Shown: positions 1 through 64,000 of the stretch, piece by piece
Numbering within the stretch: the first letter of the stretch is position 1
Layout of the letters: each line of letters starts with the position of its first letter
Assembly: GCA_024638815.1 (NCBI GenBank)
Contig: JAHEJM010000006.1
Location: forward strand, 1-64,000
Length of the DNA stretch: 64,000 nt
Direction: 5' to 3'
DNA from: Acidimicrobiales bacterium
Lineage (GTDB): Bacteria; Actinomycetota; Acidimicrobiia; Acidimicrobiales; SZUA-35
The notes under the pieces: model-generated
The model's database searches: none
Told to the model about the DNA's origin: nothing
The model's input: the letters and a program-made list of their open reading frames with translations, nothing else
Translations under genes and position numbers: made by a program

Positions 1-131
1 AACCCCCACCTCCCGATCCCGCCGTGTTCGGGACCATTTCGCCCTAGACGCCCGATGTAACGGCTCCACCCCCGACACGGCCGGGTGGGGGGCAGGCAAG
101 GTGGACACGATGGCCACTAGGCTGAACCACC

Positions 132-1718
132 ATGTCGTTGGCCGCGTTTGAGGTGTCGGCGGGGGCCGCCGCTCCGGGGGCCCGCACGGTCACGTTGGCC
201 GGCCGAAAGTTTCCACTGGTCCCACCCCGGCTCAGCGACGCCAGGCTGCACATCGCCGCCGTCACCATGACCCTTCACGTTCTGGGCCAGACCGTTCTAG
301 GCTTTCGGGTCTCGATACCCCAGATCCTGGTCGCCATCGTGGCCCCGGCCGGCGTCGAGTTGGCCAGGACCTTTCGGCGATCGGGTGCCCTGGTGTGGCC
401 GGCCAGCGCCATGCTCACCGGCAGCGGGGTCGCCCTCATCCTGCGAGCGGTGGGCACCGAGGCCGGGGATCACTGGACGTGGCAGGGCTGGCACCTGTTC
501 GCCCTGGTCTCGGTCGGGTCACTGGCCACCAAATACCTGATCACCTATCGGGGCGGCCACGTCTTCAACCCGTCGAATGTCGGCCTCGTCGTCGCCTTCG
601 TCGTACTGGGCAGCAGCCGGGTGGAGCCGTTGGACTTCTGGTGGGCCCCCCTGAACCCGGCCATGATCACCGCCTACCTCGTCATCGTGGCCGGCGGCCT
701 GGCCATCACCGGTCGGCTCGGCTTGGCCGGCATGGGACTGGCGTTCTGGGCCACCCTGGCCGCCACCATGGGGGCGCTGAGCATGACCGGGCACTGCATC
801 ACCGCCGCCTGGTCGCCCCAGCCGGTGTGCGGAACCGACTTCGGGTGGACGGTCATGACCTCGCCCGAAGTGGCCATCTTCCTGTTCTTCATGATCACCG
901 ATCCCCGGACGGTGCCGTCGGGGCGGGCGACCAGACTGGTCTTCGCCATCGCCGTCGCCGTGGTCAGCTCGCTGCTGATGGCCCCCCAAACCACCGAGTT
1001 CGGGGCCAAGGTCGGTCTGCTGGCCGGCCTCACCATCATGAGCCCGCTTCGCTACCCGCTCGAGTCGGCCGCCGTTCGCCGTCGCCTGCGACTGACGAGC
1101 GTCGACGGCATCGCCCGGTCTCGCCGATCACTGGTGGCCGGTGGCGCTGCGATCGGTTCGGTGGCGGTAGCGGTTCTGGCCACGGTGGCAGCGACCGGCG
1201 CACCGGCCCGGAGCTCCGACTCGACCGGGCCGGAGGTACCCACCGTCGACGTGTCGACCGAGGTCGCCGCCGTCCCGCTTCCTCCCATCGAGGTCATCCA
1301 GCCGTCCGAGGTCGCCATCCTGCTCGGCGACCTGAGCATCGACGAGTTCGGCCGGGTCCTTGTCGAGAACCTGGCCATCGAGAACGCCGCCGGCTCATCG
1401 GGTGACGGTCGACTCCTGCTGGCGGCATCGAGCGGACCGAGGCTGGCCGACCGGGAACGAGCAGTGGCGCTATCGGTGTCCGACGGCGTCCGGGTCACCG
1501 TCGAGCACGACTTCACCTCTCTGACGGTCGAGCCGTTGGAGCGTGACGGGTCGCAGGCCGGCGCCGCGCTGGCCGTCGAGGCGACCGGGACCGCTCTGAC
1601 CATGACCACCGATGCCGGCGACGGCCAAGAGCTCGAGCGCCGGACCGACCGGTTCGACACCACCTTCGTGCTTCGCCAGAACGGCGAAGGCCGCTGGCTC
1701 ATCGCCGACGCACTCTAG
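132..1718 (+). CDS. RnfD/NqrB-like polytopic membrane protein with a C-terminal extracytoplasmic extension
   Basis: ORF; GGHVFNPSNVGLV and SPEVAIFLFFMITDPRT motifs typical of the NQR2/RnfD family; multiple TM segments. Confidence 0.75.
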   Translation: MSLAAFEVSAGAAAPGARTVTLAGRKFPLVPPRLSDARLHIAAVTMTLHVLGQTVLGFRVSIPQILVAIVAPAGVELARTFRRSGALVWPASAMLTGSGVALILRAVGTEAGDHWTWQGWHLFALVSVGSLATKYLITYRGGHVFNPSNVGLVVAFVVLGSSRVEPLDFWWAPLNPAMITAYLVIVAGGLAITGRLGLAGMGLAFWATLAATMGALSMTGHCITAAWSPQPVCGTDFGWTVMTSPEVAIFLFFMITDPRTVPSGRATRLVFAIAVAVVSSLLMAPQTTEFGAKVGLLAGLTIMSPLRYPLESAAVRRRLRLTSVDGIARSRRSLVAGGAAIGSVAVAVLATVAATGAPARSSDSTGPEVPTVDVSTEVAAVPLPPIEVIQPSEVAILLGDLSIDEFGRVLVENLAIENAAGSSGDGRLLLAASSGPRLADRERAVALSVSDGVRVTVEHDFTSLTVEPLERDGSQAGAALAVEATGTALTMTTDAGDGQELERRTDRFDTTFVLRQNGEGRWLIADAL

Positions 1719-1724
1719 AGTGCT

Positions 1725-3464
1725 CTAGCCGCCCGACGGCTGAGACGGGCTCCACTCCACCGGCCCGTCGGTCGAGCGGTCGAGCACCACGAAGCGGTCG
1801 GCGTCGAGGTCGAACCACCCCGATCGTTCACCGTCGGGCCAGGTGACCCTGAGCTCGGCCTCGGTCGAGTCACCCAACCCGAAATGCAGCCAGCCGAGTT
1901 GCCCGGACGCATGGCCTCCACCCACGGTGAGCTCCCGGGACTGGGTACGGCCGTCGACCCGGACCTCGACCCACGCCCCGACCGCATTGCCGTTGGCGCC
2001 GTCCTGGGCCACCGCCACCTGCAGCCAGCGCCCCATGGGGCGGGGTTGGTCGACGTCACCCCACCCGAGATTGCGCCACAGCGAAACGGGCGCTTCCCGA
2101 TTGACCTGAACCAGATCGAGCATGCCGTCGAGGTTCAGATCGACGACGGCCGCACCCCGTCCCCGCTCAAAGCCCACGATGCCCACTGCATCGGCCGCCT
2201 CGGTGAACGTTCCGTCCGGTTGGCCGAGGAGCAGGTTGGAGGGATCGCGTTGGGCGAACTCGGGCATGGCGTCGACATTGCCCTTGGAGACATAGAGATC
2301 GATCAGACCGTCGTTGTTGATGTCGGCGAACTGGGGATGCCAGGCAGTGGACGGCAGGCTGTCGCCACCGACGAACGGGCGGTGGGCCGTGACCCCCCTC
2401 TCCAGCGCGACGTCCCGGTACTCCGGGCCATCGACACCGTCGACCAGGGTCTGAAGCTTGTTGTCGCCCTGGCTGGTGATGTAGTACTCGGGTCGATCGT
2501 CCCCGTTGAGATCGGCGCCGGCGATACCCATGCCCCAGATCTGCAGCGGCTGCCAGCCGTCGTCGGCCGTGTAGGCCACCAGCCCCCGATCGACGACACG
2601 GAACAGCTGTTCCTGCCCATCGTTGTAGTAATGACGGTCGTTTGCTACTCGCAGGTCCTTGCGGCCCGTCCGCTGCCAATCGCTGAACAACATCGACAGG
2701 CTGCACCAGCCCGGTGTCACCGGCACCGGTGGGGCGAACCGATCCTCGCCGCCGTCCCGGCCGTCACCCGGCGCCGCCGTCACCAGCGCGTGGTCGTCGC
2801 AGCTTCGCTCGTCACCGGAACGAAGGTAGTTCCCGAACACCATCGTCGGCAGCCGGTCGTCGTCGGGCCAGTAGGCGCTGAAGCCGACCGTCCACGCCTC
2901 GCCACCGGCCAGAGCCAGGGCCTCGTTGGCCCGCTCGAACCGGCACCCCCCAAGTCCCCTCAGCAACACGTTCTCCCCCACCCGGAGCACGGCCAGATCG
3001 GTTACCCCGTCACCGTCGGCGTCGAGCGGGTAGGCTCCTGTGACCCCGTCCAGATCGGTTATCGGGGACACGACGGGCGTGAATCGGAGCGGGCCTCCCG
3101 GTGACGACTGGTTGCGATGGAGCGAGGCCGACCCGGCGCCGCCGGCCAGGAACAGCTCGGGCCCGCCGTCGGAGTCGCAGTCAAAGGTCGCCACCCCACC
3201 ACCCACGAAATACTCGAAGCCGCCCTGGTAGACGTGCTCGAGTCCGGCCGACTGCGACTCCTCGACGAACGCCGGTGGGGCCAGCACTGGAGGAGGCTCT
3301 GCCGGCGAGAGGAACCGGAGGGCGAACGTGAGGAGCCCGCCGGTGACCGTCGCTCCCAAGATCACCCCAAGAGCCAACCAGGGCCACGGTCGATACCGTC
3401 CGGTCGTCGACGAGCGACCGACCTCGGCGTTGCTACAAACAGATGTCTGCACGAACTTCCACAA
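1725..3464 (-). CDS. CRTAC1-family protein (FG-GAP/VCBS repeats plus ASPIC/UnbV domain), membrane-anchored
   Basis: Repeated D-x-D-x-DG motifs (DADGDGVTDL, DLNGDDRPEYY, DINNDGLIDLY, DLNLDGMLDLV) and C-terminal GGGHASGQLGWLHFGLGD; start codon uncertain. Confidence 0.8.
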   Translation of the reverse strand: MWKFVQTSVCSNAEVGRSSTTGRYRPWPWLALGVILGATVTGGLLTFALRFLSPAEPPPVLAPPAFVEESQSAGLEHVYQGGFEYFVGGGVATFDCDSDGGPELFLAGGAGSASLHRNQSSPGGPLRFTPVVSPITDLDGVTGAYPLDADGDGVTDLAVLRVGENVLLRGLGGCRFERANEALALAGGEAWTVGFSAYWPDDDRLPTMVFGNYLRSGDERSCDDHALVTAAPGDGRDGGEDRFAPPVPVTPGWCSLSMLFSDWQRTGRKDLRVANDRHYYNDGQEQLFRVVDRGLVAYTADDGWQPLQIWGMGIAGADLNGDDRPEYYITSQGDNKLQTLVDGVDGPEYRDVALERGVTAHRPFVGGDSLPSTAWHPQFADINNDGLIDLYVSKGNVDAMPEFAQRDPSNLLLGQPDGTFTEAADAVGIVGFERGRGAAVVDLNLDGMLDLVQVNREAPVSLWRNLGWGDVDQPRPMGRWLQVAVAQDGANGNAVGAWVEVRVDGRTQSRELTVGGGHASGQLGWLHFGLGDSTEAELRVTWPDGERSGWFDLDADRFVVLDRSTDGPVEWSPSQPSGG

Positions 3465-3487
3465 TGCGATCGACTATCATCCGTGAC

Positions 3488-3584
3488 GGCCAAACTTGCC
3501 GGGGCGTACCGCCAAGCTAATGAGCCTAGCCGCCTCCGGGCGGCGTGGCCCAGGACGAATGCGGCTACCTGTGTGCAAGTGGCC
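3488..3584 (+). ncRNA. Candidate structured leader upstream of the sugar ABC operon
   Basis: Outer stem GGCCA(aa)CTTGC 3488-3499 pairs with GCAAGTGGCC 3575-3584; inside, TAGCCGC 3527-3533 can pair with GCGGCTA 3561-3567 or, as GCCGCC, with GGCGGC 3539-3544. Confidence 0.3.
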
Positions 3585-3632
3585 AGGACGGCTCGAGCAA
3601 CGATCGGGCCCCAAACCAGGAGAGTGAAAAGA

Positions 3633-4805
3633 GTGAGACTACGACTGCTTGCACTGCTGTCGGTGCTGGTCCTGTTGGCTGCAGCGTGCGGCGACGGAGA
3701 CGACGAGACCACCGAAACCGGCGACGAGACCACTGAAACAACCGAGGAGGCCACCGAGACCACGGCGGCCGAGGACACGGCCGAGGAATCGACCGAGGAT
3801 ACGGCCGAAGAGGGCGATGCAGCCGCCGCCGATGGTGACCTGATCGTCGGTGTGTCGTGGAACAACTACAACGAGGAGCGCTGGGCCAAGTCGGACGAGC
3901 CGGCGATCCAGGCCGCGCTCGAAGCCGCCGGCGCCACCTACATCTCGTCCGACGCAGGGTCGTCGGCCGAACAGCAGCTGACCGACGTCGAGAACCTGAT
4001 CGCCCAGGGGGCCAATGCCTTGATCATCCTGGCTCAGGACGGCACGGCAATCCTGCCCGCAGTCCAGAGCGCCCTCGATGAGGGAGTACCGGTCGTTTCC
4101 TATGACCGTCTCATTGAAGACCCGGGAACCCTCTACGTCACTTTCGACAACATCGACGTCGGCCGCAAACAGGCCGAGGTCATCTATGGCCTCGTGCCCG
4201 AAGGCAACTATGTGATCATCAAGGGCAACCAGGCCGACGCCAACGCCGACTTCCTACGTTCCGGCATGGAGGAGATCATCGGTGACGCCGTCACCGCCGG
4301 CGACATCACCATCGTGGGCGAAACCTATACCGACAACTGGGATCCGGCTCTGGCCCAGACCCAGATGGAGCAGTTCCTGACCCAGGCCAACAACGAGGTC
4401 GACGCCGTCCTGTCGCAGAACGACGGCATGGCCACCGGTGTCGTGGCCGCCCTCGAGGCCCAGGGCCTGGCCGGCCAGGTGCCGGTGTCAGGTCAGGACG
4501 GCGACGCCGCCGCCCTGAATCGTGTCGCTCTCGGCAGCCAGTCGGTGTCGGTGTGGAAGGACGCCAGGGAGCTGGGCACGGCCGCAGGCGAGGCGGCGGT
4601 GGCATTGGCCGGGGGAACCGCCTTGGCCGACATTCCCGGTGTCGTCCAGTTCGACTCACCGGGAGGCAACTCGATGACCTCGATCCTGTTGGAGCCGATT
4701 CCCATCACCCAGGACAACCTGCAGGTGGTACTCGACGCCGAGTGGATCGATGAGGCCACGCTGTGCCAGGACGTCCCGTCCGGCTCCGTGGCTGCCTGCC
4801 CCTGA
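3633..4805 (+). CDS. xylF: Sugar (xylose-type) ABC transporter substrate-binding lipoprotein
   Basis: Signal peptide with lipobox LAAAC, acidic Thr/Glu-rich linker, periplasmic binding protein fold (VGVSWNNYNEERW, LIILAQDG, VSYDRLI); AGGAG upstream of GTG 3633. Confidence 0.8.
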   Translation: MRLRLLALLSVLVLLAAACGDGDDETTETGDETTETTEEATETTAAEDTAEESTEDTAEEGDAAAADGDLIVGVSWNNYNEERWAKSDEPAIQAALEAAGATYISSDAGSSAEQQLTDVENLIAQGANALIILAQDGTAILPAVQSALDEGVPVVSYDRLIEDPGTLYVTFDNIDVGRKQAEVIYGLVPEGNYVIIKGNQADANADFLRSGMEEIIGDAVTAGDITIVGETYTDNWDPALAQTQMEQFLTQANNEVDAVLSQNDGMATGVVAALEAQGLAGQVPVSGQDGDAAALNRVALGSQSVSVWKDARELGTAAGEAAVALAGGTALADIPGVVQFDSPGGNSMTSILLEPIPITQDNLQVVLDAEWIDEATLCQDVPSGSVAACP

Positions 4806-4913
4806 TAAGTAGAGGCAAACGACCGGTAGCGTGATGGCCGCACTTGCTCTTGGCGGGTGCGGCCATTGCCTGCCACAATGCTCTCGGGGGGGTAAAACCA
4901 GTGGAGAAGGACC

Positions 4914-6233
4914 ATGACTGATGCCACGGCGGCCGCGCCGGCGGCGGACCGCATCGACAGGGGGAGGGACTCAGCCCTGACTCGGCTGCGCACGGCAACC
5001 GAGATCGACCCCCGGATGTTCGGCATGCTCTTGGCGCTTGCCGTCATCTGGATCGGATTCCACTTTCTCACCGGGGGAACGTTCCTGACGTCCCGCAACC
5101 TGTGGAACCTCTCGGTCCAGACCGCCACGGTGGCCATCATGGCCACCGGAATGGTTCTCGTCATCGTGTCCCGCAACATCGATCTCTCGGTCGGATCGAT
5201 GCTGGGGGCGGTGGGAATGGCCATGGCACTGCTCCAGGCCGAGATCCTGCCCGAGTGGTTCGGCTTCGGCAGCCCACTGGTCTGGATCATCTCCCTGATC
5301 GTCGGGGTGATCATGGGTGCCGCCATCGGTGCCTTTCAGGGCGCCATCGTGGCCTACGCCAAGGTTCCGTCGTTCATCGTCACCCTGGGCGGGCTGCTGG
5401 TGTGGCGAGGTGTGGCGTGGCGACTGGCCAGCGGTCGAACCATCGCCCCCATGGACTCCACCTTCCAGCTGCTGGGCGGTGGGTCCCGGGGAACCATCGG
5501 CGGTACCGCGACCTGGCTGGTGGCCGTGGTCGGCTGCGCCGGCATCGTGGCGCTGCTGGTGGCGGGCCGGCGCCGGCGCCAGAAGTATGACTTCACGCTC
5601 CGGCCCATCTGGGCCGACATCGCCATCGGTGTCGCAGGCTGTGTCGCCGTCCTCGGCATCGCCGCCGTCATCAACAGCTACCCCATGCCCGTCAACCTGG
5701 CCCGGAACTACGCCGAGGAGCGGGGCATGGAGTGGCCGGAGGAAGGGTTGACCATCCCGCTGGGACTGGCCAACCCGGTGCTACTCATGGTGGCGGTGGC
5801 CATCGCCATGAACTTCGTCGCCACCCGGCTCCGATTCGGACGGTATGTGTTCGCCATCGGCGGCAACCCCGATGCCGCCGAGTTGGGCGGCATCAAGACC
5901 CGCTGGACGGTGGTCAAGACCTTCATGGTCATGGGAATCCTCGTCGCCATCGCCGCCGCGGTGCAGATCGCCCGGCTCAACGCCGCCACCAGCGGACTGG
6001 GCACGTTAGCCGAGCTTTACGTGATTGCCGCTGCCGTGATCGGCGGCACCTCCCTGGCGGGAGGAATCGGCAGCATCCCCGGTGCGATCCTCGGGGCCCT
6101 GGTAGCCCAGTCGCTGCAGTCGGGCATGGTGTTGATGGGTGTGGACGCTCCCATTCAGGACATCGTGGTCGGTGTGGTACTCGTAGTCGCCGTTGCCCTC
6201 GATTCCGCCTATCGTCGGCGGCTGGAGACATGA
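4914..6233 (+). CDS. xylH: Sugar ABC transporter permease (XylH-like)
   Basis: Polytopic protein with [44 protein letters not shown] motifs. Confidence 0.85.
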
Positions 6234-6234
6234 C

Positions 6235-7050
6235 GTGACCACGGTCGACACGTCGACGACGGACACCACGGGCAGGAGCGCCCAACCGCTGGTCGAGTTG
6301 CGGGACATCAGGGTTGCCTTCGGGGGCGTGCACGCCGTCGAAGGTGTCTCGGTCGATCTCCACGGGGGCGAGATCGTTGCCCTCGTCGGCGGCAACGGAG
6401 CGGGAAAGACCACCCTGATCCGCACGCTGTCGGGCGCCCACCGGGCCGACTCGGGAGAGATCCACATCAATGGTGAGCACGTCACCATCAACAACCCCCG
6501 TGATGCCAGGGACCTCGGGGTGGAGACCATCTACCAGACCCTGGCCCTGGCCGACAACGTCGCCGCCCCGGCCAACATCTTTCTCGGCCGCGAACTCCTG
6601 ACCCGATGGGGCACGCTGAACGACACGGCCATGCAGGACGCCACCCGCAAGCTCATGGCCCAACTGAACCCCCGATTCACGAACTTCGTGTCGCCGGTGG
6701 CATCGCTGTCCGGCGGTCAGCGCCAATCGGTTGCCATCGCCCGGGCCGTCCACTTCAACGCCCGGATCCTGATCATGGACGAGCCGACCGCCGCCCTGGG
6801 TCCGGCCGAGACCGAGCAGGTTCGCCAGCTCATCCGCCAGCTCAAGGCCGCCGGATTGGGCATCTTCCTGATCAGCCACGACATCCACGACGTGTTCGAT
6901 CTGGCCGATCGGATCAGCGTCATGCTGCAGGGCAGGCTGGTTGCAACCGTCAACAAGAACGATGTCACCCTCGACGAGGTGTTGGCCATGATCATCGCCG
7001 GCAAGCTGCCGGGCGGAGCCTCGTCCGAACCGGGTCCCGAATCCCCCTGA
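6235..7050 (+). CDS. Sugar ABC transporter ATP-binding protein, single ABC domain
   Basis: Walker [10 protein letters not shown], signature LSGGQRQ, Walker [15 protein letters not shown] start just after xylH stop. Confidence 0.9.
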
Positions 7051-7214
7051 TCCCGTCGGGTCCTGAACCGGGACCAGGCACAAAGGCCCTTCGACCCTGG
7101 CCCGCCAACGGGGCGGGAGCGACGATGAAGCCATGGATACCCTGGTCGCCTGTCTCGGAGCCGGGCCGTTGGCGACCGGGTTCACCCCCGGAACCGGATC
7201 GGCCCGACGGGCTC

Positions 7215-8483
7215 TCAGGGGAAGATACCTCGACGATTGTAGACGTCGACCAGACGATCGAGGGCCACGATGTAGGCGGCGTCCCGGCGGCTGCAGTCCC
7301 GCTCCCGAACGCAGTGGACCACCTTGTCGTGGGCCTGCCAGACCAGTTCCCGCAGTCGTTTGTCGACATCGTCGAACGACCAGGCCCGGGCCGACTTGTT
7401 CTGCAGCCACTCGAAGTAGGAGACGATGACACCACCGGCGTTGGCCAGGATGTCGGGTACGATCTCGACGCCCTGGTTGAGCAGGTAATCGACGGCGTCG
7501 GGGGTGGTCGGACCGTTGGCGGCCTCGATGACGAGGCGACCGGAGAAGGTCTTGGCCCGCTCCACCGTCAGCTGATTCTCCAACGCCGCCGGTACCAGCA
7601 CATCGACATCGAGGGCGAACAGTTCCTCGGTGTCGACGGCGTCGGCCCCGGCGAAGTCGGCCACACCACCGTGTTCGGCCACCCAGACCCGAAGCTTCTC
7701 GACATCGATGCCCTCCTCGTTGACAACGGTGCCGGTATGGTCGGCGACTCCCCGAATAACGCACCCGGCCTCGGCCGCCAGGACGGCGAAGTGGCTACCC
7801 ACGTTGCCGAAGCCCTGCACTGCGATCGACAACTCGTCGAGCCGGACGTCCTTCTCCCCGCACCAGTGACGAAGGCTGTAGAGCACACCCCGACCAGTGG
7901 CCTCCTCCCGGCCGACCGAGCCGCCCACGGCCACCGACTTGCCGGTCACCACCCCCTTGACGCTCTGACGGAAGCCGGGTGACGACATGTTGGCGTAGGT
8001 GTCCATGAGCCAGTCCATGGTCTGACTGGAGGTTCCCATGTCGGGGGCCGGAATGTCATGGTCGGGCCCGATGTTGGAGCCGAGCGCATGGGTGAAGCGG
8101 CGCACGACACGACGCATCTCGCCCTCGGAGTAGTCGGCCGGGTCGATGGTCAGACCTCCCTTCGCCCCGCCGAAGGGGAGGGCCACCAGCGCCGTCTTGA
8201 ACGTCATCCAGGCCGCCAGCGCCCGCACCTCGTCCAGGTCGACATCGGGATGGAACCGGAGACCACCTTTGAACGGACCCAGTATGTTGTTGTGCTGGAT
8301 CCGGTAGCCGGTGAACACCTTGAGCGTTCCGTCGTCCAGCGTCACCGGGAAGTTGACGATGATCTCGTTCTTGGGATACGAGAGGATCTCGCGATAGCGA
8401 GGCTCGAGATCGATGAGATCGGCGGCGTGATGGAACTGTGCCACCGCTGCTTCGTGAAGGCTCCGTTGCCCCCCTGCAGTCAT
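7215..8483 (-). CDS. gdhA: Glu/Leu/Phe/Val dehydrogenase (glutamate dehydrogenase)
   Basis: NNILGPFKGGLRFHP, LPFGGAKGGL, VQGFGNVGSH, EAANGPTTPDA motifs. Confidence 0.92.
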   Translation of the reverse strand: MTAGGQRSLHEAAVAQFHHAADLIDLEPRYREILSYPKNEIIVNFPVTLDDGTLKVFTGYRIQHNNILGPFKGGLRFHPDVDLDEVRALAAWMTFKTALVALPFGGAKGGLTIDPADYSEGEMRRVVRRFTHALGSNIGPDHDIPAPDMGTSSQTMDWLMDTYANMSSPGFRQSVKGVVTGKSVAVGGSVGREEATGRGVLYSLRHWCGEKDVRLDELSIAVQGFGNVGSHFAVLAAEAGCVIRGVADHTGTVVNEEGIDVEKLRVWVAEHGGVADFAGADAVDTEELFALDVDVLVPAALENQLTVERAKTFSGRLVIEAANGPTTPDAVDYLLNQGVEIVPDILANAGGVIVSYFEWLQNKSARAWSFDDVDKRLRELVWQAHDKVVHCVRERDCSRRDAAYIVALDRLVDVYNRRGIFP

Positions 8484-8491
8484 GTTGTGTC

Positions 8492-8609
8492 CTGGTTTCG
8501 CTTGGCGGATTGGATGTTCACGATCAAGTCAAGTTTCGGCGACGTTTGGCCGGAGGCCAAACTCAAGCCGTCTTCGGCCGTCGGCAGGAGCACCGTCTCG
8601 CCGTACTAG
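8492..8609. repeat. Structured intergenic repeat, copy 1 (encodes a 31-aa ORF on + at 8514-8609)
   Basis: Near-identical to 51639-51741; stem GGCGACG 8538-8544 / CGT-ct-CGCC 8594-8602, hairpin GTTTGGCC-GGA-GGCCAAAC 8544-8562, extra GCCG-TCTT-CGGC hairpin 8567-8578. Confidence 0.75.
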
Positions 8610-8638
8610 TTGTTGTCGTGCACGGTTGACGGCGCGGC

Positions 8639-9904
8639 TCAGACCTTACCTTCCCTGGGGGTGATGACCTCCAGCCCCTGGCAGTACGGCCTCAGCACCT
8701 CGGGGACCACAATGGTCCCGTCCGCCTGTTGGTGGTTTTCGAAAATGTACAGGAGGGTTCGGCCGATGGCACACGCCGTTCCGTTCAAGGTATGAACCAG
8801 CCGATTGCCATCATCGGTCTTCATGCGGGTGTTCATTCGCCGGGCCGAGTAGTCGGTGTAGTTCGAGCACGACGTGACCTCCCGATACCGCTGCTCCGAC
8901 GGCAGCCACACCTCGAGGTCGTACTTCTTGGCTGCCGGCGCCCCCAGATCCCCCGAGGCCACGTTGATGACCCGATACGGCAGCTGGAGACCGCTGACGA
9001 TCTCCTCCTGCAGGGTTCGCAGCAGCTCCAGTTCCTCCCACGAGTGGTCGGGGTGGGAGTAGATGAACATCTCCACCTTGTCGAACTGGTGGACCCGGAA
9101 GATGCCGCTGGTGTCCTTGCCATAGGTGCCGGCCTCCCGGCGGAAGCAGCTCGAATACCCGGCGTAGCGGACGGGCAGGACGTCCTCGTCGAGCCGTTCC
9201 TGGCGGTGCAGCCCGGCCAGAGCAACCTCCGAGGTGCCGATCAGGTACAGCTCGTCGGCCTCCAGGGCGTAGACCTGGTTGCGGTCGGTGGGAAAGAAGC
9301 CGGCCAGCTCCATCATCTCCTCCCGTACCAGCACCGGGGTGACGACGGGGACAAAACCGTGACCGGCGATCTTGTCCAGCGTCCACTGGACCAGAGCGAA
9401 CTGGAGTCGTACTGCGTCGCCCATGACGTAGGCGAACCGGCTGCCCGACATCCGCACCGCCCGTTCGGTGTCGACGATGCCGAGATACTCCCCCACCTCA
9501 CCGTGGCTGTAGGCCGGAGCCGGACCCCGGTCCCCCACCTCCCGTTCGGTGGTGAAGGCGTCCTCACTACCAACCGGTACCGACTCATGGGCCGGGTTGG
9601 GCACGGTGAGGGCCAGCTCGTTGAGCTCGGTGTCGGCGGCGGTCAGGGCGGCCTCGGCCTCGCTCAACCGCGACTTGAGACGACCGGCGGCCTCGATCTT
9701 GGCCTGGCGCTCCTCAGAGGTGGCTCGGCCGATCTCCTTCGAGGCCGCATTGGATTCTGCTCGAAGCGACTCGGTGGTGGCCAGCGCCGAGCGGTAGCCG
9801 GCGTCGAGTTGGAGGAGGCGGTCGAGATCGGCCTGGTCGAACCCCTTGGCCACAACCCCTTGTCGGTATGCGTCGTCTTCTCGCAGTTGTCGTAGATCGA
9901 TCAC
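8639..9904 (-). CDS. serS: Seryl-tRNA synthetase
   Basis: N-terminal coiled coil plus class II motifs (YLIGTSEVALAGLH, YSSCFRREAGTYGKDTSGIFRVHQFDKVE, NGTACAIGRTLLYIFENHQ). Confidence 0.97.
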   Translation of the reverse strand: MIDLRQLREDDAYRQGVVAKGFDQADLDRLLQLDAGYRSALATTESLRAESNAASKEIGRATSEERQAKIEAAGRLKSRLSEAEAALTAADTELNELALTVPNPAHESVPVGSEDAFTTEREVGDRGPAPAYSHGEVGEYLGIVDTERAVRMSGSRFAYVMGDAVRLQFALVQWTLDKIAGHGFVPVVTPVLVREEMMELAGFFPTDRNQVYALEADELYLIGTSEVALAGLHRQERLDEDVLPVRYAGYSSCFRREAGTYGKDTSGIFRVHQFDKVEMFIYSHPDHSWEELELLRTLQEEIVSGLQLPYRVINVASGDLGAPAAKKYDLEVWLPSEQRYREVTSCSNYTDYSARRMNTRMKTDDGNRLVHTLNGTACAIGRTLLYIFENHQQADGTIVVPEVLRPYCQGLEVITPREGKV

Positions 9905-10023
9905 GCCCCAACCGTAGTGGTTTCAAGGCGGCGGTTGGCGGCTGATTCCGTGGTTTCTCCCCGGCAACAAAGCCCGGGGTGCGCCGAGTCGTCAGGGCCG
10001 TCCCGAGTGGGACGGGCCAGGGG

Positions 10024-10182
10024 TCAACTGTTGGTTTCGAGCAATTCGCTGTCGGCGTGGGTCTTCTCGGCGTTGTCCTTGAGCAGGAAGCCGAAGATCC
10101 CGGAGGCCACGCCGGTGCTCATCAGGAAGCCGACCGGGATGACGACAACCACGACCAGGACGATGATGAGAGGGCCGAGCAT
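10024..10182 (-). CDS. Small (52 aa) single-TM protein
   Basis: ATG-to-TGA ORF MLGPLIIVLVVVVIPVGFLMSTGVASGIFGFLLKDNAEKTHADSELLETNS between ridA-like and serS; below the ORF-track cutoff. Confidence 0.5.
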   Translation of the reverse strand: MLGPLIIVLVVVVVIPVGFLMSTGVASGIFGFLLKDNAEKTHADSELLETNS

Positions 10183-10214
10183 GGGTGGAAGTATACCGGC
10201 CGCCGTGTCGATGG

Positions 10215-10565
10215 TCAGGATCCGGTGTAGATCCAGGCCTCGACCTCGACCCGGGCTCCGATGGGGAGCTGGGCCACGGCGACCGCGGAACGGGCCGGGC
10301 GATGATCGCCGAAGAAGCCGATGTAGATCTCGTTCATCTCGGCGTAGTCATCCATGTCGACCAGGAAGACCGTGGTCTTCACCACCTGGTCGAGCCGTGC
10401 CCCTCGACCATCCAGCAGCGCCTGGAGATTGGCCAGGGCCTGCCGGAGCTGGCCGGCCAGTGTGTCGTCGACCAGCGCACCGTCGGAGATGCCGACCTGA
10501 CCGGAGGCGATCAACCATGGCCCGGCGGCCACGATGGGGGTGTAAGGGCCTACGGGTTTGCTCAT
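10215..10565 (-). CDS. RidA family protein
   Basis: GPYTPIVAAGPWLIASGQVG ... VVKTTVFLVDMDDYAEMNEIY ... PARSAVAVAQLPIGARVEVEAW. Confidence 0.9.
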   Translation of the reverse strand: MSKPVGPYTPIVAAGPWLIASGQVGISDGALVDDTLAGQLRQALANLQALLDGRGARLDQVVKTTVFLVDMDDYAEMNEIYIGFFGDHRPARSAVAVAQLPIGARVEVEAWIYTGS

Positions 10566-10614
10566 CGGTGCACCGTCCTTCTCCTGCGAACGCACATGGG
10601 CCGTGGGCGGCAGG

Positions 10615-12381
10615 TTAGCAGCTCACCGCCGTTGGGGCGGCGGAGGCCGGCCAGTCCCGGGGACAGCCCAGGGCCTGCCAGCCGGCGGCGGCCACCGCGG
10701 CGAACACGGCATCGGAGCCGTTGATGGCTTCGCCCGATCCCGAACCGCTGCCATCGGACGCGATGGCAACGTCGATCCGCGGGGTGTCGACGGCCCGCAG
10801 CACGCCGAGACTCCGGATGGTCAGATCGTGGACCGTCCCGTTCTCATCCACCAACATGGACTCGGCCGTCAGCCAAGACCAGGCCATGTGGGCCGCCCCG
10901 ATACAGTAGGAGCGCAGCACCACCTCGTCGAGGGGCGCACCACATCGCACCGACACCCGGATCACGCCATTGTCGCCGTCGACGGCGTCGGGGTCGACCT
11001 GGGCCACGGCCTCGGCACCGTTGGGAGCCCGGATCGAACCTCGATGGCCTACCGCCCCGGCGGCCAGGGCTACGGCCTCGGCCCAACCGGCGGCCCGCAC
11101 CCGAGCCGACGTGGGTGGACCGGGGATCTCCACCTCATCCACGGTGACCACGGTGGTCAGAGCGTGATCGGGATCGAGGGCAGGGAACGCCCATTCCCGG
11201 TTGGCCTCGAGCCCGGCCATGATGGCCTCGGCGATGCCGGGGGTGGCCGCCACCCGGAACCGGGCCCGGCCATCGTGGCTCATGACCGCGGCCATGGGCG
11301 GCCGTTTGCGGCTGTACCGGGCCACGTCCTCGCGGCTGGCCAGGGCCAGCACCGGGTGACCGTGCTCGTCGGCCAGCCGTTTGGCCGCGCCCATCACGTC
11401 GATGGGGGCCGGACGCAACGGATTTCGTGACGGGCCGTCATCGGACCCGCCGCCCCCGGGCCGGCCGTCGTCGAACTCGGGGTTGTCGGGCCACTTGGCC
11501 CCGAACGCCCCGCCGTTGGCCTGGACGGTGAACGGCGCACCGCCGGGTTCACACCAGGAGGCGTCGGTCTCCAGATAGGCCCCGTCCACCCAGGTCGTCC
11601 GCAGCGATGCGGCCCAGTTGCCGTCGGGCACGTCGAGCGGCCGGCGAGCCGGGGCCGTGGTCCGACGCCCCTGAACCCTGCCCGCCGACCGGCGGGCGGC
11701 GGGCAGATCGGGCCCGACCACCCAGCGACCGTCGGCATCGGCCACGGCCACCAGGGCGTCCCGGGGAGCGGTGTCGGCTGCGAACCCGGCCCGCCCCAGC
11801 ACCACCTCGGTGCCCACCGTCTGGCCCGTCCCGCCCTCGAGTCCGGCCCGGCGGGCGGCGGCGTGCAGATCGCGTTCACCGGCTCGAGTCGTGCTCTCAT
11901 CGGCACGCGGCATCGCTTCGTTCCCGTGGACCCCGGCGTCATCGCCGTGGACCGAGGCCCAGGCTTCGACAATGGTCTGCCAGCCGGTGCAGCGGCAGAG
12001 GTGGGCCAACAAGCCCTGACCGGCGGCCTCGGTCGAGGTCTCCCCGGCGGCGGTCAGCGCCTCCAGCCGCATCACGATCCCCGGGGTACAGAACCCGCAC
12101 TGACTGGCCCCGAGGGCGGTGAAGGCCTCGGCCCAGGCTCGTCGACGATCCGGGTCCAGTCCTTCCACCGTGATCACCGAGCGTCCCCGGATCCGTCGAA
12201 CCGGCGTCACGCACGCCACCCGGGCCTGCCCGTCCACCATCACCGTGCAGCAGCCGCACTGACCCTGGGGACTGCAGCCGTCCTTGACCGAGATCAAACC
12301 CAGCTGATGACGAAGCACATCGAGCAGCGACCACGACGGATCGTCGACCTCGACCGTCGACCCGTTGACCGTCAGCTCCAT
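10615..12381 (-). CDS. 2Fe-2S ferredoxin domain fused to a shortened xanthine-dehydrogenase-type molybdopterin-binding region
   Basis: CSPQGQCGCCTVMVDG and QCGFCTPGIVM ... HLCRCTGW 2Fe-2S motifs; GGAFGAKWPD and a C-terminal XDH-like segment. Confidence 0.7.
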   Translation of the reverse strand: MELTVNGSTVEVDDPSWSLLDVLRHQLGLISVKDGCSPQGQCGCCTVMVDGQARVACVTPVRRIRGRSVITVEGLDPDRRRAWAEAFTALGASQCGFCTPGIVMRLEALTAAGETSTEAAGQGLLAHLCRCTGWQTIVEAWASVHGDDAGVHGNEAMPRADESTTRAGERDLHAAARRAGLEGGTGQTVGTEVVLGRAGFAADTAPRDALVAVADADGRWVVGPDLPAARRSAGRVQGRRTTAPARRPLDVPDGNWAASLRTTWVDGAYLETDASWCEPGGAPFTVQANGGAFGAKWPDNPEFDDGRPGGGGSDDGPSRNPLRPAPIDVMGAAKRLADEHGHPVLALASREDVARYSRKRPPMAAVMSHDGRARFRVAATPGIAEAIMAGLEANREWAFPALDPDHALTTVVTVDEVEIPGPPTSARVRAAGWAEAVALAAGAVGHRGSIRAPNGAEAVAQVDPDAVDGDNGVIRVSVRCGAPLDEVVLRSYCIGAAHMAWSWLTAESMLVDENGTVHDLTIRSLGVLRAVDTPRIDVAIASDGSGSGSGEAINGSDAVFAAVAAAGWQALGCPRDWPASAAPTAVSC

Positions 12382-12607
12382 GGCCACCTCCACTCCGGGA
12401 GAGCACACCGGCCGACAACCATGATGGGCGCGAACCTCACGGCCCGATGATAGGACCCGATAGGAGAACATGGCCGTCAGCGGCAACCGGAGTCGGCAAA
12501 TCGATCGATCCACCGACGGGGCCGAGACCCGCTACCGTCGAGATATGGACCGAGTGAACACCGGCCTGAACCGCCGTCGTTCCGCCCGGCACCGAAGCGG
12601 TGACACG

Positions 12608-13546
12608 ATGACTCGGCGCCGCTTTCTGGGCAACACGCTTCGCCTCTCGGGAGGTGTGGCCGGCCTCGGCGCCCTGGGCGGGTTGTCGACCTCGGTGCTG
12701 GCCGCCTGCAGCCAGGCTCAGCCCCCCGATCTCGTGGCCCTGTTCTCCCCCGACCGGGTACTGGTCGCCGGTATGGAGCAGCGGGTGCCGTTCGCCGTCA
12801 TCACCCCTCCGGACGGAGCGGGGTCGATCGCCCTGCCCGGCGACGACGAGGCCATCATCGTGCGCCTGCTCCAGAACGACGAGGTGATCGACGAGGTCGA
12901 GGTCACCGGTCACGTGATCGACCACGACCACAGCGAAGGCACCGAGCCCGATCATGAACACGCCGATCTCTATCGCTACTACCCGGCCCGCCTCACCATG
13001 CCCGAGCCCGGGGTCTACGATCTGGTGACCCGGATCGGCGGAACTCAGGCCACCATGCCCATCCAGGCCTTCTACCCCGATGAGGTACTGGTACCCCTGC
13101 CCGGCAGTCCGATGCCGGTGGTCGATACTCCTACCTTTGACCAGCCCGGCGACATCGACCAGCTCTGCACCCGGTTCGAGCCGTGCCCGTTCCATGAGGA
13201 GAACCTTGCCGACGTGATGGCGGCCGGCCGCCCGGCCGCCCTGTTGGTCGCCACCCCGGCGTTCTGCCAAACCGCCTACTGCGGACCAGTGGTCGACACC
13301 CTTATCGAGGCCGGCGCCGCCGTCCCCTCCGTGACCTGTGTGCACGCCGAGGTCTACGCCAACCCCTACGAGGTCGGCGGTGACTATACCGATCCCGACA
13401 TCCGACTGGCCCCTGCGGTGGAGGCCATCGGCCTGCCGTTCGAACCATCGCTGTTCCTCATCGACGCGTCGGGCAACCTGGTCGACCGTATCGACAACGT
13501 CTTCGACCTGAACGAGGCAACCGAGGCTTTGGCCCGACTGGTCTGA
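12608..13546 (+). CDS. Tat-signal/lipoprotein with a thioredoxin-like C-terminal domain
   Basis: TRRRFLGNTLRLSGG Tat motif, LAAC lipobox, TPAFCQTAYCGPVVD, PFEPSLFLIDASGNLVDRI. Confidence 0.65.
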   Translation: MTRRRFLGNTLRLSGGVAGLGALGGLSTSVLAACSQAQPPDLVALFSPDRVLVAGMEQRVPFAVITPPDGAGSIALPGDDEAIIVRLLQNDEVIDEVEVTGHVIDHDHSEGTEPDHEHADLYRYYPARLTMPEPGVYDLVTRIGGTQATMPIQAFYPDEVLVPLPGSPMPVVDTPTFDQPGDIDQLCTRFEPCPFHEENLADVMAAGRPAALLVATPAFCQTAYCGPVVDTLIEAGAAVPSVTCVHAEVYANPYEVGGDYTDPDIRLAPAVEAIGLPFEPSLFLIDASGNLVDRIDNVFDLNEATEALARLV

Positions 13547-13616
13547 GCCCTGTCGTCGGCCGGTCCCCCGTCGGGGCCGGGCCCGGACCCCCGGTTCGAT
13601 CGAGTGGCGGAAAAAG

Positions 13617-13651
13617 CCGAGGGCACCGGCCGTAACGACCGGTGCCCTCGG
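13617..13651 (-). terminator. Rho-independent terminator
   Basis: Perfect 13-bp stem CCGAGGGCACCGG/CCGGTGCCCTCGG followed on the minus strand by CTTTTTCC. Confidence 0.7.
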
Positions 13652-13842
13652 TGTTCAGCAGGGCCTGGCGGCGGAAGGTCCTGCGACGAGAAACGGGGCG
13701 GGTCCCGAATCGCCCAATGCGGGCCCGCCCCTGATCCTGGATGGCTGAGGGCCCCATCCAGGAGAACCGGGGAAATCGTAGGGTGAATCCGGTTCGAGAT
13801 GGATGATCTGGTCAGAATCCCTCATCGACTCACCTGGCGTTT

Positions 13843-14592
13843 CTAGGCCTGCGGAGACTGCTCGGTCCGGGGGGCCGGGACCTGATCGCCCCGCTGGGGA
13901 GCGATGCTGTCATAGACGGCAGGCCAGAACCGGTCCCGGGCGGCCCAGACACCACCAACACCGAACTTGATGATCAAGATGGCGCTGATCGAAGCGAATA
14001 TGGCGGTGGTCAGGATCTCCACTACATTCGCAGCGATCTCGGCCTGGTCCAGGGCGGCCAGGCCGAAGATCAACCACACGCTGACAGCGGCGACCGTGGT
14101 CACGAAGTGGCTATAGCTCCGGCCGACGGTCACGCCTTCGACGAGGTCGCGAACCACATTGGCCACGATGCCACCGACCACGATCAGGACGAGAGCGACC
14201 AGGGCCTTGGGAATCCAGGCGATCAGCCGATCGAACGGCTCGTTCAGTGCATCGATACCCAAGGCGCCGAACGCCAGCTTGAGCACGAGCAGCATGAACA
14301 TGTAGTAGAGGATCTTGGCCACGAACCGCCCACTGTCGGCGTAGCCGGCCCGCTCCAGCGGTCCACCGATACCGGCCCGATCAAGGTAGTGATCGAGGTT
14401 GACGGCCGTGAACACACGGCGGATCAGGTTGGCCAGGAATCGGGCCACAAGCCAGCCGATCAGGAGAATGATCAGGAAACCAAGCAACTGTGGAAGGAAC
14501 CCGAAGAGTTCACTGAAGAAGTCCGTAATCCCGGTCTGGAGGGAGTCGACTACGTCGAGCCCGTCGTCGGTGACCTCACTCTGTGCAAGCAT
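13843..14592 (-). CDS. MscS-type conserved TM-helix membrane protein
   Basis: LPQLLGFLIILLIGWLVARFLANLIRRVF, repeated TM pattern. Confidence 0.7.
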   Translation of the reverse strand: MLAQSEVTDDGLDVVDSLQTGITDFFSELFGFLPQLLGFLIILLIGWLVARFLANLIRRVFTAVNLDHYLDRAGIGGPLERAGYADSGRFVAKILYYMFMLLVLKLAFGALGIDALNEPFDRLIAWIPKALVALVLIVVGGIVANVVRDLVEGVTVGRSYSHFVTTVAAVSVWLIFGLAALDQAEIAANVVEILTTAIFASISAILIIKFGVGGVWAARDRFWPAVYDSIAPQRGDQVPAPRTEQSPQA

Positions 14593-14934
14593 CTGAATTG
14601 TTTCTCCCTTGAATAGCGTCTGTCGGCTTGAAGCACCGGATAGACGGAGCTGCCACCGGTTTGGTCGCGACAAACTCGGAAATTTGGCGGTGGCGGCAAC
14701 GAACATCGTCGTAACCGCAGTCGACGTGGCATCGGAGCCGATTCATCGGGCCGATAGCGTGAGACCATGGACGGCCACGAAGGTCGTTTACAACCATTCG
14801 TCGTGCGGCCGTTGGAATTTCGTCGCGACCCTCAGGGGTCATCGGTCGTCCTATCTCTGCCAGCAACGCAGAACGCTGAAGGACACCGACTTGCTGAGGT
14901 CCCCCTTCGCCGGCGAGACAACGGCCGGCCCTCG

Positions 14935-15738
14935 ATGACAACCTGGACTCGGGCCCGACCCCGCTACCACCAGGCCGTGACACGCGCTCTGCTCTACCTC
15001 TGGAACTCCGGCTCACACCTCCGCAGACCGAGGAACCCCGCTTCGCCCATATCGAGATTCGGCCACCGTCAGCTCGACCTGCCGATCCTGTTCGGCGCCT
15101 CCAGTTCGAGCGCCGACCGTCTCGGCAACCGCACGACGGCAGCCCGATCGGGGCCCGAGGCGGCGTCGACGACGATCGATCCCGCCGCCGGTGCACCGGA
15201 ATCGGTGGACGGTGTCGAAGGGACACCGGGAAGCGGCGTCGACCCTGAGGAGCTCCATGCCTTGGTGGTCGAGCACAGCGACGCCATCTTCCGCCTGGCC
15301 CTGTCGGTGGTGCGGGACCGCTCGCTGGCCGAGGACGTGGCCCAGGAGACGCTGGTCAAGGCATGGCTGGCCCTGCCGTCGTTCCGGGGCGAATCGTCAG
15401 TGCGCAGCTGGGTCCTGCGGATCACCCACAACACCGCCGTATCGACCCTGCGTCAACGCCGGGCCGTGGTGCTCGATCCCCATGACATGCCGGAACAGCA
15501 GAGTCGGGTCGAGCGCTCGGTGGAGTCCCGGGTCCAGAGCAGCGTGGTCATGGACCAGTTCGTTTCCGCCCTCGATGAGCTGGACGAGCTGTCCCGTTCC
15601 ATCGTGGTGTTGCGGGAGCTGGAGGGCCTGGCCTACGACGAGATCTCCGATGTACTGAACGTGCCCATGCCCACGGTCAAGACCCGCCTGCTTCGAGCCC
15701 GCCGTCGGCTGGGGTCGACGCTGAGGGACTGGGAATGA
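14935..15738 (+). CDS. ECF-type RNA polymerase sigma factor (start uncertain; conserved part begins ~15240)
   Basis: Region 2 SLAEDVAQETLVKAWLALPSFRGESSVRSWVLRITHN; region 4 RSIVVLRELEGLAYDEISDVLNVPMPTVKTRLLRARRRL. Confidence 0.85.
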   Translation: MTTWTRARPRYHQAVTRALLYLWNSGSHLRRPRNPASPISRFGHRQLDLPILFGASSSSADRLGNRTTAARSGPEAASTTIDPAAGAPESVDGVEGTPGSGVDPEELHALVVEHSDAIFRLALSVVRDRSLAEDVAQETLVKAWLALPSFRGESSVRSWVLRITHNTAVSTLRQRRAVVLDPHDMPEQQSRVERSVESRVQSSVVMDQFVSALDELDELSRSIVVLRELEGLAYDEISDVLNVPMPTVKTRLLRARRRLGSTLRDWE

Positions 15739-15739
15739 C

Positions 15740-16069
15740 ATGGTTGCCCTGAGACCACCCGGCTTCCATCCGGGCAAACGGGCCCTCCGGCAGTGGCTGG
15801 CCGGTGACACCGACGGCCGGATCGACAGCCACGTCGGCACCTGCGATCGCTGCGCCAATCTCCTGGAGGAGTTGGCTCGACCGTCGGATCCGGCGCTGAC
15901 CGACGTGCTGGCGATAGCCTTCGCCCCACCGGAGGACCTCTCCGGTCGATTGCATGAGCAAGTGGCGGCCCGGCTCGATTCCCGGGTTGTGCTGGATGTC
16001 ATGACCGACCTGTTCATCGCCGGGCTGGAAACGTCGCGCCTATTGATTATGGAGGAATTCGATGAATGA
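15740..16069 (+). CDS. Small zinc-finger-like anti-sigma factor candidate
   Basis: Immediately follows the sigma gene; HVGTCDRCANLL (HxxxCxxC); 109 aa, no obvious TM. Confidence 0.55.
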   Translation: MVALRPPGFHPGKRALRQWLAGDTDGRIDSHVGTCDRCANLLEELARPSDPALTDVLAIAFAPPEDLSGRLHEQVAARLDSRVVLDVMTDLFIAGLETSRLLIMEEFDE

Positions 16070-16808
16070 CTGGTTGCTGGCGCCGGTGGCGATCGTGGCC
16101 GGAATCGCCATCGGGCTGATCCTTTCCAGGATCGTCTTCGGATTCGTGGCCGCACCGAAACGGCCGGGTCCCATCCAGGATGTGGCCCGACCGATTTCCC
16201 GGCTCGTTTTCGCCACGTCCGTTGTCATTGGTCTTCTCGTTGCCATCGGCGTCCTGCAACCGGAGGCCTTGGATGAGCTGACCACCGACGCCATCGCCTT
16301 CATTCCTCGCCTGCTGGTGGCGGCAGTGATCATCATCGTGGCCAACGTGCTCGAGTCGTTCGCCACCACCGCCATCAGCACGGCGACGGGCCGCATGCCG
16401 ATGCAGATCCAGCGTCAGGCCAACCTGGTGGTCAAGGCCACCATCCTCGCCCTGGCCGTTATCCTCGCCGTCGGTCAGCTCGGGGTTGACACCGCGGTGA
16501 TCAACCTGGGCGTGGCCGCCGTGTTCTTCGCCGTGGCTGCGTCGTTGACGCTGCTGATCGGACTTGGTGGTCAGAGGGTGGCCCGGGAGGTGGCGGCGAC
16601 GCGGGCGTTGCGCCGGCTCCTGGACGTGGGTGACAAGGTGGAGGTCGGCGAGGTCGAAGGCGTGGTCCAGTCCGTGTCACCGACGGCGATCGAGGTCGAG
16701 ACCGAGTCCGGGACCACCGTTTTGGTGCCGTCGTCACATTTTTTGGACCGTACCGTCACCATCGACCGAGCCTCGGAGCCGGCGGAGGCAACCGAAACCG
16801 GACCGTAG
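16062..16808 (+). CDS. Mechanosensitive-channel-like (MscS family) membrane protein
   Basis: TM helices then GGQRVAREVAATRALRRLLDVGDKVEVGEVEGVVQSVSPTAIEVET, MscS-like beta-domain; overlaps previous gene by 8 nt. Confidence 0.75.
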   Translation: MNDWLLAPVAIVAGIAIGLILSRIVFGFVAAPKRPGPIQDVARPISRLVFATSVVIGLLVAIGVLQPEALDELTTDAIAFIPRLLVAAVIIIVANVLESFATTAISTATGRMPMQIQRQANLVVKATILALAVILAVGQLGVDTAVINLGVAAVFFAVAASLTLLIGLGGQRVAREVAATRALRRLLDVGDKVEVGEVEGVVQSVSPTAIEVETESGTTVLVPSSHFLDRTVTIDRASEPAEATETGP

Positions 16809-16830
16809 GTCCGGCCAACCCCGTTGGCCG

Positions 16831-18057
16831 CTATGCCGACTCGGCGGCGGCCTGGGCGGCGTCGAAATCGGCCAGAGCCTCGTCGACCAGGTCGAACATG
16901 CGGGCGGTGCAGCTCTCCATCTCCACCGGCGGGGCGATCTCGGCCACGATACGCTCGGCGATCTCGGTGAAGGCCCGACCGGCCGGTGTGGCCGTGTCGT
17001 CATCGACCAGGGCAATCGGCTGACCGGCATCGCCCCCGGCCGACACCGCCGGCTCGATGGGAATCCGACCGATCAACTCCAGCCCGGCCTCGTCGGCCAG
17101 GGCTCGACCACCGCCGCTGCCGAACAACTCATGCCTGGACCCGTCGGGAGCCACGAAGACCGACATGTTCTCGATGACCCCGGCAACCCGCAGATACGAC
17201 TTTCGGGCCATCGACACGGCCCGGGCCGCCACCTTCTGAGCTGCGGTGGCCGGGGTGGTGACCACGATCATCTCGGCCCGAGGGATCATCCGGGCCAGAC
17301 CCATGGCCACATCGCCGGTACCGGGGGGCATATCGATCAGTATGTAGTCCAGATCGTCCGACCACGCCACGTCCTCAAGGAAGTGTTGAACCGCCCGGTT
17401 GAGCATGAGGCCGCGCCACAGCAGGGCGGAGTCCTCGTCCTCCACCAGCAAACCCATGGACACCACATCGAGCCGACCGTCACCTACCGCAATCGACTGG
17501 GGGGTGATGGCGGTGCGACCCCCGTCGTTGGCGGCCGCCAGGCGACCATCCACCCCCAACATGCGGGGGATGGAGAAACCCCAGATGTCGGCGTCGATCA
17601 CTCCCACGTTCAGGCCTCGTTTGGCCAGAGCGGCAGCCAGGTTGGCCGTCACCGACGACTTGCCCACGCCTCCCTTGCCCGAGGCGATGGCCAGGACCCG
17701 GGCCGTGGCCGGGATGGCGGTGTCGGGCGCCCGTTCCGCTGCGTTCTTGCGGGCCACGGCCATGGTTCGGGACTTCTCCTCGGCCGTCAGCTCGGTCCAG
17801 TCGATCTTCACCTTGGTTACACCCTCGAGCGACTCGATTCGGGCCTTGGTGTCGCGTTGGATCTGGGCCCTCAGCGGGCAACCGGAGGTGGTCAGGGCGA
17901 TCTTGACCGTCACCAGTCCGTCGTCGTCGATCCTGGCTCCCTTGGCCATGCCCAACTCGACGATGTTGCTTCCCAGTTCGGGATCGATGACACCGCGCAA
18001 CACGGCCATCACGTCATCAGCGGTGGGCTTGGGGCCGTCGTCTCGAGGGAGGGTCAT
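16831..18057 (-). CDS. Mrp/NBP35-type Fe-S carrier ATPase with N-terminal MIP18 (DUF59) domain
   Basis: IASGKGGVGKSSVTANLAAALAKRG, YILIDMPPGTGDVAMG, VIENMSVF. Confidence 0.92.
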   Translation of the reverse strand: MTLPRDDGPKPTADDVMAVLRGVIDPELGSNIVELGMAKGARIDDDGLVTVKIALTTSGCPLRAQIQRDTKARIESLEGVTKVKIDWTELTAEEKSRTMAVARKNAAERAPDTAIPATARVLAIASGKGGVGKSSVTANLAAALAKRGLNVGVIDADIWGFSIPRMLGVDGRLAAANDGGRTAITPQSIAVGDGRLDVVSMGLLVEDEDSALLWRGLMLNRAVQHFLEDVAWSDDLDYILIDMPPGTGDVAMGLARMIPRAEMIVVTTPATAAQKVAARAVSMARKSYLRVAGVIENMSVFVAPDGSRHELFGSGGGRALADEAGLELIGRIPIEPAVSAGGDAGQPIALVDDDTATPAGRAFTEIAERIVAEIAPPVEMESCTARMFDLVDEALADFDAAQAAAESA

Positions 18058-18224
18058 ACTGCTACCGTATGATGCCCGGCACGAAAATGGTGCCGGTTCG
18101 GGAACAGATCACGCCGATGCGTGGTTGAAATGGCCAGACCGGTACACTAATTTGCACTACGCGATTTTGCTAAATGTTGACCCGATCGGAACAGTACCGG
18201 CGAGAGGTTTCTACGAGGTTCAGT

Positions 18225-18545
18225 GTGATTACAGTAACCGACTCAGCAGCCACCAAAGTCAAGGAACTCCTGGATCAGGAGAACGATCCCTCATTGGCGC
18301 TTCGGGTTGCAGTTCGCCCCGGCGGCTGCTCCGGATTCTCCTACGAGATGTTCTTCGACGGTGAGGCCGACGCCTCGGACCAGACCCGGGAGTTCGACGG
18401 CGTGAAGGTGGTGGTCGACCCTACGAGCGCCCAGCTTCTGCAGGGGGCCACCCTCGACTACAAGGACGGACTCCAGCAGACCGGCTTCTCCATCGACAAC
18501 CCGAATGCTCAGCGCACCTGTGGGTGCGGGCAATCCTTCTCATAG
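18225..18545 (+). CDS. Iron-sulfur cluster insertion/assembly protein (IscA/ErpA type)
   Basis: VRPGGCSGFSYEM and C-terminal TCGCGQSF. Confidence 0.92.
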   Translation: MITVTDSAATKVKELLDQENDPSLALRVAVRPGGCSGFSYEMFFDGEADASDQTREFDGVKVVVDPTSAQLLQGATLDYKDGLQQTGFSIDNPNAQRTCGCGQSFS

Positions 18546-18584
18546 ACTGCAGGCCGTACGTCGGCTACAAACTGAACAAGTCTT

Positions 18585-18629
18585 GAGTGCTGGTCCCTTG
18601 GTGGTTGGGACCGGCACTCATCTCTTTTT
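18585..18629 (+). terminator. Rho-independent terminator
   Basis: GAGTGCTGGTCCC ... GGGACCGGCACTC stem followed by ATCTCTTTTT. Confidence 0.85.
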
Positions 18630-18671
18630 CCCTGATCCGATCCGGCGACCCTGTCGACGAACCCGCCCCGA

Positions 18672-19286
18672 TCAACCCAGCAGGCGGGAGGCGTTCTCGA
18701 TGTACTGGCCGTGACCGGGGGCCACCGACTTGATCCGGAACGACTTGACCTTGGCCGGGAGACCGGCGGGAACCGACTCCTCGGTGATGTGATCGCCGCC
18801 GAGCAAGGTGCGCTCCTGCTCCAGGACAAACGAGAATCGCCCATCGGATCCGTCGTCCACCGCAACCGCGGTGATGCGGAACTCGGTGGCGTCGATCTTG
18901 TACCCGTCGCCCAACACCTGGTCGGCGCCGTCGAACCCGGGAGGTGCCACCAGCTCGGCTCCGGTGCGTTCCTTGAGCACCTGGGCGCCGGCCGAGTAGG
19001 ACTCATCGGTATCGGTCAGGACGATCCAGCGGATACGGTCGCCGCCGCAGCCACAGAGAATCTCGAGATGGCGCTCGTCCATGGGGCCGGGGTCGACGAT
19101 CACGATCTCGTCGATGCCGATGAGGTAGGTGTTGAGTCCCGGTTCGCCGCCCTCGCCTTCGGAGGCGATCCTGCGAACCAGGGGGCTCAGGGCGCGAGCG
19201 ACACCTGGGGTGATCGGCGGCGGTGGTACGGGTTCTTCGGTTAGTGACACTACATCTCCTGTAGGCAATCGGGATTTCAACTGCAA
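18672..19286 (-). CDS. Metallo-beta-lactamase-fold protein lacking the HxHxDH motif (LACTB2-like pseudoenzyme)
   Basis: GLNTYLIGIDEIVIVDPGPMDERHLEIL ... RIRWIVLTDTDESYSAGAQVLKERTGAELVAP ... LLGGDHITEES ... PGHGQYI. Confidence 0.75.
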   Translation of the reverse strand: MQLKSRLPTGDVVSLTEEPVPPPPITPGVARALSPLVRRIASEGEGGEPGLNTYLIGIDEIVIVDPGPMDERHLEILCGCGGDRIRWIVLTDTDESYSAGAQVLKERTGAELVAPPGFDGADQVLGDGYKIDATEFRITAVAVDDGSDGRFSFVLEQERTLLGGDHITEESVPAGLPAKVKSFRIKSVAPGHGQYIENASRLLG

Positions 19287-19294
19287 ACGGGGCG

Positions 19295-19804
19295 TCAGTT
19301 CAGCTCGGGGTGAGTTGAGGCCGACGCCGACCCTCGGGGAGAGTCCTTCGCGGTTGCGGTGACATCAACGACGTCACCACGATGGGCGGGGTTTCCGGTC
19401 GAGAACGGTGACCGTGGGGAGGCGGACCTCCGCAGCAGCGTCTCGAGCGATGAGATCGGATACAGGTGCTCCAGCCGGGATCCGACGACCGGTGCCAGCA
19501 ACCAACGAACCGGCGGAACGAACAACAACCCACCCAAAGCCGCGGTCAACAGGCCGGGCATGATCAACAGCCCGGCGCCGACCACCTGAAGTCCGGCGTC
19601 GACCAGGGGGCGGTCGGGGCCGGGAGATGTTTGGGGAACCAACAGGAGCGGAATCCGAGTGAACAGCAAACGGAATCCGAGCACGCTGCAGGCCAGCGCC
19701 ACCAGAACTACCAGAAACGGGTTGAACCGGCTAGCGGCAATGACAAAGAAGGCAAATTCAGCAAGAGTCGCCACGGCCAGAACCGAGGCGGACTTGGAGA
19801 ACAT
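19295..19804 (-). CDS. FxsA family membrane protein
   Basis: LAVATLAEFAFFVIA ... VDAGLQVVGAGLLIMPGLLTAALGGLLFVPPVRWLLAPVV. Confidence 0.8.
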   Translation of the reverse strand: MFSKSASVLAVATLAEFAFFVIAASRFNPFLVVLVALACSVLGFRLLFTRIPLLLVPQTSPGPDRPLVDAGLQVVGAGLLIMPGLLTAALGGLLFVPPVRWLLAPVVGSRLEHLYPISSLETLLRRSASPRSPFSTGNPAHRGDVVDVTATAKDSPRGSASASTHPELN

Positions 19805-19895
19805 CGACTCCAGTCTACCGGGCACCGGGCCCAAGTCGCTCCGTAGATGCCCGGAGAGGGCCCGATCGGGCCTGTGATCGGTAGCCTGAGCATCA

Positions 19896-21239
19896 GTGTC
19901 ACGCCCCCCCTCCGTCGATCAGCTGGCTCGTTCCCTAGCCCATCACGGTCTGCCCCACCCCGTGCTGGTCGAGGTTGCACGACGGGCCATTGCACTCGAT
20001 CGGGTCGACCACGCCGACGAACTGGCCCGCCGGCGGGCTCGCCGAATGCTGGTTCCCGTCATCAACGCCACCGGGGTGCTGCTCCACACCAATCTGGGTC
20101 GGGCTCCCCTGGCAGTGGAAACGGCCGCCACCTACACCAACCTCGAGTTGAACCTGGCCACCGGCAAGCGGGGCAGCCGCCAGGCTGCCATCGGCGAGCT
20201 CCTGGCCACCGCCTGCGGGGCCGAGGCGGCCATGGTCGTGAACAACTGTGCCGGAGCCGTGCTGTTGACCCTGGCCGCCCTGGCCCAAGGCCGGGGTGTG
20301 GCAGTGGGCCGGGGCGAGATGGTCGAGATCGGAGGCGGGTTCCGCATCCCCGACGTCATGAACCAATCGGGGGCCCATCTGGTCGAGGTCGGGACCACCA
20401 ACCGGTCCCGGCTGTCGGACTATGTGGCCGCCGCCCACGCCGGGTCACCGTCCGGGCCGGCCGTCACCTCGAACCCCGCGGCCGGCCTGGCCATGGTGCT
20501 GAAGGTCCACCGTTCCAACTACAAGATCGTGGGCTTCACCGAGGACGTCTCGGTCCGGGAGCTGGCAGCCAGTCCCGACATTGCCGTGCCGGTGGTGGCC
20601 GACATCGGCTCCGGGCTGCTCGACCGATCCTGCCCCTGGCTCGACGGGCCGCCCCCGGGCTGGTTGGCCGATGAACCGGCGGTACGCCAGACCCTGGGCG
20701 ACGGAGCCGACCTGGTGCTGTTCAGTGGCGACAAGCTGTTCGGGGGCCCCCAGGCCGGCATCATCGCCGGCCGCCGCGACCTGGTGGAACGTTGCGGACA
20801 CCACCCCTTGGCCCGGGCTCTGCGTCCGGGCTCGCTGGTGATCCACGCCCTGCAGCAGGTCACCTTGGCCTACCTCGACCGACGGGGCGAGGATATCCCG
20901 CTATGGCGCATGGTGGCCGCCACCACCGATGAACTCGAGCAGCGGTCAGAGGCCATCGTGGCCCGTATCGAGGCCCGGGCCGGCGCCTCGCAGCCGGCAC
21001 CCCTCTCCATCACGGCCGGTCCAACCGAGGCGGTCCCCGGCGGCGGCACACTGCCCACGGTCATCCTGCCCAGCCACGGGCTGAGGGTCGACGGCGACAT
21101 CACCGAGCAACTCCGAAACCGCGACCGCCCCATCATCGCCCGGGTCGAGGAAGCCAGCACCGTCATCGACCTCCGAACGGTGGATCGGCTCGACGACGCC
21201 GAACTCACCGCCGCGCTCATGAGCAGTTGTGGCCAATGA
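19896..21239 (+). CDS. selA: L-seryl-tRNA(Sec) selenium transferase
   Basis: VINATGVLLHTNLGRAPL, EIGGGFRIPDVMNQSGAHLVEVGTTNRSRLSDY, DLVLFSGDKLFGGPQAGIIAG. Confidence 0.96.
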   Translation: MSRPPSVDQLARSLAHHGLPHPVLVEVARRAIALDRVDHADELARRRARRMLVPVINATGVLLHTNLGRAPLAVETAATYTNLELNLATGKRGSRQAAIGELLATACGAEAAMVVNNCAGAVLLTLAALAQGRGVAVGRGEMVEIGGGFRIPDVMNQSGAHLVEVGTTNRSRLSDYVAAAHAGSPSGPAVTSNPAAGLAMVLKVHRSNYKIVGFTEDVSVRELAASPDIAVPVVADIGSGLLDRSCPWLDGPPPGWLADEPAVRQTLGDGADLVLFSGDKLFGGPQAGIIAGRRDLVERCGHHPLARALRPGSLVIHALQQVTLAYLDRRGEDIPLWRMVAATTDELEQRSEAIVARIEARAGASQPAPLSITAGPTEAVPGGGTLPTVILPSHGLRVDGDITEQLRNRDRPIIARVEEASTVIDLRTVDRLDDAELTAALMSSCGQ

Positions 21240-22954
21240 CCGTCATCGCCACTGCAGGACACGTCGACCACGGCAAGTCGACCTTGGTCAAGGCGCTCAC
21301 CGGTATCGACCCCGATCGCTGGGACGAGGAGAAGGCCCGCGGCCTCACCATCGATCTGGGCTTTGCCAACACCGTGCTGCCGTCGGGCCAACCGCTGTCG
21401 CTGGTGGACGTGCCCGGCCATGTGCGGTTCCTCCGCAACATGCTGGCCGGGGTGGGGAGCGTGGACGCCTGCCTGTTCGTGGTGGCCGCCACCGAGGGGT
21501 GGAAGCCCCAGTCGGAGGAGCATTTGCGCATCCTCGACCTGCTTGGTCTGCAGCATGGGGTGATTGCCCTGACCAAGGTCGACCAGGTCGATGACGACCT
21601 GCTGGAGCTGGCCCACCTCGATGTGGAGGAGCACGTGGTCGGCACCTTCCTGGCCGGCGCCGAGGTCATCGATGTCGCCGCCATCGAGCATCGGGGGGTG
21701 AACGAGGTTGCCGTCGCCCTGGACCGCCTCGTGGCCGGTGACACCGCTCATCGGGACGAACGCACCCCAAGACTATGGGTCGACCGCTCGTTCGCACCGG
21801 CCGGGGTGGGTACCGTGGTCACCGGCACGCTGACCGGCGCCTCGTTGTCGGTGGGCGACTCGCTGACCGTGGCCGGCGCCGGGCCCGATCGCCCGACGGT
21901 CCGCATCCGCGGCCTGCAAAGCCACCACCGGGATCTGGACCGGGTCGGCCCGGCCAACCGGGTGGCGGTGAACCTGGTGGGTATCAGCCACGGCGACATC
22001 GCCCGGGGCGATGTGCTGGTCGAGGAGCACGACTGGCACTTCACCACCACCGTCGACGCCGAATTGACCGTGCTCGACCGCCTCGACCACGCCGTGTCCC
22101 GGCGCGGCGCCTACGCCGCCTACATCGGCTCCGGCGAATTCCCGGTCCGGCTGCGGGTCATCGGGGCCGGTGAGATCGGCCCCGGCGAGCGAGGACCGGT
22201 TCGTCTCCATCTTCCCCGGCCCCTACCGCTGGTCCCCGGCGACCGCTTCATCCTGCGGGAGAGCGGTCGGTACGAGACCGTGGGCGGCGGCCATATCCTC
22301 GATGTCGATCCCGTGCTGCCGGCGTCCAGGGCCCGACCCGACCTGTCGGTGCAACGGGTGGTGGCCGAGCGAGGCTGGGTCAAGGCCGCGACCCTGACCC
22401 GACTGACCGGGCAGACGGTCGGACCCACCATCGGCGACTGGGTGGTCGATCCAACCGCCCTGGCTGAAACCACCGCCGAGGTGACCAAGGCGGTGGAAGC
22501 GGCGGGCGCCCTCGGCCTCGATCTGGCCGGCCTGGATGCCCGGCAACGGGCTGTGGTCGACAACGACGACACCTTCACCGTCGACAACGGACGAGTGACG
22601 ATCGGGCCTCGGGTCGATCCCCTGGCCGGTCACCCATGGATCGCCGAGCTGGAGGCCGAACCGTTCAGCCCCCCGGGCCCCGACGGCGTGGACCGGGGCG
22701 AGGTCAGGGAACTCGTCCGTCGCAGTCTGGTGGTGGAGCAGGACGGTGTCCACTTCGCCCCGGCGGCGGTCGAAAAGGCACGGCAGCTCCTGCGGTCACG
22801 CTTCGAGCAGCAGCCCGAGGGCCTGACCGTGGCCGAGATCCGGGACATGCTGCAAACGAGCAGGAAGTACGTTCTGGCCCTTTTGGCCTATCTGGACAAC
22901 AACGGCATGACCCGTCGGCGCGGCGACTTCCGCATTCCCGGGCCCCGCCTGTAG
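21236..22954 (+). CDS. selB: Selenocysteine-specific translation elongation factor
   Basis: GTPase motif TAGHVDHGKSTLVKALTGIDPDRWDEEKARGLTIDLGFA, DVPGHVRFLRNMLAGV; C-terminal winged helix region; ATG overlaps selA stop. Confidence 0.95.
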   Translation: MTVIATAGHVDHGKSTLVKALTGIDPDRWDEEKARGLTIDLGFANTVLPSGQPLSLVDVPGHVRFLRNMLAGVGSVDACLFVVAATEGWKPQSEEHLRILDLLGLQHGVIALTKVDQVDDDLLELAHLDVEEHVVGTFLAGAEVIDVAAIEHRGVNEVAVALDRLVAGDTAHRDERTPRLWVDRSFAPAGVGTVVTGTLTGASLSVGDSLTVAGAGPDRPTVRIRGLQSHHRDLDRVGPANRVAVNLVGISHGDIARGDVLVEEHDWHFTTTVDAELTVLDRLDHAVSRRGAYAAYIGSGEFPVRLRVIGAGEIGPGERGPVRLHLPRPLPLVPGDRFILRESGRYETVGGGHILDVDPVLPASRARPDLSVQRVVAERGWVKAATLTRLTGQTVGPTIGDWVVDPTALAETTAEVTKAVEAAGALGLDLAGLDARQRAVVDNDDTFTVDNGRVTIGPRVDPLAGHPWIAELEAEPFSPPGPDGVDRGEVRELVRRSLVVEQDGVHFAPAAVEKARQLLRSRFEQQPEGLTVAEIRDMLQTSRKYVLALLAYLDNNGMTRRRGDFRIPGPRL

Positions 22955-22976
22955 GTCGACGGGGCCAGGCCGGGTC

Positions 22977-23294
22977 CTAGGCGCCGGTGTTGGCGGCGAG
23001 CACCAGTTCCTTGCGCTCCTTGGCCGTCAAGCCGCCCCAGATGCCGTGCTGTTCGCCGATGTTGAGGGCGTAATCACGGCATTGACGCAGCACCGGGCAT
23101 TGCTCGCAGATCTCCTTGGCCCGAGCCTCCCGCCGACGCTTGTCGATCCGACGCTCGAGGCGGGACGGAGGGAAGAAGATGGCGTGATTCGGGCCCTTGC
23201 ACGCCGCCTTGTCCTGCCACTCACTCCGATCGAGACCACCAGAACGGCCCAGCTCGATCACCCGGCTCGCATTCAGTGGATGCCTGACGGCCAC
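22977..23294 (-). CDS. WhiB-family transcriptional regulator
   Basis: Four Cys (AACKG ... CEQCPVLRQC) and GIWGGLTAKER. Confidence 0.93.
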   Translation of the reverse strand: MAVRHPLNASRVIELGRSGGLDRSEWQDKAACKGPNHAIFFPPSRLERRIDKRRREARAKEICEQCPVLRQCRDYALNIGEQHGIWGGLTAKERKELVLAANTGA

Positions 23295-23463
23295 AATGAC
23301 GTCCCCCTTTGTCCGTTTGTGACGATTTTTTCCTTATTCCAGAGAGTCCGCATTCCCGGAGATTGTCGAACCCTGGTCGTTGCCCAACAATCTATCCCGG
23401 TCGTTCGACAACCCACGTGATGGCGCAGCGTACCGTATGGAGTGAACGGGTCAACAGGTAAAC

Positions 23464-24855
23464 CTACCGTTTCTCCCGGTAGTCCCTGGCGCCACCCTCC
23501 TCGGGTTCGACCTCCAGCAGCAGCCGACTGATTCCCACCACCCGGACCCGGCCCCCCTTCTCCACCGGGGTGGCCCGATTGGTGAAGGCTCGCCAGGTCA
23601 CTTCTCGGATTTTGACCGTGCCCTCCGGATCGACCCCGGTCACCGCCTCACCCAACTCGCCGATCATCCATTGACGACCGATGGTGGGGGTCGAGAAGCG
23701 GGTTCGAACCATGGACGGCATACCGGTGTAGGCATAGAGCACGGCACCGATGATGGCGGCCAGGGCCGTGATCCACGACATGGTCACCCCGTCATAGAGG
23801 AACCAGGTGCCGACGACGAAGCCGACCAGCCCGACGATGGTGTAGAACCGGGGCACGTTGGTCTGGATGTCGATGGCGAGGAAGAACATGCTCACCAGCA
23901 GCAGGGCGATGGCCCACCATCGTGTGGGAAGGGAGGCCAACCCGTAGCCGCCCAGTGCGAGTAGGACCGCTCCGATCACGCCGGCCACGCCTACACCGGC
24001 CACGAACAGCTCGAAGACCAGGATGGCCAAGCCCATGGTGAAGAACAGATAGGCCACCTCGGGGCTGCCCACCGTGTGGAACATCTGGGATGTCAACGGC
24101 AGGCCGGTGAGGAAGACCGAGCTCCGAGGCACGGTGGCGATGGTCCCGTCGGCGTTGCGGCAGACGAAGACTTCGAAGCCGTCGAATTGGGCTGCGAAGG
24201 CACCGATGGACACGATGTCGGACAGGGGACCCACGGCCAATCCGGCCTGGACCGCCTCGTCGGCCGAGAACACCGAGGTTTCCAGCCGGGTGGACGCGTC
24301 GCCAAACGGTTCACCCCAGTCCGCCGGAAGGCGGCGGGTTCCGGTGGCTCCGATGGTGGAGTTGGGAGTGATGGCGATGCGGTCGGCAACCGTGGCCAGC
24401 TCGGCCGCTCCCCCTCGAGCCGTCGAACCCGACTGACCGACCCAGAGCCCGATAGGCAGTCGGGAGTCCCTCAGACGGCTGGCGAACTCGACGAACTCGG
24501 CGTCGTTCAGCACCGAACCCCTGCTGTTGACCCGGAGCACGAAGCCGATGGTGTTGTCATCGGCCTCGGCCCGGGACAGCTCGTCGAGCACGTAATCGGC
24601 GACCACCGGGTCGATCAATCCGGCCACCTTGACCACTCGGATCCGGGAGTCGGCGACGGGCACCGTGGACAGATCGGTGGGACAGGACTCGATCTCCTCG
24701 GTCGAACCGGAGCCCTCCTGGGCCGCAGCCGGCGTCGTCATCGCAAGCGTGGCCGACAGCGCGGCCAGGACCAGCAGGCCGAATGCCACAGTCAGCGAAG
24801 GGAGGCGAACCAGTAGCCTCGAAGTTGGTGACTGCGCAAGACTTTTTCGCCGCAT
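23464..24855 (-). CDS. NfeD-family membrane-bound ClpP-class protease-like protein (start uncertain)
   Basis: Signal peptide; IRVVKVAGLIDPVVADYVLDELSRAEADD; multi-TM plus C-terminal OB-like domain. Confidence 0.8.
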   Translation of the reverse strand: MRRKSLAQSPTSRLLVRLPSLTVAFGLLVLAALSATLAMTTPAAAQEGSGSTEEIESCPTDLSTVPVADSRIRVVKVAGLIDPVVADYVLDELSRAEADDNTIGFVLRVNSRGSVLNDAEFVEFASRLRDSRLPIGLWVGQSGSTARGGAAELATVADRIAITPNSTIGATGTRRLPADWGEPFGDASTRLETSVFSADEAVQAGLAVGPLSDIVSIGAFAAQFDGFEVFVCRNADGTIATVPRSSVFLTGLPLTSQMFHTVGSPEVAYLFFTMGLAILVFELFVAGVGVAGVIGAVLLALGGYGLASLPTRWWAIALLLVSMFFLAIDIQTNVPRFYTIVGLVGFVVGTWFLYDGVTMSWITALAAIIGAVLYAYTGMPSMVRTRFSTPTIGRQWMIGELGEAVTGVDPEGTVKIREVTWRAFTNRATPVEKGGRVRVVGISRLLLEVEPEEGGARDYREKR

Positions 24856-25799
24856 CCAATGTCCTCATCGTGGCCGGCAAGGGCGGGGTCGGGAAAACTA
24901 CGGTTGGGGCCTGCCTGGCCGTGGCCGCTGCCCGTGCCGGATTCGACACCTTGCTCATCGAACTGGAGGGGTTCAGCCATCTGGCCCGGACGTTGCAGGT
25001 TGGTTCTCTAGGCTACGAGCCCCGAACCGTGAACCACCACGGCCGGGCCACCGAAACCGACTCCAGCGGTCGGCTGCGAGCCATGCAGCTGCGACCGGAG
25101 GAGGCGCTGGCCGACTACCTCGATCGCACCGGAATGGGTCCGCTGATCAACCGGGTCAGTCGGGCCGGTGCCATCGAAGTGGTCACCGCCGCCGCGCCCG
25201 GTATCCGCGATCTGGTCACCTTGGGAAAGATCCGTCAGATGGAACAGGCCGGGGTGGCCGATCTGATCGTGGTCGATGCCCCGGCGTCGGGCCATGCCAT
25301 CACCTTCCTCACCTGCGCCGAGGCCATGGCCGCGTCGTCCAACTCCGGCCCCATTCGGGAGCAGGCCGACCAGGTCCTGGCCATGCTGGGGGACGACACC
25401 CGGTGCCAGGTCATGTTGGTGACATTGCCCGAGGAGACGCCGGTGTCGGAGACGGTGGAAACGGCCTTCGCCATCGAGGACCGGGTTGGCCTCAAGCTCG
25501 GCCCGGTGGTGGTCAACAGCGTGTGGCCGACCATCGATGGGCTGGAGCGTCGGCTGGCCGAGGTCGGCGACAACACCCGCGTCGACCCGGCCCTGATCGC
25601 CGCCGCCCGGTTCCGGCTCGACCGCCAGGCCGACCAGAACACCCAGATCGACCGCCTGGCCCGGGAGCTGCCCCTGTCTCAGATCACGCTGCCCCATCTG
25701 TTCCGGGCCGATATGGATCTCGCCGCCATCGACGAGCTGGCCGACGCCCTCACCGATCAGGTCGACATCATTCCTCCGCCCGAACCGACCGGCTCATGA
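24828..25799 (+). CDS. ArsA/GET3-type ATPase, first of a tandem pair
   Basis: VLIVAGKGGVGKTTVGACLA, LIVVDAPASGHAITFLTCAEAM. Confidence 0.88.
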   Translation: MTAQDFFAASNVLIVAGKGGVGKTTVGACLAVAAARAGFDTLLIELEGFSHLARTLQVGSLGYEPRTVNHHGRATETDSSGRLRAMQLRPEEALADYLDRTGMGPLINRVSRAGAIEVVTAAAPGIRDLVTLGKIRQMEQAGVADLIVVDAPASGHAITFLTCAEAMAASSNSGPIREQADQVLAMLGDDTRCQVMLVTLPEETPVSETVETAFAIEDRVGLKLGPVVVNSVWPTIDGLERRLAEVGDNTRVDPALIAAARFRLDRQADQNTQIDRLARELPLSQITLPHLFRADMDLAAIDELADALTDQVDIIPPPEPTGS

Positions 25800-26911
25800 T
25801 CACGCTACATCGGGTGACGGTGTGCCTGGGGTCGGGCGGAGTGGGCAAGACCACGGTGGCCGCCGCCCTGGCCCTGGCCATGGCCGAACGGGGCGAACGG
25901 GTGGTGGTGTTGACCATCGACCCGGCTCGACGCCTGGCCGACGCCCTGGGCCTGCAGGACGGGTTGGGTAACGAGCCCGCCCTGGTTCGGCGCTGGGACG
26001 ACACCGGCGGCGAGCTGTGGGCGACCATGCTCGACCCGGCCGAGACTTTCCGAAACGTGGTGCAAACCGAATCGACGTCGGACGAGCAGGCACGAACCAT
26101 CATGGCCAACAGCCTCTTCACCAACCTGGTCACATCCCTGTCGGGTACGAACGAATACATGGCGGCCGAGCGACTCCATCAGCTCCACAGCGATGAGCGA
26201 TTCGATCGGGTGGTGGTCGACACCCCACCGTCGCGCCACGGGATCGACTTCCTGGAAAGCCCGGGTCGCCTCTATCGATTCGTCAACCACCGCCTGTACC
26301 GGTCGGTGTTCGCTCCCACCACCAGCCTGTTGCGTACCGTCTCGGCCGGCAGTCAGATGATACTTCGATTGCTGGGCCGGATCGTCGGAAGCCGGCTGGT
26401 CGACGATGTCATCACCTTCTTCGCCAACTTCCAGGGACTGGATCAGGGATTCCGGCGTAGGGCCGAGGCCATCGAAGAGGTTCTCGACACCGAGACCTCA
26501 TTCGTCCTGGTCGCCTCTCCCCGGGCCCAGCCGTTGGAGGAGGCTCGCTGGATCGTTGACCGGCTGAAGCCTCCACTGTCGGTGGTGGTGATGAACCGGC
26601 TGTGTCCGGTGGACGCCGCCGGGGCCGGCGGCGGGGCCGGGGCCGAAGGCGGTGAGGACCGGACCGACTTCGACACCGATCCCCTGGTCCGAAATCTTCG
26701 GGAGCTGGCCGCACTTGCCGTTCAGGAACAGCAGTTGACGGACGAGTTCATAGCTGATGTGAGAGGCAACGGCGATAACGCCGATGCGTCGACCATTCAG
26801 ATCTGGGAACAGGGCACCCCGGTCAGCGATCTCGACGACATCGAGCGGATCTCGGATGCGCTGTCGGCCGCTATGACCGGAAGCGGCGGCGGTGACGGGT
26901 CAGCCGCCTGA
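25796..26911 (+). CDS. ArsA/GET3-type ATPase, second of a tandem pair
   Basis: VCLGSGGVGKTTVAAALALAMAERGERVVVLTIDPARRLADALGL; VVVDTPPSRHGIDFLESP; ATGA overlap with upstream gene. Confidence 0.88.
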   Translation: MITLHRVTVCLGSGGVGKTTVAAALALAMAERGERVVVLTIDPARRLADALGLQDGLGNEPALVRRWDDTGGELWATMLDPAETFRNVVQTESTSDEQARTIMANSLFTNLVTSLSGTNEYMAAERLHQLHSDERFDRVVVDTPPSRHGIDFLESPGRLYRFVNHRLYRSVFAPTTSLLRTVSAGSQMILRLLGRIVGSRLVDDVITFFANFQGLDQGFRRRAEAIEEVLDTETSFVLVASPRAQPLEEARWIVDRLKPPLSVVVMNRLCPVDAAGAGGGAGAEGGEDRTDFDTDPLVRNLRELAALAVQEQQLTDEFIADVRGNGDNADASTIQIWEQGTPVSDLDDIERISDALSAAMTGSGGGDGSAA

Positions 26912-27256
26912 TTCGTCCCCCGCCGCTTCGAGGGCGGCCTCCGCCTCCTCCACCGACTCGGTGACCGGGACGATGCGATCGAATCCGGTGGTGTGGAGCA
27001 GACGGGTCAGGGCGGGCCGGGTGCAGGCCACGGCCACGGCCCCGTCGGCCTCCCGAGCCCGGCGGATACCGCCGATGAGCGCGCCCAGCCCGGCCGAGTC
27101 CATGAACGGAACTTCGGACAGATCGATCAGGAGGTGACGTTCCCCGGCCAGCTTCGACAGGGCTTCACGGAAGGCGCCGACCGTGTACGCGTCCAGTTCG
27201 CCCGACGGGCGACAAAGCGTATAGTTTTCGGTTTCTTCGATATGGATCTCGAGCAT
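26900..27256 (-). CDS. STAS-domain anti-sigma factor antagonist
   Basis: HLLIDLSEVPFMDSAGLGALIGGIRRAR. Confidence 0.88.
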   Translation of the reverse strand: MLEIHIEETENYTLCRPSGELDAYTVGAFREALSKLAGERHLLIDLSEVPFMDSAGLGALIGGIRRAREADGAVAVACTRPALTRLLHTTGFDRIVPVTESVEEAEAALEAAGDESGG

Positions 27257-27463
27257 CGGCGTTCCCCGTGCCTTTCCGTCGGCGCTGTGTCGGATCATCG
27301 GGTCACCGCATGGATTCGAGCCGGTGGGCCCGCCGTCCGGGGTGGAGCCGTGGTGATCAACGTGCGAATCGATCGCGATCCGCATGGGCGATCGTATCGC
27401 CGATTTGAAGCGGAGTGAACTTCGCAGGTCGGCGCGAGGTCGTAACTATGTAGCATTGGGATT

Positions 27464-27871
27464 GTGACCATCGTGCTGCTCGCAACCGATTCCGACAGCC
27501 TGGCGGCCGAAGTGGACGCCACACTGGCCAATGACGACACCGACGTTCTCCGGGTTCGCAGGGGCCAGGATGTCCTGCCGGTGGTCAAGGCCAAGGATCC
27601 GCAGTTGGTGTTGCTCGACCTCCAAATCGGAAACATGGGCGGCATCGCCGCCTGCCTGGCCATTCGTCAGGAGGAGGGAGCGGGACGCCTCGAACCGCGA
27701 CCGGTCGGGCTGTTGCTCGATCGCTCCGTCGATGTCTTCCTGGCCCAGGAGTCACGGGCCGACGGCTGGCTGATCAAGCCAATCGATTCGCTACGGCTCC
27801 GCCGCCTGGCCAAGGCGCTCCAGACCGGCGGCAGCTACCACGAGGGAGTCGAAGACCGGATCACGGTATGA
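27464..27871 (+). CDS. Response-regulator receiver-like domain protein
   Basis: VTIVLLATDSDSLAAEV ... PQLVLLDLQIGNMGGIAACLAIR ... GWLIKPIDSLRL. Confidence 0.75.
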   Translation: MTIVLLATDSDSLAAEVDATLANDDTDVLRVRRGQDVLPVVKAKDPQLVLLDLQIGNMGGIAACLAIRQEEGAGRLEPRPVGLLLDRSVDVFLAQESRADGWLIKPIDSLRLRRLAKALQTGGSYHEGVEDRITV

Positions 27872-27923
27872 AAAGTCGATCCGTGGCCGAGAATTCACGA
27901 TAGGATCGGAATCCGTCAACCAT

Positions 27924-27997
27924 CGGGTTGTGGCGCAGGTTGGTAGCGCGCCTCGTTCGGGACGAGGAGGTCGGGAGTTCAAATCTCCCCAACCCGA
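27924..27997 (+). tRNA. tRNA-Pro (anticodon CGG)
   Basis: Acceptor CGGGTTG/CAACCCG+A, anticodon arm CCTCG-TTCGGGA-CGAGG, T arm GGGAG-TTCAAAT-CTCCC. Confidence 0.95.
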
Positions 27998-28062
27998 CGC
28001 AGTATGTACGCCGGAGGCGTTCATACCGGAGTCCCTGGCTCCAAACTCTCAGCCATGACGTC

Positions 28063-28090
28063 AACAGCGACCACCTTGGTGGTCGCTGTT
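28063..28090 (+). terminator. Palindromic hairpin downstream of tRNA-Pro
   Basis: AACAGCGACCACC-TT-GGTGGTCGCTGTT, perfect 13-bp inverted repeat, no clear U-tract. Confidence 0.5.
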
Positions 28091-28200
28091 GTTGCGACTC
28101 GTGCCGGCTCCTAGCAAACCTGCATTGCTCGCTTGATGATCAATTCTAGCCGCCGGACTGCAGCCAGGTCATATCCCGGCGGCTGCGATGGTCCTCCGTC

Positions 28201-28455
28201 TCAGGGAGCCGGCTTCAGGAAGCCTTGGCGGATTCCGAGCCAGAGCAACCCCGCCGCCACCAGCGCCGCAATGATGATGGCCAGGAAACCGTTGACCCCG
28301 CCCAGCACCAGGCCGACGATGAACGCCGACACCACGCCAAGACCGATGGTCTTCGCGATGCCGATGTCCTGGCCGCCCGGCAGAATGAGCCGACCGAGTG
28401 CCCCGACGATGGCGCCCGTGATCACGGCTCCGATTACCCATCCGATGAATCCCAC
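28201..28455 (-). CDS. GlsB/YeaQ/YmgE family stress-response membrane protein
   Basis: MGFIGWVIGAVITGAIVGALGRLILPGGQDIG. Confidence 0.88.
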   Translation of the reverse strand: MGFIGWVIGAVITGAIVGALGRLILPGGQDIGIAKTIGLGVVSAFIVGLVLGGVNGFLAIIIAALVAAGLLWLGIRQGFLKPAP

Positions 28456-28769
28456 TTTGTCCTCCGTAGACGAGAAGATGACGAGATCTTACTACCAGGT
28501 GAAGCGACATCGGCACAACTGCGTAAGCTGCTGAAAGTGCTTTGTTTAAGGCTGTTTGAGCGGGCCGGACGACGAAAACCCGCCTGGCGAGGGCACATTT
28601 GGCACCAAGGCGGTCATGTGTTGCAGTTCTGCGATCATTGTTCGCCGAACGTACGGGACCGAGGCCCTGGGCCAAATGGAGGGTTCATACCGAGGCAGCC
28701 ATCATCGTTCCCGGGCCCTGACCCGCCCGCCTCGATCCGAGGCCCGGTTCCGGCCTGAAGTAGAGTGAG

Positions 28770-29657
28770 ATGATGATCGTGTCGGAAGCGCTGAGCCTCG
28801 TTCGGCGGCAGGGGGCCGGACTGCTGCGCTCGGCCATCGCCGGCGACCAAGCCCTGGAAACCGCCGACCTGGCCAACCCCGACGACTTTGGCCTTTTCGG
28901 ACCGGCGTCCTCGGCATGGCGAGTCCACGGTAACGCCGCCATGCTCATCGGCGGGCTGCGAGCACTGCTGCTTCAGACACTCCATCCCCTGGCCATGGCC
29001 GGTGTGGCCGACCACTCCGACTATCGCCACGACCCACGGGGCCGCCTCCATCGCACCGGCCGATTCGTGGGCGCCACCACTTACGGCACCACCAGGGCGG
29101 CCACGATCGAGATCGAGCGGGTCAAACGGGTCCATGAGCGGGTGGTCGGCCACGCCCCCGACGGCCGGCCCTACGCCGCCAACGATCCCCATCTGATGCT
29201 GTGGGTGCACGTAACCGAGGTCGACAGCTTCCTGACTGCGTTCGAGCGCTACGGCCATGGCCGACTAACCGATGCCGAGAAGGATCGCTATGTGGCGGAA
29301 ATGGCCGAGGTGGCCCGGCGGCTGGGTACCGACACCCCACCCACCAATCGCCGTGGTTTGGACGACACCCTCGAGCGGTTCCGATCGGAGTGCGCCTATA
29401 CCGATCAGGCCAAGGAGACGGTTCGCTTTCTGCTGGTACCACCGGTCCCCCTGGTCACCATGGGTGGCTACGGCGTCATCGCCGCCGCAGCCGTCGCCGA
29501 TCTCCCCGGCTGGGCCCGTTCCATGCTGCGGCTCCCCCTGTTGCCGGGAACCGACACGATGGCCATCCGTCCCGCAGCCATCGCCCTGACCCGCACGGTT
29601 GGCTGGTTCATGAGCTATCGCCGCTGGGAGCAGGAAGACCGACTGCTGACCGGCTGA
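28770..29657 (+). CDS. DUF2236 / oxygenase MpaB family protein
   Basis: AWRVHGNAAMLIGGLRALLLQTLHPLAMAGVADHSDYRHDPRGRLHRT. Confidence 0.85.
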   Translation: MMIVSEALSLVRRQGAGLLRSAIAGDQALETADLANPDDFGLFGPASSAWRVHGNAAMLIGGLRALLLQTLHPLAMAGVADHSDYRHDPRGRLHRTGRFVGATTYGTTRAATIEIERVKRVHERVVGHAPDGRPYAANDPHLMLWVHVTEVDSFLTAFERYGHGRLTDAEKDRYVAEMAEVARRLGTDTPPTNRRGLDDTLERFRSECAYTDQAKETVRFLLVPPVPLVTMGGYGVIAAAAVADLPGWARSMLRLPLLPGTDTMAIRPAAIALTRTVGWFMSYRRWEQEDRLLTG

Positions 29658-29682
29658 GGTCATCGGGTCCTACGCTCGGACC

Positions 29683-29934
29683 ATGCATTTGGCCGAGTTC
29701 CAGGAGTTGATGGACGAGTTGTACGGGCCGGGCGACCGGGAGCGGGGTGTCCCGGCGACGGTGGCCTGGTTGTGCGAGGAGCTGGGCGAGCTGGCCCAGG
29801 CCGTACGGAAGGGCACCAAGGAGGACCAGCTCCATGAGCTGGGTGATGTGCTGGCGTGGTTGTCGTCGCTGGCCAATCAGCTCGATCTCTCGATGGAGGA
29901 TGCGGCGAAGCGGTACGTCCATGATCCGCCGTAG
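29683..29934 (+). CDS. MazG-like nucleotide pyrophosphohydrolase
   Basis: WLCEELGELAQAVRKGTKEDQLHELGDVLAWLSSLANQ (EExxE...ExxD). Confidence 0.88.
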   Translation: MHLAEFQELMDELYGPGDRERGVPATVAWLCEELGELAQAVRKGTKEDQLHELGDVLAWLSSLANQLDLSMEDAAKRYVHDPP

Positions 29935-29944
29935 AGATTCTCTT

Positions 29945-30290
29945 GTGCGGGTGGGTGATCCGCTGATGTGCGTGTACTCGTCGAATAATCCGGTCCAGGA
30001 GTTCCCATCGAGAGCGACATCAGCAATCTCAACTTCTGGTAGTAGCCCTTCGACAAGACGGTGGAGCTCGATGAGTGACGGTGGTTCGTCGACAGCATCG
30101 ACAGGGGTGACCAACCAGCAGCGATTCGAGCTGATCGATCAAATCTGGCTCGGCGAGATCGACGAGGCGGGCCCAGAGACGTTCCGATGCTCGTTGGCGA
30201 ACCGAACCGGTCAGGCGGTTCAGCACCACCTCTCCCGGAAGGAGAACCCGGTCGTTCATCAGTCGGGGGTGCGCCGACCGGAATAACGCT
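29945..30290 (-). pseudogene. Remnant of Tn3-family transposase N-terminal region (DUF4158-like), frameshifted
   Basis: Minus-strand frames give MNDRVLLPGEVVLNRLTGSVRQRASERLWARLVDLAEPDLIDQLESLL then, after a frameshift near 30105, VTPVDAVDEPPSLIELHRLVEGLLPEVEIADVALDGN; no catalytic domain. Confidence 0.5.
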
Positions 30291-30459
30291 GTTGGCCCAG
30301 GTGAGGAGGATCGATTCAGAATCCCTGTATCGATCCTCATCAATCCCCTTTGCCTATATTCAGAGCCTTTGGGGTTGTAGTGCGAACTGATGTTTGCTAC
30401 GCTGTTGGTGTCTTCCCCACGGAATCAGGTTTCTTTGGCCCGTTCGGGCCGGTGGGGTT

Positions 30460-31746
30460 ATGGACACACTCGCAATACCAGCATCTTCCCAGGAGCTTGT
30501 GACAGCCACGCTGGCGTTGTTGCCCACCGAGGTGTCGGGGCTTGATGTCGGCGGGTTGTCGGGCGATGGTGTGGTCGGGTTGCTGGCCACGGTTCGTGAC
30601 GCCCAACGGGCCCTGGACGGGCTGGTGGTGCGCCTTGGGTTGCGGGCCGATGAACTGGCCGCTCGTGGTGAGGGTGGCGGCGCCAGGGAGGTGCTGATTC
30701 GAGGGGTGCGGGGCTCGACCGCTCGTCGAGAAACTGCCCGTGTCCAAGCCGCACGGCGTTGGCCTACCGTCGGGGACGCCTTGGCCAGGGGTGTGATCTC
30801 GGGAGACCATGTCGATTCGCTCGCCCGCCGGCTGGGCGGGCTGAGCGATGACCAGCAGGCTGGTGTTGACGTCGACGGACTCGTCGAACAGGCCCGCCGG
30901 CTACCGGCCGACACCTTCGACACCGTGGTGAAACGAGTCGTTGATGACGCCCGCGGCGACGGTGGTCTCGGCGACAGTGAACAGCGTCGGGCCGCGTCGG
31001 AGTTCCGGCACTGGTACGACGAAACCGACGGCATGGGCCGGTTCCGAGGCGCCTTCGACCCGGAACGCTACGAAGGGCTCGTGTCTGCCATCGAAGCCCA
31101 GATGACCTCGATCGCCAACCAACAATCCGACGCCGTAACCAAGGACGCCAACCTCGCCGCCCGGGCCCTTCACGAACTCGTCACCGGCAACCGGGCCGGT
31201 GGGCGACCGGTCCCGGCCGCCGGGTTCGTCATCGACTACCAAACCCTGACCGGCGGACACCACGACGACACCGTGTGTGAAACCGTCGAGGGACGTGACC
31301 TACCGGTCGACACGGTGGGGCGACTGTTGTGCGATGCGGTGTTGCGCCGCATCCTGTTGGACGACCGTGGCGTGCCCATCAACGTGGGGCGCCGGTACCG
31401 GACGGCGACCGACGCTCAATGGGCCGCGACCAAAGCCATCTACTCGACCTGCGGGTGGGACTGCTGTGACAGACCCATTACCGCCGCACCCGCAAGCGGG
31501 TGCTAACCAAGTTCGGCAACGCCGAACTTGCGGTGCCAACTGCATCACATTCACGAATGGGAAAAGGGCGGCCGCACCGACCTTCACCAGATGGTGCCGT
31601 TCTGCACCCATCATCACCGCCTCGTCCATGAAGGCGGCTGGACCGTTCGCCTACTACATGATCGACGGCTCGAGATCTATCGACCGGATGGTCGGCTCCA
31701 CGCCGTCACACCACAACCGACCCGGAACACGGTTCAGCAGGAGTAG
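30460..31746 (+). pseudogene. DUF222/13E12-type HNH endonuclease gene interrupted by an in-frame hairpin insertion containing a stop codon
   Basis: Upstream ORF ends ...CGWDCCDRPITAAPASGC* at 31506; same frame resumes at 31531 with CQLHHIHEWEKGGRTDLHQMVPFCTHHHRLVHEG to 31746. Confidence 0.8.
31486..31533. repeat. ~48-nt double-hairpin insertion (REP-like or bypass-like)
   Basis: GCACCCGC-AA-GCGGGTGC 31486-31503, TAA 31504-31506, CAAGTTCGGC-AAC-GCCGAACTTG 31508-31530; flanked by ACCG 31480-31483/CGGT 31531-31534. Confidence 0.7.
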
Positions 31747-31783
31747 ATGGATGGCCGAATCACTTCGACGACCGCTGCAGAAC

Positions 31784-32854
<1,071 letters not shown>

Positions 32855-34084
32855 TCAGGCCGAATCGAGACCGAAGGCGGTGTGCAGATGCTGCACGGCC
32901 TCTTCGGCGTGGTCGGCGTGAACCACACAGCTGATACGGATGGCGGAGGTCGAGATCATCTCGATATTGATGGCGTTGGCGGCCAGGGTCTCGAACATGG
33001 TTGCGGCGACTCCGGGATTCGACTTCATCCCGGCCCCGATCACCGACACCCGACCGATGGAACGATCCGCAGGCAGCACGTGGCCGCCGATATGGCCCAC
33101 AACACCGTCGTTCAGCACCTGCTCGGCCAGCTCGGTGTGCTCAGTGGGCACCGTGAACGAGATGTCGGTATTGCCGTTCTCGGACACATTCTGCACGATC
33201 ATGTCGACGTTGACCCCGGCGTCGGCCAGAGCCCGAAAGAGGGTTGCCGACACACCGGGGCGGTCGGGCACATCGGCGATGGTGATCTTCGACTCGGACA
33301 GGTCATGGGTGACGGCACGGATGATCGGCTGTTCCACGGACGGCTCCAGTTCTCGTTCATCGACGACCAACGTTCCTTGTTCCCAGGTGAAGGCCGACCG
33401 GATGTGAAGGGGGACTCGATGGTTGTGGGCCACCTCGACCGAACGCATGGCCGGCTTCGGGCACCCGGTGGCCGTCATCTCCAGCAGCTCATCAAAACTG
33501 ATGGCCGACATCTTACGGGCTTGGGGCACCACTCGAGGATCGGCACTGAACACCCCACTGACATCGGTGAACAGCTCGCAGGTGTCGGCTCCCAGCGCCC
33601 GGGCCAATGCCACCGCCGTGGTGTCGCTCCCTCCCCGCCCAAGGAATGTCACATTCTTGTCGGTGGACACCCCCTGGGAACCGGCCACCACCGGCACGAC
33701 TCCCTCGGCCAACGATCCCTTGATGCGATACGGATTGACCTCGAGGATCTTGGCGTTGCGGTGGTTGGTGTCGGTCAGGAACCCGGCCTGAGATCCGGTG
33801 AAGGAGTGAGCCGGTATGCCCAACCCGTTCAATGCCATACACATCAGGGCGATGGCCTTGCGCTCACCGGCGGTGATGAGCATGTCCATCTCCCGACCGT
33901 TGGGATCGTCCGAGATCTGGGAGGCCATGTGGAGCAGTTCATCGGTCTCGTTACCCATGGCCGAGACAACCATTGCCACCTCATCACCCCGTCGGCGGCA
34001 GCGGGCGACGTAGTCGGCCACGGCTCTCATCCGATCGGGATCGGCGACCGAGGTTCCTCCAAACTTCTGCACGAGTAGGGCCAC
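32855..34084 (-). CDS. lysC: Aspartate kinase
   Basis: VQKFGGTSVADPDRMRAVADYV, GRGGSDTTAVALA, FTDVSGVFSADPR, two ACT-like regulatory domains; GTG start. Confidence 0.96.
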   Translation of the reverse strand: MALLVQKFGGTSVADPDRMRAVADYVARCRRRGDEVAMVVSAMGNETDELLHMASQISDDPNGREMDMLITAGERKAIALMCMALNGLGIPAHSFTGSQAGFLTDTNHRNAKILEVNPYRIKGSLAEGVVPVVAGSQGVSTDKNVTFLGRGGSDTTAVALARALGADTCELFTDVSGVFSADPRVVPQARKMSAISFDELLEMTATGCPKPAMRSVEVAHNHRVPLHIRSAFTWEQGTLVVDERELEPSVEQPIIRAVTHDLSESKITIADVPDRPGVSATLFRALADAGVNVDMIVQNVSENGNTDISFTVPTEHTELAEQVLNDGVVGHIGGHVLPADRSIGRVSVIGAGMKSNPGVAATMFETLAANAINIEMISTSAIRISCVVHADHAEEAVQHLHTAFGLDSA

Positions 34085-34195
34085 GCCCAACAACGCTACC
34101 GCCCCTCGCCACCCCTGCAGCGAGTTTTCGACACATGGGTTGCGGCCGGAAACCATCGGTACGGATTCGACCCCGGACTTGGTACCTTCAAACCC

Positions 34196-35080
34196 GTGGC
34201 AACCGACAAACGCGAGCGCCAACGTGCGAATCGAGAACTGAAGAAGCAGCTGGAGGACAAGGCCGAACGGCAGGAGCAGGTCCGCCAATACGGGCTCACG
34301 GCAGCCATCGTGGCCATTGCCGTGATCGCCGGGCTCGGGCTGCTCTACGTGGCCACCCGGGGTGGCGACGACGAGGCATCGGAGACCGAAACCGCAGCCG
34401 AGGCCACCGACGACGGCAGCGAGGACACCACGGCAACGACCGAGCCCGAGATCGAGGTTCCCCAGTCGGCGGTCGAGGTCCCCGAACCCGGTGGAACCAT
34501 CGATGGTGAGACCGAATGTCCCCCGGCCGACGGCTCGGCCGAACGCATCACCACGTTCGCCCAGGCCCCACCGATGTGCATCGACCCCGGCAGCACCTAC
34601 ACGGCGGAAGTCACAACCAACCTCGGCACCTTCACCGTCGATCTCGACGCAGAGGCCGCCCCCACCACGGTCAACAACTTCGTGGTACTGGCCCGCTACC
34701 ACTACTACGAGGGCAGCCCGTTCCACCGGATCATCCCCGGTTTCGTCATCCAGGGCGGTGACGCCGTCGGACCGGTGCTGGGCCAGGGCAACCCCGGCTA
34801 TCTGATCGAGGAGGAGCCACCGACCCCGGCCGAGGGTGAACCGGCCTACGAGATCGGTTCGTTCGCCATGGCCAAAGGACCCGGGCCGCAGGCCACCGGG
34901 GCCCAGTTCTTCGTGGTCACCGGCGACGACGGCGTCAATCTGCCCCCCGAGTACTCGCTGTTCGGCACGGTGACCGACGGACTCGATGTGGTGACCGATA
35001 TCGAATCGATTCCCACCACTCCCGACGACTATCCGACCGAACCGATCTACATCGAATCGATCACCATCACCGAGAGCTGA
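34196..35080 (+). CDS. Membrane-anchored cyclophilin-type peptidyl-prolyl isomerase
   Basis: N-terminal TM; GTFTVDLDAEAAPTTVNNFVVLARYHYYEGSPFHRIIPGFVIQGGD; GAQFFVVTGDD. Confidence 0.92.
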   Translation: MATDKRERQRANRELKKQLEDKAERQEQVRQYGLTAAIVAIAVIAGLGLLYVATRGGDDEASETETAAEATDDGSEDTTATTEPEIEVPQSAVEVPEPGGTIDGETECPPADGSAERITTFAQAPPMCIDPGSTYTAEVTTNLGTFTVDLDAEAAPTTVNNFVVLARYHYYEGSPFHRIIPGFVIQGGDAVGPVLGQGNPGYLIEEEPPTPAEGEPAYEIGSFAMAKGPGPQATGAQFFVVTGDDGVNLPPEYSLFGTVTDGLDVVTDIESIPTTPDDYPTEPIYIESITITES

Positions 35081-35262
35081 TCGGGCCCCCGCTACCCGGA
35101 TTGGCGCACGGTGTACGCCGCAACTAGAGTTCAGTTGAGGCGCGTTGTCGATGTCCGCCGTGGACGAAGTCGGCCAACGGCACCTCAACGAACGGCGTCG
35201 CCACCGACGGTTTGCCGGGCCACGGCGGCAACGCCCGACTTCCGAGAAAGGCGACGTTGCTC

Positions 35263-38211
35263 GTGGGGAAGCTCGCACTGGCGATGGGAGCATGCCTGGC
35301 CTTGTTGGCAGGGCTACTTTCTCCTGCCGGTGCCGTCGTCGACCACGACGGACCGAGCCCCGTGCTTCCCGACGTGTCCGGCCGATACGTGGTCGTGATG
35401 GAGGAGGAACCCCTCGTCACCCAGTTCGGCCGCAATGGTCTGCACAGCGCCGAAGCCGGAAACAAGAGCCAGAGCATGAAGGCCGACCACGCCCGCGTCC
35501 TGAGCGGCGCCGGGGTCGACGCCGGCGCCGTCGTCCACGACTACACGGTGGCCCTCAACGGGTTCGCCGTCGAGCTGGACGACACCCAGCTGGCCCGGGT
35601 CCAATCGGCCGACGGGGTCATGATGGTGGTGCCCGAGGTATTCAAGTTCCTCCAGACCGACTCCAGTCCCGACTTCCTGGGATTGACCGGGGAGACGGGG
35701 GCCCACGGCCAGCAGGTGAACGGGGAGGGGGTCGTGGTCGGCATCATCGACAGCGGAATCTGGCCCGAGCATCCCAGCTTCGCCGACGACGGCAGCTACA
35801 ACCAGCCGCCGGTCGAGCCGAGCGATGACCACGGCGACACCTGCAGCTTCGGCAACACCGACCACAACCCCGACGACGCTCCGTTCACGTGCAACAACAA
35901 GCTCATCGGCGCCCGCCACCACACCGCCGCCTACAAAGCCATTGTCGGCCTCGATGAAGACGAGTTCGATTCGGCTCGCGACGATCAGGGACATGGTACC
36001 CATACCGCCTCGACCGCCGCCGGCAATGCCGACGTGGAAGCGACCGTGCTCGGCCGAAACATGGGCCAGATCACCGGTGTCGCACCTCGGGCCCACATCA
36101 TGGCCTACAAGGCGTGCGGGACTCTCGGCTGCGCCGGTTCCGACCTGGCCGCCGCCATCGATCAGGCCGTTGTCGACGGCGTCGATGTCATCAACTACTC
36201 GATCGGCAGCAGCACCCCTGCCCTGGGGCCCGACGACCTGGCGTTCCTTTTCGCCACCGACGCCGGAGTTCGAGTGGCCGCCTCGGCCGGCGATTCGCGT
36301 CGGGACGGGGCAACCGTGGGCAGCCCGGCGTTCGTGCCGTGGCTGACCGCCGTGGCCGCCTCCACCCAGAGCCGGTTCTTCCTCGGCACCGTGGCCCTGG
36401 GTAACGGCCGGTTCTACAACGGTGCCTCGCTCACCGGTTCGTCGGACGAGGCTCCGCTGGTGGATGCCGCCGACGCCGGTGGTGACCTGTGTATTCCCGG
36501 CTCCCTCGATCAAGCCATGGTCGAGGGAGCCGTAGTGTTGTGCCGTCGAGGTGTCATCGCCCGACTGGACAAGAGCCGGGCCGTAGCCCGGGCCGGCGGT
36601 GCCGGCATGGTCATGTACAACGAGGACGACGTCGGCGATCTCAGCCCCGACAGCCATTCTGTTCCCTCGGTCCATGTGGATCTCGAATCCGGCCTGACGA
36701 TCAAGGACTACATCGCCTCGACCGCCTCGCCCACGGCCTCCATCGAGGCCGGCCGATTGGGCCGGTGGCCCGACGCCCCGACCGTGGCCGACTTCTCGCC
36801 TCGAGGCCCCAGCGGCGGCGTCGCCGACATCATCAAGCCCGATATCACCGCCCCCGGGCTCCAGGTTCTGGCCGGGTACTCGCCGCTGGCAATCGGTGGG
36901 ATCGAGGGTGAGCTCTTCGCCGCCCTCGGCGGCACCTCGATGTCGAGTTCTCATGTGGCCGGTGTCCTCGCCCTGCTGGCTCAAGAGCATCCCGAGTGGT
37001 CCGCCGGGGCCGCGAAGTCGGCGATCATGACCACCGCCGACAACGATGTTCTGCACAACGACCGGGTCTCCCCGGCTGACACTTTCGCCATGGGATCGGG
37101 CCATCTCGACATCGGATCACCCAGGCGGCAGGGGTCGGCCTTCCAGCCCGGCCTGGTCTACGAGGCCGGCTACCTCGACCACCTCGGCTTCATCTGCGAC
37201 GCCTTCCCCGGCTTGTTCACCAACCCGGCCGGCACCTGCGGCCGCCTGGCATCGCTCGGTGTGGCCATGGAGGCCGCCGACTTGAACTATCCCTCGATCG
37301 GCGTGGGTGCGCTTTCCGGGACCCGCGTCATCACCCGGACCGTGACCAGCGTGGCCTCCGACCAGGTCCGCCGGACCTACGCAGTCTCGGTCGACGCCCC
37401 CGAGGGCTACGAGGTAGAGGTCCATCCGTCGAACATCCGGCTCAAGTCGGGCCAGTCGGCCACCTTCCAGGTGCGGATAACCAATGTGAGCGCCCCGCTC
37501 GGGGTGTGGCGTCACGGTTCGCTGACCTGGACGTCGAAGGACTTCTCGGTGTACAGCCCGATCGCGGTTCGGGGCGTGTCGTATGCCGCACCGGCACGGG
37601 TGACCGGCAGGGGTGAGACGGCCATGGCCTCGTTCCCCATCACCTTCGGCTACACCAGCGACTACGCGGCGGCCTCCCACGGCCTGCAGCCGGCCGCCGT
37701 GTTCTCCGATACCGTCGCCCAGGACCCGGATCAGGCCTTCTCCCCCAACGACGTGGCCGACGGGGGAGCCGTGCTCCACGAGGTGACCACCGGCGGAGCC
37801 GCACTGTTGCGTATCGCCATGCCGACCGACGCCACCGAGGCCCAGGCCGATCTCGACATCTTCGTCTTCGGCCCGGCCGGCAACCTGGTGGCCACCAGCA
37901 CCGCCGGCGGGACAGACGAGCTCATCGAGCTGGTCCTACCCACCGACGGCACCTACTCCATCTTCGTCCACGGCTGGCAGACTCCCGGCGGCGACTCGGA
38001 CTACGACCTCTACACCTGGGCCGTGTCGGCCTCGCCCGGCGGCAACATGACCATCGATTCGGCTCCCTCCTCGGCGTCGCTCGACGCCACCGAGAATGTC
38101 GCCGTGTCATGGACCGGGGCCGGCGCCGGCCAGTGGCATCTGGGGGCGGTGTCGCACTCCGACGGCTTCGGCCTGATGGGCCTGACCCTGGTGGAGGTCG
38201 ACAACCGGTAG
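35263..38211 (+). CDS. Secreted subtilisin-like (S8) serine protease with I9 propeptide, PA insert and C-terminal domains
   Basis: Catalytic VVGIIDSGIWPEHPSF, DDQGHGTHTASTAAG, GTSMSSSHVAGVLALL. Confidence 0.95.
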   Translation: MGKLALAMGACLALLAGLLSPAGAVVDHDGPSPVLPDVSGRYVVVMEEEPLVTQFGRNGLHSAEAGNKSQSMKADHARVLSGAGVDAGAVVHDYTVALNGFAVELDDTQLARVQSADGVMMVVPEVFKFLQTDSSPDFLGLTGETGAHGQQVNGEGVVVGIIDSGIWPEHPSFADDGSYNQPPVEPSDDHGDTCSFGNTDHNPDDAPFTCNNKLIGARHHTAAYKAIVGLDEDEFDSARDDQGHGTHTASTAAGNADVEATVLGRNMGQITGVAPRAHIMAYKACGTLGCAGSDLAAAIDQAVVDGVDVINYSIGSSTPALGPDDLAFLFATDAGVRVAASAGDSRRDGATVGSPAFVPWLTAVAASTQSRFFLGTVALGNGRFYNGASLTGSSDEAPLVDAADAGGDLCIPGSLDQAMVEGAVVLCRRGVIARLDKSRAVARAGGAGMVMYNEDDVGDLSPDSHSVPSVHVDLESGLTIKDYIASTASPTASIEAGRLGRWPDAPTVADFSPRGPSGGVADIIKPDITAPGLQVLAGYSPLAIGGIEGELFAALGGTSMSSSHVAGVLALLAQEHPEWSAGAAKSAIMTTADNDVLHNDRVSPADTFAMGSGHLDIGSPRRQGSAFQPGLVYEAGYLDHLGFICDAFPGLFTNPAGTCGRLASLGVAMEAADLNYPSIGVGALSGTRVITRTVTSVASDQVRRTYAVSVDAPEGYEVEVHPSNIRLKSGQSATFQVRITNVSAPLGVWRHGSLTWTSKDFSVYSPIAVRGVSYAAPARVTGRGETAMASFPITFGYTSDYAAASHGLQPAAVFSDTVAQDPDQAFSPNDVADGGAVLHEVTTGGAALLRIAMPTDATEAQADLDIFVFGPAGNLVATSTAGGTDELIELVLPTDGTYSIFVHGWQTPGGDSDYDLYTWAVSASPGGNMTIDSAPSSASLDATENVAVSWTGAGAGQWHLGAVSHSDGFGLMGLTLVEVDNR

Positions 38212-38238
38212 CACGATTCGGTGTACTAGCGTCGGGCC

Positions 38239-39633
38239 ATGACCGAGACCGCTCGTGCCGGCGGCGCACCGACCGGCACCTCCGATGAGCCGACCAGGCT
38301 GGGAGCGGCCTACTACAAGCTGTTCTCGGCCAGCACCATCTCGAACCTGGGCGACGGCATCGGCACCATCGCCTATCTGTGGTTGGCCTCGGCACTGACC
38401 CGGAACGGTCTGCTCATCGGTCTGGTCGGGGTGGCCCAACGGCTGCCCTGGCTCCTGTTCAGCCTCCCGGCCGGAGTCATCACCGACCGGTTCAGCCGGC
38501 GCAAGCTGATGATCTGGTCGAACACGGCCCGGGCCGTGATCACCTTTGCCATCACCGCTGCGGTGTGGATGCGGCAGTCCACCCTGCCCGATCCCGACGC
38601 CCTGGCCGGTGGCGTCGAGGCCACCGAGGACTACGCCCTGTTCGCCGTGGTCCTGCTGGCCGTCCTGCTTCTCGGATCGGCCGAGGTCCTGTACGACAAC
38701 TCGGCCCAGACCTTCATGCCCGCCGTCGTCGACCCGAAGAACCTGGAGAAGGGCAACGGCAGGTTGTGGAGCGCCGAATTGGTGGCCAACACGATCGCCG
38801 GGCCTCCCCTTGGTGCCTTCCTGTTGGCCATCGCCTTCGCCTTCCCGTTCGTGATCGATGCCGGGACCTTCGCCGTGTCGGCCGCCCTGATCGCCTGGAT
38901 CGCCCCGGCCTCCATGCGGCGAGCCGACGGGGCGTCGGCGGCCAAGATGAAAGCCCAGGCCACGAATTGGCGTCAGGATCTCATGGAGGGCGTCAGATGG
39001 CTGTGGGCCCATCCCCTGCTACGCCCGATGGCCATCATCCTCGGTCTGCTCAACATGATCGGCACCCTGACCTTCGCCGTGCTGGTGCTGTTCGCCCAGG
39101 AGATCCTGGAGACCTCCACCACCGAGTTCGCCATCATGGGAACCGGGGCCGCACTGGGTGGCACCGTGGGAGGTTGGGTGGCCCCCCGAATCTCCAAGGC
39201 CATCGGCGAGGGGCCGTCGTTGTGGGCCACCTTGATCGGCGGCGGTGTCACCACCCTGACCATCGGCTTGTCGTCGTGGTGGCCAATCGTCTGGTTCATG
39301 TTCGCCGTGTTCATGCTCCTGGCGGTGCTGTGGAACGTCATCACGGTGAGCCTGCGCCAGACCATCATTCCCGATCACCTACTGGGTCGGGTCAACAGCG
39401 TCTACCGATTCTTCGCCTGGGGGATGATGCCGATCGGAGCGGCCCTGGGCGGGGCCATCATGGTCGTGACCGAGCCGCTGGCCGGGCGGGAACTGGCCCT
39501 GCGAATGCCGTGGTTCGTGGCCGCCGCCATCCACCTGGTGCTGTTCGCCTTCGCCGCCCCGAAGCTGACCACCGCCAACATCCGGGGTGCTCGGGCCGAC
39601 GCCGATCACGAGGGGCGGAGCACCGGCGTGTAG
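38239..39633 (+). CDS. MFS transporter
   Basis: 12-TM-like hydrophobicity; PAGVITDRFSRRKLMIWSNTARA motif A. Confidence 0.88.
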   Translation: MTETARAGGAPTGTSDEPTRLGAAYYKLFSASTISNLGDGIGTIAYLWLASALTRNGLLIGLVGVAQRLPWLLFSLPAGVITDRFSRRKLMIWSNTARAVITFAITAAVWMRQSTLPDPDALAGGVEATEDYALFAVVLLAVLLLGSAEVLYDNSAQTFMPAVVDPKNLEKGNGRLWSAELVANTIAGPPLGAFLLAIAFAFPFVIDAGTFAVSAALIAWIAPASMRRADGASAAKMKAQATNWRQDLMEGVRWLWAHPLLRPMAIILGLLNMIGTLTFAVLVLFAQEILETSTTEFAIMGTGAALGGTVGGWVAPRISKAIGEGPSLWATLIGGGVTTLTIGLSSWWPIVWFMFAVFMLLAVLWNVITVSLRQTIIPDHLLGRVNSVYRFFAWGMMPIGAALGGAIMVVTEPLAGRELALRMPWFVAAAIHLVLFAFAAPKLTTANIRGARADADHEGRSTGV

Positions 39634-40201
39634 CTGGTGCCGGCACGATCTCCGGGCCGTCGCTGACCACCTGGGCGTAGCTCATGCCCGGCTGGGGACA
39701 GCCGTTGGCGGCATCCGGCCACTGGACCATTTCGGCCGACACCACGGTGATGGCCTCGGTCGCCACCCCGAGCCGGCCGGCAAGGTGGTCCTTGGCCTGA
39801 TCCACCAGCGGCTGCAGGGCCGGGTCATCGTCGGCATCGGAACCTCCCGGCGCGGTGAACGGATCCGGGTCGGTGGACGACGTACCGGCCGAGGTCTCGG
39901 GCGACTTCGTCGACTCGGTCTCATCGGGTTCGGTCGTCACCGGAGCGTCCGACTCGTCGCCGACGGCACCGTCGTCACCGTTGCCGGGATCACCGTTGTC
40001 GGGGGAATCGTCACCGTTCATGGTTGGCGTGTCCTTTGCCGAATCGCTGCCGATGGTGGTCGTCTCGTCGGCGGTGGTCGTGGCGCTATCAGGGACGCCG
40101 GTGTTGGTGGTTCCCTCGTCGCCACAGGCGGCAAGGGTCGACAAGATCAGCACCGCCTCCTCCGGCCTCATGAGCCACCGACGGGCCGTGGTGACGCTCA
40201 T
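39458..40201 (-). CDS. Acidic Thr/Ser/Asp-rich protein with an apparently truncated C-terminal domain
   Basis: MSVTTARRWLMRPEEAVLILSTLAACGDEG (lipobox-like LAAC) ... VQWPDAANGCPQPGMSYAQVVSDGPEIVP, then compositionally odd tail overlapping the MFS 3' end antisense. Confidence 0.5.
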   Translation of the reverse strand: MSVTTARRWLMRPEEAVLILSTLAACGDEGTTNTGVPDSATTTADETTTIGSDSAKDTPTMNGDDSPDNGDPGNGDDGAVGDESDAPVTTEPDETESTKSPETSAGTSSTDPDPFTAPGGSDADDDPALQPLVDQAKDHLAGRLGVATEAITVVSAEMVQWPDAANGCPQPGMSYAQVVSDGPEIVPAPATRRCSAPRDRRRPEHPGCWRWSASGRRRRTAPGGWRRPRTTAFAGPVPARPAARSRP

Positions 40202-40241
40202 CGATCCTCCGGACCTCGGACAGTGCGTGCTGTCACCAACC

Positions 40242-40748
40242 CTATTCGGTGACGGAGTCGGGACCAGGTCGGCCCATATGCCCATAATGGCGGGCTTCGC
40301 CCACCACGTAGTGCCGCACCGGGCCCTCACGAAACCGCACGGTCGTGGTGACGGTCAGCCCGTGGGAACGCAACTCGGCGGGGATGTCCCGACGGAAGTC
40401 GTGACCGTAACGACGGTGCCAGAATCCGGCATTGCGCCGCTGGATGTGGTCTCGCCACCCCAGACCGGCGGTCGGTTCCAGGAACAGCAGTCGTTGCCAT
40501 CCGTCCCGCTCCGATGCCTCGAGAATGCGGGCCAGCTGCGCCAGGTACGCCGACGGCCACGACCACAAGACACAATCGGCCACGACGTCGCGAACCCGAT
40601 CGGCCGCCGGCTCCAGCTCGGCCAACGAGCGGGCTCCCGAGGCGTGCAGCACGACCACGTCGTCCGAGGGCACCACCAGCCGCTGACCCAGCCATTGGCG
40701 GGCGGCGGCGCGAGATGTCGGTACACCGAGCAGGGGTTCGAGCTCCAT
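40242..40748 (-). CDS. Hypothetical, methyltransferase-like protein
   Basis: ORF between divergent aat and the acidic protein; DVVADCVLWSWPSAYLAQLARILEASERDGWQRLLFLEP. Confidence 0.5.
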   Translation of the reverse strand: MELEPLLGVPTSRAAARQWLGQRLVVPSDDVVVLHASGARSLAELEPAADRVRDVVADCVLWSWPSAYLAQLARILEASERDGWQRLLFLEPTAGLGWRDHIQRRNAGFWHRRYGHDFRRDIPAELRSHGLTVTTTVRFREGPVRHYVVGEARHYGHMGRPGPDSVTE

Positions 40749-40801
40749 CGACTGGCACGGTAGCGGGGCGGTACGGTGCGCGGAAGGGTACGGTACACAG
40801 T

Positions 40802-41485
40802 GTGGCCCGTCCGCCTGATTCCGCTCTGGGCAGCATCTGGCAGTTTCCTCCCCTCCACGACCTGCCGCCGGAGGAGGACTTCATCGCCGTCGGGGCCGAT
40901 CTGGAGCCGGGCACGATTCTCGGGGCCTACACCCAGGGGTACTTCCCCATGCCCGTCGACCGCCGCCGGATCGGCTGGTTCAGTCCCGACCCGCGGGGCG
41001 TTCTGCGCCCCTCCTCGCTGCAGATGTCGCGGTCGCTGCGGCGCAGCATGCGCCGCTACTCGATCTCGGTCAACCAGGCGTTCGACCAGATACTGGCGGC
41101 CTGCTCCGACCCGGCTCGCCCCAACGGGTGGATTGATCGCCGCATCAAGCGGGCCTACACCCGTCTTCATCATCTGGGCTGGGCCCATTCGGTCGAGGTG
41201 TGGGACGACGACGGGTTGGCCGGCGGGCTCTACGGCATCGGTATCGCCGGGCTTTTCGCCGGTGAGTCCATGTTCCACCGCCGCACCGACGCCTCGAAGG
41301 TGGCGCTGGTTCATCTTGTCGAGCTGCTCGGGACCGGACCGGCCACCATCATCGATGTGCAGTGGCTGACGCCGCACCTGGCCTCGCTGGGAGCGGAGGC
41401 GGTGTCGCGAAACGAGTACCGTCGCCTGCTGACGGCCGCCCTCGACCAGGGCTCCCCCATGGCTCCCGTGCCCGGTTCGTCGTGA
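40802..41485 (+). CDS. aat: Leucyl/phenylalanyl-tRNA--protein transferase
   Basis: FPPLHDLPPEEDFIAVGADLEPGTILGAYTQGYFPM, GWFSPDPRGVL, GLFAGESMFHRRTDASKVALVHLVELL. Confidence 0.96.
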   Translation: MARPPDSALGSIWQFPPLHDLPPEEDFIAVGADLEPGTILGAYTQGYFPMPVDRRRIGWFSPDPRGVLRPSSLQMSRSLRRSMRRYSISVNQAFDQILAACSDPARPNGWIDRRIKRAYTRLHHLGWAHSVEVWDDDGLAGGLYGIGIAGLFAGESMFHRRTDASKVALVHLVELLGTGPATIIDVQWLTPHLASLGAEAVSRNEYRRLLTAALDQGSPMAPVPGSS

Positions 41486-41504
41486 TCGGACAGCGACGGC
41501 CAAA

Positions 41505-43505
41505 ATGAATCGGGTGAGCACGAATCCGAGCACCGATACAACCGGGCCCGCTCGATCAAGGCCATGGATGATGCGGACCTACTCCGGCCACTCCACGGCC
41601 AAGGCATCCAACGAGCTGTACCGGACCAACCTGGCCAAGGGCCAGACCGGGTTGTCGATCGCCTTCGATCTGCCGACCCAGACCGGCTACAACCCTGACC
41701 ACCCACTGGCCAAGGGCGAGGTGGGCAAGGTCGGGGTACCCGTGGTCCACAAGAGTCATATGGCCGCCCTGCTCGACGGCATCCCCGTCGACCGGATGAA
41801 CACCTCGATGACCATCAATGCCCCGGCGTCGTGGCTGCTGGCCCTGTATGTGGTCAATGCCCGAAGCCAGGGAGTGGAGCCGCACCAGCTCCGGGGCACC
41901 ACCCAGAACGACATCATCAAGGAATACCTGAGTCGCGGCACCCACATCTTTCCGCCCGATGCGTCACGGCGGCTGGTGGTCGACATGTTCGCCTACTGCT
42001 CCCGCCACATCCCGAGCTGGAACCCCATGAACGTGTGCTCCTATCACCTCCAGGAGGCAGGAGCGACCCCGGTCCAGGAGATCGCATTTTCGCTTGCCAA
42101 CGCCATTGACGTGCTCGATGCCATCCGCGACAGCGGACAAGTACCGGCCGACGACTTCCCGAGGGTGGTGGCGTCGATGTCGTTCTTCGTCAACGCCGGT
42201 ATCCGGTTCGTGGAGGAGACGTGCAAGATACGGGCCTTCACCACCATGTGGGACCGCCTCACCGCCGAACGGTACGGCATCTCCGACCCCAAGGCCCGCC
42301 GGTTCCGCTATGGGGTCCAGGTCAACTCGCTCGGCCTGACCGAATCCCAGCCCGAGAACAACGTGCAGCGCATCGTGCTCGAGGCGCTGGGCGTGACCCT
42401 GTCGGCCGACGCCCGGGCCCGATCCATCCAGCTCCCGGCATGGAACGAGGCCCTGGGTCTGCCCCGGCCTTGGGATCAGCAGTGGTCGCTGCGAATCCAG
42501 CAGGTTCTGGCCTTCGAGACCGATCTGCTGGAGTACGGCGACATCTTCACCGGCTCGCATGTCATCGAGGCCAAGACCAACGAGCTCATGGAAGCGGCCC
42601 AGGCCGAGTTGGACGAGGTGATCGAGTTGGGTGGCGCGTTCGCCGCCATCGACGAACTCAAGGTCCGCCTGGTCCGGTCCCACGCCGAGCGGGTGCGCCG
42701 GATCGAGGGCGGGCAACAAACCGTGGTCGGCGTCAACGAGTTCACCGACACCGCCCCCTCTCCCCTCTACGACCCCGATGCCGACCATTCCGACTCCATC
42801 CTCCGGGTCGATCCGGCGGTGGGCGATCAGATGATCGAGGATCTGGAGCGGTGGCGGGCCGAACGGGACGACGCCGAGGTGGAGGCGGCGCTGGAGGAGC
42901 TGGGCCGGGTCGCCGGTACCGGCGACAACATCATGGACGCCACCTTGACCCTGGCCGAGGTGGGCGGTACCACCGGCGAGTGGGCCGACTGCCTGCGGGC
43001 CGCCTTCGGTGAGTACCGAGCCCCCACCGGGGTCCACGGCGCGTCCGGATCATCGACCGAATCCATCGCCCTGAGGACGGTGGCCGACCGCATCCGGGCG
43101 ACCGCCACCCCGCCACCCCGCCTGCTACTGGCCAAGCCCGGCCTCGACGGCCACTCCAACGGGGCGGAGCAGATTGCGGTGGCGGCCCGCAACGCCGGAA
43201 TGGAGGTCATCTACGAGGGGATCCGGGTCACGCCGAGCCGGATCGCCGACACCGCCCGGGACGAGGATCCCGACATCATCGGGCTCTCCATCCTGTCCGG
43301 CAGCCATCTGGAGTTGGTGCCGGAGACGGTGCGGCTACTGCGCCAGGCCGGGGTTGACGCGCCGGTTGTGGTCGGGGGCATCATCCCGGCCGCCGACCAG
43401 GGGGCGCTGCTCGATGCCGGGGTGGCCCGGATCTTCACCCCCAAGGACTTCCAGGTCTCCGACATCGTGCAGGCCCTGGTCGATCTGGCCCTCGAACACC
43501 GGTAA
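41505..43505 (+). CDS. B12-dependent acyl-CoA mutase, MeaA/ethylmalonyl-CoA mutase type
   Basis: RTYSGHSTAKASNELYRTNLAKGQTGLSIAFDLPTQTGYNPDHPLAKGEVGKVGVPV; C-terminal B12 domain KPGLDGHSNGAEQIAVAARNAGMEVIYEGIR. Confidence 0.9.
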   Translation: MNRVSTNPSTDTTGPARSRPWMMRTYSGHSTAKASNELYRTNLAKGQTGLSIAFDLPTQTGYNPDHPLAKGEVGKVGVPVVHKSHMAALLDGIPVDRMNTSMTINAPASWLLALYVVNARSQGVEPHQLRGTTQNDIIKEYLSRGTHIFPPDASRRLVVDMFAYCSRHIPSWNPMNVCSYHLQEAGATPVQEIAFSLANAIDVLDAIRDSGQVPADDFPRVVASMSFFVNAGIRFVEETCKIRAFTTMWDRLTAERYGISDPKARRFRYGVQVNSLGLTESQPENNVQRIVLEALGVTLSADARARSIQLPAWNEALGLPRPWDQQWSLRIQQVLAFETDLLEYGDIFTGSHVIEAKTNELMEAAQAELDEVIELGGAFAAIDELKVRLVRSHAERVRRIEGGQQTVVGVNEFTDTAPSPLYDPDADHSDSILRVDPAVGDQMIEDLERWRAERDDAEVEAALEELGRVAGTGDNIMDATLTLAEVGGTTGEWADCLRAAFGEYRAPTGVHGASGSSTESIALRTVADRIRATATPPPRLLLAKPGLDGHSNGAEQIAVAARNAGMEVIYEGIRVTPSRIADTARDEDPDIIGLSILSGSHLELVPETVRLLRQAGVDAPVVVGGIIPAADQGALLDAGVARIFTPKDFQVSDIVQALVDLALEHR

Positions 43506-43712
43506 ACGGACACCCCAACCGGCGGCCGCATCCACTAGACTCCCGGCTACCCGCCTCGGCCTCGTCGTGCCCCGCACGGTGGCCGAGCCGGGACCGTCGC
43601 AACCAGCGCTTGACTCCGCCGGTACCGTGCCGATGGATATGGCGACCCTGCCGGGACTCCGAACTATGGCCAACAACAGCATCACCATCCACTCATCGTC
43701 GAGGTTGCCGCG

Positions 43713-44525
43713 ATGACGCCTCGGTTCGCTCAGTCACCGGCGCTGCCCGGCATGGTCACCGGTGTGCTCGGCCTGCTGGCCGGCATGGTCGCACTGGCGC
43801 TGGAGAGCCCGGCCCTGGCCGCTGTGGCCGGCGTGCTGGCCCTGGCGGCCGGCGTGGCCGGACTCCGGCTGGCCCAGCAGCTCGAGGAGCAGGCGGCGGT
43901 ACAGACCTTGGTCGAGGACGAGCTGCGCAATGTGCGGGCCGAAGCCCGACAGACCGAGGCCCGGCTCCGAGACGAGATCGAGGCCGAGGACACCACCACC
44001 GGCGATGACAACGACCCCCTGGTCGACGGCTACACCGGGTTGTTCAGCGAGAACTTCTTCCATGTCGCCCTCGACTCCCGGGTGGCGGCCGCACGCCGGC
44101 ATCTCCGACCGGTGGCCGTGGTCATCATCCAGGTGGTCGAAGGGCTGCCGGCCGGCCGGCCGCTGCCGGCCGATCCGATCTACGTCGCCGATGCCATCAA
44201 GGCCACGCTGCGGGAGGCCGACACCGCCTGCCGGCTTCACAATGGCCATTTCGCCCTGCTCCTGGAGGACACACCGGAGAACGGCGCCATCTGGACGGTG
44301 GAACGCATCCGGCGCCACCTGGCCGGCGGCTCGGCACACCGAACCGACGATCAGGACCCGGATCGCATCGGCGAACGGACCATCACGCTGTGGGCCGGGG
44401 TGGCCTGCTATCCGGCGCACGCCTTCGGGGCCGAGGAGGTTCTGCAGGCGGCCCACCATGCCCTGACCGCGGCCACCGAGTGGCGCCAGGACCGGATCGA
44501 GGTGGCCGTCCCGGCCGCCGATTAG
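43713..44525 (+). CDS. Membrane protein with degenerate GGDEF-like domain
   Basis: Two N-terminal TMs, coiled coil, DADTACRLHNGHFALLLEDTPENGA in place of a GGDEF motif, then GVACYPAHAFGAEEVLQAAHHAL. Confidence 0.65.
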   Translation: MTPRFAQSPALPGMVTGVLGLLAGMVALALESPALAAVAGVLALAAGVAGLRLAQQLEEQAAVQTLVEDELRNVRAEARQTEARLRDEIEAEDTTTGDDNDPLVDGYTGLFSENFFHVALDSRVAAARRHLRPVAVVIIQVVEGLPAGRPLPADPIYVADAIKATLREADTACRLHNGHFALLLEDTPENGAIWTVERIRRHLAGGSAHRTDDQDPDRIGERTITLWAGVACYPAHAFGAEEVLQAAHHALTAATEWRQDRIEVAVPAAD

Positions 44526-44541
44526 GAACCACCAGAAACCC

Positions 44542-45840
44542 GTGTCGCCGGCTGTAATTGCCCACGGGCTCGGGGCCCGAGGCGATCTACCACTCCCCCG
44601 TGATCTGTTCGTGTGGGGCATCAGTCTGGCCCTGCTCATTTCCTTTCTGGCCATGGCCGTGTTGTGGAAACAGCCGTTGCTGGATCGCTCGGCCGACGGT
44701 CGCCGGCTCATTCCGGTCCCGGTCGGCGCGGGGCTGGGCCTGATCGGCCGGGCCCTGGCTCTGGTCCTGTATGCCGTCTGTCTCTGGGCCGGCTGGAACG
44801 GGGCGAACCAGATCAACAACAACATCCTGCCGGTCACCCTCTACGTCACGGTATGGGTCGGTGGACACCTGATCGGCGGGCTGCTGGGCGATGTGTGGGG
44901 GGCCATCAACCCTGTCGACACGGTTGCCCGGGGGGCGGAGGCCGTGGTCCGACCGCTGGGATTGACCGAGGACGAACAGGGCTGGGGCCAGTGGCCGGCG
45001 GTGGTGGGCATGATCGTGTTCCTGTTCTACGAACTCTCCCATCCCACCGGGGCCGCACCCCGAACCCTTGGTCTGCTGCTGACCGTACATCTCATCTTGA
45101 TCATGGTCGCCGCCATGATGTGGGGCGCGGCCTGGGTTCGGCGCAACGATCCGTTCACCGCACTGTTCGCCCTGATCGGAGCCATGGCCCCGATCTACGG
45201 AGCCGACGGCGAGGTTCGGGGTCGTCCGCCGCTGACCGGCCTGGCCCGGGTACCGGTGATGGGTGGAACCGGCGCGTTGCTGCTCACCGCCATCGGTGGC
45301 ACCTCCTTCGACGGATTCAGCGAGAGCACCACCGGCCGCGACCTCTTCGACTCGTACCTCGGCTGGGAGCTGGCCTGGTTCGAGCTGGCCGGCCTACTGA
45401 TCTCGATCCTGGCCGTGACCACCCTGTTCGTCCTCGGGGTGTGGTGGACGGTGCGAGTGACGGGCATGGCCTTCAGGGCCGCCTGGCGGGCCTTCACGCC
45501 ATCGTTGATTCCGATCGTGTTCGGCTACGCCGTGGCCCACTACTTCCAGCTGTTCGCCGACAACATCCAAGCCTTCGTGTTCCGGCTGTCCGATCCTTTC
45601 GGCCGGGGCTGGGACCTGTTCGGCGGGGCGGACGGACTGATCTGGCAGATCGACCCCGATGTGGTGGCCTGGATTCAGGTGGCGGCCATGCTGGCGGGCC
45701 ATGTCGGGGCAGTGGCGGTGGCCCACGACCGGGCGGTCGAGCTGTTCCCGCCGGCGGTCTCCTTGCGTAGCCAGTTCGGCATGCTGGCGGTGATGGTGGC
45801 CTACAGCTCACTGGGGCTGTGGCTGCTGCTCACGGCCTGA
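44542..45840 (+). CDS. Polytopic membrane protein of the actinobacterial type often labelled fenitrothion hydrolase
   Basis: HGLGARGDLPLPRDLFVWG, ~10 TM segments. Confidence 0.6.
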   Translation: MSPAVIAHGLGARGDLPLPRDLFVWGISLALLISFLAMAVLWKQPLLDRSADGRRLIPVPVGAGLGLIGRALALVLYAVCLWAGWNGANQINNNILPVTLYVTVWVGGHLIGGLLGDVWGAINPVDTVARGAEAVVRPLGLTEDEQGWGQWPAVVGMIVFLFYELSHPTGAAPRTLGLLLTVHLILIMVAAMMWGAAWVRRNDPFTALFALIGAMAPIYGADGEVRGRPPLTGLARVPVMGGTGALLLTAIGGTSFDGFSESTTGRDLFDSYLGWELAWFELAGLLISILAVTTLFVLGVWWTVRVTGMAFRAAWRAFTPSLIPIVFGYAVAHYFQLFADNIQAFVFRLSDPFGRGWDLFGGADGLIWQIDPDVVAWIQVAAMLAGHVGAVAVAHDRAVELFPPAVSLRSQFGMLAVMVAYSSLGLWLLLTA

Positions 45841-45922
45841 CCCCGCGGCCCGATGTCGGCGGCACCGAGCCGACCGGTGCGGCGATGTTTGGGCCGGGGT
45901 CCGAATCGGCGACAATGGGAAG

Positions 45923-46744
45923 GTGCTTGTCGTACTGTCCCCCGCCAAATCGCTCGACTACGAGTCGACCCCGGCCACCCGCAAGTTCACCGAGCCCCGG
46001 CTGCTCGACCAGGCCGAGGAACTGGTGTCGGTCATGGCCGACAAGTCGCCGAGATCGCTGGGCAAGCTCATGGGTATCTCCGAGTCGCTGGCCGAGCTCA
46101 ACTTCGAACGGTTCCAGAACTGGGAGCGTTCGTCGCTCTCGACGATGGGCGACGATTTTGATGCGGACGAGGTCCGACCGGCGGTGCTGGCCTTCGACGG
46201 CGACGTCTACGTGGGCATGGAGACGGAGCGGTTCAACCAGCGCGACTTCAGCCACGCCCAGAAGGTGATCCGGATCCTGTCCGGGCTGTACGGCGTGTTG
46301 CGACCGCTCGACCTGATGCTCCCCTATCGGCTGGAGATGGGCACCAAGCTCAAGACCGGGCGAGGCCGATCGTTGTACGAGTTCTGGGGTGACACCATTA
46401 CCGATCTTCTGAACCAGGACCTGGCCGCCAGCCCGGGCCAGGGTGTGCTCGTCAACCTGGCCTCCAACGAGTACTTCAAGTCGGTCCACACCGAGAAGCT
46501 GGACGCACCGGTGGTCGCTCCCGTGTTCCTCGACGCCAAGGCTGACGGTGACTATCGGGTTGTCAGCTTCTTCGCCAAAAAGGCCCGGGGGTCCATGGCG
46601 TCGTGGATTGTGCGGGAGCGGGTCTCGTCGGCTGATGACCTCTCGCAGTTCGACGGCATGGGCTACCGGTTCAACGCCGACCGCTCGTCGCCGCCGTCCC
46701 CCACCTTCATCCGCCGCAACGACATCCGCCGCAACGAAACCTGA
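45923..46744 (+). CDS. yaaA: Peroxide stress protein YaaA
   Basis: LVVLSPAKSLDYES, LNFERFQNW, LSGLYGVLRPLDLMLPYRLEMGTKL, VNLASNEYFK. Confidence 0.94.
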   Translation: MLVVLSPAKSLDYESTPATRKFTEPRLLDQAEELVSVMADKSPRSLGKLMGISESLAELNFERFQNWERSSLSTMGDDFDADEVRPAVLAFDGDVYVGMETERFNQRDFSHAQKVIRILSGLYGVLRPLDLMLPYRLEMGTKLKTGRGRSLYEFWGDTITDLLNQDLAASPGQGVLVNLASNEYFKSVHTEKLDAPVVAPVFLDAKADGDYRVVSFFAKKARGSMASWIVRERVSSADDLSQFDGMGYRFNADRSSPPSPTFIRRNDIRRNET

Positions 46745-46775
46745 GTTGGCTCATCGACTCGTGCACGATCCCGGG

Positions 46776-47294
46776 ATGAACCTGCTGCTAGGCGGGGTTC
46801 GAAGTGGCAAGAGCGATCTGGCCGTTCGTCTGGCTCGGCGATGGCACGGCTCGGTGACCTTCGTGGCCACGGCCCGTGCCTTCGACGACGACATGGCTCA
46901 TCGCATCGCCCGCCATCAGGCCGACCGACCAAGCGAATGGACACTGCTGGAGCGGCCCGAGCTGTCGGCCTCCGACATCGAGGCCTGCCCGGTGGACCAT
47001 CTCATCGTGGTCGACTGCATCACCCTGCTGGTCTCGAACCTCATGCTGGTCGACCGGGACGAGTGGGACATCGCCGACCACATCACCGAGCTGGCGACGG
47101 TTCTGGCCCCACGGGCCGCGGTGGTCGTCAGCAACGAGGTGGGCATGGGTGTGCATCCCCCCACCGACCTCGGTCGACGCTATCGCGACATCCTGGGCCG
47201 GGCCAATACCATCCTGGCCGCCAACGCCGCTCACACCCATCTGGTCATGGCCGGCAAGACCTTCCCTCTCACCGACCCACCGATGCCGTGGTGA
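46776..47294 (+). CDS. cobU: Adenosylcobinamide kinase/guanylyltransferase
   Basis: MNLLLGGVRSGKSDLAVRLA; VVSNEVGMGVHPPTDLGRRYRDILGRANTILAA. Confidence 0.94.
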   Translation: MNLLLGGVRSGKSDLAVRLARRWHGSVTFVATARAFDDDMAHRIARHQADRPSEWTLLERPELSASDIEACPVDHLIVVDCITLLVSNLMLVDRDEWDIADHITELATVLAPRAAVVVSNEVGMGVHPPTDLGRRYRDILGRANTILAANAAHTHLVMAGKTFPLTDPPMPW

Positions 47295-48367
47295 TGGGGC
47301 GGGTGGCGGAACTGGAACACCGGGTCCTGGCCGAACTGGCCGCCGCCCCCGGACCCGACCACGATTCCCGGCATCTGGTGCAGGCCAGGGTCGACGACAT
47401 CCTGCGTCCGACCGGGGCCCTGGCCCGGTTGGACGAGCTGGCGGTGTGGCTGGCCGGCTGGCTGGGGGCCCGACCTGCCGTCGACCACCCGGCCGCCGTG
47501 ATTTTCGCCGCCGATCACGGGGTAGCCGAACTCAGTGCCTTCCCGGCCGACGTGACGGCGGCCATGGTCACGGCCTTTCGATCGGGTAGGGCGTCGATCT
47601 CGGCCATGGCCTCGGTGGCCGGAGCGACGGTCGAGGTGGTGGACCTCGGGGTCGGTCGACCGACCGACGACATCCGCCGTACCGCGGCCATGTCCGAGTG
47701 GCGCTTCGTCGAAGCATTCGAAGCCGGCCGCCAGGCTGTGGCCCGCCCGTTCGAATCCGATCCGGCATCGGACGACGCCACAAGGCAGGACCTGCCTGAT
47801 CTTCTGATCCTGGGTGAGATGGGCATCGGGAACACCGCGTCGGCCGCCGCCGTGGTCGGAGCGTTGACCGGCGCCGAGGCGTCCGAGGTGGTCGGCGCCG
47901 GCACCGGGGTCGACGGCGATCGGTTGGCGGCCAAGGTGGCGGGTGTGGAGGCCGCGCTGGCCCGGTTGGCCGACGAAGCGAGCGGCCGGGGGACGCCGTC
48001 ACCGTTCGAGGTGATGCGTCAGGTCGGGGGGACCGAGCTGGTTGCCATGATGGGAGCCATGGTCGAGGCCAGAGTACGGTCCATACCGATTCTGCTCGAT
48101 GGCTACGTGGTCGGGGCATCGGCCCTGGCCCTTCACGTCCTGGGGGCGTCGGCGGGGACGGCCGCCGCCGCCGAGCATTTGTGGGCCGGGCATTGTTCGG
48201 CCGAACCCGGCCACCGTCTGGTGCTGACGGAACTGGGGCTGCGACCGCTGCTCGATCTCGACTTCCGCCTGGGCGAGGCCTCCGGAGCCATGGCCGCCCT
48301 ACCCCTGGTTCGAATGGCCTGCCGCCTGGTCACCGATGTGCCAACCTTTGCCGAGTGGTTCGAGTGA
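47294..48367 (+). CDS. cobT: Nicotinate-nucleotide--dimethylbenzimidazole phosphoribosyltransferase
   Basis: IFAADHGVAELSAFPADVTAAMV, LLILGEMGIGNTASAAAVVGALTG. Confidence 0.94.
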   Translation: MGRVAELEHRVLAELAAAPGPDHDSRHLVQARVDDILRPTGALARLDELAVWLAGWLGARPAVDHPAAVIFAADHGVAELSAFPADVTAAMVTAFRSGRASISAMASVAGATVEVVDLGVGRPTDDIRRTAAMSEWRFVEAFEAGRQAVARPFESDPASDDATRQDLPDLLILGEMGIGNTASAAAVVGALTGAEASEVVGAGTGVDGDRLAAKVAGVEAALARLADEASGRGTPSPFEVMRQVGGTELVAMMGAMVEARVRSIPILLDGYVVGASALALHVLGASAGTAAAAEHLWAGHCSAEPGHRLVLTELGLRPLLDLDFRLGEASGAMAALPLVRMACRLVTDVPTFAEWFE

Positions 48368-48460
48368 CGGGAGTCGGGCGTGAGCGCGGGTCAGTGAGGA
48401 CGGTTCGAGTGGCGGAGTGTCCCGTGACGGGGTGGATCCGATGACCGGGGGGCCGATCTC

Positions 48461-49249
48461 GTGACCCGACTGGCCGGGGCCCGAACTGCGGTGGGCTTCC
48501 TCACCCGGGTGCCGGTGGGAGCGGCAACCGGATCACCGGCGGCCGCCGTGGGATGGTTTCCGGCGGTGGGCGCCGGAATCGGACTGACCCAGGGTTTGCT
48601 GCTGGTCGGGGCCGGGGATGTGACCACACCACTGTTGGCGGCGGCGCTGGCGGTGGCCGCTTCGACCCTCATCACCGGGGCCTTCCATCTCGACGGGATC
48701 GCCGACGTGGCCGACGCCTTCGGCGGAGGTTGGACGCGGGAGCAGCGGCTGGAGATCCTCAAGGACTCCCGACTCGGCACCTACGGAACGGCCACCGTGG
48801 CGCTGGTGCTGCTGATCGAGACCGCAGCCCTGTCGGCCATCGTCGACAACTCACTGCCGCCATGGTGGTGGCCGGTGACGGCCACCGTGGCCGCTCACAC
48901 CTGGTCCCGAGCCGTGTCCGTGGCCACAATGCGGATGGCACCGCTCGCCGGTGACGGCCTGGGCGCCGGCTATGGCGCCGGGCTGTCATGGCCGGTGGTC
49001 GTGGCGGCGGTGGTCACCGGTGTGGTCGCCCTGATCCCACCGGCGGTTGTCATCGACTCGGGAGCCGACGTGACCCGGTCCGAGATCGTCGTCGTGGTGC
49101 TGGCCACGGCGCTGGCCTCGTCGGCCGCCGCCGCAGCGGTGATCCGCCTGGCCGTGATCAAGATCGGGGGCGTGACCGGCGACGTCCTGGGAACGGTGCA
49201 ACAGGTGGCAGCCCTGACCATGCTGTGTGGATTGGCCACGGTGGCCTGA
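48461..49249 (+). CDS. cobS: Adenosylcobinamide-GDP ribazoletransferase
   Basis: LTRVPVG, GAFHLDGIADVADAFGGGWTREQRLEILKDSRLGTYGTATV. Confidence 0.94.
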   Translation: MTRLAGARTAVGFLTRVPVGAATGSPAAAVGWFPAVGAGIGLTQGLLLVGAGDVTTPLLAAALAVAASTLITGAFHLDGIADVADAFGGGWTREQRLEILKDSRLGTYGTATVALVLLIETAALSAIVDNSLPPWWWPVTATVAAHTWSRAVSVATMRMAPLAGDGLGAGYGAGLSWPVVVAAVVTGVVALIPPAVVIDSGADVTRSEIVVVVLATALASSAAAAAVIRLAVIKIGGVTGDVLGTVQQVAALTMLCGLATVA

Positions 49250-49339
49250 GGGCGGCATCGACGGGGTCGCAGTTGGAACCCGATTCGGCTCGAGTCTTCT
49301 CGGGAGACGGGCCACGACCTTACTACACTGGGGTTTGAG

Positions 49340-50260
49340 ATGGACTTCTCCGACATCGCAACATCGGAATGGGTGAGCGCCGGAGCCACGCTGCTGATCG
49401 GTGTCGCCGTCAGCTTCGTCATCACCCGGAGCATCCACACCGCAGCCAAGCCTCTGCGCATGCAGGAGGACTTGGCCAAGGTGATCTCCCGCATCGCCCG
49501 GGCCCTGATCCTGGTTCTCGCCTTGGTGCTGGCCCTCGAACAGCTCAACGTCAAGGTCGGTCCGCTCATCGGTGCCCTCGGTATCGGCGGTGTGCTGGTG
49601 GCACTGTCGCTGCAACCGGTGTTGGGCAACCTCGTCGGGTCCATCATGCTCCAGGCCCGGCGACCGATTCGCAAGGGCGACCAGATCCACAGCAACGGCC
49701 AGTCCGGGACCGTGATCGACATCAACGGGCGGGCCGTGGTGCTCAAGACCTTCGACGGCGAGATCGTGCATCTGCCCAATCTGAAGGTATTGGAGGAGGC
49801 GCTGGTCAACCAGACCAGCGATGAGCATCGGCGGACCCTCATCCCGTTCCAAGTCTCCTACGACACCGATCTGCGGGCGACGCAGCGGATCCTGGTCAAG
49901 AAGCTGCGAGACCTCGACGCCCTGGCCGGAGCCCCCCAAGCCGATGTGCTGGTCACCGGGTTCGGCGAGTCCGGCATTGATATGGTGGCCCGTATCTGGC
50001 ACTTCAGCGAGGAACTGACCAGCCGGTGGGCCATCAGCGAGTCGGCCATTACCATCCGTGAGACCCTGGCCGAGGCCGGCATCACCATCCCGTTCCCTCA
50101 GCGGGTGCTTCACCTGGGTCAGGGTTTGGATCACGCTACGGCGGAAGTCGTCACCGGATCGCAGAAGTCTCAGGGTCCGGCCGGTCTCGACGTGAACGCC
50201 AACGGCTCGCCGACGGCATCCGAGTCGCCCACCCCAGCCGGGGAGCAAACTTCGTCGTAG
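49340..50260 (+). CDS. MscS-family mechanosensitive ion channel
   Basis: VGPLIGALGIGGVLVALSLQPVLGNLVGSIMLQARRPIRKGDQIHSNGQSGTVIDINGRAVVLKTFDGEIVHLPN. Confidence 0.93.
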   Translation: MDFSDIATSEWVSAGATLLIGVAVSFVITRSIHTAAKPLRMQEDLAKVISRIARALILVLALVLALEQLNVKVGPLIGALGIGGVLVALSLQPVLGNLVGSIMLQARRPIRKGDQIHSNGQSGTVIDINGRAVVLKTFDGEIVHLPNLKVLEEALVNQTSDEHRRTLIPFQVSYDTDLRATQRILVKKLRDLDALAGAPQADVLVTGFGESGIDMVARIWHFSEELTSRWAISESAITIRETLAEAGITIPFPQRVLHLGQGLDHATAEVVTGSQKSQGPAGLDVNANGSPTASESPTPAGEQTSS

Positions 50261-50289
50261 TCCGACGCAAACGGGGCCCCCGGCCGACC

Positions 50290-51501
50290 TCAGGCCAGGT
50301 AGGACAGGGCAAGGGCGGCGTGGGCGGCGATGCCCACGGCCATGGCGTCCTCATCGATTCGCATGAGATTGGAATGGCAGGCGTGGGCCTGATTCGGCTC
50401 CACGCCATCGGGGCACACGCCGAGGAAGGCCATCAGCCCCGGCACCCGCTCCAGCACATAGCTCCAGTCCTCGGAGCCCATGATCGGCGCCGGCATGAGG
50501 CTCACCCGGTCGGCTCCGAGCACATCGGTCAGGACCCCGACCGAGAAGTCGGTGAACCCGGCGTCGTTCACCGTCACCGGGTAGCCGTAGTCGAGTTCCA
50601 CGTCGACCCGGCAGCCATGAGCGCCGGCAATGCCCTGCACCACCTGTTCGATCGAGCCCAACACCTGCTCCCTGGTCTCGGCATCGACCGTGCGCACGGT
50701 GCCGGTCAGCTCGGCCGACTCGGGGATGACGTTGGTGGTGGTGCCGGCGATGATCCGGCCCACGGTCAGGACCGCCGGTTTGAACACGTTGACGGTGCGG
50801 GTGATATGGGTCTGGAGGGCGGTGACCATCTCACACGCCACCGGAATGGGATCGACCGCCATATAGGGGGCCGAGGCATGACCGCCCCTACCGCGCACGG
50901 TGATCGTGAACTCGTCGGACGAGGCCAGCATGGGGCCGGGGCGGGTCTGGATCGACCCCGACTGCAGGTTGGGGAACACATGGAGGGCGAAGGCGGCATC
51001 CACCTTCGGGTTCTCGAGCAGACCTTCCTCGATGCAGTAGCGGGCTCCGTGGTGGCCCTCCTCCCCGGGCTGGAACAGGAACTTGACCGAGCCCCGAAGT
51101 TCGCGGCGGCGGGCGTGGAGCAATCGGGCGGCGCCGGCCAACATGGCCACATGGGCGTCGTGCCCGCAGGCATGCATGACCCCGGTATGGCTGCTGGCGA
51201 ACTTCTCACCGGTGTCCTCCGGCATGGGCAGGGCGTCCATGTCACCCCGCAGCACCAGGGTCGGCCCGGCGCCGTCGCCGATCAAGGTGGCCACCACCGA
51301 CGACACGGCGTCGCCGGTCCGGATCTCGAGGTCGAGGCCGCTGAGGGCGTCCAGGATCTTGGCCTGGGTCATGGGTAGGTGGTTGCCCAACTCTGGCTCG
51401 GCGTGGATGCGGCGACGGAGGCGGATCGTGTCAGCCAGCAGATCGCGGGCGTCGGCCATGAGCCGGTTGCCGTCGAGAGCGATGCGAGTGGTCATGGCCA
51501 C
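50290..51501 (-). CDS. M20-family amidohydrolase
   Basis: MHACGHDAHVAMLAGAARLL, FLFQPGEEGHHGARYCIEEG, MGSEDWSYVLERVPGLMAFLG. Confidence 0.93.
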   Translation of the reverse strand: MAMTTRIALDGNRLMADARDLLADTIRLRRRIHAEPELGNHLPMTQAKILDALSGLDLEIRTGDAVSSVVATLIGDGAGPTLVLRGDMDALPMPEDTGEKFASSHTGVMHACGHDAHVAMLAGAARLLHARRRELRGSVKFLFQPGEEGHHGARYCIEEGLLENPKVDAAFALHVFPNLQSGSIQTRPGPMLASSDEFTITVRGRGGHASAPYMAVDPIPVACEMVTALQTHITRTVNVFKPAVLTVGRIIAGTTTNVIPESAELTGTVRTVDAETREQVLGSIEQVVQGIAGAHGCRVDVELDYGYPVTVNDAGFTDFSVGVLTDVLGADRVSLMPAPIMGSEDWSYVLERVPGLMAFLGVCPDGVEPNQAHACHSNLMRIDEDAMAVGIAAHAALALSYLA

Positions 51502-51638
51502 AAGGTAGTTGACCGACCGAATCCGAACCCATCCGTGCTCTGCTCAACCCCCGCCCGTGATCCGGGCCGGTCCCGAATGTCCCGGCCGGTCCACGCCGGA
51601 TTTCCGCCATGGCGAACCGGAAACCGGGCGGAATTGCC

Positions 51639-51741
51639 GTAGTTTCGCGTGGTCGATTGAATGTTCACGATCAGGTCAAGGCTCGGCGACGTTTGGCCGG
51701 AGGCCAAACTCGGGGCGGCGAGCACCGTCTCGCCGCACTAG
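51639..51741. repeat. Structured intergenic repeat, copy 2 (encodes a 26-aa ORF on + at 51661-51741)
   Basis: Near-identical to 8492-8609; stem GGCGACG 51685-51691 / CGT-ct-CGCC 51726-51734 and hairpin GTTTGGCC-GGA-GGCCAAAC 51691-51709 both conserved. Confidence 0.75.
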
Positions 51742-51750
51742 AAAGGGGAG

Positions 51751-52689
51751 GTGAGAAAGATCGCCGTACTGGTCGTCGCCATGGTGTGGTTGGCGGCCGC
51801 CTGCGCCACCGATTCATCCAACGGTGCCAGCGGCACGGCCGACACGGCCTCGATCACAACCATCGACCCGGCGTCGACCACCACCGTCGACCCGGCGCCG
51901 ACCACCACCGGGTCCGAGGCGGTCGGCACTTCGGAGCCGGTCCCCCGCACCATCACCGTGATCGAGGTGTACGACCACGACTCGGCGTACACCCAGGGAC
52001 TGGAGTGGATCGACGCCGGTCGGTGGAACGGTCACCTTCTGGAGAGCGCAGGCCAGTACGGCGAATCCCGGCTCCGGATCTGGGATCCGCTCGGTGCCCC
52101 CGACGGTCCGCCGGCATCCCTGGTCGAGACCGAATTGAGCGACGACCTGTTCGCCGAGGGGGCCACCGTGGTCGGCGATCGGGTGTGGCAGCTGACCTGG
52201 CTGGCCGGCCGGGCCTTCGTCTACGACCTCGACACCCTGGAACCGGTCGACGAGTTCGATTACGAGAGCGAAGGCTGGGGTCTGTGCCTGCTCGATGATG
52301 TCCTGGTCCGCAGCGACGGTACCGACCGGCTGTGGTTTCATCGACCCGACGACTTCGAGGTGGTGGCCACGGTGCAGGTGACGGCCGAGGGTCGTCCGGT
52401 CGAAGCCATCAACGAGCTGGAGTGCGTGCCCGGAGCCGAGTCCGAGGCATCGAGGCGGTCGGCCGACGACCGGATCTGGGCCAACATCTACCAATCGAAC
52501 AGCATCATCGCCATCGATCCGGAGTCGGGGGCGGTGACCGACATGGTCGACGCCTCGGCCCTGGTTCCCCCTGGATTCGAGGGCGACACCGACCGGGTGC
52601 TCAACGGCATCGCCTACCAGCCCGACACCGGACGGTTCTGGCTGACCGGCAAACGCTGGCCCGTGCTCTATGAAGTCGAGATTGACTAG
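51751..52689 (+). CDS. Glutaminyl-peptide cyclotransferase (beta-propeller type), lipoprotein
   Basis: Lipobox LAAAC; YTQGLEWIDAGRWNGHLLESAGQYGESRLRIWD, VWQLTWLAGRAFVYD, INELECV, GIAYQPDTGRFWLTGKRWPVLYEVEI. Confidence 0.88.
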   Translation: MRKIAVLVVAMVWLAAACATDSSNGASGTADTASITTIDPASTTTVDPAPTTTGSEAVGTSEPVPRTITVIEVYDHDSAYTQGLEWIDAGRWNGHLLESAGQYGESRLRIWDPLGAPDGPPASLVETELSDDLFAEGATVVGDRVWQLTWLAGRAFVYDLDTLEPVDEFDYESEGWGLCLLDDVLVRSDGTDRLWFHRPDDFEVVATVQVTAEGRPVEAINELECVPGAESEASRRSADDRIWANIYQSNSIIAIDPESGAVTDMVDASALVPPGFEGDTDRVLNGIAYQPDTGRFWLTGKRWPVLYEVEID

Positions 52690-53142
52690 TCCGGTACGCA
52701 TTGCTGACCCTGCTGAGCCAGGGGCCGCGCCACGGTTACCAGCTCAAGGTGGAGTTCGACCGTGCCACCGGTGAGGCGTGGCCGCTCAACTTCGGCCAGG
52801 TCTACACGACCCTTCAGCGGCTGGACAAGGCCGGCCTGGTCGAGGCGGTCGGCTCCGAGAACGACAAGAATCTCTATTCCATCACCGACGCCGGCCGGGC
52901 CGATATCGACCAATGGCTGGCCACACCCGTGACCCAGCCTCTGGCCACCAGGGATTGTCGATCAAGATCCTGGTCGCCGTGGCCACCGGCTACACCAACC
53001 CCGGTCTCGGTCATCGACCGACAGCGCAACGCCACCATGGCCACGCTCCAGTCGGTGACGAGGCTGCGGGCCGACCCAGCGTCCGATGACGGCGACGCCG
53101 GCGCAAGGCGTGGCATGGCTGCTCCACCTGGATCCTGTCGGC
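52689..53142 (+). pseudogene. PadR-family regulator remnant (no start codon, several frameshifts)
   Basis: VRYALLTLLSQGPRHGYQLKVEFD...VYTTLQRLDKAGLVE in one frame, SIKILVAVATGYTNPGL in a second, VIDRQRNATMATLQSVTRLRAD back in the first, AWLLHLDPVG in another. Confidence 0.75.
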
Positions 53143-53143
53143 C

Positions 53144-53920
53144 TTGACCGTACTGACCGTGTCCGGAATCGACTCCGACCGCGGTGTGTGGGTGGAGGCC
53201 GATGGTCGCTACCTGGACTACAGCGGCACGGCCCACGACGAGGTTGGCGAGATTCTCGCCCGGTACGAGATCGAGCCCCGCATCCTGTTCGAGGTCGACA
53301 CCTACCTTGTTCCCCGGGTCGAGGACGACAACGGCGTTCAAAGGTGGTGGTCCGACCGGGCCACCGTGCTCACCGATGATCTGGCCGACGCCCTCCGGCT
53401 CGACCCCGGCGACCGGCAGGCAGCCGCTGACGGAGCCGTTCTGGTCAACACCGCCGCCGTGGGTTACGTCGGCCAAGTGCCGCCCATCGAGAGCTCCACA
53501 ACCTGCGGTTCAGCGCAGGAATACAGGTCGGCAAACCGCCAACACTTCCCGGTATCAGCGGTCGCTCGATCCTGATTGCGGTAGCTGCCATCATCTTGGT
53601 TGTGCTCGGCTGGGTCGGATCGTTGATGGCGGGCGCCGAGCAACGAGCAGCGCTTGCCACGATGGCCGACCTCGGAGCGTCCTCATCGTTGCGACGCCGC
53701 CTCCCCACCATCCAGGCCTTGATCGTGGCCGGGGTGGCCGGAACGGTGGGCTCTGTGCTGGGGACCGTGCTGTTCTTTCTGGTGACGAGGGGTGACTCGT
53801 CGGTTCCGACGTGGATCATTCCATGGGATGCGGTGGCGGTGCTGGCCTTCGCTGTTCCCGCCGCAGTCACATTGCTGGTGTGGCTGTCAGCCGCCGTCCA
53901 GATCCGGGGGCTCGACCAGG
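53144..53920 (+). pseudogene. FtsX/ABC-type permease remnant, 5'-truncated and frameshifted
   Basis: LTDDLADALRLDPGD... then frame change near 53490 to ELHNLRFSAGIQVGKPPTLPGISGRSILIAVAAIILVVLGWVGSLMAGAEQRAALATMADLGASSSLRRRLPTIQALIVAG. Confidence 0.65.
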
Positions 53921-55056
53921 TCGGCGGGATCGGCGGCCGACGGGGCGACCAACACCCAGCCCAGGGCGTCGTCGGGTTCGAATCGCCACCAGCGACCGTC
54001 GGGGTCGAGTCGTAGCTGCACTCCTGCGCTGCTGACGGCATTGCCCCGAACCCTGGCCCCCGGGCCCAGGGCCGCCACCCCGGGTTGGAGCAGCCCGGTC
54101 TCAGGCTCCCAACGTCGCCGGGACACGGCCAGGCCGGCGGCGCCTCCCTGCTCGAAAGCCAGGGCCGCCGCCGACAGTTCGTCCAGGGGCAGACCGGTGG
54201 CGGCGGCGATGCGACCCCGGTCACCGTTGACGGCCCGGCGGGCGACATCGGCTCCCACGGTGAGATCGAGATCGGACTCACCGTCGCCGGCCAGCATGGA
54301 CCGGGCCCGTTCGGCGGCGTCGGCCACCAGCTCGGCCAACTCGGCACTATCGACGGCGGCCTCGATGGGAGGGGCGACGGCCAGCGGTACCAGCCGACCG
54401 GCTTGGGCCGGGGCCGTGATCGAGCGGGTGAACGGCACCGGTTTGCGCCGATAGGCGGCGGCCGCCGATGTACCCGGATCACGGCCCCGAGCATGGTCCT
54501 GATCGTCGGTGGCCAATCCCAGGCGCTCGGCCCGGCGGTCCCGAATCTTGCGCCGGAGTTCGTCACGACCTCGACCCCGGATCAGGGCCAGGGCGAACGG
54601 ATCCCGGTCGAACACCTCGACCGAGGCGAGAGCCACAGCCGCTCCGTGGCGGCACAGGTCCCGACCGTCGGAACAGGTGCAGTGGCAGCTCACCTCCCCG
54701 GTCGATGGCACCAGGGCGGCCCGCAGCTCCTCGGTCATGACCCCGGCCAGCACGGCGGCCGACCCTGGCCCGGACCGCTCGATGGCTCGGGTCAGCTCCT
54801 CCCATCGCCCGTCGTCGAAGGTCCGAACCCCTATCTGGGCGACGTGCACGGTCGAACCGTCACCGGAGCGGGAGCCGTCGACCCGAGCCCGGATCAAACC
54901 CGGTTCCATCTCCAGCTGCTCCACCCGGCCCAGCAGCGACCGGCCGGACTCAAGGGCTCGGTCGGCGGTGGCGATGGAGGCGACCAGACGATCGAGCCAG
55001 ATCCGACCGGCGGTCACCTGGGGGTTCAGGGCCCCACCGTTCATGGCATCGTTCAT
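53887..55056 (-). CDS. SWIM zinc-finger domain protein
   Basis: CHCTCSDGRDLCRHGAAVALA SWIM motif; overlaps SNF2 gene by ATGA. Confidence 0.88.
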   Translation of the reverse strand: MNDAMNGGALNPQVTAGRIWLDRLVASIATADRALESGRSLLGRVEQLEMEPGLIRARVDGSRSGDGSTVHVAQIGVRTFDDGRWEELTRAIERSGPGSAAVLAGVMTEELRAALVPSTGEVSCHCTCSDGRDLCRHGAAVALASVEVFDRDPFALALIRGRGRDELRRKIRDRRAERLGLATDDQDHARGRDPGTSAAAAYRRKPVPFTRSITAPAQAGRLVPLAVAPPIEAAVDSAELAELVADAAERARSMLAGDGESDLDLTVGADVARRAVNGDRGRIAAATGLPLDELSAAALAFEQGGAAGLAVSRRRWEPETGLLQPGVAALGPGARVRGNAVSSAGVQLRLDPDGRWWRFEPDDALGWVLVAPSAADPADLVEPPDLDGG

Positions 55057-58000
55057 CGCGGACTCCCGGCGTTGAGATCGGTCTCGAGGTCGACCAGGCG
55101 GGCCAGCTCGGCATCGTCCAAGTCACCGATCCAGGCCTCGCCGTCGGCCGTGATCTCCCCGATGACCCGATCGGCCAGCTCCCGCTTTGCCCCCAGCAGT
55201 TCGGCCACCCGATCCTCCACCGTTCCCTGCGTCACCAACCGGTGCACGGTCACCGTGTCGGTCTGACCGATGCGGTGGGCCCGGTCGGTGGCCTGATCCT
55301 CCACCGCCGGGTTCCACCACCGGTCGTAGTGGATGACGGTGGTGGCGGCGGTGAGGTTGAGCCCTGTTCCGGCCGCCTTGAGCGACAGCACCAGCACGCC
55401 CAGCTCGCCGGCCTGGAACCGATCGACCAGCCGCTGCCGGGCCCCTGCCGACAACCCACCGTGGACGAACCCGACCCGATGACCGCCGGCCGCGAGGTGG
55501 CGTTCCAGCAGCCGGCCCATAGCCACGTACTGGGTGAAGACCAACGCCGCTTCGCCGCTGTCGACGGCGGCGGTCAGCACGTCGTCCAGCGCCTCCAGCT
55601 TTCCCGACCGGCCGTCCACGGGACCGGCCTCGCCCAGGTACTGGGCCGGATGATTCGTGATCTGCTTCAGCCTGGTCAACAGGGCCAGCACCAGGCCCCG
55701 ACGCTGGATGCCCTCGGCCCGGCCCACCTGGGCCAGTGTTTCATCTACCTCGGCCCGGTACAGCGTGGCCTGCTCAGGGGTGAGCGGCACGATCATGTCC
55801 CCCTCGATCTTCTCCGGCAGCTCGGGGGCGATGGCGGGATCGGACTTCCGTCGCCGCAACAGGAACGGCTCCAGCACCCGGGTCAGCCGGTCGGTGGCAG
55901 TGGCGTCGCCGTCCCGTTCCACCGGTACGGCCGTCAGTCGGCGGAATGTGGCCAACGGCCCCAGCAAGCCGGGCACGGCCCAATCCATGATCGACCACAG
56001 CTCGCTCAGCCGGTTCTCCACCGGCGTGCCGGTGAGGGCGATACGGGCCCGTGACGGCACCCGTCGCAGGGCCTTCGCCGTGGAGGATCTCGGGTTCTTG
56101 GCCTGCTGGGCCTCGTCGGCCACCACCAGACCCCAGTCCACGGCCATCAGGAACTCGATGTCGCTGCGGACCACGCCGTAGCTGGTGACGACCAGCTCGT
56201 CCGGCTTGAGCCCGTCGAGATCCCGAGCCTGACCGTGGTAGACGCGAACCGGGATGTCGGGGGCGAACCGGGCGGCCTCCCGCTTCCAGTTGGCCAGCAG
56301 CGAGGTCGGCGCCACCACCAGGGTGGGGGCATGTCCCGGCCCCGACTCATCGCCACCCGAACCCGAGCCCCGCTCGGCCAACAGGCAATGCAGGGCCAGG
56401 ACCTGGATGGTCTTGCCCAGACCCATGTCATCGGCCAGACAACCACCGAGGCCGAGCGACACCAGGTCGGCCATCCACCCCAGACCCCGCCGCTGATAGG
56501 GCCGGAGCTCGGCCCGCAGACCCAGCGGTTCGGGCTGTGGGCGGGGCCGGGAGAGCTCGGCCACCCGCCTGATCCACCGGGCCGGCTCCGCCGTCACCGA
56601 GATGGCCGCCGGACCGTCGTGTTCCGGTTCGGTCTGGAACCACAGACCGTCCTCACCACCCCCATCGCTCGCCCCGTCGGCGGTGTCGGCCCCACCAGCC
56701 GCCACCCCGCGGGCCAGCACGGAGGCCAACACCTCGACCGCCGACAATCCCGGGGGCGGGGCCGTGAGCCGGCGACGGGTGCCGGGGTCGAGCCGGATCC
56801 AGCGGCCTCGAACCGGCACCAGGGCTCGCTTGGCCTGACCCAGAACCCGGAGTTCCTCCACGGTCAGCGGCACCCCGTCGAGCAGGAACTCCCAGTCCAC
56901 GGTGAGCAGCCGCTCCAGATCGAATACGGTTTGCAGCGAGCCGGCCGGGGCCGACACCGAGGCCACCAGTCGGCGCTCAAGGCGGGGGGCGACCAGATCG
57001 ACCGGCCACCGCACCTCCACCCCCCGATCGGCCAGGGCGTCGAGCCGGTCGAGCAGCACCTCCAGCTGGTGATCGTCGAGCGAGACCTCACCGGGCGCCT
57101 GATCACCGAGTACATCGTCGCAACCGGGGACCAGCTCGGCCACGGTTCGCAGGCCGGTCAGAAGAACCAGTTCGGCTTCATCGCCGAAGCGGGAGGTGAT
57201 CTCGCTCGGAGCCGACCAGAACCGGTCGGCATCCACCATCAGTGAGGGATCGTCCACACCACGGAGCCGGAACCGGCCCGTCCAGGCGCCCGGTCCCTGA
57301 TCGGCCAACGCCGATGACGGTCCGGGCCGCACGCCGGCCGGCTCCGCCGCCGGTTCCATGTCGATGACCAATCGGCAGCCGGCGCAGTGGGCAACGGCCA
57401 GATCGTGGACCCAGGGCCGGAGGTGGTAAGCCCTGGTCGGCTCGGGGTCGGCAAACAATCGCAGGGAGCCGACCCGTGGTGCGGCCGGGGTACGGAGGAA
57501 GCGATCGGCCACGGCGTCGAGCACCGAGCGGACGGCGAACGCCGGGTCACCGACCAGGCGGCGACCGCTCGACCGGTCACCGTTGACCGGGACGGCGTGG
57601 GCCTCGAATGGGAGGGCGGCGGCCAGCGCCTGCACCGTGCGACGGTGATCGTAGCTCAGCGGATCGACCCGCCAGGTGTCATAGCCGTCGGGGCTGATCC
57701 AGGGCAGCACGCGCCCCTCGGCCACCAACAGCAGGGCGAACCGCACCACGTCGGCCCAGGCGTGAGCCGACGCCACGGCGTCGTCGGCCCGGCCCAATGC
57801 GGCCAGCGCATCGATGGCGCAGCCCATGTCCAGACGTCTGGTCGCCACCGTGGTGGCCCGCACCCCTCGCTTGGCCGGAACCAGCACGGTGACGTCGACC
57901 GCCTCCCCCTCATCGGACTCGAACGCCGAGAGCAGCCCGCCGGGATCATCCGGGTTCCAGCAGGCGAACCACGACGACCGTGCCGGCTCGCCGGGCAGGA

Positions 58001-58076
58001 AGGTGACGGCCCCGGCCGACAACAGTCCCGATTCCGGGCTCGACATCCCGTGAGACAATCGCTCCATCAGCGGCAT
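55053..58076 (-). CDS. SNF2-family DEAD/DEAH helicase with SNF2-associated N-terminal region
   Basis: LADDMGLGKTIQVLALHCLL, VVADEAQQAKNP, LTGTPVENRLSELWSIMDW, LSLKAAGTGLNLTAATTVIHYDRWWNPAVEDQATDRAHRIGQ. Confidence 0.95.
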   Translation of the reverse strand: MPLMERLSHGMSSPESGLLSAGAVTFLPGEPARSSWFACWNPDDPGGLLSAFESDEGEAVDVTVLVPAKRGVRATTVATRRLDMGCAIDALAALGRADDAVASAHAWADVVRFALLLVAEGRVLPWISPDGYDTWRVDPLSYDHRRTVQALAAALPFEAHAVPVNGDRSSGRRLVGDPAFAVRSVLDAVADRFLRTPAAPRVGSLRLFADPEPTRAYHLRPWVHDLAVAHCAGCRLVIDMEPAAEPAGVRPGPSSALADQGPGAWTGRFRLRGVDDPSLMVDADRFWSAPSEITSRFGDEAELVLLTGLRTVAELVPGCDDVLGDQAPGEVSLDDHQLEVLLDRLDALADRGVEVRWPVDLVAPRLERRLVASVSAPAGSLQTVFDLERLLTVDWEFLLDGVPLTVEELRVLGQAKRALVPVRGRWIRLDPGTRRRLTAPPPGLSAVEVLASVLARGVAAGGADTADGASDGGGEDGLWFQTEPEHDGPAAISVTAEPARWIRRVAELSRPRPQPEPLGLRAELRPYQRRGLGWMADLVSLGLGGCLADDMGLGKTIQVLALHCLLAERGSGSGGDESGPGHAPTLVVAPTSLLANWKREAARFAPDIPVRVYHGQARDLDGLKPDELVVTSYGVVRSDIEFLMAVDWGLVVADEAQQAKNPRSSTAKALRRVPSRARIALTGTPVENRLSELWSIMDWAVPGLLGPLATFRRLTAVPVERDGDATATDRLTRVLEPFLLRRRKSDPAIAPELPEKIEGDMIVPLTPEQATLYRAEVDETLAQVGRAEGIQRRGLVLALLTRLKQITNHPAQYLGEAGPVDGRSGKLEALDDVLTAAVDSGEAALVFTQYVAMGRLLERHLAAGGHRVGFVHGGLSAGARQRLVDRFQAGELGVLVLSLKAAGTGLNLTAATTVIHYDRWWNPAVEDQATDRAHRIGQTDTVTVHRLVTQGTVEDRVAELLGAKRELADRVIGEITADGEAWIGDLDDAELARLVDLETDLNAGSPR

Positions 58077-58208
58077 CCTACTACCGAACAACCGTTCTGG
58101 AGCGACCGCCGGGCGACCTTCGCCGATCCGACCCGGCCCCGACCCCGGCCGGGGCCACGAACCCAGCCGGGTTCGCCGTCGCCTCGAACGGCTATCGTGC
58201 TCGGAACC

Positions 58209-58808
58209 ATGCGATGTCTCGTCGTTCACGCCCACCCCGACCCGGACTCGTTCAACACCGCACTGCTCCGCCGGGTCGAGCTCGGCCTGCGGTCGGCCGG
58301 CCACGAGGTCGACACCATCGATCTCCACCAGTCGAGCTTCGATCCCTGCGTGAGCGAGGACGAGCACCGCCACTATCTCACGCTGGTGGACGACGGTCCC
58401 GACGGTCACCTCGATCCGGTGGTGGCCGACCACATGGCCCGGGTGGGGCGGGCCGAGATGCTGGTGTTCGTCTACCCCACCTGGTGGTCCGGCCTACCGG
58501 CGATGATGAAAGGCTGGCTGGAGCGGGTGCTGCTTCCCGGTTTCGCCTTCACCCTCACCGACCGGGGGGTGCGACCGGCGCTGACCAACATCCGTCACCT
58601 GGTCGGCATCACGACCTACGGGTCGGGACGGCTCGAGGTGACGGTGCTGGGCGACGCCGGACGGCGCACCATCGGCCGCGCCCTGCGCCTCCTGTGCCAC
58701 CGGCGGTGCCGGACGACCTGGCTGGCCATGCACCGCCTCGACACCGCCACCGATGCCGAACGGCAGGCCTTTCTCGACCGGGTGGAGCGGGGGGTGACGG
58801 AACTGTGA
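58209..58808 (+). CDS. Flavodoxin-fold NAD(P)H:quinone oxidoreductase-like protein (paralog 1)
   Basis: VVHAHPDPDSFNTALLRRVELGLRSAGHEVDTIDL; VFVYPTWWSGLPAMMKGWLERVLLPGFAF. Confidence 0.88.
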   Translation: MRCLVVHAHPDPDSFNTALLRRVELGLRSAGHEVDTIDLHQSSFDPCVSEDEHRHYLTLVDDGPDGHLDPVVADHMARVGRAEMLVFVYPTWWSGLPAMMKGWLERVLLPGFAFTLTDRGVRPALTNIRHLVGITTYGSGRLEVTVLGDAGRRTIGRALRLLCHRRCRTTWLAMHRLDTATDAERQAFLDRVERGVTEL

Positions 58809-59449
58809 GGCGGAAGGTGGAGCAGGCGGCGGGCCGGATCCGGGGGACGATGTCGAGGCGGTGCCCCACGAACAATCTGGTGGTGGTGTGCCACCCCAAG
58901 CCCGAGAGCCTGACCAGGGCCGGTTTCCGGCGGGTGCTGGCCGGCCTGGAACGAACCGGCCGACCGGTCCGGGTGCTCGACCTCGACGCCGAGGACTTCG
59001 ACCCCCGCCTGCGAAGGTTCGAGGTCATCAACCACCTCGGCCACCCCGACCAGCGGCCCGATCTGGCCCACCACATCGAAGCCCTGCAGTGGGCCAACCG
59101 CCTGATCCTCGTCTACCCCACCTGGTTCAGCGGTCAGCCGGCCCGGCTCAAGGGCTGGTTCGACCGGGTGTGGATGCACGAGGTGGCGTTCGAACTACCA
59201 CCGGGATCCAACCGCATCCGGGGCCGGCTCGACAACATCACCGAGATTGTCGTCGTCACCACCATGGGCTCCAGCCGCCGGGTCAACCTCGTCCAGGGAA
59301 ACGGGGGTCGACTGCGCGTTCGCCGCACCCTGCGAGTGCTCTGCCACCGGCGTTGCCGCACTCGATGGATCGCCCTGTACAACGTCGACGCCTCCACCGA
59401 GTCCGAACGTCGGGACTGGCTGCGGAAGCTCGAGAACCTGCACTGGTAG
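58805..59449 (+). CDS. Flavodoxin-fold NAD(P)H:quinone oxidoreductase-like protein (paralog 2)
   Basis: VVVCHPKPESLTRAGFRRVLAGLERTGRPVRVLDL; LVYPTWFSGQPARLKGWFDRVWMHEVAFEL; GTGA overlap with paralog 1. Confidence 0.85.
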   Translation: MRRKVEQAAGRIRGTMSRRCPTNNLVVVCHPKPESLTRAGFRRVLAGLERTGRPVRVLDLDAEDFDPRLRRFEVINHLGHPDQRPDLAHHIEALQWANRLILVYPTWFSGQPARLKGWFDRVWMHEVAFELPPGSNRIRGRLDNITEIVVVTTMGSSRRVNLVQGNGGRLRVRRTLRVLCHRRCRTRWIALYNVDASTESERRDWLRKLENLHW

Positions 59450-59622
59450 GGCCCGGCCCGGGCACCCTGAGTCCGTGGTCCCATCACCGGTGCAGCCGTG
59501 GTGCCAATGCCCCACCACGGCGTGGGTGGTCGTGCCGCCCGAGCGGACCGGGCCCGGACCGACACGTACCGTGACGATCAGTGCAGGCGCCCCACGTGGG
59601 CAGGATCGTCAGGCGGAACGAT

Positions 59623-60840
59623 ATGGGACAGCAGCTCCTTCAGCTTCTGGGAACCGTGGGATCGATGACGTTGCTGGTGCTGGCGGTGTTGCTGCTGGTG
59701 GTGGCCGTCGGATCGGTGATCTACGGCTATCTCACCCCGGCCGGGCCCGAAACCCCGAGCCGATACGCAGACGGCCCCCACCGGCTGTTCGACTGCGCAA
59801 TCCTCATCGCCAGCAAGAACGGATCGGCGACCATGGCCACCACGGTGAGCCATGCCGTGGCCAACCAGGTGCCGGTGTATGTGCTCAGCGACGGCAGTGA
59901 CGACGATACGGTGGCCGTGGCCCGAGCCGCCGGGGCCGACGTGGTCGAGTACCGGATCAACCGGGGAAAGCCAACCACCCTCCACACCGGGTGCGGAGAC
60001 CTCGACCTGCTGGCCCGCTACCGGTTCCTCACCATCATCGACGACGACACCCACCTGGAGCCCGACTTCGTGGCTCACTCCCTGGAGTACTTCGACGGTG
60101 ACACCGCCATCGTGGTCGGCCGGACCTGCACCCTGTGGCCCCGATCCCTGCGGTGGAACCCGTTCGTGGCCTACCGGGCCTTCGCCTACTGGTTCTATCA
60201 GCTGGCGGTTCGAACTCCCCAGTCGTGGGCCAACGCCCTCAACTGCATCTCGGGTTCGAATTCCACCTACCGCACCGAGGTGTTGCGGGAGGTGCTGGTG
60301 GCCAACACCCCCTACATCGTCGACGACACGTACTGGGTGCTGGAAACCCACCGCCGCAGGCTGGGCCGCATTCGATACGGTCCCCGAGCCTGGGCCTGGA
60401 TCCAGGACCCGACCAACCTCGAGGACTTCTACAAGCAGAACCTGCGCTGGCTGTGGGGAACCAACCAGGGCATCGTCGGCCACCGCATCGGCTCCACCTT
60501 GCTCCGGGGGCGGCCCACCGTGTTCGAAACGCTGTACACGCTGCTGATCGCCCACTGGATCACCTACCTGGTCGGGTTGCCGGTGCTGGTCTACCTGGCC
60601 CTGACCCAGGGCATCGGGCTGGTGCTGATGCTGCTGGCCACTCGTTGGCTCGTGTTCTACGGCCTGCTGGCCCTGGCCGCACTACGGCTGCGCCACTTCC
60701 ACCTGATCCTGTTCGGGCCGGTCCTGGTGGCCGTCGATCTGTTGTATCGGGTGATCTGGTTGCACTCCATCGCCAAGACCATCCGCCAACCAACGGTCGA
60801 GTCCTGCACCTGGGAGTCGCCGGCCAGGGTGGCGTCATGA
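59623..60840 (+). CDS. Membrane-associated family 2 glycosyltransferase
   Basis: CAILIASKNGSATMATTVSHAV, TIIDDDTHLEPDFV, QNLRWLWGTNQG, N- and C-terminal TMs. Confidence 0.88.
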   Translation: MGQQLLQLLGTVGSMTLLVLAVLLLVVAVGSVIYGYLTPAGPETPSRYADGPHRLFDCAILIASKNGSATMATTVSHAVANQVPVYVLSDGSDDDTVAVARAAGADVVEYRINRGKPTTLHTGCGDLDLLARYRFLTIIDDDTHLEPDFVAHSLEYFDGDTAIVVGRTCTLWPRSLRWNPFVAYRAFAYWFYQLAVRTPQSWANALNCISGSNSTYRTEVLREVLVANTPYIVDDTYWVLETHRRRLGRIRYGPRAWAWIQDPTNLEDFYKQNLRWLWGTNQGIVGHRIGSTLLRGRPTVFETLYTLLIAHWITYLVGLPVLVYLALTQGIGLVLMLLATRWLVFYGLLALAALRLRHFHLILFGPVLVAVDLLYRVIWLHSIAKTIRQPTVESCTWESPARVAS

Positions 60841-60919
60841 TGGCGACGAACCGTGACCGTCCGTTCTACGAAGACACCAACAGTACCAACCCCTTGAGGG
60901 CAAGAAAGGAGGACGGAGA

Positions 60920-61039
60920 ATGTCCGAATCCCTACCGGTAACCGGGACGACGACGACGCTGATCACCAGCTTCGGAGCCGCACTGGTAGCCATCGGCGGG
61001 TTCTGCGTCGGCATTGGTCGACGCCTGGCTCATCGGTGA
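60920..61039 (+). CDS. 39-aa LPXTG microprotein (sorting signal only)
   Basis: MSESLPVTGTTTTLITSFGAALVAIGGFCVGIGRRLAHR: LPVTG, hydrophobic stretch, basic tail; AAGGAGG 8 nt upstream of ATG. Confidence 0.75.
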   Translation: MSESLPVTGTTTTLITSFGAALVAIGGFCVGIGRRLAHR

Positions 61040-61163
61040 CCCCGGTCGTCATGGCCCGGGGCCTGGTCACTGTCTGCCTGCACACGCAGTCGACCGCGGC
61101 CCCGGGCGTGACGACGTACCACCGGCTCAAGGTCGTCGTTCGGATCCGTCTCCGGCAACCGTC

Positions 61164-61844
61164 ATGAACACCAACCTCACCCTCCATCCCGCCGCCAACC
61201 CCTGGGGTCCCGGTGTCGAGGATCTCACTTTTCTGGCCGACGTCCTGATCGACCTGACCCTCCCGGAGAAAGCCAGACCGACGCCGACACTCACGGCCCC
61301 AACCATGACGGCGACGAGACTCACGACCCCGACCGGTACGTCCGGCTCGTCGCCCACCAGGGAGCGGCGCGAGCCCACGGTGATCATCGACCTTGTCGAT
61401 GACGGCCACCCCCAACCGGCCGAGATATGGGCTCTGAGCGATGACAGCGAGGTCGGTCGGGTGGTGTCGCCGCTCATCATGCGACGGCTCAGACTGCGAT
61501 GGATCCGGCATCGAACCGGGGTGGGGCTGAACTCTCCCCAGGCCGTCCACTACCCGAGCATCCGGGGATTCGCCCAGCGTCATGCCGACCGGCTGAGCGC
61601 CCGGTGTCCCGAGCTGGGGCCCCGTGTTCAGCACCGCATCGAGGGCTTCCTCCAACTGGACGACGACGACTTCAACGCCTGCTACAACTACCTGGGCGAT
61701 CCCACCCCGGAGTATCTACGGCTGAGCCGGCGACTCGACGACCAGCCCCTCGATGACCGGCCATCGGCACGTTCCGCTCCCGGTGGCGGCCACCGGCGTC
61801 GGGCCAAGGCCGTCCAACTCGACCTGCGGGATCGGTCGTCCTGA
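61164..61844 (+). CDS. Hypothetical protein
   Basis: ORF MNTNLTLHPAANPWGPGVEDLTFLADVL ... EPTVIIDLVDDGHPQPAEIW; no family recognised. Confidence 0.5.
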   Translation: MNTNLTLHPAANPWGPGVEDLTFLADVLIDLTLPEKARPTPTLTAPTMTATRLTTPTGTSGSSPTRERREPTVIIDLVDDGHPQPAEIWALSDDSEVGRVVSPLIMRRLRLRWIRHRTGVGLNSPQAVHYPSIRGFAQRHADRLSARCPELGPRVQHRIEGFLQLDDDDFNACYNYLGDPTPEYLRLSRRLDDQPLDDRPSARSAPGGGHRRRAKAVQLDLRDRSS

Positions 61845-61866
61845 CCGGTCACCGAGCCGACCGGGA

Positions 61867-62778
61867 TCAGACAGCCGAGGTGGCTTGCTCGCGCTCCTTG
61901 AGCCGGGCCGCCACCCGGGCCGACTTCTCGATGTAGGCCATGACCTTGTCCTGGGACTTCCGGGCCTCGGGTGTGAGCCCGGTCAGGTTGGGCAGATCCC
62001 AGAACTTGACCACGATCGGCTCCAGGATCTGGTCGTGGTGCACGGCCAGGTTGTAGATCCCGGCGGTGGCGATGACACGGGCGTGGGCGGTGAAGTCGGG
62101 AATGCCCTCGCCGGGCATGGCAAAGCCGATGACCTGGCGTTCCATGGCCTCCACCGCGGCGCTGGGGTTGATCTCCAGGGCGGACTTGGCCGCATCCCGG
62201 TAGAACAGGAAATGGTGGTTCTCGTCGATGGCCACCCGGCGCATGATGTCGTAGCCCGCCTTGTCCTCGAGCAGCGCTCCGGTGTTGCGATGGGAGATCC
62301 GGGTGGCCAACTCCTGGAGGGTGACATAGATCAGCCCGTCGACGGCGGTGGGTGGCTCCGGCACCTTGCCCCCGCACATCTGGGCCATACGGCCCTCCTC
62401 CAATTCCACCGGGTCGATGGCCCGGGTCACGGTGAGATAGTCGCGGATCACGGCCGAGTGGCGGGCCTCCTCGGCCGTCCACCGCCGGACCCACTCACCC
62501 CAGGCTCCGTCCCGGCCGAACATGCGCTCGATGTCCCGGAAGTAGTAGGGCAGGTTGTCCTCGGTCAGCAGGTTCACGAACAGGGCGCTGCGGACTTCGG
62601 CCGGCACGTCGGCTTCCTCCGGCGACCACTCGTAGTCGGGCTCGAAGTCCCGGCCCCGGCTCCAGGGCACGAACGTGTGGGGGTGCCAGAGCTTGGTGGC
62701 CTCGTAGTGCCGGTCGAGCAGCCGCCCGGCTTCTTCCTCCAGTTCGGCCAGAAGTGCGACATCGGCATCCAGAACCAT
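61867..62778 (-). CDS. Acyl-ACP desaturase (ferritin-like di-iron)
   Basis: WTAEEARHSAVIRDYL and RVAIDENHHFLFYRD di-iron motifs. Confidence 0.9.
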   Translation of the reverse strand: MVLDADVALLAELEEEAGRLLDRHYEATKLWHPHTFVPWSRGRDFEPDYEWSPEEADVPAEVRSALFVNLLTEDNLPYYFRDIERMFGRDGAWGEWVRRWTAEEARHSAVIRDYLTVTRAIDPVELEEGRMAQMCGGKVPEPPTAVDGLIYVTLQELATRISHRNTGALLEDKAGYDIMRRVAIDENHHFLFYRDAAKSALEINPSAAVEAMERQVIGFAMPGEGIPDFTAHARVIATAGIYNLAVHHDQILEPIVVKFWDLPNLTGLTPEARKSQDKVMAYIEKSARVAARLKEREQATSAV

Positions 62779-62875
62779 GACTACAGCCTACCGACCGGTA
62801 GGTAGGAGCGGCAAGCACGGTGGGTGGCCTTCCTCCATGGGATCGGACACCGAATCGGCACCATAGGATCGAACC

Positions 62876-63856
62876 GTGCCCGACTCCGGTTCCAACCCCA
62901 TCGGCCCTACCAACGGAGCGTCATGGATCCCACCCATGAAGGCCGTCCCGGCCTCGGAGGCGCCGACGTCCGAGGGTTGGGCGGTGGAGCTCAAATGGGA
63001 CGGGATGCGGATCGAAGCCTGGGTCGACGGCGACCGGCATCGACTGTGGTCATCGAATGGCCGGGATGTCACCACCTCGTATCCGGAACTGGCCGCCCTG
63101 GGGCCGGCGGTCGGCACCCGGGCGGTGTTCGACGGCGAGGTGGTGGTGTTCGACGAGGACCGGCCGTCGTTCTCCCGGCTCCAGCAACGCATCCACATCG
63201 ATCGACCCAATGAGGCGCTGCTGGCCCGCCATCCGATCATGTACCTCGTGTTCGATCTGTTGATGGTCGACGGCACACCGATGCTGGACCTCGATTACCG
63301 AACCCGGCGCCGCATCCTCGACCAGCTGCTCCCGCCCGGGCCCAACTGGACCTGCCCGCCCTACATGGTCGACGATGCGCCCCGGCTCATCGAGCTGGCC
63401 CGCAGCCGCCAACTCGAGGGTGTGGTCATGAAACGACTCGATTCGGTCTACCAACCGGGGATTCGGAGCTCGAGCTGGATCAAGCTCAAGATCCGACGCC
63501 GGCAGGAGTTCGTGGTCGGGGGCTGGTTGGAGGGCCAACGCTCGCTCGAGGGGCGGATCGGCTCGCTCCTCGTCGGCTATTGGGATGGCCAAGAGCTGGT
63601 GGTGGCCGGCCGGGTGGGTTCGGGACTGAGCGACCTGGAACGACAGCGGCTGTCGACCATGCTGACCGAACAGGCCGAGCCACCGTTCGCTCGGCTTCCA
63701 CCGCTGGACCGAAAGGTCCACTGGGTGAAAGCCGACACGGTGGTCGAGGTTGAATTCGGAGAGTGGACGGTCGATGGGACACTACGCCATCCCACCTACT
63801 ACGGGGTGCGAACCGATCGGGACCCGGGCGATGTGACGCGGGAGCCGCTCATCTGA
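62876..63856 (+). CDS. ATP-dependent DNA ligase (LigC/LigD-ligase type)
   Basis: WAVELKWDGMRIEAWV (KxDGxR), FDGEVVVFDEDRPSF, LEGVVMKRLDSVYQPGIRSSSWIKLKIRR. Confidence 0.93.
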   Translation: MPDSGSNPIGPTNGASWIPPMKAVPASEAPTSEGWAVELKWDGMRIEAWVDGDRHRLWSSNGRDVTTSYPELAALGPAVGTRAVFDGEVVVFDEDRPSFSRLQQRIHIDRPNEALLARHPIMYLVFDLLMVDGTPMLDLDYRTRRRILDQLLPPGPNWTCPPYMVDDAPRLIELARSRQLEGVVMKRLDSVYQPGIRSSSWIKLKIRRRQEFVVGGWLEGQRSLEGRIGSLLVGYWDGQELVVAGRVGSGLSDLERQRLSTMLTEQAEPPFARLPPLDRKVHWVKADTVVEVEFGEWTVDGTLRHPTYYGVRTDRDPGDVTREPLI

Positions 63857-64000
63857 CCACGGCCCACGGGCCCCGAAACAGAATCCCGAGACACGAGCTC
63901 GGCACCGTCCCACCAGCCTCGATCGATATCACCCAACACCGTTCCCCCGCCGGTAGCATCACCACAGCAAACCTCGGCCTGGCACGAGGCCCATTCAGGC

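Follow-up and report, generated by a model that had tools for sequence, protein, structure and literature searches.

In the 64,000-nucleotide stretch of Acidimicrobiales DNA analysed here (the window), the spacer between serS and gdhA holds a hairpin-rich sequence that is found again further along the same stretch. The locus raises the question of what such a repeated sequence represents: a structured RNA that regulates its neighbours, a gene for a small peptide, or a small mobile element.

The repeat and its family

A preliminary description had placed two nearly identical copies in the window. Both lie where it had put them, and the full elements were found to span 8492-8609 and 51639-51741, each end of both being CTAG or a variant of it. 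Its match counts were reproduced exactly (48/51 from the ATG and 17/23 upstream), and the closing stretch (GAGCACC...CTAG) agrees at 21/22 positions. When copy 1 was compared with the window by blastn, copy 2 was returned at E=3.9e-24 with no other notable match, and the likeness of the two copies is therefore far beyond chance. The inner hairpin (hp1) is found in both copies and the indel between them lies as claimed, the 'extra hairpin' of copy 1 being an optional part of the arm termed A below. The features are as follows:

8492..8609, plus strand: copy 1, long-A type, CTGG-TTTCGCTTGG...CGCCGTA-CTAG, lying between the minus-strand genes serS and gdhA
8544..8562, plus strand: inner hairpin hp1 of copy 1, GTTTGGCC-GGA-GGCCAAAC, from sequence and cross-genome covariation
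8567..8578, plus strand: optional arm hairpin of copy 1, GCCG-TCTT-CGGC, missing in the short types
8583..8602, plus strand: terminal hairpin of copy 1, GGC-AG-GAG-CACCGT-CTC-GCC (AG bulge), 3 nt ahead of the terminal CTAG
8606..8609, plus strand: right-end CTAG of copy 1
51639..51741, plus strand: copy 2, short-A type, GTAG-TTTCGCGTGG...CGCCGCA-CTAG
51691..51709, plus strand: inner hairpin hp1 of copy 2
51716..51735, plus strand: terminal hairpin of copy 2, CGGCGAG-CACCGT-CTCGCCG
51738..51741, plus strand: right-end CTAG of copy 2

Copy 2 is flanked by divergent genes, an M20 peptidase gene on the minus strand and a glutamine cyclotransferase gene on the plus strand.

The element had been taken to exist in two copies, but the genome from which the window derives holds at least 98. 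The assembly searched was a draft MAG of 4.7 Mb in 227 contigs (90.8% complete), in which a sequence search gave at least 53 matches, a left-end pattern 52, and an inner-hairpin pattern 86, the reversed controls of both patterns giving 0. Merged, these searches delivered the at least 98 copies at about 76 loci (~10 kb in total), to which a fifth arm type adds a few more. The elements are intergenic, about 103-120 bp long, and carry CTAG at both ends in most copies. The main types have in common a 5' half of ~75 nt (consensus CTAGTTTCGCTTGGCGGCTTGGATGTTCACGATCAAGTCAAGTTTCGGCGACGTTTGGCCGGAGGCCAAACTC) that ends in the covarying inner hairpin, and their 3' half is drawn from a set of interchangeable hairpin arms, each closing with a GC-rich hairpin that a few nucleotides separate from the final CTAG:

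Long A arm: AAGCCGTCYTCGGCCGTCGGCAGGAGCACCGTCTCGCCGTACTAG (copy 1)
Short A arm: GGGGCGGCGAGCACCGTCTCGCCGCACTAG (copy 2)
Long B arm: GAAGCAACTCGGAGAGTTGCCGTGAGGCGCTCCGCGCCGAACACTAG
Short B arm: the fourth arm type
C type, the fifth: only the left end in common with the other types

Copies occur singly or in head-to-tail arrays that mix arm types. Adjacent units with unlike arms have 5' halves that are closer to each other than random pairs (0.109 vs 0.170, P about 0.001), and arms were probably swapped or gained locally within the arrays. All mixed arrays seen in the window's own genome (G000; contigs C71, C60, C151, C112, C198, C160, C153, and C80) have the same polarity, the long-A arm lying upstream of the short-A or B arms.

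Exact matches to the hairpin core were found in the named genome records of two Acidimicrobiia MAGs only. Searched with a covariance model built on the 5' half, 149 relatives gave matches in 14, and 13 of these fall within the window's own family-level group; the matched genomes comprise the window's own, a sister-genus MAG with at least 31 copies, several members with few copies, and elsewhere single weak matches. The element family is largely confined to one Acidimicrobiia family, with a burst in copy number in one species. In one relative, the core hairpin and a short linker form a tandem array with a 45-bp period (G003:C591:2309-2471, L215).

Hairpins, neighbouring genes, and reading frame

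The inner hairpin (consensus GAY-GTTYSSCC-NNN-GGSSRAAC-TC) is paired in 95.8% of cells within its own genome, and no covariation was found in that genome alone because its copies are too alike (mean column identity 85%). Across genomes, one side reads GTTTGGCC, GTTCGGCC, GTTTCGCC, GTTCGCCC, or GTTCCGCC, each with its own complement, and both sides had changed in 30 cells against 7.6 expected (0/500 shuffles), the hp1 sequences of the relatives having been chosen by a 7/8-pair filter, which makes the paired percentage too high and biases the choice towards complementary pairs. Changes on both sides were nevertheless seen repeatedly, in several genomes and for several types of pair, and the inner hairpin covaries strongly across genera. 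The second hairpin differs in sequence from one relative's genome to another and mostly remains palindromic.

The terminal hairpin is paired in 96.4% of cells in the long-A type (28 copies, A-T/G-C exchange in 7/28) and in 97.7% in the short-A type (19 copies, exchange in 3/19). By comparison, the outer stem proposed earlier (GGCGACG/CGCC) showed no double changes, had fewer cells paired, and was broken more often, so that the local hairpin CGGCGAG-CACCGT-CTCGCCG is better supported. The earlier picture of conserved stems with a variable arm, for which covariation in both stems had been named as a check, therefore stands for the inner hairpin, which covaries across genera, and for the arm, but not for the outer stem, where A-T/G-C exchanges were not seen.

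Stable predicted folds (z -1.3 to -2.6) and covarying hairpins are also consistent with a structured regulatory RNA, a riboswitch or leader, that was duplicated by chance and that, placed ahead of gdhA and of an M20 or cyclotransferase gene, would for instance sense nitrogen or amino acids. Both window copies lie directly upstream of a likely ribosome-binding site, and gdhA and the glutamine cyclotransferase gene are indeed among the neighbours. Such an RNA is nevertheless very unlikely. An Rfam scan of the element, a comparison already suggested in the preliminary description, returned no family above the gathering threshold and otherwise a chance-level match only. Moreover, the element occupies about 76 loci, of which 39 lie between tandem, 18 between divergent, and 12 between convergent genes, it forms head-to-tail arrays, and its burst falls in one species. 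In the window, the neighbours encode glutamate dehydrogenase, seryl-tRNA synthetase, an M20 peptidase, and a glutamine cyclotransferase; across the genome as a whole, most neighbouring genes bear no relation to one another. The link to nitrogen or amino acids that had been drawn earlier rests on 2 of about 76 loci, among neighbours of many kinds, and cannot be upheld. A nitrogen regulon was rejected because of this diversity, and an intrinsic terminator because of the many copies that sit between divergent genes; diverse neighbours and mixed orientation classes therefore indicate neither role.

Could the element instead encode a small peptide (MFTIKSSFGDVWPEAKL...)? Its ATG is intact in 67/76 aligned copies, frameshifts in the common part are few, and the A-type arms close with an in-frame TAG. 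Against this stands the variability of the three codon positions in the ATG frame, which is equal (0.110, 0.093, and 0.097), the number of synonymous changes, which lies at expectation (110 vs 99.5 expected, p=0.11), and the occurrence of 9 nonsense changes. Furthermore, many B-type arms pass the terminal TAG out of frame and so often leave the frame open beyond it. These results agree with the argument made earlier against selection on the peptide; the codon-level constraint that had been named as the mark of a peptide family was not found in the ATG-frame alignment. With no codon signal, the peptide family was rejected, and its probability is close to negligible. For annotators, the 31-aa ORFs are probably spurious, and the stop codons of many neighbour genes fall inside the element.

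Insertion and the CTAG ends

The serS-gdhA spacer of six relatives (G007, G002, G011, G004, G005, and G023) is 25-44 bp long and lacks copy 1, which is therefore an insertion. All six keep TCCTGTCG at the position of the junction, and the window's own genome reads TCCTG-GTTTCGC...GTACTAG-TTGTTGTCG there. Copy 1 was inserted just upstream of the likely ribosome-binding site of gdhA. Together with the roughly 100 dispersed copies, its absence from relatives bears out the earlier suggestion of a mini-mobile element. Other elements that were tried are also missing in G007 where the loci are comparable, their spacers being too diverged for the junctions to be mapped. Near-identical contigs in G002 were occupied at the loci compared, with one rearranged site that is uninformative, and strain-level empty sites were found for no copy other than copy 1. 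Two of these G002 contigs (C91 and C100) are 97-100% identical to contigs of the window's genome, and the serS-gdhA region of G002 is about 80% identical; the two contigs probably come from a close strain and were binned into G002, which has 8% contamination.

Left ends mostly read CTAG and otherwise CTGG, CCAG, CTCG, and the like, right ends mostly read CTAG, and the flanks beyond the ends have no clear consensus. CTAG at both ends would fit a 4-bp target duplication, but the left and right tetranucleotides frequently differ and the single clean empty site, that between serS and gdhA, reads CTGT rather than CTAG, with no clean target duplication. A preference for CTAG or CTAG-like sites is the simplest reading, and because the two ends often disagree it is to be taken as a tendency only. 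In one G002 contig (L078, G002:C145, about 837-1002), a copy of the element is directly adjoined by a different MITE, which is flanked by CTAG, carries terminal inverted repeats (CTAGCAGGGTGCGGAAA...TTTCCGCACCCTGCTAG), and has a CTAG in common with the copy.

CTAG is rare in this DNA and often lies within stop codons or spacers: the window has 20 sites against 195 expected from base composition, a depletion of about ten-fold, and 5/18 of the sites that do not belong to an element are stop codons. Genes around the copies were called with a codon-usage model of our own. Among the 64 facing gene 3' ends with a stop in view, 27 have a stop codon that is the TAG of an element's terminal tetranucleotide (24 CTAG, 2 TTAG, and 1 ATAG), which may be the left or the right one. 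Since CTAG reads TAG on both strands, an insertion at such a site would leave the genes to its left and right with a stop codon and would do little harm. This overlap offers a simple account of how a 118-bp element could enter a dense genome about 100 times.

Taken together, copy number, common ends, the empty site in relatives, covariation, the unlike arms within arrays, and the overlap of TAG with stop codons point to non-autonomous mobile hairpin repeats of a REP/MIRU-like kind, with a fixed 5' half and interchangeable 3' arms, a reading to which we assign a probability of roughly 0.7. The copies have the look of DNA parasites of this kind, and not that of a nitrogen switch or of a peptide, and the family is apparently so far undescribed. 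An enzyme supplied in trans would recognise the hairpin or hairpins, and the element would enter at CTAG or near-CTAG sites; once inserted, its own CTAG could serve as a landing site for more units and so give rise to tandem arrays. In transcripts, the element would add predicted stable hairpins to the UTRs, and any effect there would be secondary.

Candidate enzymes and known repeat families

Small mobile DNAs of the chromosome that would encode structured RNA include the bcr1-type repeats and the Correia/RUP MITEs. The element studied here differs from both in having neither terminal inverted repeats nor a clean target duplication, and it likewise does not match a MITE of a DDE transposon, as its left end (TTTCGCTTGG) and the reverse complement of its right end (TACGGCGAGA or TGTTCGGCGC) do not correspond. 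The plasmids and phages searched gave no match to the element, and an origin on either was rejected. Nor was a longer element seen that is bounded by both of these ends.

REP sequences offer closer parallels. The GTAG REPs and BIMEs are extragenic palindromes that are both dispersed and clustered and whose termini often give a TAG stop (PMC3733652). The present element is similarly dispersed and clustered, and its termini also supply TAG stop codons, but they read CTAG in most copies and are not a GTAG at the foot of the palindrome. It differs further from the GTAG REP/RAYT systems as a 118-bp unit of several hairpins, with CTAG at both ends, head-to-tail arrays of mixed arms, and no Y1 transposase found. 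CGTC REPs carry a 5' CGTC, a stem of 8-9 bp starting with AT, a loop of 4-5 nt, and a CCA tail, and most of the described tagged families are from Proteobacteria (PMC3733652). Those such as dRS3 resemble the element as palindromes without a known dedicated transposase, and the foot of hp1 carries GACG, which reads CGTC on the opposite strand. In hp1, however, there is no AT at the stem base and no CCA tail, the loop is 3 nt, and the tag lies at the opposite end of the palindrome.

MIRUs (mycobacterial interspersed repetitive units) are short intergenic repeats whose ends overlap the codons of flanking genes and which are reported to enter at start codons and to carry an ORF coupled at a spacing of -4 nt (PMC12548453). 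The element is likewise intergenic, actinobacterial, single or tandem, apparently mobile, and placed so that its codon overlap does little harm; its ends overlap flanking codons at 27/64 gene 3' ends, yet these are stop rather than start codons, and its internal ORF is without codon-level selection, the comparison being one by description. On present evidence, the element resembles the REP and MIRU kinds in its working and is a member of none of them.

Single-strand transposition of RAYT/IS200-type REPs by a Y1 transposase whose gene lies outside the assembled sequence would agree with the subterminal hairpin with a tetranucleotide at one end, the lack of terminal inverted repeats and of a clean target duplication, and the dispersed and clustered copies. 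Yet the 90.8%-complete assembly has no match to the Y1 (IS200/RAYT) transposase family PF01797, the positive controls (E. coli and others) having matched; RAYT was therefore set aside as the mover, and the transposition of such REPs is considered improbable here. With its high copy number, in an actinobacterial lineage that is uncultured and in which no RAYT was found, the family provides a handle on what moves RAYT-less REPs.

An expanded HNH endonuclease is another candidate: a putative nuclease would cut near CTAG and the breaks would be mended by copying hairpin units, and such spread would explain both the arm swapping and the missing target duplication. The genome has 40 matches to this HNH family, many of them fragments, with element termini of (CT)AG-RTGATTGGYTCCAAG, and at three loci an HNH element whose ends read (CT)AG-RTGATTGG abuts the right CTAG of the hairpin element:

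G000:C67:32272-33540 (L256): HNH element between two inverted hairpin elements
G000:C183:872-2290 (L239): hp1-like hairpin directly after the HNH stop codon
G000:C5:13219-14760 (L242): HNH element at the right CTAG

An HNH gene adjoins the element at only these 3 of ~76 loci, though, and a preference for CTAG in both elements accounts for the contacts more readily than a partnership would, because most HNH matches have no hairpin element within 1.5 kb. Repair after HNH cleavage is thus an unlikely route. Returning to the mobile hairpin repeats, it may tentatively be proposed that the hairpin modules are moved by an enzyme of neither the RAYT/IS200 nor the DDE type, with a fixed recognition half, swappable 3' arms, and a palindromic CTAG that leaves stops on both strands, a possibility that we still regard as doubtful.

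Two further features were observed in the window. The first is a DUF222-type gene (30583-31425, plus strand), which accounts for one of the genome's four PF02720 matches. The second is an Rfam match to ASdes, antisense to mycobacterial desA, that lies just above the gathering score (62402-62469, plus strand) and may merely reflect conserved desaturase coding sequence.
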